Program-made: the position numbers and the translations under genes
Notes under the pieces: model-generated
Seen by the model: the letters and a program-made list of their open reading frames with translations, nothing else
Told to the model about the DNA's origin: nothing
Databases searched by the model: none
In this document: positions 1 to 64,000 of the stretch, in pieces
Layout of the letters: each line of letters opens with the position of its first letter
Numbering within the stretch: position 1 is the stretch's first letter
Origin: Polaromonas sp.
GTDB lineage: Bacteria > Pseudomonadota > Gammaproteobacteria > Burkholderiales > Burkholderiaceae_C
Assembly (NCBI GenBank): GCA_030655515.1
Contig: JAURVI010000046.1
Span: forward strand, 1 to 64,000
Reading direction: 5' to 3'
Length of the DNA: 64,000 bases

Positions 1-137
1 AACATGAAAGCGCGTCTTCGCACCCATGGCGGCGTTGCAACCCTTGCGAAGGCGGCCAGCCTTCGCTGCGGCTTGCGCCTTGCCCTGGGTACGAATCCAT
101 CACTTTCATGATGTTTCGCTACTTCCGGGTTGCAGTA

Positions 138-232
138 CTAGCAGCCTGTCGGACTTTGGAATCGTCGGCTGCAAATTGACCGCAGCGGTCCAATTTTCGC
201 TCTCGCCGACCAACCGCCCGACAGGCTGCTAG
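138..232. repeat. 95-bp MITE-like inverted repeat just upstream of the sigma gene
   Basis: A perfect 15-bp inverted repeat (CTAGCAGCCTGTCGG at 138-152, its complement at 218-232) encloses a second imperfect dyad near 171-197 built on AAATTG and CAATTT. The whole unit can fold into a long hairpin and encodes nothing convincing. It ends 10 bases before the sigma factor start codon, where a ribosome binding site would be expected. Seen directly; calling it a miniature mobile element is inference because no clear target duplication is visible. Confidence 0.7.
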
Positions 233-242
233 ACTGCGCCCC

Positions 243-809
243 ATGCCGACATTCGAAGAGCAACTGGTTGAACATCGCGTGTACCTGATGCGTTTTGCAC
301 GCCTGCAGTTGCGCAATGACGCCTGGGCCGAAGACGTTGTCTCCGAGACCTTGCTCGCCGCCTTGTCAAAACCGCAAACCTTCGGCAACCGGTCGCAGCT
401 CAAGACCTGGCTGGTCGGAATTCTGAAACACAAGGTCATCGACCTGATTCGCAGCAACGCCCGCGAAGTGGCCGCCTCCGACAACGGCGGCGACGACGAA
501 GCCGACGAGATCGACAAGCTGGCATTCAAGGCCGACGGCCACTTTGCCAGCCCGCCCAGTGATTGGGGCGACCCGCACCAGACCTTGCAGCAAAGCCAGT
601 TTTTCAAGGTGCTCGATGCCTGCGTGGAGCGGCTGCCTCCCGGGCTGGGCCGTTTATTCCTGATGCGCGAATGGCTGGAGCTTTCGTGCGAAGAAGTCTG
701 TAAGGAGCTCTCGCTCACGCCGACCAATCTCTATGTTCAACTTCATCGTGCCCGTTTGCGTTTGCGCGAGTGCCTCGGCATTCACTGGTTTGGCCAACAG
801 GCCAACTGA
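243..809 (+). CDS. ECF-like RNA polymerase sigma-70 family sigma factor
   Basis: This 188-residue protein has sigma region 2 at about residues 12-72 (LMRFARLQLRND, then the AEDVVSETLLAAL and FKTW-like LKTWLVGILKHKVIDLIR segments) and region 4 at about 128-180, ending in a helix-turn-helix with LTPTNLYVQLHRAR. The length and two-domain build fit the extracytoplasmic-function group, which redirects RNA polymerase to stress promoters. The next gene, 9 bases downstream, encodes a small cysteine/histidine protein that looks like its anti-sigma factor, the usual operon layout. The start has no obvious Shine-Dalgarno sequence because an inverted-repeat element ends 10 bases upstream. Target promoters cannot be told from sequence. 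Confidence 0.9.
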   Translation: MPTFEEQLVEHRVYLMRFARLQLRNDAWAEDVVSETLLAALSKPQTFGNRSQLKTWLVGILKHKVIDLIRSNAREVAASDNGGDDEADEIDKLAFKADGHFASPPSDWGDPHQTLQQSQFFKVLDACVERLPPGLGRLFLMREWLELSCEEVCKELSLTPTNLYVQLHRARLRLRECLGIHWFGQQAN

Positions 810-818
810 GCCTCCTGC

Positions 819-1055
819 ATGAAATTCAAATTCATCCCTCTCATGCGCACCTGCAGGCAGGCCGCGGCGCTGCTGGTTGCACGCGAAGACCGCGCATTGA
901 GCCTGCCCGATACCGTCGCACTGCGGCTGCACCTGCTGGCTTGCCGCGCCTGTCCCAAATTTGAAAACCAGATGCTCACCATGCGTTTGGCCATGAAGCG
1001 CTGGCGTCACTACTCGGAAGACGCCGACAAGGCGCCGGCCAGCCCGCCGAAATAG
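819..1055 (+). CDS. Small zinc-finger (zf-HC2-type) putative anti-sigma factor
   Basis: This 78-residue protein carries Cys12, then His38-x3-Cys42-x2-Cys45 (LHLLACRACPKF), the zinc-binding arrangement of ZAS/zf-HC2 anti-sigma domains. Such proteins bind the cognate sigma factor and hold it inactive. It lacks a transmembrane segment, so it would be a soluble, perhaps redox-sensing, version. It follows the sigma gene by 9 bases and is almost certainly co-transcribed. A second in-frame ATG at 843 would give a 70-residue form that keeps all ligands. Function is inferred from motif plus position. Confidence 0.8.
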   Translation: MKFKFIPLMRTCRQAAALLVAREDRALSLPDTVALRLHLLACRACPKFENQMLTMRLAMKRWRHYSEDADKAPASPPK

Positions 1056-1371
1056 CCTGCCGCGGACCAGGGCGTGTGCTGACCGCACGGAGTCCTCGTT
1101 TTTCAAAGTGTTGTTTTGTGTGCAAACGTATACCTCTGTGCCGCCTCTATCGCCCCCTGCTTACCGTCTTCAATCTTTCAACGAGGAAAGTTGGTTTGTA
1201 CTTACTTATCGTTTTATCCATTTAAAACGAAAAAGTAACTGCTTTTTCGTCAACCCAATCAGTCGGGATAAAGAAAAAAAGTCCGCGCTGGACAACGGGC
1301 GTCAGGCCAAAACAGGCCGCCAACGCAAGGGGGTTGCGGACCGGGCCAGCCTAGGTAGAAACGATGCTTGC

Positions 1372-1400
1372 TTGCCTCGCACGTATCTGGCGCATAATAT
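1372..1400 (+). promoter_or_regulatory. Probable sigma-70 promoter with long leader for the RRM gene
   Basis: TTGCCT at 1372-1377 and TAATAT at 1395-1400 are separated by 17 bases. They would start a transcript about 125 bases upstream of the RRM start codon; a long untranslated leader is typical of cold-inducible mRNAs. The preceding stretch from 1056 is relatively AT-rich and contains no gene I can support. Confidence 0.55.
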
Positions 1401-1531
1401 GCGGGTGTGGATATACATCCCCACGGGTTAGGTGATCGGTCAGTTTCGCGCGCTACAGCGGTACGTTTGAAGATTTGTTGTGCTTTCGGGACCCCATCGC
1501 TTTTGTTATTGTGTTTTAGAGGAGTCCCTTC

Positions 1532-1960
1532 ATGGGCAACAAACTATACGTCGGCAATCTGCCTTATTCAGTGCGCGATGAAGACTTGCAACAATCTTTT
1601 GGCCAGTTTGGCGCTGTCACCAGCGCCAAAGTCATGATGGAACGCGACACGGGTCGCTCCAAAGGCTTTGGCTTTGTCGAAATGGGCAGCGATGCCGAAG
1701 CGCAGGCAGCGATTGCCGGCATGAACGGCCAGCCTTTGGGCGGCCGTAGTGTTGTCGTCAATGAAGCCCGTCCGATGGAAGCTCGCCCACCCCGTAGCGG
1801 CGGCGGCTTCGGTGGTGGTGGTGGTGGCGGCTACGGTGGTGGTGGCGGCGGCGGTGGCCGTTCCGGCGGCAGCGATGGCGGCTTCCGCAGCCCTTACGGC
1901 GGTAGCGGCGGCGGCCGTTCCGGCGGTGGCGGCTCCGGCGGTGGACGCGGCGGCTACTAA
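1532..1960 (+). CDS. Glycine-rich RRM RNA-binding protein (cold-shock type)
   Basis: A single RNA-recognition motif fills residues 3-80, with RNP2 (KLYVGNLPY, 4-12) and RNP1 (KGFGFVEM, 44-51). Residues 90-142 are a tail of Gly, Ser and Arg with a few Tyr/Phe. This build matches the Rbp proteins of cyanobacteria and many proteobacteria, which bind single-stranded RNA and are often induced by cold. A good ribosome binding site (AGAGGAG) lies about 8 bases before the ATG. The gene is monocistronic, with its own promoter, long leader and double terminator. The glycine tail is repetitive DNA and likely varies in length between strains. Confidence 0.92.
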   Translation: MGNKLYVGNLPYSVRDEDLQQSFGQFGAVTSAKVMMERDTGRSKGFGFVEMGSDAEAQAAIAGMNGQPLGGRSVVVNEARPMEARPPRSGGGFGGGGGGGYGGGGGGGGRSGGSDGGFRSPYGGSGGGRSGGGGSGGGRGGY

Positions 1961-1967
1961 GCCCTGC

Positions 1968-2039
1968 CAGACAGTCCCTGAAGGGACTGTCTGAAAATTG
2001 CCTTGAAAGGCTTCAAGACTTCGGTTTTGAAGCCTTTTT
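1968..2039 (+). terminator. Tandem rho-independent terminator after the RRM gene
   Basis: Two hairpins follow the stop codon. The first, 1968-1993, is an 11-bp perfect stem with a 4-base loop. The second, about 2006-2037, pairs AAAGGCTTCAA with TTGAAGCCTTT and runs into a T-tract. The second may also stop minus-strand transcription leaving lptC. Confidence 0.85.
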
Positions 2040-2096
2040 GCTTTCTGGCCCTCATGGGCGCGGCCTGAACGGCCGATGCGGCTGGCGTGGGCGGCG

Positions 2097-2786
2097 TCAG
2101 CGCGCGCTGACGCCACTGGCATTGCGCGGCACCAGCACACCTTTGACGCGGCCTTTGAGGTCTGCCACCCGATCAAGATTGTCGTAGGCGAACGTGTCTC
2201 CGGCAAACTGGTCGCCGCCGCGCGTGATGACCACCGGCAGATGCGACTTGACGCGCTCTTCGTTCACGTACACATGCAGGAATTCACCACGAAATTCGAG
2301 TCGCGGAATTTCCCGTCCGTTGGCGTCCACGGCGGCGTCCCGCACCACCAGCGCGTTGCCAATCAGTTGCACTTCCGAGCCGTCGCCATTGCTCAGCGCG
2401 CGGTTGCCGGTGGAGGTCGTCAGCCGCCCCTCCACGCTGTAGCTGCGGATCAGGGCCTGGTCGATTTCCAGCGTGTCGGTGTCCGGGTAGTGGCGCACTT
2501 CCGTGCCGGTGACATCGCTTTTGAGCCGGCCCGCATCGTCAAAGGTCTTGATGCCGAACTTGCGCATGTAGTAGTCGGGCTCGGCGCTGACCGCCCTCTG
2601 GCCTGCCGGCACCAGCACGGCGGGGGTGTTCCTCACCAGCCAGTAAGTGCCCAAAGCCAGCAGGCCCATCAGCAGCACGGGGATGTAGATGGCCGTGCGT
2701 TCCCATGCCCGGAACGCGTCGTCCCGCATGCGGCGCCAGGAAGGCAGGGCACCGCTGGCGGGCCACAGGCGGCGGATGGCGGCCAC
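2097..2786 (-). CDS. lptC: LPS export ABC transporter periplasmic protein LptC
   Basis: This 229-residue protein has one N-terminal membrane anchor (about residues 32-52, IYIPVLLMGLLALGTYWLV) followed by a beta-rich periplasmic domain of the LptC/YrbK family. LptC joins the LptBFG transporter in the inner membrane to the LptA bridge and passes lipopolysaccharide across the periplasm. It overlaps kdsC by one base (stop TAG, start GTG), indicating one operon with kdsC and kdsD; lptA and lptB, usual neighbours, are not here. The start taken is GTG at 2786; an ATG at 2729 would shorten the cytoplasmic tail by 19 residues and keep the anchor. Confidence 0.88.
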   Translation of the reverse strand: MAAIRRLWPASGALPSWRRMRDDAFRAWERTAIYIPVLLMGLLALGTYWLVRNTPAVLVPAGQRAVSAEPDYYMRKFGIKTFDDAGRLKSDVTGTEVRHYPDTDTLEIDQALIRSYSVEGRLTTSTGNRALSNGDGSEVQLIGNALVVRDAAVDANGREIPRLEFRGEFLHVYVNEERVKSHLPVVITRGGDQFAGDTFAYDNLDRVADLKGRVKGVLVPRNASGVSAR

Positions 2787-3502
2787 TACCGCGTGTACTC
2801 CTGCAACAGTCCCGCATACCGGCCGCTGGCCACCAGCAGCAGGTCACACAACTCGCGCACCGCACCATCGCCGCCCCGCGCCCGGGTGACATAAGTCGCC
2901 AGGGCCTTGACCTCCGCATGGGCATTGGCGGGCGCGCAACTCAGCGCGACGCGGCGCATCACCGGCAGATCCGGCCAATCGTCACCCATGAACGCAGCCT
3001 CTGACCAGTCCAGGCCCAGCGCTTTCAAGGTAGCCTCGGCCGCAGGGCGCTTGTCTTCGGTTCCGAAATGAGCCGCAGTGATGCCCAAGGCCTGCAAGCG
3101 GGCGCGCAACACGGCGCTGTCGCGCCCGGTGATCACGGCCGGCGTGATGCCGGCTCTTTGCAGCAGTTTCAGGCCATGGCCGTCTAGCGAGTTGAAGCGC
3201 TTGAGCGTCTCACCCGCCGCGAATCGGGTCTGTAGCGCGGCCCGAGGATCGCCTTGCGCGTACTCGCCAAAATACAGGCCCCCATCGGTCAGCACACCAT
3301 CCACGTCAAAAAACACCACCTTCACCTTCTGCGCCAGCAGCAGCAGCTCGGGGGCAAAGTTCAGCGCGGGCACCACCGGGGGCAGCGCCGTACCCGAAGC
3401 GACCGGCGCGGGGGTCTCGCGCCCCGCCGACAGGCCGCCCTTAGGCGGGGCAGCCCCCTCGGGGGGCAGCGCAGTACGCGAAGCGACAAGCGTGGGGGCC
3501 AT
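2786..3502 (-). CDS. kdsC: 3-deoxy-D-manno-octulosonate 8-phosphate phosphatase KdsC
   Basis: A HAD-superfamily phosphatase that removes phosphate from KDO-8-phosphate in KDO synthesis for lipid A/core. The first HAD motif is FFDVDGVLTDGG, with catalytic aspartates near residues 66 and 68; GDDWPD is the late acidic motif. The core is of usual size, but the frame open from the ATG at 3502, directly abutting the kdsD stop, adds about 45 residues rich in Pro, Ala and Gly. These are encoded by two copies of a GC-rich intergenic repeat. GTG codons at 3376 and 3373 could be the ancestral start. Thus either the protein is extended or the annotated ATG is not used. Confidence 0.88.
   Translation of the reverse strand: MAPTLVASRTALPPEGAAPPKGGLSAGRETPAPVASGTALPPVVPALNFAPELLLLAQKVKVVFFDVDGVLTDGGLYFGEYAQGDPRAALQTRFAAGETLKRFNSLDGHGLKLLQRAGITPAVITGRDSAVLRARLQALGITAAHFGTEDKRPAAEATLKALGLDWSEAAFMGDDWPDLPVMRRVALSCAPANAHAEVKALATYVTRARGGDGAVRELCDLLLVASGRYAGLLQEYTR
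3373..3499. repeat. Two tandem copies of a GC-rich repeat at the kdsD/kdsC junction
   Basis: Two related units (about 3380-3416 and 3461-3499) share the order GGCAGCGC, GTAC, CGAAGCGAC, GCG, GGGGG. A close relative in the opposite orientation lies at 22282-22326, and a partial copy at 53620-53656. Here the repeat is open in the kdsC frame and would add residues to the protein. Confidence 0.7.
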
Positions 3503-4495
3503 TCAAATCACCTTGGCGCGCAGCAGGTCGTTGCTGTTGAGCGCGCCGCACAACACGCCCGCGTCGTCCACCACCAGCACGCTGGTAATGCGGTACTGCT
3601 CCATCAGCGCCGCCGCCTCCACGGCCAGCGCACCGGCCCGCAAGGTGCGCGGGCTGGCATGCATGACCTCGGCGGCTTTGCTGGCGCGCAGGTCCACGCC
3701 TTTTTCAATCAGCCGGCGCAAATCACCATCGGTGAAGATCCCCAGCACCCGGCGGGTATCGTCGACCACGGCCGAAGCTCCGAGGCCTTTGCTGCTCATC
3801 TCGCGCATCAGCTCGGTAAAGCCGGTTTGCGGCCCCACCGCCGGCACGGCGTCGCCGGTGCGCATGACATCGCTGACATGGGTCAGCAGCTTGCGGCCCA
3901 GCGCCCCGCCGGGGTGGGAACGGGCAAAGTCTTCTTCCTTGAAGCCGCGCGCATCGAGCAGGGCCACCGCCAACGCGTCGCCCAGCGCCAACTGGGCGGT
4001 GGTGCTGGCGGTCGGGGCCAGATTGAGCGGGCAGGCCTCCTGCGCCACGCTGCTGTCGAGCATGACGTCGCAGTATTCGGCCAGCGTCGACACCGAACCG
4101 CCGGTGATGGCCACCAGCGGCACCCCCTGCCGCCGCAGCACCGGCAAGAGGGCGGTGAGTTCTTCGCTCTCGCCGCTGTTCGATATCGCCAGCACCACGT
4201 CCACCGCCTTGATCATGCCCAGGTCGCCGTGGCTGGCCTCGGCCGGGTGGACAAACATGGCGGGCGTTCCGGTCGAGGCCAGTGTGGCGGCAATTTTCCG
4301 CCCGATATGCCCGCTCTTGCCCATGCCCATCACCACTACCCGGCCCCGGCAATCGAGCATCAATTGCACGGCCTGCGCGAATTCGGGGCCGACCCGGCTC
4401 TTCAAGCCGAGCACCGCGGCCGCTTCTATCTCAAAGGTTTTGTGGGCGAGCGCCAACGCTTGCGCACGGTCAAATTTCGCAGGAACAAAGCTCAT
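3503..4495 (-). CDS. kdsD: D-arabinose-5-phosphate isomerase (KpsF/GutQ family)
   Basis: The 330-residue enzyme has an N-terminal SIS sugar-isomerase domain (about 40-180, with VVMGMGKSGHIGRKIA and the SNSGESEEL phosphate loop) and two C-terminal CBS domains (about 205-330). It converts ribulose-5-phosphate to arabinose-5-phosphate, the first step of KDO synthesis. It is followed without gap by kdsC and then lptC, so the operon links KDO supply to LPS export. It faces the divergent antiporter gene across about 75 bases, a likely promoter region for both. Confidence 0.93.
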   Translation of the reverse strand: MSFVPAKFDRAQALALAHKTFEIEAAAVLGLKSRVGPEFAQAVQLMLDCRGRVVVMGMGKSGHIGRKIAATLASTGTPAMFVHPAEASHGDLGMIKAVDVVLAISNSGESEELTALLPVLRRQGVPLVAITGGSVSTLAEYCDVMLDSSVAQEACPLNLAPTASTTAQLALGDALAVALLDARGFKEEDFARSHPGGALGRKLLTHVSDVMRTGDAVPAVGPQTGFTELMREMSSKGLGASAVVDDTRRVLGIFTDGDLRRLIEKGVDLRASKAAEVMHASPRTLRAGALAVEAAALMEQYRITSVLVVDDAGVLCGALNSNDLLRAKVI

Positions 4496-4569
4496 GCCCG
4501 CATTCTATAGAGCCGCATCAAAAGGCAGCCGGTGAAGCCGCCCCAAAAACCATCAGCTACCATCAACGC

Positions 4570-6564
4570 ATGACCGCGCTTGAATTGACACTGCTGTACT
4601 TGCTGGCTGCCGTGCTGGGCGTGGTCGTCTGCCGCTCGCTCAAGCTGCCGCCCATGCTCGGCTATCTGGCCGTCGGCGTGGTGATCGGCCCGAACGCGCT
4701 GGCGCTGGCGCAAAACGCCGATGGCGTACGCCATCTGGGCGAGTTTGGCGTGGTTTTTCTGATGTTTGTGATCGGGCTCGAGTTCAACCTGCCCAAGCTG
4801 CGTTCGATGCGGCGCCATGTGTTCGGTCTGGGCCTGCTGCAGGTCGCATCAACGGTTGTTCTGGTCACCTTCGGGTCCTTGTTCCTGGCCACGCTGGCCC
4901 CCACACTGTGGGACATGCCGTGGCAAGCCGCGCTGGTACTGTCAGGCGCCATGGCCATGAGCAGCACGGCCGTGGTCGTCAAGCTGCTGTCCGAGCGGCT
5001 GGAGCTGGACTCCGAACATGGCAAACGCGTGATTGGCGTGCTGCTGTTTCAGGACCTGGCCGTGGTGCCCTTGCTGGTGCTGATTCCCGCACTGGGCTCG
5101 TCGCCAGACAAACTGCTGATGGCGCTGGCCATTGCAGGACTCAAGGCGACCGTGCTGGTCGGCTTGCTGCTGACCGGCGGCCAGCGGGTCATGCGCTGGT
5201 GGCTCACGCTGGTGGCCCGGCGAAAAAGCCAGGAGCTCTTCGTGCTGAACCTGCTGCTGGTCACGCTCGCACTGGCGTGGTTGACCGAACTGGCCGGGCT
5301 GAGTCTGGCGCTCGGGGCTTTTATTGCCGGCATGCTGATCTCGGAAACCGAATTCAAGCACCAGGTGGAAACCGACATCCGGCCTTTCCATGACGTGCTG
5401 CTGGGCCTGTTTTTCATCAGCATCGGCATGATGCTGGACTGGCGCGAGGTCGCGCGGCACTGGCCGCTGGTGCTGCTGTTGCTGACCCTGCCGGTGCTCT
5501 TCAAGCTGATGTTGGTCACCGCACTGGCCAGGGGTTTGGGCGCAACCGCCGGGGTGTCGCTGCGCACCGGTTTGTACTTGGCGCAGGCAGGTGAGTTCGG
5601 CTTTGTGCTGCTGTCGCTGGCCCAGGAAAACCGTCTGGTCCCGCCGAATTTGCTGAACCCGATTCTGGCCAGCATGGTGCTGTCGATGCTGGCCACGCCC
5701 TTCATCATCATGTACAGCAACCGCATCGTGATGCGGCTGGTCAGCAGCGAATGGCTGCAGCAGTCGCTGCAAATGACCTCCATTGCGCGCAAGTCCATCA
5801 ATGTCAGCAAGCATGTGATCATTTGCGGTTATGGCCGTTGCGGGCAAAACCTGGGCCGCATGCTGGACGGTGAAGGCATTCCCTACATGGCGCTGGACCT
5901 GGACCCGGACCGGGTCAGGCAAGCCGCCGCGGCCGGCGACTCCGTGGTGTTTGGCGATGCCGTGCGGCTGCAAGCCCTGGTGGCGGCGGGCCTGGCCCGC
6001 GCCAGCGCCGTGGTGGTGACGTACCTGGACACGGCCAGCGCACTGAAAGTTCTGGCCAATACCCGCGCCCATGCGCCGACCGTGCCGGTGATTGTGCGCA
6101 CGATCGACGACCACGATCTGGAAAAGCTGCGGGCTGCGGGCGCGACCGAGGTGGTTCCGGAGGCCATCGAAGCCAGCCTGATGCTGGCCAGCCACGCGCT
6201 GGCGCTGGTCGGCGTGCCCATGCGCCGCGTGATCCGTCTGGTACAGGACCAGCGCGACGCGCGGTACAACCTGCTGCGCGGGTATTTTCACGGCGCCGAT
6301 GACAGTACCGTCAACGAAATCGACCAGGAGCGGTTGTCCACCGTCACGCTGCCACCGGACACCCCGTCCGCCGGCCAGGCGCTCGGCTCCCTGGCCCTGC
6401 ATGCGGTGGGTGCGCGCGTGGTCAGCCTGCGGCGCGGCAACGGCAAAACGCTGCCAGCCCATGATGACGCCCTGCTCGAAGGCGGCGACACCCTGGTGCT
6501 ATCGGGCAAGCCCTCGGCGCTGGCAATGGCTGAAGACAAACTGCTATGCACCCGAGCATTTTAA
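4570..6564 (+). CDS. CPA2-family monovalent cation:proton antiporter with RCK domain (KefB/YbaL-like)
   Basis: The first 385 or so residues form about 12-13 membrane helices of the Na/H exchanger fold. Residues about 414-535 are an NAD-binding TrkA-N/RCK domain (VIICGYGRCGQNL), and the C-terminus (about 575-660) is a TrkA-C domain. Proteins of this build move K+ or Na+ against protons and are gated by nucleotide or glutathione adducts. The length, 664 residues, is close to the YbaL/KefB group, but no KefF/KefG-like partner is adjacent. The start was placed at 4570 because the upstream open frame lies inside the divergent kdsD gene. Confidence 0.88.
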   Translation: MTALELTLLYLLAAVLGVVVCRSLKLPPMLGYLAVGVVIGPNALALAQNADGVRHLGEFGVVFLMFVIGLEFNLPKLRSMRRHVFGLGLLQVASTVVLVTFGSLFLATLAPTLWDMPWQAALVLSGAMAMSSTAVVVKLLSERLELDSEHGKRVIGVLLFQDLAVVPLLVLIPALGSSPDKLLMALAIAGLKATVLVGLLLTGGQRVMRWWLTLVARRKSQELFVLNLLLVTLALAWLTELAGLSLALGAFIAGMLISETEFKHQVETDIRPFHDVLLGLFFISIGMMLDWREVARHWPLVLLLLTLPVLFKLMLVTALARGLGATAGVSLRTGLYLAQAGEFGFVLLSLAQENRLVPPNLLNPILASMVLSMLATPFIIMYSNRIVMRLVSSEWLQQSLQMTSIARKSINVSKHVIICGYGRCGQNLGRMLDGEGIPYMALDLDPDRVRQAAAAGDSVVFGDAVRLQALVAAGLARASAVVVTYLDTASALKVLANTRAHAPTVPVIVRTIDDHDLEKLRAAGATEVVPEAIEASLMLASHALALVGVPMRRVIRLVQDQRDARYNLLRGYFHGADDSTVNEIDQERLSTVTLPPDTPSAGQALGSLALHAVGARVVSLRRGNGKTLPAHDDALLEGGDTLVLSGKPSALAMAEDKLLCTRAF

Positions 6565-6579
6565 GCAGGAAGCAGCGGT

Positions 6580-7395
6580 TCAAATCAGATCGCCATACTG
6601 GCTAGCGCTCAGCGCGGGTAGCGCGCCCGGCGGCTCCGGCATGGCTGTGTCTTCAAAGCCCGTGAGCAGGGCGTAAGAATGCGGGCCGCTGCGAAGGGGC
6701 GAACTTTTTTCGGACGCCGCCGCCGCACCTTCGCCCGACGCGGTGGCGAGTGCTTTCCTGAATGCCGCCACCTCGTCGGCCTGGATCGGCTCATGGTGAG
6801 AAGCGGACGGATTCAGCGCGGTGATCGCCGACTCAGGCAGGACGGCAGCCAACGCGGCCTGAACACCCCCCTCGGACGGCGGCGCGCTGCTGCCATGCGC
6901 GCTGGGCTTGGATCGACCGATGGCGCCTTGCTCATTGATGCGCCAGTACACCGCGGTCACCCGCAGGTCGTAGCGCGACTTGGCACTTTGCGCGATCATG
7001 ACTTCCATTTCGGCCAAGCGCTCCGTCTGACCGCCGAGATCCTGCGCCAAGTCCATCATGACCATGAACTGGTCGCCGCGCGCACCTAGCGAAAGCACCT
7101 TGAATTTGTAGTCGGCCGACAAGACGCCGGAGCGGATCATGGCTTCGCGCACCGCAATGTACAGCAACTCCCGTTTGGCGTGGCGGTGCGCCTTGTGGCC
7201 GCCGCTCCGTTCTGCGGCACTTGCTGCATTGGCCACGCCTTTCGGCGGCATCGGTGATAAGGCCTGCTCCCGTGCCACCACGGGCCGGGTGGAATCGTCG
7301 CCGGTCAGCCCGGCGCTGTCATCGTCCGGCGGCGCCTTGCCGGCAGCGTTTTTACCTGTGCCCGATTTACCGGAAAACCAATTAAGAAATGACAT
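6580..7395 (-). CDS. Conserved hypothetical protein, 271 residues
   Basis: I do not recognise a named family. Residues 1-70 are low-complexity and charged. A compact middle region (about 72-155, KRELLYIAVREAMIRSGVL, then a strand-rich stretch with FMVMMDLAQDL and RYDLRVTAVYWR) looks like the conserved domain. The last 110 residues are Ala/Ser-rich linker. No signal peptide or membrane segment is evident, so it is probably cytoplasmic. The start was put at the ATG at 7395 (MSFLNWFSGK); a longer frame to 7596 has cysteine-rich, atypical composition. It converges with the antiporter gene, 15 bases apart. Confidence 0.7.
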   Translation of the reverse strand: MSFLNWFSGKSGTGKNAAGKAPPDDDSAGLTGDDSTRPVVAREQALSPMPPKGVANAASAAERSGGHKAHRHAKRELLYIAVREAMIRSGVLSADYKFKVLSLGARGDQFMVMMDLAQDLGGQTERLAEMEVMIAQSAKSRYDLRVTAVYWRINEQGAIGRSKPSAHGSSAPPSEGGVQAALAAVLPESAITALNPSASHHEPIQADEVAAFRKALATASGEGAAAASEKSSPLRSGPHSYALLTGFEDTAMPEPPGALPALSASQYGDLI

Positions 7396-7645
7396 GGCCT
7401 GGCGCCTGAAAAAATGACGGCCGCATGCGCAGCGATCAGGGGGTTTGTTGCAAAAACTTCGCGCTCTCTTTGGCATGGAGTTTACTGAGTCCGCCCCCAC
7501 GTCTGCATGCATCACGGCCTGGCCGCTTGCGAGGCACGTGCCTGCCAAGGCGTTTTCGTTCTGGTGATTTAGGTTTTGCCCTTTCCTGATCGGCACGGAA
7601 GGCCACTAAAACAATAGCGACAATAGCCCCGTCGATGCATCGGAC

Positions 7646-8137
7646 TCAGGTCACCGCCACGCGTTTGGACCGGTTATAGAGTCTTTTGGCCAACACCCCG
7701 CCCATCGCCAGGCACAGCTCGAGCGCGATCAGGCTGTGCCGGTTGGCCAGCTCCTTGAAGCGCAGGGCGGTAAGACACCAGACCTTGCAGGTATTGGTCG
7801 CCTGCGCCGTGGCGCTACGCGGCAGGCGCGAGAAAAATGCCCCTTCGCCGAGCACCGTGCCGGCCGCCACCATCGCCAGCCGAACCCGGCCTTTGCCGTC
7901 CTCGTAGTGGACGCTCAAGGTGCCGCTTTCAATGAAATACAGTGTTTGATCCGCCGCACCCCGCTCTATCAGGGACTGGCCCTGCTGCATCGCAAAGGGC
8001 TGCATATAGCCAGCGAGAACTTCCCATTGCTGCGGGGTGAACTGGCAGCGCAAAGCGTCGCTCGCATGGCTGTGCGCCATGGCGTTGACCAGGCCCTGGA
8101 TGTCAAAGCGAACCGAAGAAGACAGAGGGGCATTCAT
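7646..8137 (-). CDS. Stand-alone cyclic-nucleotide-binding (Crp-like) domain protein
   Basis: The protein is a cNMP-binding beta-roll: QGQSLIERGAADQTLYFIESG, then GTVLGEGAFFSRLPRSATAQA, the phosphate-binding-cassette region. A C-helix follows and ends with a basic tail (RLYNRSKRVAVT). The helix-turn-helix domain of true Crp/Fnr regulators is absent, and the stop is normal, so it is a single-domain sensor rather than an obvious truncation. Ligand and partner are unknown. The ATG at 8137 (MNAPLSSS) is preferred; another in-frame start lies at 8176. It is a single gene with gaps of 100-250 bases on both sides. Confidence 0.8.
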   Translation of the reverse strand: MNAPLSSSVRFDIQGLVNAMAHSHASDALRCQFTPQQWEVLAGYMQPFAMQQGQSLIERGAADQTLYFIESGTLSVHYEDGKGRVRLAMVAAGTVLGEGAFFSRLPRSATAQATNTCKVWCLTALRFKELANRHSLIALELCLAMGGVLAKRLYNRSKRVAVT

Positions 8138-8283
8138 GGTGGACGGAAGATACTCTTCACACCCTCTGTCCTGCAAGAGAGGCTAACGCTTATTTACACT
8201 TGATACGTTGCGCCGCCACCCTGTCACTTCACCTTCTTACGATGCCGCCGGCCACGGCCCACGTAGGCCATGCGGCCAACGCG

Positions 8284-9747
8284 TCACTTGCCGATGCAGA
8301 ACTTCGAAAAAATCTCGCCCAGCAAATCGTCCGGCGTGAACTCGCCAGTGATGTCGCTCAAGGCCTTCTGGGCCTGGCGCAAGTCTTCAGCCAGCAGCTC
8401 CAGCGCGGGCGTCGGTGCTCGCAACTGCTCGGCGGCCCGCGCCAACTGCGCGTCCACCTGCCGCAACGCGCGCACATGGCGCTCTCTCGCCATGAACACG
8501 CCCTCGGGCACGGCCTGCCAGCCAACCACCTGCAACAATTGCTGCCGCAACTGTTGCAGGCCGGCGCCGGTTTTGGCGGAGATCGCCATGCCCGACGGGA
8601 TGGCGGCCAACGCCGCGGGGCTCACCATGTCGGCCTTGTTCCAGACATCCATCACCGCTGTGCTTTTCGGTAGTTTTTCGGCGAGGGTACTCGCGATCCG
8701 TTCGTCTGCAGCGATGTAATTCATGGCAATTCGCAGGTCATCGGGCGTCTGCTGGCGCGTCAGGTCGTGCAAAAACAGCACCGCGTCGGCACTCTGAATT
8801 TCTGTCCAGGCGCGCGCTATACCGATTTTCTCAACCTCATCGACTTCAGGCAGCAGGCTGTCGCGCAGGCCCGCGGTGTCCACCACATGCAGCGGCACAC
8901 CGTCGATCTGGATCAGTTGCGCGACTTTGTCGCGCGTGGTGCCGGCGACGGGCGTGACGATCGCCAGTTCGGCACCGGCCAGCGCATTGAGCAGCGAGCT
9001 TTTGCCCGCATTGGGCTGCCCGGCAATCACGACCTTGATGCCCTCGCGCAGAATCGCGCCTTGGCCAGCGTGCTGCATCACGGTGGCCAACGTTTGTTGC
9101 AAACGGGTCAATTGACCCTGGGCGTCGGTTTTTTGTAAAAAATCAATGTCTTCTTCCGGAAAGTCCAGCGTCGCCTCCACCAGCATGCGCAGGCGCACAA
9201 GCTGCTCGAGCAGTGCATGGACTTCCCTGGAAAACTCCCCCGACAGCGAACGTGCCGCCGAGCGCGCCGCGGTCGCGGTACTGGCGTCGATCAAGTCGGC
9301 AATGGCCTCGGCCTGCGCCAGATCAATTTTGTCGTTCAGGAATGCCCGCTCGGTGAATTCGCCGGGCTGGGCCAGGCGCAAGCCAGCCAGCCGCGGCCGG
9401 CCTGTGGCGGCATCGTTGTCTGCCGCCGCCTCCAGGCAGCGTGCCAGCAGCAACTGCAGCACCACCGGTCCCCCATGGGCCTGCAACTCGAGCACGTCTT
9501 CGCCGGTGTAGGAATGCGGCGCCGGGAAAAAAATCGCCAGGCCCTGGTCGATGACCTGCCCATGTGCATCCAAGAATGGCAAGTAAGTCGCGTGGCGCGG
9601 CTGCAAAGTGCGGCCGCACAGGACCGCCAGGACAGGCGCAAGGTTCTTGCCCGAGAGCCGCACAATACCCACCGCCCCGCGGCCGGGGGCAGTTGCAATG
9701 GCAACGATGGGGTCGTGGTGACGGGCAAGCATGGGGGCATTATCCAA
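8284..9747 (-). CDS. mnmE: tRNA uridine-5-carboxymethylaminomethyl(34) synthesis GTPase MnmE
   Basis: The 487-residue protein has the N-terminal folate-binding TrmE domain, a G domain inserted in a helical domain (P-loop [25 protein letters not shown]), and the family's invariant C-terminal FCIGK whose cysteine is essential. With MnmG, also present here at 23792-25786, it modifies U34 of several tRNAs. It is the last gene of the minus-strand group rpmH-rnpA-yidD-yidC-mnmE, separated from yidC by a 74-base GC-rich repeat. Confidence 0.96.
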
Positions 9748-9830
9748 GACACCGCGGAACCGGCTTTGCCGGGCCGCAGGTGTCGCCCCCTGGGGGGAGG
9801 CGTCAAAGACGCTTCGGGGGGTTACTTAAA
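9748..9830. repeat. GC-rich inverted repeat between yidC and mnmE
   Basis: GACACCGCGG near 9748 pairs with CCGCAGGTGTC near 9774. A CGTC-AAAG-ACG stem with C- and G-runs follows and reaches the yidC stop codon. It is probably an intergenic repeat that could fold in the yidC-mnmE transcript. Confidence 0.55.
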
Positions 9831-11555
9831 TTTCGGCAAGTTGAACTGCGGCGGCACACCCATGCGGGTGTTGATCACCCACTGCTGCGCAATCGACAGG
9901 ATGTTGTTGGTGATCCAGTAAAGCACCAACCCGGCCGGGAAGAAGAAGAACATCACGCTGAAAATCAGCGGCATGTACCACATCAGCTTGGCCTGCATCG
10001 GGTCGGGCGGCGTCGGGTTCAGGGCCGTCTGCAGCATGGTGGTGGCGGCCATCACCAGCGGCAAGATGTAATAGGGATCGGGCGAAGACAGGTCCTTGAT
10101 CCACAAAATCCATGGCGTATTGCGCATTTCGACCGAGCTGAGCAACACCCAGTACAGCGCAATGAAGACGGGAATCTGGATCATGATGGGAAAGCAGCCA
10201 CCCATCGGGTTGACTTTTTCGTCGCGGTAAATTTTCATCATCGCCTGCTGCATTTCCTGCGGCTTGTCTTTGAGGCGCTCTCGCATTTCCATGATCTTGG
10301 GGTTGATCGCCTTCATCTTGCCCATGCTCGCATAGGCCTTGGCGTTGAGCCAGTAAAACGCGATTTTCAGCAGCACCACCAGCGCCACGATGGACCAGCC
10401 CCAGTTGTGAATGAAGCTGTACAGCTTGTCGAGCAGCCAGTACAGCGGCTTGGCCAGAATCGTCAGCCAGCCATAGTCCTTGACCAACTCCAGCCCGGGC
10501 GCGATGGCTTCCAGTCGCTTTTCTTCCTGAGGGCCGACAAAGAATTTTGTGCTCACTGTTTTCGTGGCTCCGGGCGCAATCATGGCCAGCGGTGTGATCA
10601 TGCCCACGGCATACAGGTTGGCATCCACCTTGCGCAGGAAAATGTCGCGTTGCATGCCGTCGGCCAGAATCCAGGCCGTCGCAAAGTAGTGCTGAACCAT
10701 GGCCACATAGCCGTTGCTCGCCTGCTTCTCGACATCCACCTTGTTCTTTTCGATGTCGCTGAATTCAACCTTCTGGTATTTCTTGGCCTCTGTGTACAAA
10801 GCCGGCCCGGTGAAGGTGGAATAAAACGAAGATTCGCCCGGCGGCTTGTTGCCGTCGCGCACCAGTTGCAGGTAGAGCTGCGGCGACACCGGGCTGGCGC
10901 CGTTGTTGACCACATCGTGACGCACGAGCATGTCATACCTTCCCCGCTTGAGCGTATAAGTCTTGACCAGTTTGACGCCGCCCACCTCGGCCGATTCAAA
11001 CTTGACTTCCAGGGTGTCCTGGCCGTCCTTCAGGGTGCGTTCGCCGGGCGCCGCGGTCATCAATGTTTTGTGGGTCGGAAAGCTGCCGCCGCCGGCGCCG
11101 GCAATCAGGCCGGACTGCGCGACATACACGCGCGTCGCGCTTTCATCGAGCAGCATGAAGCCGGCGGTCTTGTCCGTCATGTCCTTGTGCTGGGTGAACG
11201 CGGAGCGAACCAGCGTGCCGCCTTCGGTGTCGAAGGTCAGCGTCAGCAAGTCGGTGGTAACGACCAGGCGCTCTTTGGTGGCCGATGGTGTGGTTGCGGG
11301 CAAGGCGCCCGGTACCGCCGCGGCACTGGCACGACCAGGCACTTGTGCCGGCGTCGGGACGGCGCTGGGGCCGGCCGTGTCCGCCGGCACGCTGGGCGCG
11401 ACGGGCTTGCCGGCGGGTGCCGCGCTGCTCACGGCAGGCGCGGGCGACGGGAAAAAGGTCGCCTTGTTGCCCTTGAAAACCTGCCACTGGTCCCACAGCA
11501 GCACCATGGAAAAACCAAAAATCACCCACAAAATGGTGCGGCGTATGTCGTTCAT
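9822..11555 (-). CDS. yidC: Membrane protein insertase YidC
   Basis: The 577-residue protein starts with a membrane anchor (about 8-25), followed by a Pro/Ala-rich linker and a large periplasmic beta domain (about 90-350). The conserved C-terminal insertase core has five helices, including the FxPMxQ-type [20 protein letters not shown] and the final ALNPTPPD...[20 protein letters not shown]. It inserts and folds inner-membrane proteins alone or with SecYEG. It overlaps yidD by 4 bases (ATGA), showing translational coupling in the origin-proximal operon. Confidence 0.97.
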
Positions 11556-11905
11556 GACGGCTTCTTTTTAGAGGAGATCGAAGTCACGGGCGTGACCAGA
11601 CGGGTGAAAAGGGAAAATCGGCCGGAGGAAGGCCGCCAAGCCGAAGAGGGCACCGGGTCATAGCCGCCGCTGCACCAGGGGTGGCAGCGCACCAGCCGCG
11701 CCAGCGTCAGATAACTGCCTTTGGCGGCACCGTGCTGTTGCAGCGCCTGTAGGGAATAGGCCGAACAGGTCGGCTCAAACCGGCAGGACGAGCCCAGCCA
11801 GGGGCTGAGCAGCAGGCGGTAGGCTTTGACCAGTGCCACCAGCATTTTTTGCGGCAGCCGGCTGACCGCCAGCACGGTGCCGCGCAGCGTGGTCATCGCG
11901 CTCAT
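11552..11905 (-). CDS. yidD: Membrane protein insertion efficiency factor YidD
   Basis: This 117-residue protein holds the family signature of YidD (DUF37): YRLLLSPWLGSSCRFEPTCS, then HG, and RLVRCHPWCSGGYDPVP, with its three conserved cysteines. It is a small amphipathic inner-membrane-associated protein that assists YidC/Sec insertion. It overlaps yidC downstream (4 bases) and rnpA upstream (4 bases). The C-terminal 25 residues beyond DPVP are less conserved and basic. Confidence 0.95.
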   Translation of the reverse strand: MSAMTTLRGTVLAVSRLPQKMLVALVKAYRLLLSPWLGSSCRFEPTCSAYSLQALQQHGAAKGSYLTLARLVRCHPWCSGGYDPVPSSAWRPSSGRFSLFTRLVTPVTSISSKKKPS

Positions 11906-12312
11906 GCGGCTGGCGCCCCGGCTTGCATCAGGGCGAGTATTTCGCTGCGGACCGCGCGCTTGAGCGCTTCGGAGCTGGCGCTGACAAATTCCTTACGGGA
12001 AAAATCACGGCGCAAGCGAACCACCCAGGCGGCCTGGGGAGCACGATGCAAAAAATCAGCACTCACGGTGTATATCTGTCTTTTGATGGCGTTGCGCGTG
12101 ACGGCACGTTTGGCCCAGCGTTTAGGCACCATCGCGCCGACCCACGTGTCCTGAACCGGAAACAAGTCCGGCGTTTGATGGGTCTTGCCGGCAGCGGTTT
12201 GCGCGTTCATGACTTCAAGCGTGTTGCGGTGCAATGCGAAATGCGTTGATCTTGCAACAATGGCACCAGCAAGGACTGCCTGGAACTGGGGCCGGGTTCG
12301 AAGCCGCTGCAA
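11902..12312 (-). CDS. rnpA: Ribonuclease P protein component
   Basis: The 136-residue protein carries the conserved basic motif RNAIKRQIYTV, corresponding to the RNR motif that contacts RNase P RNA, and the N-terminal LRTRPQFQAVL start typical of the family. It helps the ribozyme cleave tRNA 5' leaders. It lies between rpmH (38 bases upstream) and yidD (overlapping), the near-universal arrangement. Confidence 0.94.
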   Translation of the reverse strand: MQRLRTRPQFQAVLAGAIVARSTHFALHRNTLEVMNAQTAAGKTHQTPDLFPVQDTWVGAMVPKRWAKRAVTRNAIKRQIYTVSADFLHRAPQAAWVVRLRRDFSRKEFVSASSEALKRAVRSEILALMQAGAPAA

Positions 12313-12350
12313 GCGTCAGCTCAAGAGCAACAGGCTTGCCGATAACGGGC

Positions 12351-12485
12351 TTAAACCGCCAGGCGCTTGCGGCCTTTGGCGCGACGGGCGGCAATCACGG
12401 CGCGGCCGCCACGTGTTTTCATGCGTGTCAAAAAGCCGTGTGTCCGTGCGCGCTTGACTTTGGAAGGTTGGTATGTGCGTTTCAT
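12351..12485 (-). CDS. rpmH: 50S ribosomal protein L34
   Basis: A 44-codon frame encodes a typical L34: [18 protein letters not shown] at the start and [13 protein letters not shown] at the end. It is very basic, matches the family in length, and is the first gene of the minus-strand operon facing dnaA. Identified by translating the minus strand by eye. Confidence 0.97.
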
Positions 12486-12811
12486 GATGGGTCCTACAAG
12501 CTACAAAGCTCCCTTTTGCAAATTTTGGCAAATTTTGCGATTCGTGATCCTGTCGGCTGTACAACACAACCAACTTGCAAGTCAGCAAGACCTGCAACGC
12601 GTGGACGCAAGGCCTAAATCAATAAGCCCCGACACGATGTGCAAACCCGCTATGAATCAGGGAAACCCGCAATTATCGCAGATTTCTTAACCGTGGCAAC
12701 AAGTTAGGCGCCGCTTTGGCGGCAAGGGCCGGAATCGTTCGGAAAGTGGCCGACGCGGCTGATCTCCCACCATCGACGGTAAATTCTAGGTTAAAACCCG
12801 AACGAAAATTT

Positions 12812-12841
12812 TTGTGGATAACTAGGCCGCCAGCCTACAAT
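12812..12841 (+). promoter_or_regulatory. dnaA promoter with overlapping DnaA box
   Basis: TTGTGG (12812-12817) and TACAAT (12836-12841) are 18 bases apart and about 75 bases before dnaA. The consensus DnaA box TGTGGATAA, the complement of TTATCCACA, covers 12813-12821 and overlaps the -35 element. This is the layout expected for autorepression of dnaA. A near-consensus box (ATATCCACA) follows at 12863-12871. I see no further gene in the 429-base rpmH-dnaA gap. Confidence 0.65.
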
Positions 12842-12914
12842 GGCGGGTGTCGAAAATTAATAATATCCACAAGCCGCCACCTACTGGCAACTACGGGCAT
12901 CCAGCCAACACACC

Positions 12915-14309
12915 ATGAGCGAAGGCTCCGTTCTCCGTTCCAGCCAGGGCTTGTGGCAAAGCTGCGTTGACTCTCTGGCACAGGAACTGCCCGAGCAGCA
13001 ATTCAATACCTGGATTCGCCCCTTGGTGGCCGATGTCGCGGCCGACCTGTCAAAAGTCACGATTCAAGTCGGCAATCGCTTCAAGCTGGACTGGATTCGG
13101 GCGCAATACGCCGGCCGCATTTCCACCCTGCTGGAAAAGATTTCCGGCCACAGCATTTCCCTTGAGTTAGCGCTCGCTCAGCGCGATACCTTCAGCCGGT
13201 CTGCTCCCTTGACACGCAGCTTTGAAGGCAACGGTGAGTCGGAACCGGTCGGTCTGGGCACATCCGAAGAAGTGGCCGGCGCACCTTTCAAAAGCCGCCT
13301 CAACACCGCCCTGACTTTTGACACCCTGATCGAAGGCACGGCCAACCGCATGGGCCGCGCCGCCGCCATGCATGTCTCCAGCAGCCTGGGTCAGTTGTAC
13401 AACCCGCTTTTTATCTACGGCGGCGTCGGTCTGGGCAAGACCCACCTGATGCATGCCATCGGCAACAAACTGCTGGCCGACAACCCGGCGGCCAAAGTTC
13501 TGTACATCCATGCTGAACAATTTGTTTCAGATGTGGTTAAAGCCTACCAGCGCAAGACTTTCGACGAATTCAAGGAACGTTACCACTCGCTCGATCTGCT
13601 GCTGATTGACGACGTTCAGTTCTTTGCCAATAAAGACAGAACTCAGGAAGAGTTTTTCAATGCCTTTGAAGCCTTGCTGACCAAAAAATCGCACATCGTG
13701 CTGACCAGCGACACCTATCCCAAAGGCCTGGCCGATATTCATGAGCGTCTGGTATCGCGTTTTGACTCTGGCCTGACGGTGGCCATCGAGCCGCCAGAGC
13801 TTGAAATGCGGGTGGCCATCTTGATCCGCAAGGCCGAAGCCGAGGGCACGGTAATGCCGGAAGAGGTTGCTTTTTTTGTTGCCAAAAACGTGCGTTCCAA
13901 CGTGCGTGAGCTTGAAGGCGCCCTGCGCAAAATCCTTGCTTATTCACGCTTCAATCTCAAGGAAATTTCCATCCAGTTGGCCAGAGAAGCGCTGCGCGAC
14001 CTGTTGTCCATTCAAAATCGCCAGATATCGGTAGAAAACATCCAGAAGACCGTCGCCGACTATTACAAGATTAAAGTCGCCGACATGTATTCGAAAAAGC
14101 GGCCCGCCAGCATTGCCCGTCCGCGCCAGATTGCCATGTACCTGGCCAAGGAACTGACCCAGAAAAGCCTTCCGGAAATTGGCGAGCTGTTTGGCGGCCG
14201 CGACCACACGACCGTGCTGCATGCCGTCCGCAAGATGTCGGCCGAGCGTCAACAAATGACCGAACTCAACCAGCAGTTGCATGTGCTGGAACAAACCCTG
14301 AAAGGCTGA
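12915..14309 (+). CDS. dnaA: Chromosomal replication initiator protein DnaA
   Basis: The 464-residue initiator has the four usual domains: an N-terminal interaction domain (about 8-85), a short linker, the AAA+ domain with Walker [10 protein letters not shown] (about 169-177) and Walker [10 protein letters not shown], and the C-terminal DNA-binding domain with the DnaA signature [15 protein letters not shown]. It binds DnaA boxes, opens the origin and loads DnaB. The linker is short compared with enterobacterial DnaA. It is divergent from rpmH and followed by dnaN across a 269-base gap carrying the origin elements. Confidence 0.98.
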
Positions 14310-14330
14310 AATGACATTTCATATGGTCAC

Positions 14331-14550
14331 TTTTCCCCAGTTTCAGACCCATCTGGCAATATTGGGGACAACTTTTGAACAAGTCATGCCTTATCCACAG
14401 ACGAAGCGGATGACCGAAAGTTGTTCATATTTCGCAGCACGCTTATGGAGCGTCTTGTCACAAGGTTAAACAAACACCAAGTAGTTGATTAAAAAGGGGA
14501 AAATAGACCTGTCCACAGACCGATGCTTCCCTTATCTACTACTACTAATT
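14331..14550 (+). other. Candidate oriC / basal unwinding region in the dnaA-dnaN gap
   Basis: The AT-rich gap holds a perfect DnaA box TTATCCACA (14391-14399), a near-consensus box CTGTCCACA (14509-14517) and a weaker TTTTCCCCA (14331-14339). About 20 bases after the second box comes TACTACTACTAAT (14537-14549), followed by the A/T-rich run up to dnaN. A DnaA box followed by a TAC/TAG triplet repeat is the pattern of the DnaA-trio unwinding element known from Bacillus subtilis, which also lies between dnaA and dnaN in this orientation. That this is the working origin is inference. Confidence 0.7.
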
Positions 14551-14578
14551 TGAATTAAAGAAATAAGAGGTTAAGACC

Positions 14579-15685
14579 GTGATTGTTCTCAAAGCCACCC
14601 AGGATAAAGTTTTGTCGGTTCTGCAATCGGTTGCAGGCATTGTGGAGCGCAGGCACACGTTGCCGATTCTGGCCAACGTGCTGATCCGAAAAAATGGCGC
14701 GCAGTTGCAGTTGACCACCAGCGATCTGGAAATCCAGATACGAACCACCGCTGAACTGGATGGCGACTCAGGCGACTTCACGACCACCGTGGGCGCGCGC
14801 AAGCTCATCGACATCCTGCGCTCGATGCCGAGCGACCAGACCGTGTCGCTGGAATCGGCGCAGAACAAGCTGATCCTCAAGGGCGGAAAAAGCCGCTTTA
14901 CGCTGCAAACCCTGCCGGCCGAGGACTTTCCGCTGGTGCAGGAAGCCGCCAACTTCGGTCCGAGCTTTTCGGTGCCGCAAAAGGTGCTCAAAGAGCTGCT
15001 GAACCAGGTGTCGTTTGCGATGGCGGTGCATGACATCCGCTACTACCTCAACGGCATCTTGTTTGTTGCCGAAGGCAAGCAGCTCAGCCTGGTGGCCACC
15101 GACGGCCACAGGCTGGCTTTTTCATCGGCGACGCTGGATGTGGAGGTGCCACGCCAGGAAGTCATTTTGCCGCGCAAGACGGTGCTGGAAATGCAGCGCC
15201 TGCTCAGCGATAAAGTGGGCGCCATCGAAATGCAGTTTGCCGCCAACCAGGCGAAATTTTCCTTCGAAGGCATGGAGTTCGTGACCAAGCTGGTCGAAGG
15301 AAAATTTCCCGACTACAACCGCGTCATCCCGAAAAATCACAAAAACATCATCACCCTGGGCCGCGTACCGCTGCTGGCCTCGCTGCAGCGCACCGCCATT
15401 CTGACCAGCGAGAAGTTCAAGGGCGTGCGCCTGAACATCGAGCCCGGCACCCTGCGCGTGGCGTCAAACAACGCCGAGCAGGAAGAAGCGGTGGATGAAC
15501 TCGATATCGACTACGCGGGTGACGCCATTGAAATTGGTTTCAACGTGACCTACCTGATCGACGCGCTGACCAACATGGCGCAGGACATGGTGAAGATCGA
15601 ACTGGCCGATTCCAACAGTTCGGCACTGCTGACCATTCCTGACAATGCCACGTTCAAATACGTCGTCATGCCGATGCGAATCTGA
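14579..15685 (+). CDS. dnaN: DNA polymerase III subunit beta (sliding clamp)
   Basis: The 368-residue clamp consists of three repeated beta domains (about 1-120, 129-245, 247-366) and ends with the conserved VVMPMRI. It encircles DNA and tethers the replicative polymerase. The start is GTG at 14579, chosen because AAGAGG lies 8 bases upstream and the family begins MIVLKA. It follows dnaA with the origin-like region between them and precedes gyrB by about 100 bases. That gap holds a possible weak hairpin (CCCGCGC at 15728 and GCGCGGG at 15750, then TTT). Confidence 0.98.
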   Translation: MIVLKATQDKVLSVLQSVAGIVERRHTLPILANVLIRKNGAQLQLTTSDLEIQIRTTAELDGDSGDFTTTVGARKLIDILRSMPSDQTVSLESAQNKLILKGGKSRFTLQTLPAEDFPLVQEAANFGPSFSVPQKVLKELLNQVSFAMAVHDIRYYLNGILFVAEGKQLSLVATDGHRLAFSSATLDVEVPRQEVILPRKTVLEMQRLLSDKVGAIEMQFAANQAKFSFEGMEFVTKLVEGKFPDYNRVIPKNHKNIITLGRVPLLASLQRTAILTSEKFKGVRLNIEPGTLRVASNNAEQEEAVDELDIDYAGDAIEIGFNVTYLIDALTNMAQDMVKIELADSNSSALLTIPDNATFKYVVMPMRI

Positions 15686-15786
15686 TCCCCGGATGCACTG
15701 ATCACGCTTACCCAGAGCCTGCACCAGCCCGCGCGGCATCCCCAGGGAAGCGCGGGTTTGGTCTTTCAAGAGATTGAGAAAATTGA

Positions 15787-18475
<2,689 letters not shown>

Positions 18476-18486
18476 ACGCTGGTGCT

Positions 18487-19806
18487 TTAACGTCCGAAGA
18501 TGCCGCGCAGGATATTCATCGGACCCGGCAGCGGAATCACCGACTCGGCGCTGCCGGGCGCTGGTTCCTGGCCCGCCGGTATCGGCGGGTTGCGGCCCGA
18601 TGCGGCGGCGCGTCCTGCGGACTCTTCGCCGAGCATTGCCATGGCGTGGGACTTGACGCGCACGCGCACGGCCCATTCCGGGGTCCAGACGGCCTTGGGG
18701 TCGGCCGGGCGCGGTGGATGCGCGAAGTGGCTTTCGCCGCCGTAGGCGATCATGCGCAGCATGGCCCCGGCATCTTCCCCCCGGCGGCCGGGCGCGCTGC
18801 CGTCCGGTGCAGCGAAGATGCCTTTGGGAATGGCGCACTGGGTCACGTCGGGTCGCAGCAGCACCTTGTCCCGCAGCCAGCGCTCGATCATCGGGTTGGG
18901 CAGGTAGTCGAACAGTCCCATCCCGGTGTCCGGTGTCTCGGCGCTGGACCACATCACCAGGTCGTTGTTGCCGATCTGGCCCATGGCGTGCAGATAATAG
19001 GCGCGCGCGTGGGGCACACTGCGCCAGTTCAGCGCGATGCTGTCCTTCAGGCCGCCGCTGTTTTGCAGTTCGATCATCGGCATCAGGTCCTGCGCCGCGC
19101 CGAGCGTGAACTTCATCGAGGCCGGCACGCCGTCGCCCAGTACCTGATGTTCGCCCACGAGAGAGGTGTCCCGGCTCAGAGAAACCCGGCTCTTTTCGTT
19201 CGGATACAGCGCATGCGCCGGGCTCACGCGCGCCCCCCGGTCCGGTGCGTAGCGGCCGGCAAACGCCGCGCCAAAATCGGCCGGATTGCCCCGCGCAAGA
19301 TCGATGATGCGGGGCTGGCCACGCTTGACGTCCGTGCCGCAACCCCAGTAGATCAGGATCCGGCCCTTGGGCGTTTCCTTGTAGTCGTCCGGCACTTCGC
19401 CGGGCTCGGTTTGGCGCGCTGCCTGGGCCTGCGGCGGCACCAGCGGCAAGCGTTCGCCCATGCGCATGCCGGGGGGAATGGCCTGCTCGGCCTCCACGCC
19501 CGGCTTGAGGCTGTTGTAGAGCGCGATGTCAAGCACGCGCGGAGGCATGATGTTCATGCCGCGTGCCATGCCGTAGCTGGTGTTGCCGCCCGTCGCGCCG
19601 CCGCGGCCCCCCATGATTCCGCCAAGCCTGTTGCCCATGCCTGCGGGCAGGTCCATCTCGGGCATGCCGGCCATGCTGCCGGTGGACAGGTCCATCCACA
19701 ACTGCGCCTTGGGCGGCTTGGTGGTCTGCGCCGTGGCCAGCATGGCGCCGGCGCAGCAACCCAGCGCCAGCAGCGCGTTCCGAAGCGGAAGCAAGGGAAA
19801 ATTCAT
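18487..19806 (-). CDS. Conserved hypothetical exported protein, 439 residues
   Basis: An N-terminal signal peptide is evident (ALLALGCCAGAMLATAQ, cleavage about residue 27). It is followed by a Gly/Met-rich stretch (about 45-85), a region with ILIYWGCGTDV, and a mostly beta-looking remainder with LNWRSVPHARAYYLHAMG. I do not recognise a named domain; I infer a periplasmic or outer-membrane-associated role. It lies between gyrB (convergent) and parB, 84 bases from the parB stop, on the same strand as the par genes. A clear AGGAG-like site lies upstream of the ATG. Confidence 0.75.
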   Translation of the reverse strand: MNFPLLPLRNALLALGCCAGAMLATAQTTKPPKAQLWMDLSTGSMAGMPEMDLPAGMGNRLGGIMGGRGGATGGNTSYGMARGMNIMPPRVLDIALYNSLKPGVEAEQAIPPGMRMGERLPLVPPQAQAARQTEPGEVPDDYKETPKGRILIYWGCGTDVKRGQPRIIDLARGNPADFGAAFAGRYAPDRGARVSPAHALYPNEKSRVSLSRDTSLVGEHQVLGDGVPASMKFTLGAAQDLMPMIELQNSGGLKDSIALNWRSVPHARAYYLHAMGQIGNNDLVMWSSAETPDTGMGLFDYLPNPMIERWLRDKVLLRPDVTQCAIPKGIFAAPDGSAPGRRGEDAGAMLRMIAYGGESHFAHPPRPADPKAVWTPEWAVRVRVKSHAMAMLGEESAGRAAASGRNPPIPAGQEPAPGSAESVIPLPGPMNILRGIFGR

Positions 19807-19890
19807 GGAAGGCTCCTAAAAATGATGACCAGCCGGGAAGCATCCCGCCGCGCTCGGTTTTCAGGCGCCGCCCCAAGCAAGAGGGCCGGT

Positions 19891-20823
19891 TCAGGCCGAG
19901 CGCAGCCGCTCGATCAGGCCATTGAGTTCGTCGAGCGAACCAAAGTTTATGACAAGTTCGCCCATCTCTTCCATCCTGCCGTTGCGTTTGATCTGCTTTT
20001 TGATGCGAACCTCAACCTCGGCCATCAAGAGGTCGGCCAGCTCTTCCTCGACGCGGCGTGTGTCCCGCGATTTTTCCTTGGCGGCTTTTTGCGGTTTCAA
20101 AGAAAACTCGGCGCCGAGTTTTTTGACCAGGCTTTCGGCTTCGCGCACCGACATTTTTTTTGCGGCAATCTGGTTGGCGGCGGTGATCTGCGTGGCCCGG
20201 TCCAGGGCCAGCAGCGCCCGGGCGTGGCCCATGTCGAGGTCGCCGGCCATCAGCATGGTCTGCACCGGCTCGGCCAGATTCAGCAGGCGCAGCAGGTTCG
20301 ACGCCGCACTGCGCGAGCGGCCCACGGCCTGCGCCGCCAGCTCGTGTGTGAGTCCAAACTCCTTGACCAGGCGTTGCAGACCCTGGGCCTCTTCCAGCGG
20401 ATTGAGGTCTTCGCGCTGGATGTTTTCAATCAGAGCCATGGCCGCGGCCGACTCATCGGGCACGTCACGCACCAGCACCGGCACACTGTCCAGCCCGGCA
20501 ATCCTGGCCGCGCGAAAGCGTCGCTCGCCGGCGATGATTTCGTACTTGCCGTCGTTGCTGCCGGAGGTCAGGCGCCGCACCAGAATCGGCTGCATGATGC
20601 CTTGCGCCTTGATCGATTCGGCCAGTTCGTACAGCGCACCCTCGTCCATGCGGGTGCGTGGCTGGTACTGGCCGGCGACCATGTCGCTGAGCCGCAGCGA
20701 AGCCGGCAGGCCGGGACTGGTCAGGCTGCTATTGGCATTGGCGATGTCGGAGGATTCGCTGACCTTGGGACCCAGCAGGGCCTCCAGTCCGCGGCCCAGG
20801 CCTTTTGGTTTTTTGGTGACCAT
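19891..20823 (-). CDS. parB: Chromosome partitioning protein ParB (Spo0J family)
   Basis: The 310-residue CTPase/DNA-binding protein has the N-terminal KGLGRGLEALLG, then the ParB nuclease-like domain with GQYQPRT and the GERRFRAA (C-box) motif, ENIQREDLNPLEEA, a helix-turn-helix reading parS (about 150-180), and a C-terminal dimerization region. It binds parS, spreads as a clamp and recruits ParA and SMC. Three parS sites lie 2.4-4.5 kb away in rsmG and mnmG. It is separated from parA by a hydrolase gene, a common insertion in this lineage. Confidence 0.95.
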   Translation of the reverse strand: MVTKKPKGLGRGLEALLGPKVSESSDIANANSSLTSPGLPASLRLSDMVAGQYQPRTRMDEGALYELAESIKAQGIMQPILVRRLTSGSNDGKYEIIAGERRFRAARIAGLDSVPVLVRDVPDESAAAMALIENIQREDLNPLEEAQGLQRLVKEFGLTHELAAQAVGRSRSAASNLLRLLNLAEPVQTMLMAGDLDMGHARALLALDRATQITAANQIAAKKMSVREAESLVKKLGAEFSLKPQKAAKEKSRDTRRVEEELADLLMAEVEVRIKKQIKRNGRMEEMGELVINFGSLDELNGLIERLRSA

Positions 20824-20859
20824 GGTTTTGTCTTTCTTTCATAAGGGGGGATCAATGCG

Positions 20860-21399
20860 TTACAGACGCATCAAGCGCAGGAGTCGTTCGTGGGCCTGCG
20901 GCCAATCATCCAGGCCGCTTTCGGCGTTGAGATGGCCGTGCGGGCCGGCGTCTACAAAATCGGCGCCCCAGGCGCCGGCAAACAGCCGTGCCCGCGCCGG
21001 TGCGCAGAACGGATCGTCACTGCTGGCGAACAGCACGGTTTCAAAAGGCAGCCGGTGCAGCGGAACCGGTGCCCAACCGGGCAACATCTGGCGCAGATCG
21101 CCCTGCGCCACATCCGGCGGCGCCACCAGCAGCGCGCCCTTGACGCGCTGCGTATTTTTCGAGTGTGCGGCCCACGCTGCGGCGTGGATGCAGCCCAGGC
21201 TGTGCGCGACCAGCACGGCGGGTTCGTCGCAGGACAGCAGCACGTCTTCAAGCCGCGCAATCCAGTCGCCGCGCAGCGGGCGCATCCAGTCGTGCTGTTC
21301 GACGCGCTGGTAGCCGTGTACCTGCTCCCACAGGCTTTGCCAGTGGTCGGGGCCGCTGTTTTGCCAGCCGGGAAGGATCAGGACATTGGTGGGTTGCAT
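20860..21399 (-). CDS. RBBP9/YdeN-family serine hydrolase
   Basis: The 179-residue alpha/beta hydrolase begins TNVLILPGWQNSGPDHWQ and has the nucleophile elbow VAHSLGC. It contains a late acid in DDPFCAP and the catalytic histidine in GHLN, the order seen in YdeN/RBBP9 proteins. These are small cytoplasmic esterases of unclear substrate. It sits between parA and parB, 36 bases upstream of parB, so it is probably co-transcribed with them though no role in segregation is known. The ATG at 21399 was chosen; an upstream in-frame ATG at 21453 adds 18 residues unlike the family. Confidence 0.85.
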   Translation of the reverse strand: MQPTNVLILPGWQNSGPDHWQSLWEQVHGYQRVEQHDWMRPLRGDWIARLEDVLLSCDEPAVLVAHSLGCIHAAAWAAHSKNTQRVKGALLVAPPDVAQGDLRQMLPGWAPVPLHRLPFETVLFASSDDPFCAPARARLFAGAWGADFVDAGPHGHLNAESGLDDWPQAHERLLRLMRL

Positions 21400-21487
21400 C
21401 GTGCCGGAAAACTCGTTTGCTATGTTTTTGATAGCTGTTTGCGTTTGTTTCACGAGGCTTAAAAGGCAGTTTTTATATAAGCGACGA

Positions 21488-22273
21488 CTAGATGACCTTG
21501 ATGCGCTGCACCATCTCTTCGGCGAAAGTCACAAAGGCCTGCGCCCCTTTGGACGCCGGGTCGAACACCACGCCGGGCAATCCGTAACTGGGTGCTTCGG
21601 CCAGGCGAACGTTGCGCGGGATCACGGTGTTGAACACCTTGTCGCCGAAATGCTCTTTGAGCTGGTCGCTGACCTGCTGCTGCAAGGTGATGCGCGGGTC
21701 GAACATGACGCGCAGCAAGCCGATTAGGCCCAAGTCTTTGTTGAGGTTGGCATGCACCTGCTTGATGGTGTTGACCAGGTCGGTCAGGCCTTCGAGCGCA
21801 AAGTATTCGCACTGCATGGGCACGATCACGCCATGGGCGCAGCACAGGCCGTTGAGGGTCAGCATGGACAGCGAGGGCGGGCAGTCGATCAGGATGAAGT
21901 CGTATTGCGCGGCCACCGCTTGGAGGGCCAGTTTCAGGCGTTTTTCGCGGCGTTCGACTTCGACCAACTCGACCTCGGCGCCGGCCAGTTCGCGGTTCGC
22001 GCCCAGCACGTCGTAGCTACAGCCGCCGTCGATAAGCTTTTGGCTGGTCACGCGGGCCTCGGCCACCGAAGCCGATTCGAGCAGAACGTCATAAATGGTC
22101 AGTTCGAGCTTGCGCTTGTCCACGCCCGAGCCCATGGTCGCATTGCCCTGCGGGTCCAGGTCGATCATCAGCACCCGCTGGCCGACCTTGGCCAGCCCCG
22201 CCGCCAGATTGACCGTGGTGGTGGTTTTGCCCACCCCGCCCTTTTGGTTGGCAATGCAGAATATTTTGGCCAT
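21488..22273 (-). CDS. parA: Chromosome partitioning ATPase ParA (Soj family)
   Basis: The 261-residue protein starts MAKIFCIANQKGGVGKTTTT, with the deviant Walker A motif carrying the signature lysine. It has DLDPQGNATMGSG, and IDCPPSLSMLT as Walker B. No DNA-binding N-terminal extension is present, so it is the chromosomal (type Ib/Soj) form. It forms ATP-dependent dimers on the nucleoid that pull ParB-parS complexes. It belongs to the mnmG-rsmG-lysE-parA-hydrolase-parB series; a GC-rich repeat separates it from the lysE-like gene. Confidence 0.96.
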   Translation of the reverse strand: MAKIFCIANQKGGVGKTTTTVNLAAGLAKVGQRVLMIDLDPQGNATMGSGVDKRKLELTIYDVLLESASVAEARVTSQKLIDGGCSYDVLGANRELAGAEVELVEVERREKRLKLALQAVAAQYDFILIDCPPSLSMLTLNGLCCAHGVIVPMQCEYFALEGLTDLVNTIKQVHANLNKDLGLIGLLRVMFDPRITLQQQVSDQLKEHFGDKVFNTVIPRNVRLAEAPSYGLPGVVFDPASKGAQAFVTFAEEMVQRIKVI

Positions 22274-22281
22274 TAATAGAC

Positions 22282-22326
22282 CCTCCCGCTTGTCGCTTCG
22301 CGTACTGCGCTGCCCCCCGAGGGGGC
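22282..22326. repeat. GC-rich intergenic repeat upstream of parA
   Basis: CTTGTCGCTTCGCGTACTGC followed by a C-run and GAGGGGGC is the inverse of the unit at 3461-3499 near kdsC; a partial copy lies at 53620-53656. It fills the gap between lysE-like and parA genes, within about 10 bases of the parA start, so it would be in the parA leader. Confidence 0.7.
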
Positions 22327-22388
22327 TAATTTTTCTTGGGGCGGCCCTGCGAAAAACTGTTCACGGGGCAATGGGGGGAGTCTTTTGT

Positions 22389-23024
22389 TCATTTGGAAAC
22401 GGCCAGCCTGATGCCAAAGGCAATCAAAAATACGCCGGCCAGCTTTTGCAGGGTGGACGAAATTCGGGGGTTGGCCTTGAGCCGCTCGGCCAGATAGTGC
22501 GTCAGCAGCACGACGGTCAGACCGTAAAGAAAGGTCAAAAAAGCAATGGTGGCGGCCATCACGGCGAAGGTCTTGAGGCCCTGGTGCCGGGCCGGATCCA
22601 CAAACAGCGGAAAAAAGGCCATGTAGAAAACAATTGCTTTCGGGTTCAGCAAGGTAATCCCCAGCGCTTGCTGAAAATAATGGCGCGGCCTGATCTCCAG
22701 CACGGGCGCGTCGCCCGGTTTGGCCAGCACCATTTTGACGCCCAGCCAGGCCAGATACGCTGCGCCCAGCCACTGCACCGCATGAAAGGCCGCAGGATAG
22801 GTGGTCAGCAGCGCCGCCACGCCGGCGACGGCCAGCCACATCAGCACCTGATCGCCGGCGATCACGCCGAAGGTCGCACCCATGCCGCCGGACAGCCCCC
22901 CTTTGCCGGTCGAGGTGATCAGCGCCAGGTTGCCAGGCCCGGGAATCAGCAGAAACACGATGATTGCGGCGACAAAAGCGCCGTAGTCGGCTATCCCGGT
23001 GGAAGCGACGAATGAGCCGAGCAT
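22389..23024 (-). CDS. LysE/RhtB-family amino-acid exporter
   Basis: The 211-residue protein has about six membrane helices and the family motif FLLIPGPGNLALITSTGKGG near residue 23, followed by GVIAGDQVLMWLAVAGVAALL and a C-terminal KLAGVFLIAFGIRLAVSK helix. Members export amino acids or derivatives with proton exchange; the substrate cannot be told. It lies between rsmG and parA, the place it occupies in many Burkholderiales. Confidence 0.9.
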   Translation of the reverse strand: MLGSFVASTGIADYGAFVAAIIVFLLIPGPGNLALITSTGKGGLSGGMGATFGVIAGDQVLMWLAVAGVAALLTTYPAAFHAVQWLGAAYLAWLGVKMVLAKPGDAPVLEIRPRHYFQQALGITLLNPKAIVFYMAFFPLFVDPARHQGLKTFAVMAATIAFLTFLYGLTVVLLTHYLAERLKANPRISSTLQKLAGVFLIAFGIRLAVSK

Positions 23025-23132
23025 GGAAATCCCCAGAAAGAGAGGCCTTGAGTTTACGTCAGGCCACGCGGCCGAGTTTTGGCCGGGTGCCGAAAACTGC
23101 GTCCGTTGGCAAATTTTTAGCTGGTTCGCCCA

Positions 23133-23792
23133 TCAAGCCGCGACGGTGGGGCGCATCCAGACGATGCAGCGCTCGGCGTCCAGGCCGGGCACCACCAGTT
23201 GTTCCACGTGAAACACCGCCACCGTCGCCGGCAGCGCGGCGATTTCTTCCGCCGGGTGTCTGCCCTTCATGGCCAGCCAGACACCGGTTGGGGCCAGTAC
23301 ACCGACAGATCCTTGGGTGAAGTCAACCAGTGAAGCAAAGGCGCGTGAGCAAACCACGTCGAAAGGCTGGCTCATGGCTTCGACCCGCGTATGCATACCG
23401 GTGAGATTGGGCAGCTTCAAGACCAGCGCGACCTGTTTGATAAAGGCCGCTTTTTTAGCCACCGTGTCCACGCAAGTGACGGCCACGGACGGGCAGCAAA
23501 TGGCAATCACCACACCCGGCAAGCCAGCCCCCGAGCCCACGTCGAGCAGACGCGCGCCCTGCCCCAGCCCGGCCTTTTTCAGATACCGTTGCAAAGGCGC
23601 GATCACCGCCAGGCTGTCGAGCAGGTGGTGCGTCAGCATTTCCGCCGGGTCGCGCACGGCCGTCAGGTTGTAGACCCGGGCCCACTTCGCAATCAGGTCC
23701 AGGTAGTCCAGCAATTGCCCCACCTGCGGGTCGCCCAGTGCCAACGATAACGTGTTTAGCCCGGTGCGCAAGTCTTTTTCAGCGCTCCGCAT
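23133..23792 (-). CDS. rsmG: 16S rRNA (guanine(527)-N7)-methyltransferase RsmG
   Basis: The 219-residue protein has the Rossmann SAM-binding motif LLDVGSGAGLPGVVIAI and the RsmG region VCSRAFASLVDF. It methylates G527 of 16S rRNA; its loss gives low-level streptomycin resistance in other bacteria. The ATG at 23792 overlaps the mnmG stop codon by one base (TGATG), so the two are coupled. A parS site lies inside its 3' end and encodes VFHVE in frame. Confidence 0.95.
   Translation of the reverse strand: MRSAEKDLRTGLNTLSLALGDPQVGQLLDYLDLIAKWARVYNLTAVRDPAEMLTHHLLDSLAVIAPLQRYLKKAGLGQGARLLDVGSGAGLPGVVIAICCPSVAVTCVDTVAKKAAFIKQVALVLKLPNLTGMHTRVEAMSQPFDVVCSRAFASLVDFTQGSVGVLAPTGVWLAMKGRHPAEEIAALPATVAVFHVEQLVVPGLDAERCIVWMRPTVAA
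23200..23215. promoter_or_regulatory. parS site 1 (in rsmG)
   Basis: TGTTCCACGTGAAACA matches the ParB-binding consensus TGTTNCACGTGAAACA. It lies within the rsmG coding sequence, about 2.4 kb from parB. Confidence 0.85.
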
Positions 23793-25786
23793 CAGGCCTC
23801 TGCCCGCTCGGCGGCCTTGGCAGGCGTGGCATTTTTCCAAAGTTTCTTTTTCAGATGCACCAGCAGCAGCGACACTGTCGCTGGCGTGATGCCAGAGATG
23901 CGGGAGGCCAGGCCCAGCGTTTCGGGCCGGTGTTTGGCCAGGGTTTGCCGTGCCTCAAAACTCAGGGCCGAAACCTGCAGGTAGTCCAGGTCGGCGGGGA
24001 GCTTGAGGTTTTCGTAATGGGCGGCGCGTTCCACCTCGGTCTTCTGCAGGTCAATGTAGCCGGCATATTTGACGGCAATTTCGATCTGCTCGATCACGCT
24101 TTGGGCCATGTCGGCCGTCGGTGTTTCACGTGAAACATCCGGCACCAAATCGGCATTTGCGTATTTGCCGCCGCAAAGGGACATCAGCGCGGCGTAGCTC
24201 ACCTCGGGACGGCGCAGCAAATCGAGCAGGGTGTACTCGCGTTCTATGGCCTTGCCCAGCACTCGCTCGGCTTCAGCCACCGGCAGATTGCGGGGATTCA
24301 CCCAAGTCGAGCGCAGCCGCTCTGTTTCACGTGAAACAGCGTCGCGTTTGCGGTTGAAGGCCTCCCAGCGTGCGTCATCGACCAAGCCCAGCGCCCGGCC
24401 CGTTTCGGTCAGCCGCATGTCGGCATTGTCTTCGCGCAGCATCAGGCGGAACTCGGCCCGGCTGGTGAACATGCGGTAAGGCTCGGTCACGCCCTTGGTG
24501 ATCAGGTCATCGACCAGCACGCCCAGGTAGGCTTCGTCGCGTCGCGGTAGCCAGGCGTCTTTTCCCAGGCACTGCAGCGCTGCATTGGCACCGGCGAACA
24601 GGCCCTGCGCCGCCGCCTCTTCGTAACCCGTCGTGCCGTTGATCTGCCCGGCGAAAAACAGACCGCCAATGGCGCGGGTTTCAAAGCTGGTTTTCAGCGC
24701 GCGCGGGTCAAAATAATCGTATTCAATCGCGTAGCCGGGCCGCAAAATATGGGCGTTTTCCATGCCGGCCATCGAACGCACCAAGTCGTACTGGATGTCA
24801 AACGGCAGGCTGGTCGAGATGCCGTTGGGGTAAATCTCGTGCGTGCTCAAGCCTTCGGGCTCCAGGAAAATCTGGTGGCTTTCCTTGTCGGCGAAGCGGT
24901 TGATCTTGTCTTCCACGCTGGGGCAGTAGCGCGGGCCCACGCCGTCGATCTTGCCGGTGAACATCGGGCTGCGATCAAAACCGGAGCGGATGATCTCGTG
25001 GGTACGCGCGTTGGTGTGGGTGATCCAGCACGACACTTGCCGCGGATGGGCAATCGCGCCGCCCATGAAACTGAACACCGGCACCGGCCCGTTCTCGCCG
25101 CCCGGCATGCCGTCGCCCGGTTGCTCGATGCACTTGCTGAAGTCGATGGTGCGGCCGTCAATGCGCGGCGGCGTACCGGTTTTCAGTCGGCCTTGCGGCA
25201 GCTTGAGTTCTTTCAGGCGCGCGCTCAGCGACGCCGCCGGCGGGTCGCCCGCCCTGCCCGCCGCGTAATTGTTCAAGCCCACATGGATCTTGCCGTCCAG
25301 GAAGGTTCCGGCTGTCAGCACCACGGTGCGCGAGCGGAATTTGATCCCGACCTGCGTCACCGCGCCGACCACCCGGTCAATGATCCCGTCCGACTCGACC
25401 ATCAGGTCATCGACAGCCTGCTGGAACAGCCACAGATTGGGCTGGTTTTCCAGACGCCGGCGAATCGCCGCCTTGTACAAGATGCGGTCCGCCTGCGCCC
25501 GGGTGGCGCGCACGGCCGGACCCTTGGAATTGTTGAGAATGCGGAACTGGATGCCGCCTTCGTCGGCCGCCAGCGCCATCGCGCCGCCCAGGGCATCGAC
25601 CTCCTTGACCAGGTGCCCCTTGCCGATGCCGCCAATCGACGGATTGCAGCTCATCTGGCCGAGCGTTTCGATGTTGTGCGACAGCAGCAGCGTCTTGCAG
25701 CCCATGCGGGCGGCGGCCAGCGCGGCCTCGGTGCCCGCATGGCCTCCACCGACCACGATCACGTCGAATTCTTGGGGGTACAGCAT
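23792..25786 (-). CDS. mnmG: tRNA uridine-5-carboxymethylaminomethyl(34) synthesis enzyme MnmG
   Basis: The 664-residue flavoprotein starts with the FAD dinucleotide motif [19 protein letters not shown]. It has the two GidA signatures ([22 protein letters not shown] and [11 protein letters not shown] regions) and the C-terminal helical domain that contacts MnmE and tRNA. With MnmE it uses FAD and a methylene-tetrahydrofolate route to modify U34. Two perfect parS sites lie in its 3' half, each read as VSRET in frame. It is the first gene of the segregation block; rsmG follows with one base overlap. Confidence 0.97.
24122..24137. promoter_or_regulatory. parS site 2 (in mnmG)
   Basis: TGTTTCACGTGAAACA, the perfect 16-bp palindromic parS consensus, inside mnmG and encoding VSRET in frame. 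Confidence 0.93.
24323..24338. promoter_or_regulatory. parS site 3 (in mnmG)
   Basis: A second perfect TGTTTCACGTGAAACA 201 bp from site 2, again in mnmG and read as VSRET. Together the three sites form a cluster of about 1.1 kb roughly 6-10 kb from the dnaA-dnaN region. Confidence 0.93.
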
Positions 25787-25957
25787 TCAGGCCTCTAGCA
25801 GTTCAGGTTTCAGGCCCTGGCGCCGGCCGGCGGTGACAAACAAATCGACCCGGGCCGCCTGCGCCGTCCCGACATGCAGCGCGTCCATTCCACGCAATGT
25901 GGCGACGCGCATGGCAGCAATCGCATGCCGCTCAATGGGTGCCAAAACTTCATGCAT
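25787..25957 (-). pseudogene. C-terminal remnant of a PIN-domain (VapC-like) protein
   Basis: The frame ending right before mnmG (TGA then ATG) encodes a stretch with MDALHVGTAQAARVDLFVT followed by AGRRQGLKPELL. This is the pattern of the last third of PIN domains, where the DALHLA-type aspartate is a metal ligand and DxFVTxDRR precedes the last helix. The N-terminal two thirds, with the first catalytic aspartate, are missing, and the frame runs into the end of the AsmA-like gene. No antitoxin is adjacent. I take it as a decayed toxin or nuclease, possibly still translated just ahead of mnmG. Confidence 0.6.
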
Positions 25958-26009
25958 TCTAGCGCATTTCGTTCCGGAAACCCGCTGTCCGCGCGTGTCC
26001 AACGGTCCT

Positions 26010-27329
26010 TTACTGGCCAAAAAGCTTTTTCAGGCCCTCCCCGACCCGGTCGCCCAACGGGATGCCGGCGCCGGTGCCCGCGCCGGGCATCACGGCCGTG
26101 CCAATCGCCGCGCCCAGCAGGGCGCCGCGTGTCAGCGTGACTTCGGGCGCGTCCAGCGTGCCGCCTACCACCAGTGGCACGCCGACCGTGCTGCCCAGGT
26201 GGACGCTGACGCGACCGCTCAGGGCCTGTGCTGACGATACCGCGACGTTGCCGGTGGCGCTGAGCGCGCCCGAGCTGGCCACCAGGTTGCGCAGCGCTGC
26301 GGCGCGGCCCTGCGAGTGAATCTGACCGGCCAGCGCATCCAGGCGCGTCTGTCCGCCGCGGCTCAGGCCCACGGTTTGCACTGCGCGGGCCAGATCGACG
26401 CCATGCAGCACCGCGTCCTTCACCGCAAAACGTGTCTGGGTCTGCAAGGCGTCCACCAGGCCGCCGGTCGTCGCCGCCCGTGAATGGAGCGTGGTCGAGG
26501 CTTCGAGCCGGCCGCTGAGCGGCTTGTTCGGCGCTGTCAGCGCCGCGACCTCCACCCCGCGCGTTTCCAGTTGACCCTGCAACACCAGCGTCCGGCCGCC
26601 CTGCGCGGACGGCGCGTGTTGCATGGCGAGCCGGCCGGCGACCGTTCCACCGCCAACCTCGATGCGCAGCGCCCACCGGCCGTCCTTTTCCCGCTGGAGG
26701 CTGCTGCGCAGCCCCTTCAAGTGGCCTTTGACCACCTTGAGCGATGCCTCGTCGGGCAAGCGGTCGGCTCCCAGGCGCATCTCGGCGTCCACGGTCGTGC
26801 CGGCCCCCTTCCGACTGACCCAGGTCACACCGTTCAGCACCGCGCGGTGCGGCAGCCAGTCAGGCGCCGCCGACGGGCCGGCGGCGGGGTCATCAGGCTT
26901 CAGTTCCGGGTTATTTTCGGGTTGTAGCCCGTATGCAGCAGGCGCAGAGCGCTTCTTTTTTTGTAGCGAAAGCAAAATCGCATCGACGGCCTGCTGCGGC
27001 AACACCACCTGCCGCAGCACCAGTGTGGCAATTTCAAGCCGCCCCCGCAGCAGGGCCAGCCAGCCCGGCCGCACCTCCAGCCGCGCCAGCGTGAGGGCCG
27101 GCTTGCTCTGCACGCTGACGCCGTTCAGCGCCACGGCCGGCAGCGGCCACAGCGCCACCTCGATGCCGTCCAGCCGCACCGGCAGGTCCAGCGCGCCGGA
27201 GGCCTCGCGTTCCATCCGCTGCCGGAAAGCGTCGCTGCCAACCCAGCCCTGTAGCGCCAGCGCCCCGGCCGCCAGCACCAGCAAGGCCAGCAGCGTCAGC
27301 GCGGTGAGCCATTTAAGACTTCTTGCCAT
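26010..27329 (-). CDS. AsmA-family envelope protein
   Basis: The 439-residue protein begins with a single N-terminal membrane segment (WLTALTLLALLVLAAGALAL). The AsmA-type start DAFRQRMEREASGALDLPVRLDGIEVALWPLPAVALNGVSV follows, then a long beta-rich region and a C-terminal AsmA_2-like part (TQTRFAVKDAVLHGVDL, then VLHG and SGALSATGNVAVSSAQAL). AsmA-like proteins span the periplasm and are thought to help move phospholipids or affect outer-membrane assembly. It has no close partner: divergent from the GST gene, with a PIN remnant downstream. Confidence 0.85.
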   Translation of the reverse strand: MARSLKWLTALTLLALLVLAAGALALQGWVGSDAFRQRMEREASGALDLPVRLDGIEVALWPLPAVALNGVSVQSKPALTLARLEVRPGWLALLRGRLEIATLVLRQVVLPQQAVDAILLSLQKKKRSAPAAYGLQPENNPELKPDDPAAGPSAAPDWLPHRAVLNGVTWVSRKGAGTTVDAEMRLGADRLPDEASLKVVKGHLKGLRSSLQREKDGRWALRIEVGGGTVAGRLAMQHAPSAQGGRTLVLQGQLETRGVEVAALTAPNKPLSGRLEASTTLHSRAATTGGLVDALQTQTRFAVKDAVLHGVDLARAVQTVGLSRGGQTRLDALAGQIHSQGRAAALRNLVASSGALSATGNVAVSSAQALSGRVSVHLGSTVGVPLVVGGTLDAPEVTLTRGALLGAAIGTAVMPGAGTGAGIPLGDRVGEGLKKLFGQ

Positions 27330-27480
27330 GCCCGTATTGTGGCAACCTCGTCAGCTACCCGCCGCTGCAGGAAAAGGCCGTCCGCGCAAGTGCCGGATAG
27401 CGTACGGCACTACACTACCCGTGGGGCGACCCGCAGTCCTTGCGCCTGCGCTCACCCGGGCTACTCTTTCAAGGAAAACC

Positions 27481-28089
27481 ATGAAACTTTATTATTCCCC
27501 CGGGGCCGGTTCACTGACCCCGCACATCGCGCTGCATGAGGCGGGGCTGGCGTTCGAGCATGTGCTGGCCTCCACCAAAACCCACAAGCTGGAAGACGGC
27601 ACCGACTACTACAGCATCAACCCGCTCGGGTATGTGCCGCTGCTGGCGCTGGATGACGGCACACGCCTGACCGAAATCCCTGCCATCGTGCAATACATTG
27701 CCGACCAGGCGCCCGCCAAAAAGCTGGCGCCGGCCAACGGCACGCTGGCGCGCTACCAGATGCAGTCGCTGCTGAACTTCATCGGCACCGAATTGCACAA
27801 AGGGTTTGGCCCGCTGTTCAACCCCGACACCCCAACCGACTACAAGGCCCAGGCCAGCAAGCGCTTGCTGGGCCGGTTGGAATGGATAGATGGCCAGCTC
27901 GCCGGCAAGCAGTACCTGATGGGCGACCCATACACCGTGGCCGACGGCTACCTGTTTAACGTCACCAACTGGGCCCGTCTGGTGAAGGTGGACATTTCCC
28001 ACCTGGCCAACCTCGCCGCTTTCCGCGCGCGCGTGGCAGCCCGGCCTGCGGTGCAGGCCGCCATGAAACATGAAGGCTTGCTGAAGTAA
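27481..28089 (+). CDS. Glutathione S-transferase
   Basis: The 202-residue protein has the thioredoxin-like GST N-domain (MKLYYSPGAGSLTPHIALHEAG, then NPLGYVPLLALDDG and LTEIPAIVQYIAD) and the all-helical C-domain. The beginning KLYYSPGACSL-like and the residue after SP match beta-class bacterial GSTs, although the cysteine usual at about position 10 in that class reads glycine (SPGAGS). The active site may therefore differ. It probably conjugates or reduces electrophiles with glutathione. Neighbouring old yellow enzyme on the same strand suggests joint response to electrophile stress, but there is a gap of 88 bases. Confidence 0.9.
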   Translation: MKLYYSPGAGSLTPHIALHEAGLAFEHVLASTKTHKLEDGTDYYSINPLGYVPLLALDDGTRLTEIPAIVQYIADQAPAKKLAPANGTLARYQMQSLLNFIGTELHKGFGPLFNPDTPTDYKAQASKRLLGRLEWIDGQLAGKQYLMGDPYTVADGYLFNVTNWARLVKVDISHLANLAAFRARVAARPAVQAAMKHEGLLK

Positions 28090-28177
28090 TTTCGCCGCAA
28101 AGGCGGCGATGCTGCGATCTTTGGCTTGGCATCGGCGCACACTGCATGCTTGTTTTCCAACTTCAAGGCGCCATCTC

Positions 28178-29281
28178 ATGCCCTCTTTATTCGACCCCAC
28201 CCAGGCCGGCGACCTCCATCTCGCCAACCGCATCGTGCTGGCCCCGCTCACGCGCAGCCGCGCGCCGGGCGCCATCCCCACGCCGCTGATGGCCGAGTAC
28301 TACGCGCAGCGCGCCAGCGGCGGCCTGCTGATCACCGAGGCCACCGCGATCAGTCACCAGGGCCAAGGTTATTCCGACGTGCCGGGCCTGTACTCTACCT
28401 CCCAGCTCGACGGCTGGAAACAGGTCACGCGGGCCGTGCATGACGCAGGCGGCAAGATCGTCGTGCAGCTCTGGCATGTGGGGCGCGTCTCGCACAACGA
28501 ATTGCAGCCCCACGGCGGCAAGCCGGTCGCACCGTCGGCCATCACCGCCAAAGCCCAAATCGTGCTGATCAAGGGCGGCGTGCCCACCTATGTCGACACC
28601 TCCGAGCCGCGCGCGCTGGACGCCGGTGAGCTGCCCGGCATCGTTCACGTCTACCAGGCCGCTGCGCGCAATGCGGTGGAGACCGCCGGTTTTGACGGCG
28701 TGGAAATCCATGGCGCCAATGGCTACCTGCTCGACCAGTTCCTTAAAAGCGGCTCCAACCGGCGCAGCGACGACTACGGCGGCAGCATCGAAAATCGCGC
28801 GCGGCTGCTGCTTGAAGTGGTGCGCGCGATCACCAGCGCCATCGGCGGCGGCCGCACCGGCATTCGCCTGTCGCCTGTTGCGCCGGCCAACGATGTTTAC
28901 GACGCCGACCCGCAGCCGCTGTTCGAGTACGTCGTCAAGCAGCTCGCGACGCTGAACCTGGCCTACCTCCACATCATCGAAGGCGCCACCGGCGGCCCGC
29001 GCGAGCTGCCGGACCGTCCGTTTGATTACGCGGCGCTGAAAGCCGCCTACCGCACGGCCGGCGGCAAGGGCGCATGGATGGTGAACAACGGCTATGACAA
29101 GGCGTTGGCCGAGCAAGCGTTGGCCGGCGGCGCCGACCTGATCGCCTTCGGCAGGCGCTACCTCGCCAACCCGGACCTGGTGCGGCGCCTGCGCGAGGAC
29201 GCCCCTCTGAACACGCCGGACAAAGCCACGTTTTACGGCGGCGGCGCCAAAGGCTACACCGACTACCCGGCGCTGGCCTGA
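28178..29281 (+). CDS. Old yellow enzyme family alkene reductase (NemA-like)
   Basis: The 367-residue TIM-barrel flavoprotein starts LFDPTQAGDLHLANRIVLAPLTRSRA. It has QLWHVGRVSH and the family signature HGANGYLLDQFLKSGSNRRSDDYGG split over the active site, and ends with GRRYLANPDL. Enzymes of this group use NADPH and FMN to reduce activated alkenes, nitro compounds or N-ethylmaleimide. It follows a GST gene, as such detoxification genes often do. The ATG at 28178 was chosen by family start. Confidence 0.92.
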   Translation: MPSLFDPTQAGDLHLANRIVLAPLTRSRAPGAIPTPLMAEYYAQRASGGLLITEATAISHQGQGYSDVPGLYSTSQLDGWKQVTRAVHDAGGKIVVQLWHVGRVSHNELQPHGGKPVAPSAITAKAQIVLIKGGVPTYVDTSEPRALDAGELPGIVHVYQAAARNAVETAGFDGVEIHGANGYLLDQFLKSGSNRRSDDYGGSIENRARLLLEVVRAITSAIGGGRTGIRLSPVAPANDVYDADPQPLFEYVVKQLATLNLAYLHIIEGATGGPRELPDRPFDYAALKAAYRTAGGKGAWMVNNGYDKALAEQALAGGADLIAFGRRYLANPDLVRRLREDAPLNTPDKATFYGGGAKGYTDYPALA

Positions 29282-29375
29282 AACATCAGCGACGGTGCGT
29301 CCTGGCCGCCTGTTCGAATGCGGCCCGGCAGACGCATCGTGAATGATGCGAATACTTTCGTGGGCCCTGGCCGTC

Positions 29376-31607
29376 TCAGTCCTGCCGCGGCTTCCAGCGC
29401 CTGAGCAGCAGCGCGTTGCTCATGACGCTGACCGAGCTCATGGCCATCGCCGCACCCGCCACCACCGGGTTCAGGAAACCCCATGCCGCCAACGGGATGC
29501 CCGCCACGTTGTAGGCAAAGGCCCAGAACAGGTTTTGCCGGATCTTGGCCACCGTGCGGCTTGAAATGTCCAGCGCCGCGGCCACCAGCGCCGGGTCGCC
29601 GCGCATCAGCGTGATGCCCGCCGCATGCATGGCCACATCGGTGCCGTTGCCCATGGCCATGCCGACATCGGCGGCGGCCAGCGCGGGGGCGTCGTTCACG
29701 CCGTCGCCCACCATGGCGACGACATGGCCCCCTTCCTTGAGCGCCATCACCCTGGCGACCTTGTCCCCGGGCAGCACCTCGGCCATGACCTCGCCCCCTT
29801 CCGGCCGCAGGCCGAGCCGGCGTGCCATCGCCTCGGCGGCGCCGCGGTTGTCGCCGGAAATCATCACCGTGCGGATGCCCCGCGCCCGCAGCACCGCCAG
29901 CGCTTTTCCGGCCCCCGGCTTGGGCTCGTCGCCAAAGGCCATCAGGGCGCGCAGCGTCAAACCCTGTGTGGTGCGCTGGGCCAGGGCCGAAACGGTGGCG
30001 CCGATCTGCTGCAAGTCGTCCGCCTGGACCGCCAGCGCGCCCATCTCCACCTTGAGTTCCTCCATCCAGCGCAGGCTGCCCATCAGATAGCTGCTCACGC
30101 CGACTTCGCCCTCGCTGCCACGCCCGGGCACAGCCCGCACATTGTCCGGCGCCTCGATGGACAGGCCGCGTTCCTGCGCCGCGGCCACCACGGCCCGTGC
30201 CAGCGGGTGCTCGCTGCCGCTTTGCACGCTGGCCGCGGCGGCAAGCAGTTTGGGCTCATCGCCGCCCCCGGCCACCACAAACGCCGTCAGGCGCGGCCGC
30301 CCCACGGTCAACGTGCCGGTCTTGTCGAAGACCACCGTGTCCACCTTGTGGGCCAGCTCCAGCGCCTGCGCGTCCTTGATCAGGATGCCGTGTTTGGCCG
30401 CCACGCCGGTGCCCGCCATGATGGCTGCCGGCGTGGCCAGCCCGAGCGCGCAGGGGCAGGCAATCACCAGCACCGCCACGGCATTGATCACGGCAAGCTC
30501 AAACGCGTGGCCCGTCAGCCACCAGCCCAGCAGCGTACCCAGCGCAATCACCACCACCACCGGCACAAACACGCTGGAGACCTGGTCCACCAGCCGCTGG
30601 ATAGGCGCCTTCGCCGCCTGCGCATCTTCCACCAGCCGGATGATGTGCGAGAGCACCGTCTCGCTGCCCACCGCGCTGACCTGCATCACGATGCGGCCTT
30701 CGCCGTTGATGGCGCCGCCGGTGAGCGGGGCGTCCCGGTCTTTGGTCACCGGCAAAGGTTCACCCGTGAGCATGGATTCGTCCACTTGCGTATGGCCTTC
30801 CTGCAAGCGACCATCCACCGGAAAACGTTCACCGGGCCGCACCACCAGCCGGTCGCCTACCAGCACTTCGGCCACCGGCACATCCACTTCTTCCGTGTGC
30901 CCCGAGCCTGTCGAAGGGCCCGGCCTTATCAGGTGTGCGATGTCTGGCCGCAAGGCATGCAGCGCACGAATCGCCGCCGTGGTCTGGCGCCGGGCGCGCG
31001 CCTCCAGCCACTTGCCCAGCAGCACCAGCGTCACCACCACGGCCGAGGCTTCGAAGTACAGATGCACCATGGCGCCGGGCGCCGCCGTCAGCCACAGCCA
31101 CATCGACAAGGTCCAGCCCGCCGTGGTGCCAATCGCCACCAACAAGTCCATATTGCCCGTCAGGGCCTTCAGCGCATGCCAGCCGGCCTTGTAGAAACGC
31201 GCGCCGAGAATGAACTGCACCGGCGTGGCCAGCACGAACTGCATCCAGGCGGGCAGCATCCAGTGCAGGCCCAGCAGGTCGCCCACCATCGGCAGCACCA
31301 GCGGCGCAGACAGGGCCAGCCCGAAGGCCACCGGCATGAAGCCGGCCCAGGGTGAAACGACCTCCGCCGCATCCATCGCATCGGCGGCCAGCGGCTCGTA
31401 GCCGGCATCGCGCACGGCGCGTCGCAGCCGCGCTTCCATCTGTTCGGACGGCGCGTAAGCAATGCGGGCCGATTCGGTGGCGAGGTTCACCGTGGCTTGC
31501 GTCACGCCGGGCACTTTTTTGAGCGCCCGCTCCACGCGGCTGACACATGACGCGCAGGTCATGCCGCCAATGCCGATATCGAGAGTGGGCGTTGAGAGAG
31601 TGTTCAT
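29376..31607 (-). CDS. copA: Copper-exporting P1B-type ATPase
   Basis: The 743-residue protein has one N-terminal metal-binding HMA domain ([13 protein letters not shown], about 14-26). It has eight membrane helices with the CPC motif ([16 protein letters not shown]), the phosphorylation site DKTGTLT and the hinge [16 protein letters not shown]. It pumps Cu(I) out of the cytosol. Only one HMA domain is present where many have two. Around residue 230 the sequence GPSTGSG is encoded by a copy of a REP-like palindrome inserted in frame between two transmembrane parts. The start at 31607 follows the usual position before the HMA domain; copZ is divergent. Confidence 0.94.
30898..30923. repeat. 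REP-like core half inserted in copA
   Basis: GAGCCTGTCGAAGGGCC is one arm of the palindrome found in the 114-bp elements at 37039, 51043 and 58471. It is in frame and leaves copA open, adding a few residues (GPSTGSG) in a loop. Confidence 0.65.
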
Positions 31608-31623
31608 GCCTGCATTTTCATCT

Positions 31624-31646
31624 TTCCCACAATGGGCGGGTCCATC
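31624..31646 (-). promoter_or_regulatory. MerR/CueR-type operator-promoter candidate for copA
   Basis: Read on the minus strand, TGGACCCGCCCATTGTGG (31644 down to 31627) has the near-palindromic form of operators bound by MerR-family copper regulators, placed 20-40 bases before copA. It differs by one base from the site ahead of copZ. No cueR gene is in the window. Confidence 0.55.
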
Positions 31647-31692
31647 CTTGCGCACGATCAACCTTGAGGCCAACAAGGTTGAAATTCGGGGC

Positions 31693-31720
31693 TGGACCCT
31701 CCCATTGTGGCAAGGGTTCA
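31693..31720 (+). promoter_or_regulatory. MerR/CueR-type operator-promoter candidate for copZ
   Basis: TGGACCCTCCCATTGTGG (31693-31710) followed by CAAGGGT forms an ACCCT...AGGGT dyad between a -35-like TGGACC and a weak -10. It is a 17/18 match to the copA site in opposite orientation. Another dyad, AACCTTG...CAAGGTT (about 31661-31681), lies between the two. Confidence 0.55.
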
Positions 31721-31773
31721 CGATATCCTCTCGAATGAATCCCGGCAACCACTTAATCAAGAAAGGACACGCC

Positions 31774-31971
31774 ATGAACCAGACCTTCGATGTCAAGGGC
31801 ATGACCTGCGGCCATTGCGAAAAGGCGGTCACCCGCGCCATTTTGGCGCTTGACCCGCAAGCCGAAGTCAAAATCGACCGCCGCAGCGACAAGGTCGAAG
31901 TGCAGTCACGGCAGCCGCGCGAGGCGCTGGTCCGGGCGATTTCCGAAGAGGGCTATGCCGTTGCCGCCTGA
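31774..31971 (+). CDS. copZ: Copper chaperone CopZ (HMA domain)
   Basis: This 65-residue protein is a single heavy-metal-associated domain with the CxxC Cu(I) site [10 protein letters not shown] (residues 10-19) and the usual beta-alpha-beta-beta-alpha-beta length. It delivers copper to CopA or a regulator. It is divergent from copA and has a matching operator-like sequence upstream, so both should respond to copper. AAAGGA lies 8 bases before the ATG. Confidence 0.93.
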
Positions 31972-32039
31972 TACGGCAGCAGGTTGACGCGCCGGGCCGG
32001 GCATTCAATAATGACCTTCCCTCAAGCAAGGAGCTTTCC

Positions 32040-32243
32040 ATGAAATCGAATGTTGGCGGCGTTGACCGCATTATCCGCATCACCGCAGGCTTGGTCCTGA
32101 TCGGACTGGCCGCAACCAACACCGTCGGCTGGTGGGGTTGGCTCGGCGTCGTCCCCCTGGCCACCGGGCTGGTGGGCTGGTGTCTGCCCTACGCGCTGCT
32201 GGGCTTTAACACCTGCGGCATAAAAGACAAAAGCGCTTCATAG
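32040..32243 (+). CDS. YgaP-type DUF2892 inner membrane protein
   Basis: The 67-residue protein has two membrane helices (ITAGLVLIGLAATNTVGWWGW and GVVPLATGLVGWCLPYALLG) and starts KSNVGGVDRIIRI, the DUF2892 signature, ending with LLGFNTC. Such small proteins often accompany sulfur or metal handling genes. It lies 68 bases after copZ on the same strand with its own AAGGAG site; a link to copper is only positional. Confidence 0.88.
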   Translation: MKSNVGGVDRIIRITAGLVLIGLAATNTVGWWGWLGVVPLATGLVGWCLPYALLGFNTCGIKDKSAS

Positions 32244-32492
32244 GTCTCCGCAAACGCCAGGCTGCCAGAACGAGGCGGAGCTTGCCGGAAGCGCCGGACA
32301 CGCCTGCTTTGGTAGCAGGCTTGCGCCCGAGGCAAAAGGGAAAAGGGTGGTCGGCCCGCCCTGCGCGCCAAAAAACTTTACAACATCCTCACGCAGCCGT
32401 TATGACGCGCTTACACAGGCGGCGCAAACTTCCTTTCAAGCTGTCGCCAACTCCCGGCAACAGGCTTTGTCTTCCACTGAAAGGACGCTCTC

Positions 32493-33038
32493 ATGACCGC
32501 TGTACTCAAACCCCTGAAGTCCGTCAACAGCCTGCTCCTCGTGGGCATCATGGCCGCCACGGGCCTGGCCGCAACCGCCCAAACGAGGGAGCCCGCCGCT
32601 CCCGCCACGTTGGCCGCTCCGTCCAAAGATGACAGCTACGCCGGTAAGCACATGGGCCGGCATGACCCGGCCAAAATGCAGGCGCACAGAGCCTGGCGTC
32701 AGGCCGAGCTCAAAGCCAAGCTCCAGATCACGCCGGCCCAGGAAGCCGCCTGGGCCAGCTTCACCGCCTCCATGCAAGGGCCAGCCCACGGCACACGCCC
32801 CACGCCAGAACAGCGCGCCGAATTCGACAAGCTGAACACGCCCGAGCGCATTGACAAAATGCGTGTGCTGCGCACCCAGCGCATGGCCGAGAGGAGTGCG
32901 TTCATGGACAAGCGCGACGAGGCCGTCAAAACTTTTTATGCCGCGCTCGACGCCGAGCAGAAAAAAGTGTTTGACAGCCAGCGCATGGGCGGCGGCAGAG
33001 GCCATGGCGGCCAGCACGACCCGCATCGCAAAGGCTAA
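32493..33038 (+). CDS. Spy/CpxP-like periplasmic protein (LTxxQ family)
   Basis: The 181-residue protein has a signal peptide (LLLVGIMAATGLAATAQ, about 14-30) and a helical domain with ITPAQEAAWASF and LDAEQKKVFDSQ, corresponding to the two LTxxQ repeats. It ends in a Gly/His-rich tail (GGGRGHGGQHDPH) that may bind metal. Spy-like proteins are periplasmic chaperones or stress-signal modulators, and some sense metals. Position after the copper genes fits metal or envelope stress. A possible hairpin follows the stop. Confidence 0.85.
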   Translation: MTAVLKPLKSVNSLLLVGIMAATGLAATAQTREPAAPATLAAPSKDDSYAGKHMGRHDPAKMQAHRAWRQAELKAKLQITPAQEAAWASFTASMQGPAHGTRPTPEQRAEFDKLNTPERIDKMRVLRTQRMAERSAFMDKRDEAVKTFYAALDAEQKKVFDSQRMGGGRGHGGQHDPHRKG

Positions 33039-33043
33039 AAACC

Positions 33044-33083
33044 TGTCCGTCAACGATTCAGGGCCTCAAATATTTGACGGACA
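33044..33083. repeat. Inverted repeat after the Spy-like gene
   Basis: TGTCCGTCAA (33044-33053) and its exact complement (33074-33083) enclose 20 bases. There is no T-tract on either side, so it is either a factor-dependent terminator or a small repeat. Confidence 0.5.
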
Positions 33084-33176
33084 AGAGATGGCCGGCGGCA
33101 AAATGAGTTTGCCGTTTTGCAGTCGCCATCGGCGTTGTTGCATAACAATAGGGTCTTGCCACTTCCGCGTACTCTC

Positions 33177-34040
33177 ATGCCGTCTTCCAAACCCCTTGTC
33201 AACGCCGGTGAAGCGGTGGCCGTCGTTGCCGCTCCCGTTGGCGAGGCCGATGCGCTGGCCGTCGCCCAGCGCGCCATTGCCACGGCGGCGCTGAGTTTTT
33301 CCATCAAGGTGCTGACGGTCAACATCCACAAGGGCTTCACCTTCTTCAACCGCAAATTCATTTTGCACGAGCTGCGCGAAGCCGTTCGTGCCGTGGGCGC
33401 CGATGTCGTGTTTTTGCAAGAGGTGACCGGAACCCATGCCCGGCACGAAAGCAAGGTGGCCAACTACCCGGTTACGCCTCACTACGAGTTTTTGGCCGAC
33501 AGCATCTGGCCGCAGTTTGCCTATGGGCGCAATGCCGTGTACACCAACGGCCACCATGGCAACGCCGTGCTGTCGAAGTTTCCCATTGTCAGTTTCGAGA
33601 ACCGCGACGTGTCCATCAGCGGCCCCGAACGGCGCGGCCTGCTGCACTGCGTGTTGCAGGTGCCTGGCCGTGACGCCCATATCCATGCCATTTGCGTACA
33701 CCTCGGCCTGGCCGAGTCGCATCGCCTCAAGCAACTGCACATGCTGTGCGACATGGTGCATAAGGACATACCGCCCAGCGCGCCGGTGATTGCGGCGGGC
33801 GACTTCAACGACTGGCGCCGCCGCGCCCACGATGTGCTGGCGCGGCGCGCGGGGATGCATGAGGTTTTTGTGCAGGCCCACGGCAAGGCCGCCCGCACTT
33901 TCCCGGCACGTTTTCCGGTGCTGCAGCTTGATCGCATTTATGTGCGCAATGCCATCGGCCATGCGCCGGTGGTGCTGCCGCTCAAGCCCTGGTCACACCT
34001 GTCGGACCACGCGCCGCTTGCCGCGGAGATTGAATTGTGA
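33177..34040 (+). CDS. Endonuclease/exonuclease/phosphatase family protein
   Basis: The 287-residue protein has the EEP fold: [16 protein letters not shown] with the metal-binding glutamate, [28 protein letters not shown] and the final [10 protein letters not shown] with the catalytic Asp-His pair. Substrate may be DNA, phospholipid or a phosphate ester and cannot be assigned; similar bacterial proteins sit next to cardiolipin synthases, but none is here. The ATG at 33177 was chosen; the first 45 residues are a variable Ala/Val-rich extension. Confidence 0.87.
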
Positions 34041-34091
34041 ACCCCGCACGAAACCCATCTCAAGCGGGGGCCGGATGCTTGGCTAACGTGG

Positions 34092-34445
34092 CTACGGGGT
34101 CGCGCGCGGGCTTGACGCGGGAAGCCTGACGCCGGGTTCCGGCGCGGTGGTTGCCCGCGGGTCCGGCACCGGTGGCGGCTCAATCACCGTCGCCCGCGGA
34201 TCGGAGGATTCCGGCACCGGCAGCACGGTGTCGCGCGGGTCCGGCGGCAGTGGCGCCGCCGGCGGCAAACTCTGGCGAAAGACCGGGTTGCGGTTGATTC
34301 GCGGGCCTGGCACGGGTGCGGCGCCCTGTTCCGGCAAGGGCTGGGTCAGGTCGGCAGGCGCGCCGGGCGGCTGCGCGGCGGCCAGCGCGGAAACCGTCAT
34401 CAGTGCCAGCAGCAGCGCTGAACCGGCGGTGGGGGTCTTGCTCAT
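34092..34445 (-). CDS. Small proline-rich exported protein
   Basis: The 117-residue protein has a signal peptide (ALLLALMTVSALAAA) and then a low-complexity chain rich in Pro, Ala and Arg with three PDPRxT-like repeats (PPDPRDTVLPVPE, SSDPRATVIEPP, VPDPRATTAPEP). It probably sits in the periplasm as an unstructured protein. No family recognised; it converges with the EEP gene. Confidence 0.65.
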   Translation of the reverse strand: MSKTPTAGSALLLALMTVSALAAAQPPGAPADLTQPLPEQGAAPVPGPRINRNPVFRQSLPPAAPLPPDPRDTVLPVPESSDPRATVIEPPPVPDPRATTAPEPGVRLPASSPRATP

Positions 34446-34608
34446 TTTTGCTCCTGGTCGTCGGTTTCACCCAAAGGCTTACGAAGTCAAGTCGACAGCT
34501 TATTACGCTCTTGGTTAAATAGCTACCAGCCAGACGGCCCACGCGGGCGCGTCCCGGCGGTTTCCAGGTTAAACGGTGCGGGCGCGCGGCGGGCTATCAT
34601 CAAGCCCT

Positions 34609-36306
34609 ATGCTGATCGAAACCCTGGGCGCGGCGCGCGACATCGGCCGCATCAACGAGATTGCCGCCGTCCTGATTCGCCACGGCTTTGGCGACACGGT
34701 GCGCCGCCTGGGCCTGGCCGACCGGCTCGAACGCGCGGGCCATGTGCTCAAGTGGGACAGCGCCGCCGACCTGGCGCGTATCGAGCCACCCGTGCAAGTG
34801 CGCCTGGCCATGCAAGAGCTGGGCCCTACTTTTGTCAAACTCGGGCAGATCCTGGCCGGCCGTGCCGACCTGTTCGGCCCCGAGTGGATCGCCGAGTTTC
34901 AGCGGCTGCACAGCCAGGTGCCCGCGGTCAAGCTGGACGCGCTGCGCCCGCAGTTGCGCGAGGACCTCGGCGATGAGCCCGAAAACGTGTTCGCCCGCTT
35001 TGACGTCGAGCCGCTGGCCGCCGCATCGATTGCCCAGGTACACCGTGCGCAGCTCAAGGACGGCAGCGAAGTCATCGTCAAGATTCGCCGCCCCGGCATC
35101 CGCGACGTGATCGAGGCCGATCTGCGCCTGCTCGACCGCCTGGCCGCCATCGCCGAGACCAACCTGCCCGCCCTCAAGCCCTACCGCCCACGCCAGTTGG
35201 TGCAGGAGTTTGCGCGCTCACTGCGGCGCGAGCTGGATCTGGCCACCGAGTGCCACAACGCCGAACGCATTGCCACCAACTTTGCCGCCGTGCCGCACGT
35301 GCTGATTCCACGCGTCCACTGGGCCCATACCGGCGAGCGCATCAACACGCAGGACTTCGTGGACGGCATCCCCGGCGAGCGGCTCGACCAACTGACGGCG
35401 CAGGCCGGTTTTGACCGCCCCCTGCTCGCGCAACGCGGCGCCCAGGCCGTTCTGAAAATGATTGTCGAAGACGGCTTTTTCCATGCCGACCCGCACCCCG
35501 GCAACGTGTTCTACCTGCCGGGCAACGGCATTGCCTTCATCGACTTCGGCATGGTCGGCCGCCTCTCGCCACACCGGCGAGAAGAGCTGCTGCAACTGCT
35601 GCTGGGCCTGGTCGAGCGCGACCCGCGGGCCGTGGCCGACGTGCTGCTGGACTGGACCGGCGACGGGCACAGCCTGGACTTTGCACAGTTGGAGGCCGAA
35701 ATCGAGGCCTTTGTCGACCAGTACCACGGCACGCCGCTGGCGCAGCTCAACCTCGGCCAGATGCTGGCCAGCGTCACCACCATCCTGCGCGAGCACCGCC
35801 TGGCGCTGCCGGCCGATCTGGCGCTGCTGATCAAGGCCTTCATCTCGCTCGAGGGCATGGGCCGCGGCCTGGACCCCGGTTTTCACATGGCCACCGAGGC
35901 GCTGCCCATGCTGCGCCAGGTGATGCGCGCGCGCTACCAGCCCAGGGCCATGGTCACCCGCGGCTGGAAAACGCTACGCCGCGCGCTCAGCCTGGTCGAG
36001 CAGTTGCCGCACGACCTGTCCCGCCTGCTGCGCAACGCGCGCCGCGGCCGCGTACACGTGGGCATCGACATCGCGCACCTCAAACGCGTGGGCGACCAGA
36101 TCGACCGCGCCGCCAACCGGCTGGCCATGGCCCTGGTGATTGCCGCGCTCATCATCGGCGCGTCCATCGTCATGACCGTGAAAGGCGGCCCCACGCTGTT
36201 CGGCCTGCCGGTGTTCGGCTTTCTGGGCTTTTGGGGCGCCGTCGCCGGCGGCCTGTGGCTGGTGCGCGCCATCTGGCGCAGCAGCCGGCACTGGGAAGAT
36301 GATTAA
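34609..36306 (+). CDS. UbiB/ABC1-family atypical protein kinase-like protein
   Basis: The 565-residue protein has the ABC1/UbiB core: the KxGQ-type motif KLGQILAGRADLFGPEW, AAASIAQVHRA (the Ala-rich nucleotide loop), VKIRRPG, and FFHADPHPGNVFY with IDFGMVG. It ends with two membrane helices (about 508-555). UbiB-type proteins are needed for ubiquinone synthesis and have ATPase activity. Whether this is the UbiB ortholog or an AarF-like paralog cannot be told, since no other ubi genes are adjacent. It is a single transcription unit. Confidence 0.88.
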   Translation: MLIETLGAARDIGRINEIAAVLIRHGFGDTVRRLGLADRLERAGHVLKWDSAADLARIEPPVQVRLAMQELGPTFVKLGQILAGRADLFGPEWIAEFQRLHSQVPAVKLDALRPQLREDLGDEPENVFARFDVEPLAAASIAQVHRAQLKDGSEVIVKIRRPGIRDVIEADLRLLDRLAAIAETNLPALKPYRPRQLVQEFARSLRRELDLATECHNAERIATNFAAVPHVLIPRVHWAHTGERINTQDFVDGIPGERLDQLTAQAGFDRPLLAQRGAQAVLKMIVEDGFFHADPHPGNVFYLPGNGIAFIDFGMVGRLSPHRREELLQLLLGLVERDPRAVADVLLDWTGDGHSLDFAQLEAEIEAFVDQYHGTPLAQLNLGQMLASVTTILREHRLALPADLALLIKAFISLEGMGRGLDPGFHMATEALPMLRQVMRARYQPRAMVTRGWKTLRRALSLVEQLPHDLSRLLRNARRGRVHVGIDIAHLKRVGDQIDRAANRLAMALVIAALIIGASIVMTVKGGPTLFGLPVFGFLGFWGAVAGGLWLVRAIWRSSRHWEDD

Positions 36307-36390
36307 ACCTGTTATTTATTCATGCAAGATCGCGCCTATGAGGAGACAGCGCGCGCGGCTCATTTGGGACGGGGACGTCCCTTTCATTCG

Positions 36391-36759
36391 TTAGGCAAGT
36401 TGCTTTTTGTTTGACCACCGTTGAACGGCCTGAGCAAGCCCGAAAAGAACGGCAACCCATAGCATATATGCGAGGGCAATGCCCAGCGGCTTCGGCCATG
36501 CGAACCATCCAGGAGCATTCATCAACCCAAGGCTCCAAAAAATAGAGGTCAAAGGGCTGGTGAGAAGTAAGGCAGGAACGGCCAGCACCCAGAAAAACAC
36601 TTCGCCAACCAGATTGAATACGCCAGGAAAAAAAGACGTCATTGCAGCAGAGAGCCAAAGGAGCAGCCCATGCAGGGCAACCACTGCCGCGCAGAATCTA
36701 AGGCCACGAACCAAACTTCGGGCCGAGGGAAGAAACGCTGCCGCATGAATTTTGTTCAT
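36391..36759 (-). CDS. Hypothetical small membrane protein, 122 residues
   Basis: The protein has about three membrane helices (CAAVVALHGLLLWLSAAM, VFFWVLAVPALLLTSPL, ALAYMLWVAVLFGLAQAV). No family recognised. The ATG at 36759 (MNKIHAAAF) was chosen because a longer frame runs into the upstream gene's stop. It follows another small membrane gene by 31 bases and the two are likely co-transcribed. Confidence 0.7.
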   Translation of the reverse strand: MNKIHAAAFLPSARSLVRGLRFCAAVVALHGLLLWLSAAMTSFFPGVFNLVGEVFFWVLAVPALLLTSPLTSIFWSLGLMNAPGWFAWPKPLGIALAYMLWVAVLFGLAQAVQRWSNKKQLA

Positions 36760-36790
36760 GGTGTTTTTCTCCGCTTGGTCGCCAGGCCGG

Positions 36791-37051
36791 TTAGGCGGCG
36801 TCATCGCGCGACGGACGGCGCCGCCGCCACATCAGCACGGCGTAGAGCAAGCCCGTTACTGCGCCGCCCAATACCACGACGCTTACGCTGAGAGTCAGTG
36901 GAAGGTAGGCCTTGCCCCAAACACAGGCTTCAGAGGTTGGTGCGCGGCACGCGAGACCGACATCCACAAACGGATACCCGGCGCCTACTGTCAACCCAAC
37001 ACAGAGCGCGATCAAGAATGGGAAGCGGCGGCTAAGCACAATGCTGTTCAT
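36791..37051 (-). CDS. Hypothetical small membrane protein whose start lies in a 114-bp element
   Basis: The 86-residue protein has two membrane helices (PFLIALCVGLTVGAGYPF and LTLSVSVVVLGGAVTGLLYAVLM) joined by a loop with two cysteines, and a basic C-terminus. Its start codon and next three codons (MNSI) are the end of the mobile element at 37039-37152, and the next residues come from the element's flanking 10-bp repeat. So either the element recreated the start of an existing gene or it truncated the original N-terminus. No named family. Confidence 0.65.
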   Translation of the reverse strand: MNSIVLSRRFPFLIALCVGLTVGAGYPFVDVGLACRAPTSEACVWGKAYLPLTLSVSVVVLGGAVTGLLYAVLMWRRRRPSRDDAA

Positions 37052-37152
37052 TTAAGCGCTACAACCCCGTTCGGGCTGAGCTTGTCGAAGCCTGTTTGCA
37101 CTGTGACGACCCTTCGACAGGCTCAGGGCGAACGGTTAAGCGAACAGTATTG
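37039..37152 (-). mobile_element. 114-bp MITE-like element, copy A (core inverted)
   Basis: Its ends are CAATGCTGTTC and GAACAGTATTG, an imperfect inverted repeat, flanked on both sides by the direct repeat CGGCTAAGCA (37029-37038, 37153-37162). The centre is a REP-like palindrome (arms GGCTGAGCTTGTCGAAG and CTTCGACAGGCTCAGG). Compared with copies at 51043 and 58471, the outer parts are reversed while the core keeps the same direction. No coding capacity. Confidence 0.85.
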
Positions 37153-37207
37153 CGGCTAAGCATGAAAAAGGTGCTTTCTAACGGTGACCCGATTCGGAGG
37201 CATTGTC

Positions 37208-37534
37208 TTACTTTTCGCTCTTTTCTTCATACCCGCTCAGGCGTTTCATGGCGCCGCTGTCGTTCTTGTATCGCTTCTTCAACGCAGCCAACCGCCTATC
37301 CGTGCCGGGGCAGTAAATTTCAATGCTTTGAAAGACAAACTCCCGTCTTTTAATTTGCTCTGGACTATTGCCCTCGAAGGGTTCCCCGCGAAAGTGGTCG
37401 CAGAGGTCACGATTGGCGATGAATTCCTGTACCTCTGGGGGTAAGTGGCTGCCAGCAACGGCCGGTGTCGCAAGCGTGAGGACAGAAATGATACGCAACA
37501 GTACATAACAGCCGCATAACGAGTCAGGTTTCAT
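37208..37534 (-). CDS. Hypothetical exported protein, 108 residues
   Basis: A signal peptide (VLLRIISVLTLATPAVAG) is followed by a charged domain with two cysteines (NRDLCDHFRGE and IEIYCPGTDRRLAALKKRY) that could form a disulfide in the periplasm. This arrangement recurs as short hypothetical proteins in betaproteobacteria, but I know no function. It is divergent from nothing close and lies between the 114-bp element and the FAD enzyme gene. Confidence 0.65.
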   Translation of the reverse strand: MKPDSLCGCYVLLRIISVLTLATPAVAGSHLPPEVQEFIANRDLCDHFRGEPFEGNSPEQIKRREFVFQSIEIYCPGTDRRLAALKKRYKNDSGAMKRLSGYEEKSEK

Positions 37535-37588
37535 TCACATACCCTTGCTCCAGGGCAACGGTCTGACCATTCGTGCGCAGCCCGCCCA

Positions 37589-39013
37589 TCACAGCGAAAA
37601 AATCTTCCCCGGGTTCATGATGTTTTCCGGGTCCAGCGCGCGTTTGATGGTGCGCATCATCTCTACTGCGCCGTCGCCGGCCTCAGTCACCAGAAAATCC
37701 ATCTTGTGCAGGCCGACGCCATGCTCACCGGTGCAGGTGCCTTCCAGGCGCAAGGCGCGGCGCACCAGTTTGTGGTTCAGGTCTTCGGCCGCTGCGCGCT
37801 CTTCGGGCTTGTCCGGGTCGATCAGGTAGCCGAAGTGAAAGTTACCGTCGCCCACATGGCCGACCAGGAAGTAGGGGATGGCGCTGGCGTCGGCTTCGCG
37901 GACCGAGTCGAGCAGGCAGTCGGCGAGCCGGGAGATGGGCACACAGGTGTCGGTGGAAATCGCGCGGCAGCCGGGGTGTGACTGGATAGCCGCAAAGTAG
38001 GTGTTGTGTCGGGCCGCCCAGAGCCGCGTGCGTTCTTCGGGTGTGCTGGCCCATTCAAACGCATTGCCGCCCAACCCGGCGGCGATCTCCTGCACGGTCT
38101 CGGCCTGCTCCTTGACGCTGCCCGGTGTACCGTGAAACTCCATCAGCAGCATGGGCTCCTCGCGCAGTGCCAGCTTGGCATGGGCGTTGACCATGCGCAC
38201 GGTGTTGCGGTCGATCAGTTCGCAGCGCGCAATCGGAACGCCCATCTGGATGATCTGGATGGTGGTGCGCACCGCCGCTTCAATGCTCGGGAACGAGCAG
38301 ATCGCCGCCGAGATGGCCTCGGGCAGCGGGTAGAGCTTGACGGTGATTTCGGTGATCACGCCCAGTGTGCCTTCGCTGCCCACCATCAGGCGCGTCAGGT
38401 CGTAACCGGCCGACGATTTTTTGGCGCGGGTCCCGGTGCGGATGACCTCGCCGCTGGCCGTCACCACTTCCAGCGCCAGCACGTTTTCGCGCATGGTGCC
38501 GTAGCGCACGGCGTTGGTGCCGCTGGCGCGCGTGGCGCTCATGCCGCCTATCGTCGCGTCGGCGCCGGGGTCGATGGGGAAAAACAGTCCCGTGCTTTTG
38601 ACTTCTTCGTTGAGCTGCTTGCGCGTGACGCCGGCCTGCACGGTCACGGTCAGGTCTTCGGCGTTGATGGACAGCACCTTGTTCATACGGCTCAGGTCGA
38701 TGCTGATGCCGCCCTGTACGGCCAGCACATGGCCCTCGAGCGAGGTGCCGACACCAAAGGGGATGACCGGCACCTTGTACTGGCTGGCCAGCTTCACCGC
38801 GTCGGCCACGTCAAGCGTGTTTTCGGCAAACACCACGGCAGCCGGCGGCGGCACCGCAAACGAGGACTCGTCGCGCCCGTGCTGTTCGCGCACGGCCAGC
38901 GCGGTGGCGCAGCGTTCGGAGAATCTTGTTTTCAAGGTCTCGATCAAGGGCGGCGGCACAGGGCGCAGATTGAGTTGGGGCAGCAGGCGGTCGGGGCGGG
39001 CGGGCGCATTCAT
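37589..39013 (-). CDS. FAD-linked oxidase, D-lactate dehydrogenase/glycolate oxidase GlcD family
   Basis: The 474-residue enzyme has the FAD_binding_4 (PCMH) domain at about 55-235 (VPVIPFGVGTSLEGHV, then DPGADATIGGMSATRASGTNAVRYG) and the FAD-oxidase C domain with GHVGDGNFHFG and CTGEHGVGLHK, the histidines of the substrate/metal site. Members oxidize D-lactate, D-2-hydroxyglutarate or glycolate and pass electrons to cytochrome c or quinone. The single-chain form here most resembles cytochrome-type D-lactate dehydrogenase. The substrate is inferred from family only. A 294-base gap to the next gene holds no gene I can support. Confidence 0.88.
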   Translation of the reverse strand: MNAPARPDRLLPQLNLRPVPPPLIETLKTRFSERCATALAVREQHGRDESSFAVPPPAAVVFAENTLDVADAVKLASQYKVPVIPFGVGTSLEGHVLAVQGGISIDLSRMNKVLSINAEDLTVTVQAGVTRKQLNEEVKSTGLFFPIDPGADATIGGMSATRASGTNAVRYGTMRENVLALEVVTASGEVIRTGTRAKKSSAGYDLTRLMVGSEGTLGVITEITVKLYPLPEAISAAICSFPSIEAAVRTTIQIIQMGVPIARCELIDRNTVRMVNAHAKLALREEPMLLMEFHGTPGSVKEQAETVQEIAAGLGGNAFEWASTPEERTRLWAARHNTYFAAIQSHPGCRAISTDTCVPISRLADCLLDSVREADASAIPYFLVGHVGDGNFHFGYLIDPDKPEERAAAEDLNHKLVRRALRLEGTCTGEHGVGLHKMDFLVTEAGDGAVEMMRTIKRALDPENIMNPGKIFSL

Positions 39014-39307
39014 GGTGTCTCCAGGCTGAGCCGCCAGTTTACGACTTGTCGGGCTTTGGCTGAAGCGGGGGCAACCCTGGCCCCCATGGAAACTTTGGGC
39101 CGTTCTGCGTCAGGACTTCAGCGCGAGTTCAGACCCCTCGCGCGACACAAACGGGTCTTTGTTCGGGCCGTCTGTCAGACCGCGGCCGGCGGCGTGACGC
39201 GGTGCAATTCGAAGTTGGGAATAGAATGAAATCCTGATGTCATTGAGGCAGGCTTTCTTTCCCCGCGGAACCCCCCTTCACCTTTCATCCTGCCGGATTT
39301 TTTATTT

Positions 39308-39886
39308 ATGGCCAACAGACTCACCCAGATCGCCACCCGCACCGGAGACAACGGCACCACCGGCCTGGGCGACAACACCCGCGTTTCCAAGAGCAGTCTG
39401 CGCGTGCATGCGATGGGCGATGTCGATGAGCTGAACGCCCACATCGGCGTGCTGCTGTGTGAAGAGATGCCGGCCGAGGTGCGCGAGTTGCTGGTGGAAG
39501 TGCAGCACCAGCTCTTCAACCTGGGCGGCGAGCTGTCGATCCCCGGCTTCGAGCTGCTCAAGCCCGAGGCGGTGGCGCTGCTCGACGCGGCGCTGGAAAA
39601 ACACAACGCCAACTTGCCGCGCCTGCAGGAATTCATTTTGCCGGCCGGCTCGCGCGCCGCGTCGCTGGCGCATGTGTGCCGCACGGTGGCACGGCGCGCC
39701 GAGCGCGCAGTGGTGGCGCTGGACAAAGCCGAGACCTTGAAAGAAGCACCGCGCCAGTACCTGAACCGCCTGAGCGACCTGCTGTTCGTGCTGTCGCGCG
39801 TGCTCAACCGCAACCGACCTGATGGGAAGGGCGGTGACGACGTGTACTGGAAGAGCGAGCGCATGACCAGGGCGGCGGAAGAATAG
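39308..39886 (+). CDS. Cob(I)yrinic acid a,c-diamide adenosyltransferase (PduO type)
   Basis: The 192-residue protein shows the PduO-type ATP-binding N-terminus TRTGDNGTTGLGDNTRVSK and the later CRTVARRAERAVVAL and LNRLSDLLFVLSRVLNR helices of the five-helix bundle. It transfers the adenosyl group of ATP to cob(I)alamin to make coenzyme B12. No other cobalamin genes or B12-dependent enzyme are in the window, suggesting use of salvaged cobalamin. Confidence 0.93.
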   Translation: MANRLTQIATRTGDNGTTGLGDNTRVSKSSLRVHAMGDVDELNAHIGVLLCEEMPAEVRELLVEVQHQLFNLGGELSIPGFELLKPEAVALLDAALEKHNANLPRLQEFILPAGSRAASLAHVCRTVARRAERAVVALDKAETLKEAPRQYLNRLSDLLFVLSRVLNRNRPDGKGGDDVYWKSERMTRAAEE

Positions 39887-40057
39887 GGCTGGCGCATCGA
39901 TCAAGCCGGCGCCAGCAGCCGTGAAATATGCGACGCCTTTGAAGGCGCGCGCGACCCCATCCCCACCTTCCCCCAAAGGCGGGAAGGCGCAAGAGGGGCA
40001 GCAAGAGGGGCTCGGTGGGCCGGATCAGGCCCATGGCGGCTGACCTGAGCAGTTACC

Positions 40058-42055
40058 CTAAATCAGTCGTTCCTGCTGCGATGCATTGGCCAGGGGGCGT
40101 AAACGCGCGTAATCCAGTCGTTCGGCCAGGCGCGCGCCCCTCGCCTGCCACTCGGTCATGACATTTTCGGCCAGCAGCACATAGTGCCACGGCGCGCTTC
40201 CGCGTTCGATGAGGCTCAGGGAATTGATGCGGTCGCACCAGGCCAGCGCCGCCCGAAGCTTGCGCTGCACGTTCGGGTGAATGGCCTGCTGCTGCGCCTT
40301 GGTTTCCACCAGATACGCCGCGCCCGCCGTGCGCACCAGAAAGTCGGGTGAATAAAACGCAGGCAGGCCGTCGTCCTTCACGTAGCGCAGGCGGGCAAAG
40401 GTGTGGCGGTTTTCGCTGATCTTGCAGAACGCGAGCACCTGTGTGTCAGTCTGCGCCCAGTGGATGAAGGCGCGCTCCAGCCCGCCGCTCTGCGCGGGCC
40501 AGGCCAGCCGGGTGTAGATGCACTTGGACACTTCCACAGAATGGCTGCCCCGCATCATCAGGCGCGGCACTTCGGACAGGTGCCGCAAATGCACCTCGGT
40601 CTGGCCCGTCACGTGCTTTTGCTCCGACTCCAGCAAGGCCACGGCAAACACCTTGGTCATGTGGTCCACCACCGGTTGCAGCAGCAACACGCGCCAGTTC
40701 TCGCCGTCCAGCGGGTTGAAGGTCGCGCCGAAGAGCTGCGTCCAGATGTAATCGTCCAGCCAGCCCGTCAGCTCCGCCGTGTTCACCTGCAAGTAGGGCT
40801 TGGCCAGGTGCGTCGCCACCTTGTTGCCCTTCGCAAACTTGGATAAGGGCTCGCTCAGCGCCTGGCTGATGCGCCGCGTCAGCCGCGACAAATATTCGTT
40901 GTAGCCGCCCACGTTCATCACCGCGCCATCGACCCGGTAGTCGCCAAACAGCGTGGCGCTTTGCAGGTCTTGCGAAATGAAGGTGTCGCCCTTGCCCAGC
41001 AGCCCGGTGAGCTGTTCCACCGTCATGGCCGTGAACGCGGGCAGGGCGGTGAGGTCCAGCGCATGGTGGTCACGCACTTCGTCCGCTTCTTGCAAGATGA
41101 ACGGAATGCCGAAGTCAAACGCCTCGTAACCCGCGCGCAGCTCGGCGGCGATCACGTCGCCGGTCGCACTCGTGTCGTCCATGCCGTCACCCGTGGTGCC
41201 CGCCAGGCCTTCCTGGATCAGATCGTCATAAAACGACTGAAAAGCCGGGGGCTCCACGATGGACAGCACATCCAGCAGGCTGCCCGGCTCCTGGCCCGCG
41301 TTGATGCGTTCCCGGTTTTCGCGTTTCAGGTCGGTGTACTCGTCATCGCGCCACATCAGCCGCAGGCCCCGGCCAATGGTCTGCTCCAGCAGAATCTGCG
41401 CTTGCGAACTGCGCAGCGGCACGATCACGCAGAGGTTGTTCACGTCAAAGCCTTCGCGCAGCATCAGCACGCTGACGATCACGCGCGGGCTGGCATGCCG
41501 GTCCACGCTGAACAGGCGCTCGCGCACCGGTGCCCAGTCTTTCTCGCCCAGCTCGGCCTTTTTGCCCGAGTCGATGGTCATCACCTCATCTTCGCCAAGA
41601 CCTTCCTGATCTTGCAAGAAGGCCGCCACCAATGGCGACACGGTGGTGTCCTCGCACACCACCAGCATCTTCGGGTGGCGCGTCGGGTCAATCCCGGCAA
41701 AGTCAGTTTCCAGCTTGCGCAGCTTTTTCAGCCCGGCGCGCAGCATCACGCGCTGGCCTTCGCTCAGGGCCGGGTTGCCCTGCTCATCGCGCTCGGCTTT
41801 GTGAACTCCAGCGGCAGCGCGCCAATCTCCTTGCGCCGGTCCAGCACCAGCGACTTGACCAGCCCGGCGCGCATGGCGCTTTTCAGGTCAAAGTCCGTGA
41901 TGATGTGGGGGAAATACACCTTGCGCTTGTTCTTGCCAGCACCCACGTCGTTGTAAGGCGTCGCTGAAAAATCCACCTGCACAAAGCGCCGCCCCTTGGT
42001 TTCGGCAATCCTTGAGAGGCTTTTTTGCCATTCCACCTCCGTGCTTTCGCCCTCG
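40058..42055 (-). pseudogene. Type III restriction endonuclease subunit (Res), truncated and frameshifted
   Basis: The C-terminal part of a Res helicase-nuclease is readable in two frames. The upstream piece (to about 41800) contains EVEWQKSLSRIAE, RFVQVDFSATPYN and the TDFDLKSAMRAGLVKSL helicase segment. The second piece (41797 to 40058) contains MLVVCEDTTVSPLVAAFL, VIVSVLMLREGFDVNN (helicase motif V), EQTIGRGLRLMW (motif VI), and the C-terminal nuclease region with YLVETKAQQQ. A single missing base near 41797 breaks the frame: restoring it would join EFTK to AERDEQGNPALSEGQR. The N-terminus, with Walker A, is lost at about 42055, where a transposase fragment begins. No mod methylase is adjacent. 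Confidence 0.85.
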
Positions 42056-42335
42056 CTACAGCTACAAAGGTGCGGCAAAGAGATTCTTCAATGCTTGGTC
42101 GAACAACGCGATGAGGAGTCGTCTGGAGCCAGTCAAAAAGGGGGTCAAGATGCTCAGGCGCCATGAGGAAGGACTGCTGAACTTCAGCCAGCACAGAATC
42201 AGCAACGCCTGTGCAGAAGGCTTCAACAGCGCCATTCAACTCATCAAGGCCAATGCCCGTGGGTTTCGTAACTTCACCAACTACCGCGCAAGGATTCTGT
42301 TTCATTGTGGAAAGTTGGACTTGGCTATGGCCTAG
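42056..42335 (+). pseudogene. ISL3-family transposase C-terminal fragment
   Basis: From YSYKGAAKRFFNAWSNNAM to the stop, the reading frame resembles the end of ISL3-group transposases, including NACAEGFNSAIQLIKANARG followed by RNFTNYRARILFHCGKLDL; the glutamate in AEGFNS corresponds to the last catalytic acid. The N-terminal two thirds, with the first DD residues, are missing, and the frame opens directly out of the restriction gene. I see no clear terminal inverted repeat. The 223 bases between here and the Fic gene hold nothing clear. Confidence 0.8.
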
Positions 42336-42558
42336 GAGAAATTCACAGTGAAATCAACGAAGCTCCGAATTTGAAAAGCACCGCCAAAAGTACCGTCAAT
42401 TTACAAAGTGTCCCCCTAGGTGGGGCATTTGACACGTTGTGTTTGATTGTGACACGACTGCCTCACGTGCGTGCGCGTGCCAAAGGGTTTTGCATCTGTC
42501 AGGTCGACGAATGGACCCTGTACCTCTTTGATACTGGCGAGTGGGACCCACTCGGGCC

Positions 42559-43746
42559 TCATAGTGCCTCGCCGCCTTCGTTGAGGATGTTTAGGTAGGC
42601 GTCGTACACGAACACCCGGTTGCGGCGCTGACCGGTGAGTTCGCGCGCGATGCCCATCTCCGCCAGGGTCAGCATGGCCTTGGACGCGGTGGGAAATGTA
42701 ATGCCTGCGCTCTTGCCGATCTGACTCAAACTGCACAACGGTCGCTGGCGCAGGGTATCGAGCACGCGCAGCACGTTGGCGCTGCTGCGTCCCACACCCT
42801 GCACACGCCGAGTGTCTGTTTGGAACAGGTCCACCAGCCGCCTGGCTGTCTGCACGGCACCCAGGGCGGTCTGCTCCACGCCTTCCAGAAAGAAATCCAC
42901 CCATGCTTCCCAGTCACCGTGAGTGCGAACGCGGTCCAACAGCTCGTAGTACAGGGCACGGTGCTGCTTGAAGTACAGGCTCAGATACAGCAGCGGCTGC
43001 TGCAGCACGCCACCGTCATGCAACAGCAGCGCAATCAGCAAACGCCCCAGGCGCCCGTTGCCATCCAGAAAGGGGTGGATGGTTTCGAACTGCACGTGCG
43101 CCAGCGCTGCTTTGAGCAGCACGGGCATAGTGTTGCCTGCTTTGCCGCTGGCGTGGTCGGCGTTGCCGTGGATGAAGCGCTCCAGCGCGGTCATGCAGGC
43201 CTCCACTTCTTGCGGTGGCGGTGGCACAAAGCGGGCATTGCCGGGCCGCGTGCCGCCGATCCAGTTCTGGCTGCGGCGGAACTCGCCGGGCGCCTTGTCG
43301 CTGCCACGCCCGCGCGACATCAGATGCATGTGCATTTCGCGCAGCAGCCGGTTGCACAGCGGAAAGCCTTCGCGCAGACGCGCCATGCCATGCTCCAGCG
43401 CAGCCACGTAGTTGGAGACCTCCACCACGTCATCAAAGGGCACGCCGGGCAACTCATCCAACTCAAACAACAGCAGATCGGACAGCGAGGACTGCGTGCC
43501 CTCGATCTGCGACGACAGCACGGCCTCGCGCCGCACGTAGGCGTAGAGAAAAAGCTGAGGGTCGGGCAAGAGCAGCGCGATGCTGTCCAGGCGCCCCAGC
43601 GCTAGAGTGGCTTTTTCCAGCACGGCTTGCCGGGCGCCGCCCAGGTCCAGCGCCGGCACGGGCGGCAGCGGGTCCGGGACGAAGGCGCGCACAGTTTCTC
43701 CCCCGGCGATGCTGGCGGCATACTTGCCTGTTGCGTCACGGTGCAT
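42559..43746 (-). CDS. Fic-domain protein (putative AMP-transferase) with N-terminal inhibitory motif
   Basis: The 395-residue protein has a Fic_N region and then the inhibitory helix motif SSQIEGTQSS (S-x3-E-G pattern, about residues 77-86). The catalytic loop HPFLDGNGRLGRLLIALLL (about 222-240) matches HPFxDGNGRxxR in full, and a C-terminal winged-helix-like domain is present (SLSQIGKSAGITFPTASKAMLTLAEMGI). Fic proteins transfer AMP from ATP to target proteins; the N-terminal glutamate restrains activity. The intact motif suggests a working enzyme. It lies in a decayed island beside restriction and transposase remnants, with no separate antitoxin, as expected for a self-inhibited form. Confidence 0.92.
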   Translation of the reverse strand: MHRDATGKYAASIAGGETVRAFVPDPLPPVPALDLGGARQAVLEKATLALGRLDSIALLLPDPQLFLYAYVRREAVLSSQIEGTQSSLSDLLLFELDELPGVPFDDVVEVSNYVAALEHGMARLREGFPLCNRLLREMHMHLMSRGRGSDKAPGEFRRSQNWIGGTRPGNARFVPPPPQEVEACMTALERFIHGNADHASGKAGNTMPVLLKAALAHVQFETIHPFLDGNGRLGRLLIALLLHDGGVLQQPLLYLSLYFKQHRALYYELLDRVRTHGDWEAWVDFFLEGVEQTALGAVQTARRLVDLFQTDTRRVQGVGRSSANVLRVLDTLRQRPLCSLSQIGKSAGITFPTASKAMLTLAEMGIARELTGQRRNRVFVYDAYLNILNEGGEAL

Positions 43747-43967
43747 GGCGATCTATCCTTGAATAAGGTTCGGCGCTATTAAACATAGTCGCACTTTACT
43801 TTAATAAAGACCGCCATGGACAGATTTGTGTTCCGCGTTCAGTTCCAGGCGAAGCCCATTTCTTTGAGGTGCTCGTCCGCCGAGCGGAGAGCATTTCGAC
43901 TTCACTGGCCAGCGCAGGCAGCGGCTTGGCTTGGACTGCACCAATCGCGGCCACCGGTCGTCCATTG

Positions 43968-44198
43968 TCAGCCACGATAACCGCTGCCAGGCTCAAGACG
44001 GTTCCACTCGCGGTCCATCAGCCAACGTATGAACTCGGCATCTTCAGACACGCCAGGGAACCGCTTGCGGTGGCGCTGCATCAAGGCCTGCAGTTGCACG
44101 AACGACACGATTTCGCCGGGGTCCTGATCGATCAGCAGGGTCAGGCGTTTTCGATCTCCTGGCCCAAGCCTGACCTGGGCGCCAAAACGAATGGTCAT
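43968..44198 (-). CDS. Small hypothetical protein coupled to the upstream gene
   Basis: The 76-residue protein starts MTIRFGAQVRLGPGDRKRL and contains a helical, charged segment (QALMQRHRKRFPGVSEDAEFIRWLMDREWNRLEPG). Its ATG overlaps the stop of the 162-residue gene by 4 bases (ATGA), a strong sign both are translated together. No family recognised. Downstream (43796-43967) a further frame with VIVADNGRPVAAIGAV appears broken. Confidence 0.55.
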   Translation of the reverse strand: MTIRFGAQVRLGPGDRKRLTLLIDQDPGEIVSFVQLQALMQRHRKRFPGVSEDAEFIRWLMDREWNRLEPGSGYRG

Positions 44199-44683
44199 CG
44201 CCGCGCCTCCGCATTGATCACGCGGTCCACATGACGCGCCAGTCGTCCCCGCAGTACTGCTCTGCCGATGGCTGCAACCAGCAGGTACACCACCGCAGTC
44301 GGCACGAACAAGACCATGCCGATGCTGCCCCACAGGATCGCCGCGCCGAGAAAGGCGACCGGCAACATGACGAATTCCCAAACACGCAATAGCGACGGCG
44401 CGTCGGTGCGTGCGTAGTTGACGCCGTCGATGGTGGACCTATTGACCAGCCCCAACACGCGCGGCAGCTTGTTCGTCGTGACGATCAAGCTGACCTCGTG
44501 ACCACGACGTGCCGGCATGGTCCGGGTATTCACGGTGAACTTGCGTTCTTTGCCCTCGATCGGTTTGATCCATAGCTCGTAGCGATCACTTGGACCGAGA
44601 GGGCGATGCCCATACAGGAGGTGGACATTGGTGTGGCGGCGCAGGTCCACGATGCGCCCGCGAATCGTTTGCAGAGTCGGCAT
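44195..44683 (-). CDS. Hypothetical membrane protein, 162 residues
   Basis: The N-terminal half is a soluble beta-like region (GRIVDLRRHTNVHLLYG, IEGKERKFTVNTRTMPARRGHEVSLIV). Two membrane helices (FVMLPVAFLGAAILWGSIGM and VLFVPTAVVYLLVAAIG) and a basic tail follow. It is followed by a 76-residue gene with 4-base overlap. No named domain. It lies in the accessory island between Fic and the integrase fragment; its function is unknown. Confidence 0.65.
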   Translation of the reverse strand: MPTLQTIRGRIVDLRRHTNVHLLYGHRPLGPSDRYELWIKPIEGKERKFTVNTRTMPARRGHEVSLIVTTNKLPRVLGLVNRSTIDGVNYARTDAPSLLRVWEFVMLPVAFLGAAILWGSIGMVLFVPTAVVYLLVAAIGRAVLRGRLARHVDRVINAEARR

Positions 44684-45469
44684 GACAGTTCTCCCGTTGA
44701 AGAGCTGTCCAGCGTCACGCAGAAACCTTCATCGTCAACCCCGTCTCTTTGAGTCTTTGGTCCGATGCACCGCCAACACTCGACCTCGGGTGTCACCAGT
44801 CTGCTATTCGAGTCAAACTCAAAGTAGGTCCCGCGCCGGCTCCGGGCCAAAATGTGGCCACTGTCGGTCCATTGAGATTTCATCGGCACTGGCGTGGTAA
44901 GTGCAACCAGGCTATTTACGATCCCCCTTTTGATCTCGGAGCCAGAGGTAGAACGATGCCATGTCAACCCCTATTCAAATCAGGGGGGTTTGCAGCTAGC
45001 GACAGGCTAATCGGCATTTTTTGGGCTTGCAAATGCGCATATTCAAGTTCAAACTGAAACTGCTTATGCGCGGTCCAGCTAGCAGTCCGTGCGTGCATCG
45101 GTCACGCGTCAGCCATGCACTGCCGCGCTTTGGCGCAGCGGCACGGTCCGCGTGAACGGCATTGCGCGCCCGTCTCGGAACGGGCGTAGCCAGTCAAGCC
45201 GACGATGGGGATGAGTTCGCGGTGCTGCTGCACCACACCCGGGGGTTTCGCCCTGGGGTTGCCTCGGGCTCCAAGAGAGCCTGGTTCGCTGCGGCGAACG
45301 CCACATTGCGCATGACGCGTGCTGGCTGGCGATCACTTTTAAGAACTTCCGCGCAGCCACCGCAATTGCGACGGCTGCAAACCACTGGCCAAGCATCGGT
45401 ATCTGGAACCCGCCGACACACGAATACCTGGGTTCCATAAACACGATCAACGCAAACACGAAAGACGAT
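44684..45469. other. Gene-poor stretch in the accessory island
   Basis: About 790 bases without a gene I can support. Reading frames exist (for example 44684-44900 minus with FEFDSNSRLVTPEVECWRC, and about 45212-45469 plus with TFKNFRAATAIATAANHWP), but none has a recognisable motif, good start and codon pattern together. They may be remnants. Confidence 0.5.
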
Positions 45470-46066
45470 ATGGACAAACAAAGAAACACGCACCTTACGC
45501 ACCCCAACCACCCGTCTCATGAAGGCGGGCCTGGCGGTCGACCTCGTACCTGCGAGCAGCCCGCGCTGGACGACATTCCATTGAGCCCCAAGCGCTACGG
45601 CTACGTATTGCAACTGATCTTGCAGCAGCACAATTGGCGCCACAGCAGCAAGCACAAAGGGGTAAGTCACAAGACGATGGCAGAGCGCACCCGTCTTTGC
45701 CACTGGATGTTTGACTTTCTGCGCGACCATCCAAAGCACTTCAAGTTGGACCCGCGCTCCTTCAGTGGACGGCATGTGGAAGCCATCGCCACGTATTGGC
45801 AGTCGGAAGCTCGTGCGGGCCGGCTGAGTCCGGCGACGATTCAGACCGACTTCAGCTTCATGAAAACCTTCTGCGGCTGGATCGGTAAGTCCAAGCTGGT
45901 AAAGCCCATTCAGCTCTACTTCGACGATCCAGCTTTGTACCTGCGCAGTCTGGTCAACGGAGTCGACAAGTCATGGCGTGCCAAAGGCGTTGACGTGGAT
46001 GCCGTGATCAGCGATGTCGAGACGTATGACGTGCGTGCTGCTGCGTCCTTGAAGCTGATGCAGGTT
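45470..46066 (+). pseudogene. Phage-type integrase, N-terminal fragment
   Basis: About 199 residues resemble the N-terminal DNA-binding part of tyrosine integrases of the Phage_integr_N type: LCHWMFDFLRDHPKHFKLDP, SGRHVEAIATYWQSEARAG, LSPATIQTDFSFMKTFCGWIG. The family match ends at AASLKLMQ, and downstream the sequence changes abruptly to an unrelated gene fragment on the other strand. The catalytic domain (R-H-R-Y) is therefore lost. No tRNA or attachment site is seen nearby. Confidence 0.72.
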
Positions 46067-46395
46067 TTTCAATGTTGGCGCCGACATGCGCGAGCCGAAC
46101 ATGGGCACGTCGCGCGCCGGGTAGGTTCGCAGCAAGTCTTTGCGCCAGCTTAAGGTGTGCCGCTCGTCTGGCGCCAGAAAACTGTCAGGAAAGCCGCCGC
46201 GCACCCACAAGTTCTCAATCGCATCGGTGGGCACCTCCAACACACTCAATGGCGTCATGTCGATGTGGCTGATGCGCCCGGCCAAGCTTTCGCCGTTCTG
46301 GCGCATCAAGTCCAGCGAGGCATATCCAGGCAATAGAAAGCGCGCCCGGTGCGCTGCCCCCGGCGGCGTTGGTCGATCAGGCCGCTCACGGCCGT
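46067..46395 (-). pseudogene. AAA/DUF4143-family ATPase, internal fragment
   Basis: The minus-strand frame contains FLLPGYASLDLMRQNGESLAGRI, LWVRGGFPDSFLAPDE and WRKDLLRTYPARDVPMFGSRMSAPTLKNL. This is the middle section of the ATPases that pair an AAA_14 domain with DUF4143. The Walker A/B part and the C-terminal DUF4143 part are missing, and upstream a change of frame (GLIDQRRRG in another frame) shows further decay. The fragment abuts the integrase fragment head to tail. Confidence 0.72.
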
Positions 46396-46414
46396 CGGCC
46401 AGCACAGGCCGGGG

Positions 46415-46888
46415 TCAATACTTCGCCTGGATATTGTCGAGCTGCTCTTTGCTGATCATGGGCACGTCGCCCCGCTTGTTCCAGCGATTAAGAGCCCAGG
46501 CCCCGTCGCCGACCCAGGCCTTGACCAGCTTGAGGTTGTCCGCGCGTTCTTGATCCGTCGATCCGAGATACAGATACATGTTGCCTGGTTTGCCGCCAGC
46601 GTAGGGGCTGGTTCCATCGTCCAGCCGGCGCATCAATGCGCCTGTATCGGGCCAGGCGATAAACGCAATGAGACGCTCGTACGAATCCATGCGCGGCCCC
46701 TGGGATTTGGCGGCGTAGCCCTTTTCGTTCAGCAGAAAATCAGCTCGTTCCGGTGCCTGGGCGCCGTGGCAAGCCACGCATCTGGATTTCCAGAGTGGCG
46801 CGACGTCCGCCCGATAGGTGATCTCTTGTGCCGTGACAGCACCGGCACCCAGAAGGACGACCAGGGTCGCCGCCAGTTTCTTGAACAT
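46415..46888 (-). CDS. Exported c-type cytochrome
   Basis: The 157-residue protein has a signal peptide (KKLAATLVVLLGAGAVTAQ), a single heme motif CVACH (SRCVACHGAQAPERADF) and a possible distal Met in KPGNMYLYLG. It resembles monoheme periplasmic electron carriers. The ATG at 46888 is preferred because GAGGAG lies 7 bases upstream. It is the first conserved gene after the decayed island, followed on its upstream side by the thioesterase. Confidence 0.88.
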   Translation of the reverse strand: MFKKLAATLVVLLGAGAVTAQEITYRADVAPLWKSRCVACHGAQAPERADFLLNEKGYAAKSQGPRMDSYERLIAFIAWPDTGALMRRLDDGTSPYAGGKPGNMYLYLGSTDQERADNLKLVKAWVGDGAWALNRWNKRGDVPMISKEQLDNIQAKY

Positions 46889-46933
46889 AAAACGCTCCTC
46901 GTATTGACTGACGTGGTCGTCCATTTTAAGACG

Positions 46934-47374
46934 TCACTGCTTAGCCGAGCCGGCCTTGGACAGCAATATCGCCATCGTGATGCGTGACACGCAGGTCAGC
47001 TCGCCGGCGTCGTTGCTCATGTCTATTTGCCAGACCTGGGTGCTGCGGCCGATGTGTATCGGCCGCGTGATGCCGGTGACCCAGCCGCTGGTTGCGCCCC
47101 GGAGGTGGTTGGCGTTGATGTCCAGCCCGACGGCGCGCTGGCCATCGGGACAACTGTAGACCGCGCCACACGAACCCAGCGTTTCGGCCAGCACCACCGA
47201 GACGCCGCCGTGCAACAGCCCATAAGGCTGGCGGGTGCGTTCGTCCACCGGCACGCGGGCGCGGAGGAAGTCGTCGCCCACTTCGAGGAATTCGATGCCC
47301 AGTTGCGCCACGGCCGTGCCCAAGTGGAGGGCGTTCAGCTCTTCAACGGAGATTGGTTTTTTCCAGATGCGCAT
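46934..47374 (-). CDS. PaaI-family hotdog thioesterase
   Basis: The 146-residue protein has the hotdog fold motif YGLLHGGVSVVLAETLGSCGAV, with the family glycine-rich HGG helix, and EFLEVGDDFLRARVPVDERTRQP before it. It is close to menaquinone-pathway or phenylacetate-type acyl-CoA thioesterases (PaaI/YdiI). It probably hydrolyses an aromatic or short acyl-CoA; the substrate is unknown. The ATG at 47374 (MRIWKKPIS) fits family starts; an upstream frame continues to 47467. Confidence 0.9.
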   Translation of the reverse strand: MRIWKKPISVEELNALHLGTAVAQLGIEFLEVGDDFLRARVPVDERTRQPYGLLHGGVSVVLAETLGSCGAVYSCPDGQRAVGLDINANHLRGATSGWVTGITRPIHIGRSTQVWQIDMSNDAGELTCVSRITMAILLSKAGSAKQ

Positions 47375-47489
47375 GATGCAAGACTGCCTCCAGCAGCCGG
47401 TGACGATGCCGTCACGGTAAGTAAAAACACCCGCCAGTCCTTTATCAACAGGCGCAAGCAGCTCCAAAATAGTAGCATTTGGTTGCGGC

Positions 47490-48791
47490 CTATTGGGTCT
47501 TGCGGTTCAGCAGTGCATACAGCAAGATCGCGCCAAAGGTGGCGGTACCTATGCCGCCCAGCGCGAACTGGCCGAACTTCAGCGTGAAGTCCCCGGTGCC
47601 CAGCACCAGTGTAATGGCCGCGACCAGCAGGTTTTTGTTGTCCGAAAAATTCACCTTGTTGTCGACCCAGATCTTGGCGCCGGCTACGGCAATCAGGCCG
47701 AACACCACGATGCTGACGCCGCCCATCACCGGCAGCGGAATCGCCTGGATCAGCGCGCCGAACTTGGGGCTGAAACCCAGCACCACCGCAATCAGGGCCG
47801 CCACGACGAATACCGCTGTCGAGTAGATTTTGGTCGCGGCCATCACGCCGATGTTTTCCGCGTAGGTCGTGACGCCGGTGCCGCCGGCGCTGCCCGAGAC
47901 GATGGTGGCGACGCCGTCGCCGATGAAGGCGCGTCCCATGTAGGTGTCCAGGTTTTTGCCGGTCATGGCCGTCACCGCCTTGATGTGGCCGAGGTTTTCG
48001 GCGACCAGGATGATCGCGACCGGCGCAATCAGCAGCATGGCGCTGGCGCTGAAGACCGGGGCGGCAAAGCCGGGCAGGCCAACCCAGGCGGCGTTGGCAA
48101 TGCTGGACAGGTCAACCGGCTTGCCCAGGCCCAGGCCGTTGGTCAGCATCGCGTAGATCAGCGTGGCGACAATCAGGCCGACCAGAATCAAGAGGCGCTG
48201 CACCATGCCGCGCGTCATCACGGCGACCAGCGCCACGCTGACGAAGGTCACGACCTGCATCCATGAATCGAAGTTGCTGGCGGCCATGTTCTTGACGGGA
48301 ATGGCGGCGAGGTTCAGGCCGATCACCGCCACCACCGCGCCGGTGACCACTGGCGGCATGAAGCGCTCGATCCAGCCGGTGCCGACCGCCTGCACGATGG
48401 CGCCTATGACCGTGTACAGCACGCCGCAGGCAATGATGCCGCCCAGCGCCACGCCGATGTTGGCATTCGGTCCCTTGCCGGCGTAGGCGGTGGCGGCAAT
48501 CACCACGCCGATGAAGGCAAAGCTGGAGCCGAGGTAGCTGGGCACCTTGCCGCCGGTGATGACAAAAAAGATCAGTGTGCCGATGCCGCTCATCAAAATC
48601 GCAATATTCGGATCAAACCCCATCAGGATCGGCGCCAGCACGGTGGCGCCGAACATCGCAATCACGTGCTGCACCCCCATCACCGCGGTTTGCGGCCAGG
48701 GCAGGCGCTCGTCGGGCCCGATCACGCCGCCCTGCTGCAGCACGGCGCTGCTTTTTTCTGTCCAGCCAAACAAGTCTTGTGAATTACGCAT
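47490..48791 (-). CDS. uraA: Uracil-xanthine permease (NCS2 family, UraA-like)
   Basis: The 433-residue protein has about 12-14 membrane helices with the NCS2 signatures GVQHVIAMFGATVLAPILMGF at the start and GGTGVTTYAENIGVMAATKIYS, the TM10 motif containing the proton-coupling residues. It imports uracil with a proton. The start at 48791 (MRNSQDLFGW) has AAGGAG 8 bases before. It stands alone between the thioesterase and divergent acetoacetyl-CoA synthetase. Confidence 0.92.
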   Translation of the reverse strand: MRNSQDLFGWTEKSSAVLQQGGVIGPDERLPWPQTAVMGVQHVIAMFGATVLAPILMGFDPNIAILMSGIGTLIFFVITGGKVPSYLGSSFAFIGVVIAATAYAGKGPNANIGVALGGIIACGVLYTVIGAIVQAVGTGWIERFMPPVVTGAVVAVIGLNLAAIPVKNMAASNFDSWMQVVTFVSVALVAVMTRGMVQRLLILVGLIVATLIYAMLTNGLGLGKPVDLSSIANAAWVGLPGFAAPVFSASAMLLIAPVAIILVAENLGHIKAVTAMTGKNLDTYMGRAFIGDGVATIVSGSAGGTGVTTYAENIGVMAATKIYSTAVFVVAALIAVVLGFSPKFGALIQAIPLPVMGGVSIVVFGLIAVAGAKIWVDNKVNFSDNKNLLVAAITLVLGTGDFTLKFGQFALGGIGTATFGAILLYALLNRKTQ

Positions 48792-48954
48792 CGCCTCGCT
48801 CCTTGCAAGTGCCGCCATCGTAGAAGCAATAGGCGTGCCGCACAAGGGGTGCTGTCAGGGGTGATGCGACCGGGGTGACAGCGCATCACCGGCGACGGTG
48901 CCATTGGCGAGGAGCGGTTATCTTTCTGGGTTCTCTTTCTGTTATCTTTCAGTC

Positions 48955-51039
48955 ATGAACGCTCCTTACATTCCCCAAATACGCCTTTATCAGAACTGGT
49001 TGCGCGACACGCGCGGCCTGTCGTTCGACGCCTACGATGCCTTGTGGCGCTGGTCGGTGACTGACCTCGACGCTTTCTGGCAAAGCATCTGGGACTATTT
49101 TGAACTGCAGTCGCCGACGCCGCACACGGCCGTGCTTGCGGGCAACACTATGCCCGGCGCGAAGTGGTTTTCCGGCGCGCAGTTCAACTACGCGCGGCAG
49201 GTTTTCCGGCATGTCGACAAGGCCCACGCCGCCGGTTTTCCGGCGCTTGTCAGCCACAATGAAAAAAGCCTGGGCAGCGGCCAGGCGCGCGAGCTGAGCT
49301 GGCCCGAACTGCGCCGGCAGGTTGCGTCACTGGCGCTGCATCTCAAAGCGCAGGGCGTGGTGCCGGGTGACCGCGTGGTCGCCTACCTGCCCAACATTCC
49401 CGAGGCCATGGTGGCCTTTCTGGCGGTGGTCAGCCTGGGCGGCGTGTGGAGTCTTTGCGCGCCCGACATGGGCACCAACGCCGTGCTGGACCGCTTCAGG
49501 CAGATTGAACCCAAGGTGCTGATCGCCTGCGACGGCGTCAGCTACGGCGGGCGTGACTTTGACCGGACCGGCGTGGTGGCCGAGCTGCGCGCCGCATTGC
49601 CCACGTTGCGGCATGTGATCGTTTATGACAACCTGGGCACTATCGACTCAATCGCTGATTGCACCCGATTTGAAAGGGTCACAGCCAGACGCGATGCTGA
49701 AACAGCGGCTTTTGAGCCGGTCTGGCTGCCGTTTGACCATCCGCTGTGGATTGTGTACTCCAGCGGCACCACGGGTCTGCCCAAGCCCATTGTCCACGGC
49801 CACGGCGGCACGGTGGTCGTCGCGCTGGCGCTCCAGGTGCTGCACAACGACATCGGTTGCAGCTACCAGCCCAACAGTTTTGGCGAGCGCTACCACTGGT
49901 ACAGCTCCACCGGCTGGGTCATGTGGAACGCGCAAATGGGCGGCCTGCTCAACGGCACGACCTGCTGCATCTATGACGGCAACCCGGGCGGCGACAAGGA
50001 CAAGCCGGACTGGACGACCTTGTGGCGCTTTGCTGCCGAACTCGGCGTGACATTTTTCGGCGCCGGCGCGGCCTTTTTTGCCAACTGCATGAAGGCCGGC
50101 GTGGACCTGTCGACGTGTGGCGACCTCTCGTCAGTCCGTGCGCTTGGCACCACCGGTTCACCCCTCAGCGAAGAATCGCAGCGCTGGGGCACGGAACAAT
50201 TCCGCAAGCGCCATGCCGTTCGCCCTGAGCCTGTCGAAGGGCCTTTGGGCGTTGCTACGGACAGGCTTCGACAGGCTCAGCCCGAACGGGAGGATATCTG
50301 GTGGTGCAACATCTCGGGCGGCACTGATTTCGCGGGCGCTTTTATTGGCGGCAACCGCGAGTTGCCTTTGGTCCCCGGCGAGATGCAATGCCGCCTGCTC
50401 GGCTGTGCCGTCGAAGCCTGGAACGAGGCGGGCCAGCCGGTCATCGGCGAGGTTGGCGAGCTGGTCTGCACCCAGCCGATTCCCTCGATGCCGCTGTACT
50501 TCTGGGGCGACAGCGGCAACGCGCGTTATATCTCCAGCTACTTTGACATGTACCCGAATGTCTGGCGCCATGGCGACTGGCTGAAAATCACGCCTGCGGG
50601 CGGCTGCATCATTTACGGGCGCTCCGACGCGACCATCAACCGCCACGGCATGCGCATGGGCACCAGCGAACTCTACAGCGCGGTCGAGGCACTGCCTGAA
50701 GTGCTCGACTCGATGGTGGTGGACCTGGAGTACCTGGGCCGCGACAGTTATATGCCGCTGTTTGTCGTGTTGCGAGAGGGCGTGGCGCTGGACGACGCGA
50801 TGAAGGCCAGACTGAACAGCGCTGTCAAGACCGCGCTGTCACCGCGTTTTGTGCCCAACGACATCTTTCAGGTCCCCGAAATCCCACGCACGCTGTCGGG
50901 CAAAAAGCAGGAACTCCCGATCAAAAAACTGCTGCTGGGTCAGGCGATCGAGAAGGTCGTCAACCGCGACGCCATGGCGAATCCGGCCAGCCTGGACTGG
51001 TATGTCCAGTTCGCCGCCACGCGCGCAGCAGGCGCTTAG
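48955..51039 (+). CDS. Acetoacetate-CoA ligase (acetoacetyl-CoA synthetase)
   Basis: The 694-residue ANL-superfamily enzyme has the adenylation motif YSSGTTGLPKPIVHGHGG (near residue 265), GSTGSPLSEES-like TTGSPLSEESQ, and the C-terminal hinge YGRSDATINRHGMRMGTSELY plus the catalytic lysine in SGKKQELPIK. It activates acetoacetate for polymer or ketone-body use. About 24 residues (VRPEPVEG...RQAQPE) come from a REP-like palindrome inserted in frame at 50217-50290. The gene is thus longer than relatives yet uninterrupted. The stop lies in the flanking repeat of a downstream 114-bp element. Confidence 0.92.
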   Translation: MNAPYIPQIRLYQNWLRDTRGLSFDAYDALWRWSVTDLDAFWQSIWDYFELQSPTPHTAVLAGNTMPGAKWFSGAQFNYARQVFRHVDKAHAAGFPALVSHNEKSLGSGQARELSWPELRRQVASLALHLKAQGVVPGDRVVAYLPNIPEAMVAFLAVVSLGGVWSLCAPDMGTNAVLDRFRQIEPKVLIACDGVSYGGRDFDRTGVVAELRAALPTLRHVIVYDNLGTIDSIADCTRFERVTARRDAETAAFEPVWLPFDHPLWIVYSSGTTGLPKPIVHGHGGTVVVALALQVLHNDIGCSYQPNSFGERYHWYSSTGWVMWNAQMGGLLNGTTCCIYDGNPGGDKDKPDWTTLWRFAAELGVTFFGAGAAFFANCMKAGVDLSTCGDLSSVRALGTTGSPLSEESQRWGTEQFRKRHAVRPEPVEGPLGVATDRLRQAQPEREDIWWCNISGGTDFAGAFIGGNRELPLVPGEMQCRLLGCAVEAWNEAGQPVIGEVGELVCTQPIPSMPLYFWGDSGNARYISSYFDMYPNVWRHGDWLKITPAGGCIIYGRSDATINRHGMRMGTSELYSAVEALPEVLDSMVVDLEYLGRDSYMPLFVVLREGVALDDAMKARLNSAVKTALSPRFVPNDIFQVPEIPRTLSGKKQELPIKKLLLGQAIEKVVNRDAMANPASLDWYVQFAATRAAGA
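50217..50290. repeat. REP-like palindrome inserted in frame in the acetoacetyl-CoA synthetase gene
   Basis: CCGTTCGCCCTGAGCCTGTC and its imperfect inverse ending GGCTCAGCCCGAACGG flank a short loop. The core resembles that of the 114-bp elements but lacks their ends. Its length keeps the reading frame. Confidence 0.8.
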
Positions 51040-51042
51040 CCG

Positions 51043-51156
51043 CAATACTGTTCGCTTAACCGTTCGGGCTGAGCTTGTCGAAGCCTGTTTGCACTGTGAC
51101 GACCCTTCGACAGGCTCAGGGCGAACGGGGTTGCAGCGCTTCAATGAACAGCATTG
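51043..51156 (+). mobile_element. 114-bp MITE-like element, copy B
   Basis: Ends CAATACTGTTC and GAACAGCATTG, flanked by the direct repeat CGCTTAGCCG (51033-51042 and 51157-51166), with the REP-like core in the middle. The left direct repeat contains the stop codon of the acetoacetyl-CoA synthetase gene, and the right one contains the stop codon of the convergent EamA gene, so the element fits exactly between the two. Confidence 0.85.
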
Positions 51157-51159
51157 CGC

Positions 51160-52059
51160 TTAGCCGGCGGCCGGTTTGCGGTTGACCAGCACGATGCCCG
51201 CCGTCACCAGGACCAGCGCTGCCACCAGGCTGGGCGTGACGGCTTCTTTCAGCCACAGCGCGCCAAATAGCAGCGCAAACAGCGGCGTCAGAAACACAAA
51301 CGCCGAAAGCCGGGTGGCCGGGTAGCGGCCCAGCATCCACATCCAGGCCAGGTAGCTGGCGAACGCACCCACCACCGTCTGCAGCAGCAGCGAGGTCAGG
51401 GCAAAAGGACTGAAGGCCCAGACCCACGGCTCGCCCAACGCCAATGACCAGGCCGGCAATGCCAGCGCGCCCACCGTCACCTGGTAAAAAAGCAGTTTTT
51501 CTGCGGACACCCGGGTCAGCGAGGACGCGCGGATCACCACCGTGGTCAGTCCCCAGAACATGCCGGCGGCCAGGGCCAGCCCATCACCGGGCCAGGTGGC
51601 GGCGCTGCCGGCGCTGAAACCTTCGCGCAAGGCAAAGACCACGGCGGCAAACGCACAGGCCAGGCCCGCCCATTGCGCGGGGCGCAGTTTTTCGGATTTC
51701 ACCCACACGGGCAGCAGCGCCGCCACCCAGAACGGCGAGGTATAGAGAAACACCGTCAATCGGGAGGCGCTGGTGTACTGCAGGCCAAGGTAGAGACAGA
51801 CAAACTCGGCGGCAAACAGGGTGCCGGCCAGCAGGCCGGCCGGGAGCGAGCCGTCCGCCGCAAACAGCCGGATGCCGCGCCAGGCGCACCACAGCCACAA
51901 AAGCAGCGTCGCGCCGGCAAAACGGATGGAAGCCTGAAACACCGGGGCAAGCTCCGCCAGCGTGGCTTTGACCAGCACCTGCTGGAAGCCCCAGAACAGG
52001 CAGCAGGCCAGCAGCAGGGAAATGGACAGGGTGTCCAGATGGGTTTTGCGTGAGGTCAT
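51160..52059 (-). CDS. EamA/DMT-family transporter
   Basis: The 299-residue protein has ten predicted membrane helices in two EamA repeats (LLLACCLFWGFQQVLVKATLAELAPVFQASIRFAG and the second repeat from PGDGLALAAGMFWGLTTVVIRA). Such proteins export amino acids, nucleotides or drugs. Its stop codon lies in the direct repeat flanking the 114-bp element. The ATG at 52059 (MTSRKTHLD) was preferred over one at 52092. Confidence 0.88.
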   Translation of the reverse strand: MTSRKTHLDTLSISLLLACCLFWGFQQVLVKATLAELAPVFQASIRFAGATLLLWLWCAWRGIRLFAADGSLPAGLLAGTLFAAEFVCLYLGLQYTSASRLTVFLYTSPFWVAALLPVWVKSEKLRPAQWAGLACAFAAVVFALREGFSAGSAATWPGDGLALAAGMFWGLTTVVIRASSLTRVSAEKLLFYQVTVGALALPAWSLALGEPWVWAFSPFALTSLLLQTVVGAFASYLAWMWMLGRYPATRLSAFVFLTPLFALLFGALWLKEAVTPSLVAALVLVTAGIVLVNRKPAAG

Positions 52060-52134
52060 GCGCTCATTGTGGCTCAGGCGTGGCTCCGCCATCGCCGCGT
52101 CGTGCTGCGTCCAGACGGTCGGCGACAGGGCCGG

Positions 52135-52653
52135 CTACAGAGGATGCTCGGTGTAGAACTTGCCGCCATGAAACAGCAGCGGCGCGGCGCCGGCCCGGTG
52201 TGTGCAACGCTCCACCTCGCCGACAAAAATAACGTGGTCGCCTTCTTCGTAGCGGCTGCGGTTAAAACATTCAAAAGTGGCCGCCGCACCCGTCAGCAGC
52301 GGTGAGCCGCTGACGCCTTCGCGCCAGGCGACGCCGGCCCAGCGGCCCTCGCGTTTGCCGGAGAAACGCTCGGCCAGCGCTTTCTGGTCAGCGGCCAAAA
52401 TGTTGATGGCGTAGTGCGAACCGGTGCGCAACGTGGGCATGGAGCCCGCCGCCTGCGCCAGACTCCAGAGCACCAGCGGCGGCGCCAGCGAGACCGAGTT
52501 GAAGGAGTTGGCGGTCAGCCCGACCAGATCGCCGGTTGCCGTGCGCGCGGTGACAATCGTCACCCCGGTGGCAAACATGCTCAGCGCGGCGCGGAACTCG
52601 CGCAGTGAAAAACTCGGGCTGCTGGCTTGGCGTAAGGGAACGGGCGGCGACAT
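52135..52653 (-). CDS. Flavin reductase family protein
   Basis: The 172-residue protein has the FMN-binding split-barrel fold: FRAALSMFATGVTIVTAR at the start, GLTANSFNSVSLAPPLVLWSL, and GDHVIFVGEVE near the end. These enzymes use NAD(P)H to reduce FMN or FAD for a partner monooxygenase; no monooxygenase is adjacent. It is divergent from the M14 peptidase gene across a very GC-rich gap with hairpin potential. Confidence 0.9.
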   Translation of the reverse strand: MSPPVPLRQASSPSFSLREFRAALSMFATGVTIVTARTATGDLVGLTANSFNSVSLAPPLVLWSLAQAAGSMPTLRTGSHYAINILAADQKALAERFSGKREGRWAGVAWREGVSGSPLLTGAAATFECFNRSRYEEGDHVIFVGEVERCTHRAGAAPLLFHGGKFYTEHPL

Positions 52654-52751
52654 GGGCGTAATTTACCTGAAGCGGCCGGGGCCGGCCGGGCTCGGGGTAT
52701 GCCGCGGCCCCGGTTTCAAGGCCCCGGCCGCCCGGCGCGTAAAATCGGCCC

Positions 52752-53612
52752 ATGCGCAGTTGTTGTTTCGCCATCGCACTTGCTACTGTTTGCATAGCTG
52801 CTCACGCCCAAACGGGCGGGCCATGCGGTGATTTTTCTCGAAGGCTTCCGAACCTCAAGCGCAGCCTGTGCGAGGCGGCCCGGCTGGAAGCCTCTTCCGC
52901 CCGTTCGGTCAAGGGCCAGACGATCTGGATGCGTGACGTCAAGCCGGAAGATGTCCGGCAACGCGTCCTCGTGCTGGGCGCCATTCATGGCGACGAGCTG
53001 TCGTCGGCTTCGGTGGCGCTGCACTGGATCGGGCTGGCCGAGCAAACGGCTGCGCCGTGGTCGCAAGCCATCCACTGGCGCTTTATTCCCGCGCTCAATC
53101 CCGACGGCCTGCTGGCCGCGCCGCCGCGCCGCGTCAACGCCAACGGGGTTGACTTGAACCGCAACTTTCCAACCCCCCACTGGGTGCGTGATGCCAAGGC
53201 CTACTGGGAAAAACGCACCGGCAAGGACCCGCGCCGCTGGCCCGGCCCGAGGCCGCTGTCGGAGCCGGAGTCGGCGTTTTTGCACAGCGAAATTCAGCGC
53301 TTCAAACCGAACCTGATCGTCAGCATCCATGCCCCTTATGGCGTGCTCGACTTTGACGGCCCGTCGGTGCCGCCTTCCAGACTCGGACGCCTGTACCTCG
53401 ACCAGGTCGGTATTTTCCCGGGCTCACTCGGCAACTATGGCGGCGTCCACAAAGGCGTGCCGGTGGTCACCATCGAGCTGCCCAATGCGACGCGCACGCC
53501 GCTGAACGCCGAGATGCGCCAGATGTGGCTGGACCTGCTGCGCTGGATGAGCGAGCGGATCGGCCCCGCAGGGCCGTCCCAGGCAAGCATGGTTCCCGTG
53601 CGTCGTGAGTGA
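52752..53612 (+). CDS. M14-family zinc carboxypeptidase-like protein (exported)
   Basis: The 286-residue protein has a signal peptide (CCFAIALATVCIAAHA) and M14 metal-binding motifs: HGDE (ligands His and Glu, LGAIHGDELSSAS), ALNPDG, NGVDLNRNFPT and the third zinc ligand in VSIHAPYG. The catalytic glutamate is likely the E of VVTIELPN. It resembles MpaA-like murein peptide amidases, so cell-wall peptide cleavage in the periplasm is plausible. Confidence 0.85.
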   Translation: MRSCCFAIALATVCIAAHAQTGGPCGDFSRRLPNLKRSLCEAARLEASSARSVKGQTIWMRDVKPEDVRQRVLVLGAIHGDELSSASVALHWIGLAEQTAAPWSQAIHWRFIPALNPDGLLAAPPRRVNANGVDLNRNFPTPHWVRDAKAYWEKRTGKDPRRWPGPRPLSEPESAFLHSEIQRFKPNLIVSIHAPYGVLDFDGPSVPPSRLGRLYLDQVGIFPGSLGNYGGVHKGVPVVTIELPNATRTPLNAEMRQMWLDLLRWMSERIGPAGPSQASMVPVRRE

Positions 53613-53657
53613 AAAGGGCAGCGCAACGCCGCAGGCGCGCGAAGCGACAAGCGTGGG

Positions 53658-54506
53658 TCAAAGCGTGATGCAAAGGTCGGGGCGGAATGCGGCCTGTTCG
53701 CCTTTGTGGGCATGGCCCAGCGGATTGGCCACGACGCGGCAGCCGCGCGCCACATAGTCCGTGGCGCAGTGCAAGTGGCCGTGCAGCCAGAGCTGTGCCT
53801 GCGGCAGCAAGTCATCCAGCGCATTGCAAAAACCGGCTGTGCCGGGCATCAGGCCGTAGCGCGGGTCGGCGCTGCGCAGGCTGGGCGCGAAGTGCGTGAC
53901 CACGACGGTCGGGCCGTCAAACCTTGCAGCCAATGCGTGCCGCAGCCACGCCTGGCTTTTGAGACCCTCTTCGCGCACCGCATCGGCCAGCATGGGCACA
54001 CCGCGCCTGAGTGCGTGATTTTTCTTCAGGTAAAAGTTGGCGGCCCTGAACGCCTTTTCGCGCGCCTTGAGTTGGCTTGTCGGCGTGACCTCGCCCGCCA
54101 GCGCCTGTTCGGCCGTCAACGCATCGAAGTCCGTCCACAGCGTGCAACCCACAAAACGCACACCCTGTAGCAGCACACTTTCGCTTTCCAGCCAGACCAT
54201 GCCGAGCCGTTGGCAAGTCTGGCGCAAGCGGGCGTGGGTCTCGTCAAAATCGAGTCCGTCGTACTCATGGTTGCCGGGCAGAAAAAATACCGGCGTGGGC
54301 CAGCCCGCACCGCCTTGCGAAACCGGCAAAGGCGAAAAGCGCGTTAGCCCGAAGTCGCCGTCATCGAGGACGCCGGTCAGCAAGGAACCCAGTTGGTAGG
54401 AGCCGATGTCGCCGGCCAGCACCAGCAGGTCGGCGCCGGGTATCGGCTGGGTCATGAAGTGCGGGTTGGACTCAAGGTGCAGGTCGGACAGGAGCTGGAT
54501 ATTCAC
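53658..54506 (-). CDS. Calcineurin-like metallophosphoesterase
   Basis: The 282-residue protein begins with the two-metal motif LLSDLHLESNP, LVLAGDIG (the GDxxD-type part), FLPGNHEYDG, TVVVTHFAP and LHGHLH, the five blocks of the calcineurin-like fold. The substrate is unknown. The start is GTG at 54506, required to include the first motif (NIQLLSDLH); a weak ribosome site lies upstream. It converges with the M14 gene, with a partial GC-rich repeat (53620-53656) between. Confidence 0.86.
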   Translation of the reverse strand: MNIQLLSDLHLESNPHFMTQPIPGADLLVLAGDIGSYQLGSLLTGVLDDGDFGLTRFSPLPVSQGGAGWPTPVFFLPGNHEYDGLDFDETHARLRQTCQRLGMVWLESESVLLQGVRFVGCTLWTDFDALTAEQALAGEVTPTSQLKAREKAFRAANFYLKKNHALRRGVPMLADAVREEGLKSQAWLRHALAARFDGPTVVVTHFAPSLRSADPRYGLMPGTAGFCNALDDLLPQAQLWLHGHLHCATDYVARGCRVVANPLGHAHKGEQAAFRPDLCITL

Positions 54507-54574
54507 CCGCTGATTGTGCGGCAAGCCGGCCTGCGGGCATCGCGCCGCGGTCAATGGCCTGGGGTCGTCGGCGC

Positions 54575-55531
54575 CTACGGCGCAAACGCCTTGTCGGCGG
54601 CGCGCACGACGGCCTGGCGCAGCCACATGTGGGCGCTGCTTTGCTGTGAACGCCGGTGCCACACCGCGTCTACATGCACCGGCGACACGGCAAACGGCAA
54701 GGGGCGCAGCACCAACTGTTCGGCGATGCCGGTCACCCGCACAAAATGGCGTGGCAGCACCGTCAGCAGGTTGGAATTGGCCACGACGCGCCCGGCGGTG
54801 AAAAACTGGTTGACGGTCAGCACCACCTGCCGTTTGCGGCCTAGCACGGCCAGCGATTCGTCGATAAATCCATGCGGCCGGCCCGAAAAGCTCACCAGCA
54901 TGTGGCGCGCCGCGCAAAACCGGTTGAGCGTGAAAGGGCCCTTGGCCAGCGGGTGCCCTTTGCGCATCACGCACACATATTCACCGTCATAGAGCCGCTG
55001 GTGGAAAAACGGCATGGGCTCACCGAGTTGGGTGTGCGTGGTCAGGTCGGCCAGCATCGAAGGGAAGTACCCCGCCGCCAGATCGCAGGCTTCGTCGTCG
55101 AGCAGGCGCCTGGGGTCGCGCGTGGTGAGCGGCACCACCCGCATGGTCACGCCGGGCGCTTCGTGTTCCAGGATTTCAATCAGACCCGGCATCAGTTCGG
55201 CGGCCGTGGCATCGGCCATCGCCAGCACGAAGGCAGAGGTGGCCTGGCCGGGCACAAACTCGCTCGGGATCAGCGACTCCTCCAACAGTTGCAGGGCTTC
55301 GCGCACGGCGGGCCAGATGGCGCGCGCGCGGGGCGTGGGGGCCATGGCCTGGCCGCTGCGCTGCACCAGCGCATCGCCCAAGGTCTCGCGCAGGCGGCGC
55401 AGCGCGTTGCTGACGGCAGGCTGGGTCAGCGAGAGGTTGCGCGCCGCCCGCGTCAGGCTGCGTTCGGCCATGACCTCGTCGAAAACCCGAAGCAGGTTCA
55501 GGTCCAGGGTGCGGAAATTGGGTGGGTTCAA
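54575..55531 (-). CDS. LysR-family transcriptional regulator
   Basis: The 318-residue protein has the N-terminal winged helix (LDLNLLRVFDEVMAERSLTRAARNLSLTQPAVSNALRRLRETLGDAL, about 7-55) and a C-terminal co-inducer domain of the periplasmic-binding fold. The N-terminus NLRVFDxVMxExSLTRAA is of the NodD/PcpR-like group often tuned to aromatic compounds. It is divergent from a small membrane gene with 146 bases between, which may contain its operator (an AT-rich stretch near 55556-55600). Confidence 0.92.
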   Translation of the reverse strand: MNPPNFRTLDLNLLRVFDEVMAERSLTRAARNLSLTQPAVSNALRRLRETLGDALVQRSGQAMAPTPRARAIWPAVREALQLLEESLIPSEFVPGQATSAFVLAMADATAAELMPGLIEILEHEAPGVTMRVVPLTTRDPRRLLDDEACDLAAGYFPSMLADLTTHTQLGEPMPFFHQRLYDGEYVCVMRKGHPLAKGPFTLNRFCAARHMLVSFSGRPHGFIDESLAVLGRKRQVVLTVNQFFTAGRVVANSNLLTVLPRHFVRVTGIAEQLVLRPLPFAVSPVHVDAVWHRRSQQSSAHMWLRQAVVRAADKAFAP

Positions 55532-55677
55532 GAGGGGCTTTCTGTGCCGGGTGCTTTAATTATCACCACTGTGAATAACCAACATCATAAAGATAAACTG
55601 GAATAGCATCGGTAATAACCCTAGTATCTCGGTGTGCCCAAGCCAATACCGGTGGTGGCACTCACAGGGGAACCATC

Positions 55678-56100
55678 ATGACCAGCTTTGTCAATATCAA
55701 ACATTCCATGCAGCATCCGGGCGTTGCCCGCGTTGAATCGGCGATTGATGCCGCCCGGCAGTTGCGCCGGGGATTTTCCGGCACGCGCGGTCTGGCCGCG
55801 CTGCTGCTTTCTGCCATCGCGGCGGCCGTCATGGTCGTTGCTTACCAGGTGATGGACAGCGTCGCTGAAGGCCATCTGCTGGTCATGTGGATTGGCCTCT
55901 GGGCTGTCGCATTCGCCGCGCTGGCGCTGTTCGCCGGAACCGCCCGCAACCTGGCGGCGCGTGTGCTGGCCGGGCTGGACGCCTGGGCGGACAGCATCGC
56001 GCAGGGTCGTGCCGACATGCGCATGTGGGAAGCGGCCAGAACCGACCCGCGCGTGATGGCCGACCTGCGCGTGGCCATCTCGCGCAAAGAATGGATGTGA
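55678..56100 (+). CDS. Hypothetical small membrane protein, 140 residues
   Basis: The protein has two membrane helices (LAALLLSAIAAAVMVVAYQVM, LLVMWIGLWAVAFAALALFAG) followed by an amphipathic C-terminal part with the amine-rich MRMWEAARTDPRVMADL. Similar short proteins are common in Burkholderiales but have no known job. AGGGGAA lies 7-10 bases before the ATG, and a strong terminator follows. Confidence 0.8.
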   Translation: MTSFVNIKHSMQHPGVARVESAIDAARQLRRGFSGTRGLAALLLSAIAAAVMVVAYQVMDSVAEGHLLVMWIGLWAVAFAALALFAGTARNLAARVLAGLDAWADSIAQGRADMRMWEAARTDPRVMADLRVAISRKEWM

Positions 56101-56145
56101 CTGAAGCCGCACCCGCGGCACGGGCCGCCGCTTTTGTGCCGCCAC

Positions 56146-56175
56146 AAAAAAGCCACCTTCCCGGGTGGCTTTTTT
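56146..56175. terminator. Bidirectional rho-independent terminator
   Basis: AAAAAAGCCACC pairs with GGTGGCTTTTTT around a 6-base loop (TTCCCG). The A-run and T-run on the two sides let it stop both the hypothetical membrane gene and pckG. Confidence 0.92.
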
Positions 56176-56238
56176 GCGTCCGGCCAGCGCGCCGCAGGCG
56201 TTGAAGTGTGCCGCGCAGATCGTGCGCCTCACCTCGAT

Positions 56239-58134
56239 TCAGGCTGCCAGACGGCGCTCCATCACGGCCTTGGTCTCCCCCAGCTCTTTCGGCAGGTGGT
56301 ATTCGAGTTGCTTGAACAGTTCGGTGTGCAGCGCCAGCTCCTGGAGCCAGGCGGCCTTGTCGATGCCGATGACGGTCTTGAACTGCTCGGCGCTGAATTT
56401 CAGGCCGGTCCAGTTCAGGTCTTCGTAGCCGGGGCTGATGCCGGTGATGTGCTCGGTGCCTTGGGCGCTGCCTTCAATGCGGTCGATCATCCACTTCAGA
56501 ACGCGCATGTTTTCACCATAGCCGGGCCAGACAAACTTGCCGCTCATCTCACCCTTCGTGCCCTTGCGGAACCAGTTGGTGGTGTAAATTTTAGGCAGCT
56601 TGGCGCCGGCGGCTTCGAGCTGTTTGCCCAGGTTCAGCCAATGCTGGAAATAGTCGCTCATGTTGTAGCCGGCAAAGGGCAGCATGGCAAACGGGTCGCG
56701 CCGCACCACGCCGGCTTGTCCGGTGGCGGCGGCGGTGGTCTCGGAGCCCATGGTCGCGGCCATGTACACGCCCTCCACCCAGTTGCGCGCTTCGGTCACC
56801 AGCGGCACGGTGGTGGAGCGGCGGCCGCCGAAGATGAAGGCGTCGATAGGCACGCCATTGGGGTCGTCCCAGGCGCTGTCGAGCGCGGGGTTGTTCGTCG
56901 CTGCCACGGTAAAACGCGAGTTGGGGTGCGCGGCTGGTTTTAATTTTCCGTTCTCGCCGGTTTCCCGGGCGATCTGCGGCGTCCAGTCCTTGCCTTGCCA
57001 GTCGATCAGGTGGGCCGGCAGCGCCTTGTCGGGTGTGTCGTTCTCCATGCCTTCCCACCACACGTCGCCGTCGTCGGTGAGCGCGACGTTGGTGAAGATG
57101 GTGTCGCGGTACAGGCTGCGCATGCAGTTCGGGTTGGTCAGCATGTTGGTGCCGGGGGCCACGCCAAAGTAGCCGGCTTCGGGGTTGATGGCGTACATTT
57201 TGCCGTCGGCATGGGGCTTGATCCAGGCGATGTCGTCGCCAATGGTGGTGACCTTCCAGCCGTCGAAGCCCGGAGGCGGCACCAGCATGGAGAAGTTGGT
57301 TTTGCCGCAGGCCGACGGGAAGGCCGCGGCCACGTGGTATTTTCTGCCTTGCGGGTTGGTCACGCCAAGGATCAGCATGTGCTCGGCCAGCCAGCCTTCG
57401 TCGCGGCCCATGTTGGAGGCGATGCGCAGCGCAAAACACTTCTTGCCCAGCAGCGCATTGCCGCCGTAGCCGGAGCCATAGGACCAGATCTCGCGCGTCT
57501 CGGGGTAATGCACGATGTACTTGGTTTTGTTGCAGGGCCACTTCACATCTTTCTGCCCCGCGGCGAGCGGCGCACCCACCGTGTGGACGCAGGGCACGAA
57601 GTTGCCATTGACGCCGAGCACGTCAAACACGGCCTTGCCCATGCGCGTCATGATCTTCATGTTGACAACCACATAAGGGCTGTCCGACAGCTCAATGCCG
57701 ATGTGTGCAATCGGCGAGCCCAGCGGACCCATGGAAAACGGCACCACGTACATGGTGCGGCCTTTCATGCAGCCGTCGAACAAGGGCTGCAGCGTGGCCC
57801 GCATCTCGGCAGGGGCCATCCAGTTGTTGGTCGGGCCGGCGGCTTCTTTTTTGGCCGAACAGATGAAGGTGCGGTCTTCCACGCGCGCCACGTCGCTCGG
57901 GTCGGAGCGGGCCAGGAAGCTGTTCGGGCGCTTGCTTTCGTTGAGTTTGATGAGCGTACCGGCGTCCACCAGTTGCTGGCACAGGCGCCGGTATTCGGCT
58001 TCGCTGCCGTCGCACCAGTAAATGGTGTCCGGCTTGCACAAGGCCGCCATGTCGGCGACCCAGGCGATCAGCTTGGCGTTTTTGACATGACTGGGGGCAT
58101 TGAGGCGCAGTCCTTGCATCGCGGGTAGGTTCAT
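56239..58134 (-). CDS. pckG: Phosphoenolpyruvate carboxykinase (GTP)
   Basis: The 631-residue enzyme has the GTP-PEPCK P-loop [13 protein letters not shown], the metal-binding GDDIAW region and RWGG-like [21 protein letters not shown]. It converts oxaloacetate and GTP to PEP for gluconeogenesis. The GTP type, rather than the ATP type of many gammaproteobacteria, is usual in Burkholderiales. The ATG at 58134 follows GGAG and matches family starts; an in-frame start at 58215 lies beyond. A palindrome AAAAAGG...CCTTTTT lies upstream near 58318-58344. Confidence 0.96.
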
Positions 58135-58470
58135 CGAAAGCTCCAAAGTTAAAAGCGGTATTTCGACAAACGTTGCGGTCGGTGCGGGGTCAACCATCCG
58201 TGGTGGCTGTGACATCGAAACGTCTGTCGGAATGACGCTTTGGCAGGTGCGGCACCCCGTCCATCGTCCCGGTCGGCGGGTGGAGCCGCAGTGCGGGTGG
58301 ACTGCGGCGCAATTGTCAAAAAGGCATGCTGTACGATACCTTTTTCCGTTTCACAAGTCGGCCAAGAGGAACTGATTTTAAGAACATCGGCAAGCCATTG
58401 GCTGACGGTCAGCCATAAAGATATGCAAAACTTGCATAAGGTTATGCGATTGAAATCCCACGTTCAAGCC

Positions 58471-58584
58471 CAATACTGTTCGCTTAACCGTTCGGGCTGA
58501 GCTTGTCGAAGCCTGTTTGCGCTGTGACGACCCTTCGACAGGCTCAGGGCGAACGGGGTTGTAGCGCTTCAATGAACAGCATTG
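58471..58584 (+). mobile_element. 114-bp MITE-like element, copy C
   Basis: Ends CAATACTGTTC and GAACAGCATTG, flanked by the 10-base direct repeat CGTTCAAGCC (58461-58470 and 58585-58594), which differs from the repeats at copies A and B as a target duplication should. Core in the same relative orientation as copy B. It lies about 30 bases before modA. Confidence 0.85.
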
Positions 58585-58615
58585 CGTTCAAGCCGCTACC
58601 CCCAAATTGGAGTCA

Positions 58616-59476
58616 ATGTCCGTGTTCCGTCGTTGTGATGCCCCTGAAAACAGCCGCGTCAAGAGCCTGAAAGTGCTTTTGCGCACGGGGCTGTTCATCG
58701 CCATGGCCGGCCTGGGCATTGGGGCCACCGCGCAAGCCCCGGCCCCGCCGCTGCGAATCGCTGCCGCGGCCAGCATGCAGCCGGTGCTGGCGGAGCTGGT
58801 GCCGTTGTTTGAGCGGGAGCGCCGCGCTGCGTCCGGAGCCACTGCACGGCCTCGGCTAACGCTGGGCTCGTCGGCCAATCTGGCGCGACAAATCCAGCAG
58901 GGCCTGCCGGTCGAGCTGTTTATGTCGGCCGACGAAGCGTTTGTTTTTCGCCTGGCCGATGCCGGCCTGACCGCTGGCCGCGGCGTCATTTACGCCACCG
59001 GCCGTCTTGTGCTGCTGGTGCCGGCCGGCTCCAGCCTGCCGCTGGACCCGCAGATGGCCGGTCTCAAAAGCGCGCTGGCGGACGTGCAAAAGTTTGCCAT
59101 CGCCAACCCCGAGCTGGCGCCTTATGGCCGCGCCGCGCGCGAGGCGCTGCAAAAGCTGGCGCTGTGGAACACTTTGCAAGAACGGCTGGTGCTGGGTGAC
59201 AACATTGCGCAGGCCACGCAGTTTGTCAGCGCCGGTGCGGCGCAGGCCGGGGTGACGGCGCTGTCCATGGTGGTGGCGCCCGAGGTCGCGCAGCGGGTGC
59301 GTTATGTGCTGCTGCCAGACAGCCTGCATGCGCCGATTCGCCAGCGCATGGTGCTGCTTAAAAACGCCAGTCCGCAGGCGCAGGCTTTCTACGACTTTCT
59401 ACAGTCACCGCCGGCCCAAGCCGTGCTGGCCAAGCACGGTTTCCAGGTTCAATGTCTGTACGAGTTCCTGAATTGA
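58616..59476 (+). CDS. modA: Molybdate ABC transporter substrate-binding protein
   Basis: The 286-residue protein has a signal peptide (VLLRTGLFIAMAGLGIGATAQ), the ModA start LRIAAAASMQPVLAEL, and LGSSANLARQIQQGLPVELFMSAD and ITALSMVVAP-type VTALSMVVAP regions of a class II periplasmic binding protein. It captures molybdate or tungstate in the periplasm for ModBC. The ATG at 58616 is chosen; a TTG at 58607 is also in frame. A 114-bp element ends just upstream, so its promoter may lie within or beyond that element. Confidence 0.92.
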   Translation: MSVFRRCDAPENSRVKSLKVLLRTGLFIAMAGLGIGATAQAPAPPLRIAAAASMQPVLAELVPLFERERRAASGATARPRLTLGSSANLARQIQQGLPVELFMSADEAFVFRLADAGLTAGRGVIYATGRLVLLVPAGSSLPLDPQMAGLKSALADVQKFAIANPELAPYGRAAREALQKLALWNTLQERLVLGDNIAQATQFVSAGAAQAGVTALSMVVAPEVAQRVRYVLLPDSLHAPIRQRMVLLKNASPQAQAFYDFLQSPPAQAVLAKHGFQVQCLYEFLN

Positions 59477-59696
59477 TAGCTGTTTGTGATGGGCGTCAAG
59501 TTTGTGGGGATGTGCGGCCCGGTGCCGTCTGCCATCCGCAGATCCCGCCGGCCGGGTAAAGTCAGGGTCACCAGCCTGACCGGCCTTCGAGTTCCTTTCT
59601 GAAGAAAGATTCAGTCCTTATGCCCCCTCACCGCACACCGGCTGAGCCGCCGCCTTGCCCGAACCGGTTTACGCCGCCAGGGGCGGGGTGTTGAGC

Positions 59697-60365
59697 ATGG
59701 ACTGGCAAGCCGCCCGCGTCTCCTTTGCGCTTGCGCTAGGCACTGCTGCGCTGCTGCTTCCGCTGGGCGTGTGGCTGGCGCGCTGGCTGGCCATCACGGC
59801 CTGGCGCGGCCGACCGGTGGTCGAAGCCTTGCTCATGCTGCCCTTGTTGCTGCCGCCCACCGTGATTGGTTTTTACCTGCTGATCACGCTGGGCCAGGGC
59901 GCCCCGGTCGGTGCCTGGCTGGCGCGCAGCTTCGATCTGCGGCTGGTCTTCAGCTTCGAGGGCTTGCTGCTGGCCAGCGTGCTGGTGAATCTGCCTTTCA
60001 TGGTGCAGCCGCTGCAGCGCGCCTTTGCCGCCATTCCCGGCAGCCTGCGTGAGGCGGCCTGGGTCTGCGGCCTGAGCCCCTGGCGCGCCTTCTGGAAAAT
60101 CGAGCTGCCGCTGGTCTGGCCGGGCTTGCTGGCGGGTGTCGCGCTGACGGTGGCGCACACGCTGGGCGAGTTTGGTGTCGTCCTGATGGTCGGCGGCAGC
60201 ATTGCCGGCGAAACCCGAACCTTGTCGATCGCCATCTATGATCGGGTACAAGCCTTCGACCTGGCCGGCGCGCACGTGATGGCGCTGGCGCTGGTGCTGT
60301 GTTCGCTGGTTGCGCTGGGGCTGGTGTTTGCTGCCGACAAGGCCCGTCCGCTGCAGGAGCGTTGA
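59697..60365 (+). CDS. modB: Molybdate ABC transporter permease
   Basis: The 222-residue permease has about five membrane helices and the EAA motif EAAWVCGLSPWRAFWKIELPLVWPGLLAG, which docks on ModC. It is of the BinB/ModB type with GEFGVVLMVGGSIAGETRTLSIAIYD near the end. The ATG at 59697 fits family starts; a TTG at 59655 is in frame. About 220 bases separate it from modA, without a gene; modC starts 5 bases after its stop. Confidence 0.93.
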   Translation: MDWQAARVSFALALGTAALLLPLGVWLARWLAITAWRGRPVVEALLMLPLLLPPTVIGFYLLITLGQGAPVGAWLARSFDLRLVFSFEGLLLASVLVNLPFMVQPLQRAFAAIPGSLREAAWVCGLSPWRAFWKIELPLVWPGLLAGVALTVAHTLGEFGVVLMVGGSIAGETRTLSIAIYDRVQAFDLAGAHVMALALVLCSLVALGLVFAADKARPLQER

Positions 60366-60369
60366 CCGG

Positions 60370-61539
60370 ATGCTGCGCGTTTTACTTCACAACGACGGAC
60401 CGATCCGGCTCAACGCCGGGTTTGACTGCCAGCGTGGCGAGCTCCTCGCGCTGGTCGGCCCCTCGGGCAGCGGCAAGACCAGCGTGCTCAGGGCCATTGC
60501 CGGCCTCTTGAGAAGCCCGGCGCTGCGGGGCCGGATCAGCATCGGCGACGGGCCGCAGGCCTCGGTCTGGTTTGACAGTGCGCAAGGCCTGTGGCTGCCC
60601 CCGCAGCGCCGCCGCGTCGGTCTGGTGTTCCAGCATTACGCATTGTTTCCCCACCTGACCGCTATTGAAAACGTCGCTATTGGCGCTGATTCCGCAGGGG
60701 CCGCAGCCGGATTGGATGCCCTGTTCGAGCGCATGGGGCTGGCCGGGCTGCAACACCGCCGCCCGGCCCAGCTCTCCGGTGGCCAGCAGCAGCGCGTGGC
60801 GCTGGCCCGCGCGCTGGCGCGTCAGCCGCAGGCGCTGCTGCTCGACGAGCCGTTTTCCGCTGTTGATGCGCCCAGCCGCCAGACCCTGTACCACGAGCTG
60901 GCGGCGCTGCGCCAGAGCGTCGCCCTCCCGATGGTGCTGGTCACTCACGACCTGAACGAAGCGCGCCGCCTGGCCGACCGGGTGGTGATTCTGGACGCCG
61001 GCGAGTCTTTACAGACGGGTACGCCGGCGCGTGTCTTTGCCAGCCCGCGCAATGCGCGCGTGGCCGAACTGGTGGGAATTCAGAACCACTTCAAGGGGCG
61101 GTTCTTCAAAAATCAGCCGGGGGACCCGGCGGGTTTCGGCCGGCTGGTCTGGCATGGCGACACCTTCAGCGCTGCCGGCACTGACAAGCACTCTCCGGTG
61201 ATGCTGCATGTGGTCGACAAAGGCCGGCTGGACGACGGTGCCGAGGTGTCGTGGGTGGTGGCGGGCGAATTGCTCGATATTGTCGCCGGGCCTGGGGCCG
61301 GCACCGACGCCGAACCGATGGTCAACACCCTGCGCTGCACGCTGACCGAGGTGCTGGCGTTTGGCGAAATCAGTCTGTGCATCCTGGTGCCGCAGCGATT
61401 GCCGACCCAGCGCCTGACCCTGAATCTGTCCACGGCCCTGCTGCGGCGGCTGGGTGCCGGCCCGGCGTCAGCGCTTGATCTGCGTATTCCAGCGCAGGCC
61501 GTGCATATCATGCCGGTGCGGCGGAACCGGGCGGGTTGA
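60370..61539 (+). CDS. modC: Molybdate ABC transporter ATP-binding protein
   Basis: The 389-residue ATPase has Walker A GPSGSGKTSVL, the ABC signature LSGGQQQRVALARAL, Walker B ALLLDEPFSAVDA and the H-loop VTHDLNEA. A C-terminal TOBE/MOP-like region (about 290-385) senses molybdate in homologs. It powers ModAB uptake for molybdoenzymes; no ModE regulator or molybdopterin gene is in the window. The arrangement modA-modB-modC is standard. Confidence 0.93.
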   Translation: MLRVLLHNDGPIRLNAGFDCQRGELLALVGPSGSGKTSVLRAIAGLLRSPALRGRISIGDGPQASVWFDSAQGLWLPPQRRRVGLVFQHYALFPHLTAIENVAIGADSAGAAAGLDALFERMGLAGLQHRRPAQLSGGQQQRVALARALARQPQALLLDEPFSAVDAPSRQTLYHELAALRQSVALPMVLVTHDLNEARRLADRVVILDAGESLQTGTPARVFASPRNARVAELVGIQNHFKGRFFKNQPGDPAGFGRLVWHGDTFSAAGTDKHSPVMLHVVDKGRLDDGAEVSWVVAGELLDIVAGPGAGTDAEPMVNTLRCTLTEVLAFGEISLCILVPQRLPTQRLTLNLSTALLRRLGAGPASALDLRIPAQAVHIMPVRRNRAG

Positions 61540-61605
61540 CGCCGCACTAGAATCGGTGGAGTTGCAGCCGCACCGGCGCAAGAATCTTCCTTCTTCCACG
61601 CGCCC

Positions 61606-62355
61606 ATGCCTATTCATCCGCCCTCAACGATCGCACCAAAGCGCGCTTTGCCCAAGGGGCTGGATACGATTTTTGTGATCCATGCCTCCAGCTTCGTGGA
61701 AAGGCGGCGGTTCATCGAGGCGCAAATGGACGCGCTCGGCCTGCCCTTCGAGTTTGTGCTCGACTTCGACATACCCGCCATTCCTGAAGCGCTGAGGCAG
61801 CGGCTTTTCAAGTCGGACGCTTTATCGCCCGCGCAGCAGTCGTGTGCATTGAAGCATTGGCAAGCGCACAAACTGATCGTGGAGAGGCAAATTTCGCGTG
61901 CGCTGGTGCTGGAAGACGACGTTATTCTTTCCGCCGAGTTCTGGCCGGCCCTCAATGGCTTGATGCAGGAAGAGCTCGCGCTGGGCGATCCCCACGTCAC
62001 GTTTCTGGGCTGTGGCGGTCACTATTACGTGCCGCATGAAGAGATTCGTGCGGGCCAATGGCTGTATCCGCGCAATCAGGGCAAGTTTGCCGACTCTTAC
62101 ATCGTCTCGCTGGCGACCGCAAAAAGGCGGCTGGACTGGATAGACGCCCATGGCATCACACAGCCGATTGATCACACCTTCGAACACATTGACCGGACGC
62201 TGGCCACACCGATGTTCTGGCTGGAACCGCCGGTCGTGGAGCAGGGCAGCCACAACGGAATGTTTTCATCGGCGCTGGACAAGTCACATCCGCTGTGGTT
62301 TCAGACGCTGCAGTTTCGTTGGAAAAAATGGTGGCGCCGCCGCCGGCACGACTAG
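61606..62355 (+). CDS. Glycosyltransferase family 25 (LPS biosynthesis)
   Basis: The 249-residue protein begins DTIFVIHASSFVERRRFIEAQ and has SCALKHWQAHKLI, followed by ALVLEDDVILSAEFW, where the EDDV acid pair corresponds to the metal-binding motif of GT25 enzymes. It adds a sugar (often galactose) to lipooligosaccharide. Its C-terminus is very basic. It precedes the O-antigen ligase by 34 bases, forming an LPS-related pair. Confidence 0.88.
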   Translation: MPIHPPSTIAPKRALPKGLDTIFVIHASSFVERRRFIEAQMDALGLPFEFVLDFDIPAIPEALRQRLFKSDALSPAQQSCALKHWQAHKLIVERQISRALVLEDDVILSAEFWPALNGLMQEELALGDPHVTFLGCGGHYYVPHEEIRAGQWLYPRNQGKFADSYIVSLATAKRRLDWIDAHGITQPIDHTFEHIDRTLATPMFWLEPPVVEQGSHNGMFSSALDKSHPLWFQTLQFRWKKWWRRRRHD

Positions 62356-62389
62356 GCGGCCCGCCCAGAGCCTATGGAAACACTCACCG

Positions 62390-63667
62390 ATGATTGCAGC
62401 TTCTTACTCGCCCCCCGCCTCGCCGTCAGCCTTGGTCACCTGGACCCAGAATGCGGCCATATTTGCCGTTTGCGCCAATCTTTTTTCCACGGCGCTGGCA
62501 AATCTTGGCTTCGCGGTTTTTCTGGTGCTGTTTTTATGCGTCTGCGCATCGGATCAGCGCCAGCATCTTGACACCAAGAACTTCCCGGTAGGCGTTGTGA
62601 TCGCTATCGGCATTTACATAGGCTGGCAAGTCGTTGGCTTGAGCTACACCGACGCGCCGATGTCGTATGCCTTGAAAAGCATTTTTTCTGACCGAAAGAT
62701 TTTGTACATCCTTCCGCTGGCGCTGACTTTTTCCGATGAGAGGCCCAAGACGCGATTCCTATCGGCCTTTCTCGCGACATCGACAGTGGGCTTGCTGGCT
62801 TCATATGCGCTCAAAATCAAGTTCATCCACGCCGCGTTCAATCCCAATCCGGATCCTTCGTATGTGTTTTATGTGTTTCGGTCGCATGCTACACAAGGGA
62901 TGGTCTTTGCAATCTGCGTTTTTTTGGCGTTCTGGTTCGGTTTTAAACAGCAGATTCCGGCGAGGCGCTGGGCCTTTTATGCCATGGCCGGCGCATTCCT
63001 GTTGAACCTGGCGACTTTGACGCCCGGGCGCAGTGGTTACGTGGTATTTCTTGTTCTGGTCGTTTGGACTTTCGCGATATGGCGCGGATTCAAGGGCGTG
63101 GCCGTTGGGCTTGTTGCCGCATTGTGTTTTGGCCTGATGGCTTTCTATGCATCATCTTCAGTACACAACCGCATGATGGAAGGGGTGGCCGAAGCGCGCA
63201 ACTATTTGACCAGCCGCGCCGAAACATCTTTGGGACGCAGGGTCATTCTGTATCAAACAACGCTGGATATGATCAAGGAGCGGCCGGCATTTGGCGTTGG
63301 CACCGGCGGGTTCAAAAAACACTTCAGCGCGATTGCTGCGGAAAAGTACACAGGGTGGCGGGCCGTTCCTTTTGACGATCCGCATAATCAGTACCTGTTC
63401 ATCGCAGCAGAAAACGGCCTGATCGGACTGGCGACCTTCCTGTTCATGATTGGCATGATGCTGAAATACTGCCTGAAAGGCGGCAGCATTTACGGAAAAA
63501 TGGCGGCCGGTTGCGTGCTGGCCTGGAGCGCCACCAGCTTGTTCAGCGGTCACTTCCGGACTTTCCCGGAGGGCCATCTGATCGCGTTTATCGTCGGAAT
63601 TCTAATGGTCAATCGCTTGCCGGGCGGCGACCCGCTGCAGGCGCGCAAGCCCAGCACCGCAAATTGA
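62390..63667 (+). CDS. O-antigen ligase-like membrane protein
   Basis: The 425-residue protein has about 10-12 membrane helices and the Wzy_C loop near residues 270-340 with RAETSLGRRVILYQTTLDMI, GVGTGGFKKHF and DDPHNQYLF, in which the histidine of PHNQYL is characteristic of O-antigen ligases (WaaL). It joins O-antigen or a related polymer to lipid A core in the periplasm. It follows the GT25 gene on the same strand. Its codon use is less GC-rich than the surrounding genes, as is common for surface-polysaccharide genes. Confidence 0.88.
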   Translation: MIAASYSPPASPSALVTWTQNAAIFAVCANLFSTALANLGFAVFLVLFLCVCASDQRQHLDTKNFPVGVVIAIGIYIGWQVVGLSYTDAPMSYALKSIFSDRKILYILPLALTFSDERPKTRFLSAFLATSTVGLLASYALKIKFIHAAFNPNPDPSYVFYVFRSHATQGMVFAICVFLAFWFGFKQQIPARRWAFYAMAGAFLLNLATLTPGRSGYVVFLVLVVWTFAIWRGFKGVAVGLVAALCFGLMAFYASSSVHNRMMEGVAEARNYLTSRAETSLGRRVILYQTTLDMIKERPAFGVGTGGFKKHFSAIAAEKYTGWRAVPFDDPHNQYLFIAAENGLIGLATFLFMIGMMLKYCLKGGSIYGKMAAGCVLAWSATSLFSGHFRTFPEGHLIAFIVGILMVNRLPGGDPLQARKPSTAN

Positions 63668-63777
63668 CAACGGCCTTGTCTTTAAACGCCGGCTTCAACC
63701 GTGCGTTGTCGGGGCAGCGTTCAATTTCCTGGCAACCAACTCAGCCGCGGAATGCGCGCCGAGGGGGCCTTCGCGTT

Positions 63778-63939
63778 TCAAGCCATGTAGACGGCAATGA
63801 ATGCTAGCAAAAACATCAGCACACCGCCAGCGACGGGCAAGACGAGGGGCATCATCGGCACAATGGCTTCCACGGGGTCCGCTTCATGAGCGGGGCTGCT
63901 GTGGGCGGCGTGGGCAGAGCGTTCGGCGGGGCTTGACAT
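63778..63939 (-). CDS. Small membrane protein, 53 residues
   Basis: Translating the minus strand gives MSSPAERSAHAAHSSPAHEA, a polar N-terminus rich in Ser and His, then one hydrophobic helix (MPLVLPVAGGVLMFLLAFIAVYMA) at the very end. AGGAA lies a few bases before the ATG. This looks like a tail-anchored single-span protein, such as those accompanying cytochrome oxidase assembly, but the assignment is not supported further. It converges with the O-antigen ligase gene. Confidence 0.7.
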   Translation of the reverse strand: MSSPAERSAHAAHSSPAHEADPVEAIVPMMPLVLPVAGGVLMFLLAFIAVYMA

Positions 63940-64000
63940 GGTGGTTCCTGGAAGCTGGGGACAATTTTTTAATTCTACCTTTTTGGAGCGAGGCGCTGCA

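Follow-up and report, generated by a model that had tools for sequence, protein, structure and literature searches.

RAYT/IS200-type transposition is not known to produce a target duplication. Insertion sequences (ISs) of the IS4 subgroup, as given in Table 1 of PMC2266710, have ends of the form -AATR--------WTW---- and direct repeats of 10-13 bp. MITEs have also been reported from Polaromonas sp. JS666 (Mattes et al. 2008), a study cited in the available text of PMC10969869. In this study, we analysed a 64,000-nucleotide stretch of DNA, here called the window, which contains three copies of a 114-bp element. A literature search found no description of this element, although its kind is already known; hairpin motifs searched for as text gave no match, which says little, as sequences are rarely written out in text. 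Judged from its sequence, the element is very probably a non-autonomous MITE in which IS4-subgroup terminal inverted repeats flank a REP-like hairpin that has no relation to the IS4 elements compared; it would be mobilised in trans by an IS4-family DDE transposase.

The original prediction had described three copies of equal length with matching ends, each bordered by its own 10-bp direct repeat, and its coordinates, lengths, ends and repeats were all exact. The features of the window are as follows.

37029-37038, no strand: left 10-bp target duplication CGGCTAAGCA
37039-37152, minus strand: 114-bp element (family A), with minus-oriented ends and a hairpin core inverted relative to the ends
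37153-37162, no strand: right 10-bp target duplication CGGCTAAGCA
50216-50290, no strand: related 75-bp hairpin without IS ends, in frame inside the ORF at 48898-51039
51033-51042, no strand: left duplication CGCTTAGCCG, which includes the stop codon of the plus-strand ORF (TAG at 51037-51039)
51043-51156, plus strand: 114-bp element, flanked by two converging ORFs
51157-51166, no strand: right duplication CGCTTAGCCG, which includes the stop codon of the minus-strand ORF 51160-52092
58461-58470, no strand: left duplication CGTTCAAGCC
58471-58584, plus strand: 114-bp element, upstream of the plus-strand ORF 58607-59476
58471-58486, plus strand: left terminal inverted repeat CAATACTGTTCGCTTA, 16 bp identical to the tip of the IS4-family IS L221
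58488-58556, plus strand: REP-like hairpin core; the whole element folds at -49.2 kcal/mol, z -4.6
58585-58594, no strand: right duplication CGTTCAAGCC

The genome from which the window comes (G000; 2,652,176 bases in 52 contigs, 84.8% complete) gave 78 matches to the first copy, with both strands of the palindromic core counted. BLAST with the 58471 copy against the window and 32 stretches around own-genome matches found 41 places, which comprise 32 full-length copies, five partial or chimeric copies (L027, L035, L036, L038, and L039), a single second-family copy (L012:2652), and three hairpins that lack the ends (window 50216, L037, and L040). Across the same genome, 68 occurrences of the end motif CAATRCTGTTCR were counted (35 + 33), against none for its reversed control pattern; one lone end, at C27:8747, has no partner within the fetched stretch. 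The 10-bp direct repeats are perfect in 22 of the 32 full-length copies and agree at 9 or more of 10 positions in 29, whereas flanks taken from the left and right of different copies reach this level in 5 of 992 pairs. Perfect repeats at 7, 8, 9, 11, 12, or 13 bp were found in none of the 32. Three copies have no good repeat, namely L016 (7/10), L025 (4/10, near a contig end), and L029 (4/10), the misfit of L029 looking like a one-base slip. Thus, the further copies with different flanking repeats that the original prediction had called for do exist in this genome, and its proposal of transposition by an unseen transposase acting in trans gains support from 32 copies at different sites, 29 of which have repeats of their own.

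The repeats vary by site around a common TA centre, with the motif NNSCTARSNN (T at position 5 in 29/32, A at position 6 in 29/32, and C at position 4 in 23/32). When the 37039 copy is left out for its inverted core, the other 31 copies have 33 substitutions in total relative to their consensus (~0.9%), and 12 are identical to it; with so few substitutions, the spread of the element looks recent. At 114 bp it lies below the 500-bp size of MITEs, is multicopy and has no transposase gene, and it carries terminal inverted repeats (CAATACTGTTC / CAATGCTGTTC at its two ends) and a target duplication of fixed length, 10 bp only. In the 37039 copy the core (~69 bp, 37067-37135) is inverted relative to its ends while both 10-bp repeats are intact. 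L038, flanked on both sides by the matching repeat CATCTAAACC, is a shortened copy from which the part between two CTGTT repeats appears to have been deleted.

The location of the copies relative to genes was judged by a simple gene caller that uses hexamers and was trained on the window; the same caller makes 84% of the window coding. Among the 32 insertions, 21 are intergenic, 9 lie over a stop codon, and 2 were called inside ORFs; one of these two, the 58471 copy, is probably intergenic, because it lies upstream of the listed ORF start. The YTAR sites of the window number 57 between genes, 36 inside ORFs, and 11 at stops, and a stricter target pattern gives 14, 14, and 5, respectively. Insertions therefore avoid ORFs as compared with YTAR sites (2/32 inside versus 36/104, Fisher p = 0.0013). 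Preferential insertion at stop codons was also considered, and is unsupported (9/30 versus 11/68 non-coding YTAR sites, p = 0.17). At the 51043 site the target CGCTTAGCCG contains the stops of both converging ORFs (48898-51039 and 51160-52092), and its duplication keeps both. That copies persist chiefly in intergenic DNA and at the ends of genes may be due to the stop codons in the target motif and to the little harm that the hairpin would do there.

Four joined flanks were searched in 87 genomes of the genus, and 30 loci among the matches listed, one of them own, were examined. At least 16 align across the 51043 site and at least two across the L015 site, all without the element. The original prediction had expected empty sites with a single 10-bp target: 18 loci of relatives are indeed free of the element, but the 10-bp target is not conserved at most of them, so that absence of the element is firmer than presence of a single target, and as a test of the latter the comparison is weak. 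Empty sites that retain both repeats, which would speak against transposition, were not seen among these loci, in a test equally weak for the same poorly conserved target.

The source of the transposase was examined through PF13006, the IS4 N-terminal domain, which matched in 28 of 399 same-family genomes at E <= 0.001, 27 of them above the cut-off. From same-family genomes, 30 PF13006 loci were fetched for comparison of ends and repeats. Ten of them (L208, L211, L212, L213, L214, L217, L221, L222, L223, and L227) have end pairs with a 10-bp repeat at 9-10/10, and CAATACTGTTC is found at both ends in 11 of the 30, eight of these 11 being among the ten. L221, for example, is 1559 bp long, with the ends CAATACTGTTCGCTTAGATG / CAATACTGTTCGTTTAGAGG and the duplication GGTTAGGGGC present twice, and the 10-bp repeats of L211, L212, and L217 are GGGCTAGTGG, CTCCTAGCCC, and AGGCTAGGCG, respectively. 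CTAG occupies positions 4-7 in five of the ten duplications; in the other five, L221 included, it is elsewhere or absent. The transposases of L221 and L211, the two tested, match PF13006, PF01609, and NF033592 ('IS4 family transposase'), and each is encoded in an IS with such ends, as a putative partner of the element should be. Full transposons sharing the ends, which had been recommended as a search target, were thus found as IS4-family elements with such tips and a 10-bp duplication in related genera. The other 20 loci have no end pair with a 9-10/10 repeat at 10 bp: L205 has an 11/11 repeat at 11 bp and L204 one of 8/10, the repeats of L215, L218, and L209 are poor, L210 stops with its contig, and the rest are without an end pair.

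By eye, the tip CAATACTGTTCGCTTAAC of the element fits the subgroup consensus -AATR--------WTW---- of PMC2266710, Table 1, and its 10-bp duplication falls within the 10-13 bp given in that table. The first 16 bp of the element are 100% identical to L221. Beyond the tips, comparison with the ten IS loci gave matches of 10-18 bp only, the best being a 15-bp stretch (E 0.009). The ends of E. coli IS4, TAATGCCAGTCAGTTAAG and TAATGCCGATCAGTTAAG, have 10 to 14 of 18 bases in common with three forms of the element's ends. A length of 114 bp is too short for the gene of a DDE transposase with the Y(2)R(3)E(6)K signature; despite its IS4 ends, the element does not count as an IS4 insertion sequence.

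PF13006 had no match in the own genome (~85% complete) and one match, a fragment, in 61 same-genus genomes, with no intact partner seen in the genus. A multicopy IS could be missing from the draft assembly, or the enzyme could have been lost; an IS4-type transposase presumably is, or recently was, present in the strain. In the own genome PF01609 (DDE_Tnp_1) matched once, at an ORF of the IS701 family that lacks such ends and was rejected as a partner. These ends were not found paired around a transposase in any of 30 loci from PF01609 matches of nine genomes, nor in 20 more stretches around transposase-type ORFs. A 1255-bp candidate parent in genome G066 (L187) proved to be a MITE into which an IS630-family element (NF033545) had inserted. 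The end pattern CAATRCTGTTCRSTTAAG occurred in 0 of 399 same-family genomes, and was too strict because in most of the IS4 elements there the sequence differs beyond base 11.

Ends of the form CAATRCTGTTCRNTTAA are present in 12 of 87 same-genus genomes, the own one included, around differing interiors. In G066 there are 21 elements of 142-169 bp with ends like CAATACGGTTCAGTTAAG, most of which enclose another hairpin, and elements with the same tips but other cores show the same duplications. At L089 (G011), 214 bp of DNA with 78% identity to the L227 IS4 adjoin a 92-bp element that has the same ends, and a copy of GGTCAGGTCT stands at each of the three boundaries. Similarly, at L194 (G066) a tandem of two elements is accompanied by three copies of GGGTTAGAGT; their cores differ, and one of the two resembles the 114-bp element. 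Both tandems apparently arose by repeated insertion into an already duplicated target. Over the loci of relatives, 22 of 51 scored end pairs have a repeat of at least 9/10, several pairs being overlapping or chance end matches, as compared with 32 of 2550 cross pairs, a figure inflated by shared flanks. One family element (L295) was found on a 4.9-kb contig, close to its end; the contig is labelled Gammaproteobacteria bacterium 28-57-27 and comes from the same sample as Polaromonas sp. 28-63-22. Misbinning seems probable here, and transfer is possible.

The hairpin core folds at -49.2 kcal/mol (z -4.6) and -46.9 kcal/mol (z -5.7) on the two strands, and the lone hairpin at 50216 at -47.5 kcal/mol (z -5.7). 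The presence of this 75-bp hairpin at 50216-50290 agrees with the earlier view of a nested REP-like palindrome that also occurs alone, albeit in frame within an ORF. The arm motif CTTCGACARGCTCAG has 110 exact occurrences in the own genome; among the 100 listed, 83 are in known family A, family B, or fragment places and 17 are outside the known places of both MITE families, in both cases by coordinates alone. ORF 48898-51039, which we read as a conserved ligase-like ORF, gains ~25 residues from the lone hairpin. Alignment of 16 loci of relatives at this site showed nine with a short loop and no hairpin, six (L266, L270, L273, L275, L276, and L281) with another in-frame insert in roughly that position, and one (L286) that aligns only partly, so the loop seems to accept repeats repeatedly. 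A plasmid search with family A returned 13 records covering 34-50% of the query, and the same search with a G066 element returned none. In the two records examined, both large Sphingobium plasmids (L299 and L300), the hairpin lies between genes without IS4 tips; the hairpin class therefore extends well beyond this genus.

A second MITE family, family B, uses a similar hairpin. Its end GCTGAATAAGTCTCCC marks 20 loci of the own genome (e.g. L012:2640-2760 and L234-L253), in 15 of which both ends are present, 107 bp apart; two of these pairs share a flank and are perhaps the same place twice. The tips are GGCTACGCTGAATAAGTC and, inverted, mostly GGCAATGCTGAATAAGTC, and YTAR flanks both sides in 11 of 13 scorable copies, with the same tetramer in 8 of 13. 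In this family, a hairpin similar to the family A core lies between IS5-type ends in the same genome. The nearest partner of family B that was seen is L106 (G066), an IS of 1160 bp with the tips GGCAACACTGAACAAG / GGCAACGCTGATTAAG and TTAA on both sides, which encodes an IS5-family transposase (NF033581). Furthermore, four loci (L027, L035, L036, and L039) are chimeras of the two families. In L027 an A left end is followed by a B right half, with the 10-bp repeat CAGTTAACCC, and L039 has the left end of B but the right end of A, with GTTCTAAG-type repeats; L035 and L036 are without matching repeats. The chimeras are best explained by gene conversion between hairpins.

Some of these observations could be read in other ways. 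In a REP/REPIN-type element spread by a RAYT, i.e. a tyrosine (Y1) transposase, the hairpin would be what is recognised and the 10-bp repeats would be incidental. Such an origin would suit a core that is a strong hairpin (z -4.6 to -5.7) with arms also found outside the element, and it would suit the tipless hairpin in the two plasmid records examined out of 13, both from Sphingobium. However, 10-bp duplications are present, and perfect in 22 of 32 copies, whereas REP/REPINs are not known to have any; the boundaries are at IS4-type tips rather than at the hairpin, and elements in which the same tips enclose other cores duplicate their targets likewise. Spread by a RAYT is accordingly highly improbable. 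A DDE transposase of another family, for example an unrecognised one with similar ends, is also very unlikely to move the element. The own genome, in which no IS4 gene was seen, and the interior, with nothing beyond 10-18 bp in common with the ten IS loci (best 15 bp, E 0.009), would allow for such an enzyme, but tips and duplication length both coincide with those of IS4 elements, target preference does so in half of the cases, and within the genus an IS4-like stretch and a small element have a duplicated target in common.

It is scarcely conceivable that the copies were spread by homologous recombination, gene conversion, or assembly error rather than by transposition, as recombination does not give every site a matching 10-bp repeat of its own. 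Elsewhere in the genus, too, 22 of 51 end pairs match at 9-10/10, several of them overlapping or chance matches. The A/B chimeras of ends (L027, L035, L036, and L039) together with the one inverted core suggest, on the other hand, that recombination acts on these repeats.

We therefore return to the IS4-type MITE as the preferred reading. An IS4-family DDE transposase acting in trans would recognise the ~16-bp tips (CAATRCTGTTC...TTA), move the element, and join it to a target cut with a 10-bp stagger, the favoured palindrome being NNSCTARSNN; repair would then leave the 10-bp direct repeat. What the DNA itself shows is the copies, their repeats, the element's preference for certain targets, and tips and a duplication length that agree with those of IS4 elements; the cut-and-join chemistry is presumed to be as in the IS4 family, by analogy. 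The element is best described as a type II MITE of the IS4 subgroup whose amplification looks recent.

Tips and cores occur in several combinations. One may tentatively speculate, with somewhat less than even confidence, that the REP-like hairpins of this genus owe their spread to DDE transposases and not to RAYTs, being made mobile by the tips of any IS family at hand (IS4 for family A, IS5-type for family B, and IS4 around an unrelated hairpin in G066). In such a scheme, cores and half-elements would be swapped by recombination, ends and cores would be separate modules, and a hairpin joined to a stop-containing target would allow harmless settling at gene ends. An abundant orphan repeat is here tied to a definite enzyme family, and in one genome a single class of hairpin is seen to occupy elements with the ends of two unrelated transposon families. 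Both points are relevant to how bacterial REP-like palindromes come to spread. The modular reuse of one hairpin class by two families is the part worth following. For annotators, a hairpin inside a gene, such as that in ORF 48898-51039, is possibly mobile DNA.

Among known systems, the IS4 subgroup resembles the element in its tips, which fit the consensus tabulated in PMC2266710, in the 10-bp duplication, and in the L221 tip that is identical over 16 bp; unlike the ISs of that subgroup, the element has 114 bp, no gene, and an interior with only short matches to ten IS loci. Type II MITEs, as characterised in the available text of PMC10969869, are below 500 bp, carry terminal inverted and direct repeats, are mostly intergenic and multicopy, and form hairpins, as the element does, and their similarity to ISs is confined to the tips, as it is here. 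In contrast to the MITEs portrayed in that text, a hairpin similar to that of the element recurs alone and in a second family with other ends, and the element, with 55% G+C, is not A+T-rich, yet lies below the 63% of the window. The MITEs of Polaromonas sp. JS666 are probably from the same genus as the DNA of the window. The G066 elements have the same kind of tips as the 114-bp element, but most of their hairpin cores differ. REP/REPINs are, like the element, short palindromic repeats found largely outside genes, whereas the element, unlike REP/REPINs and their RAYTs, has DDE-type tips and a target duplication.
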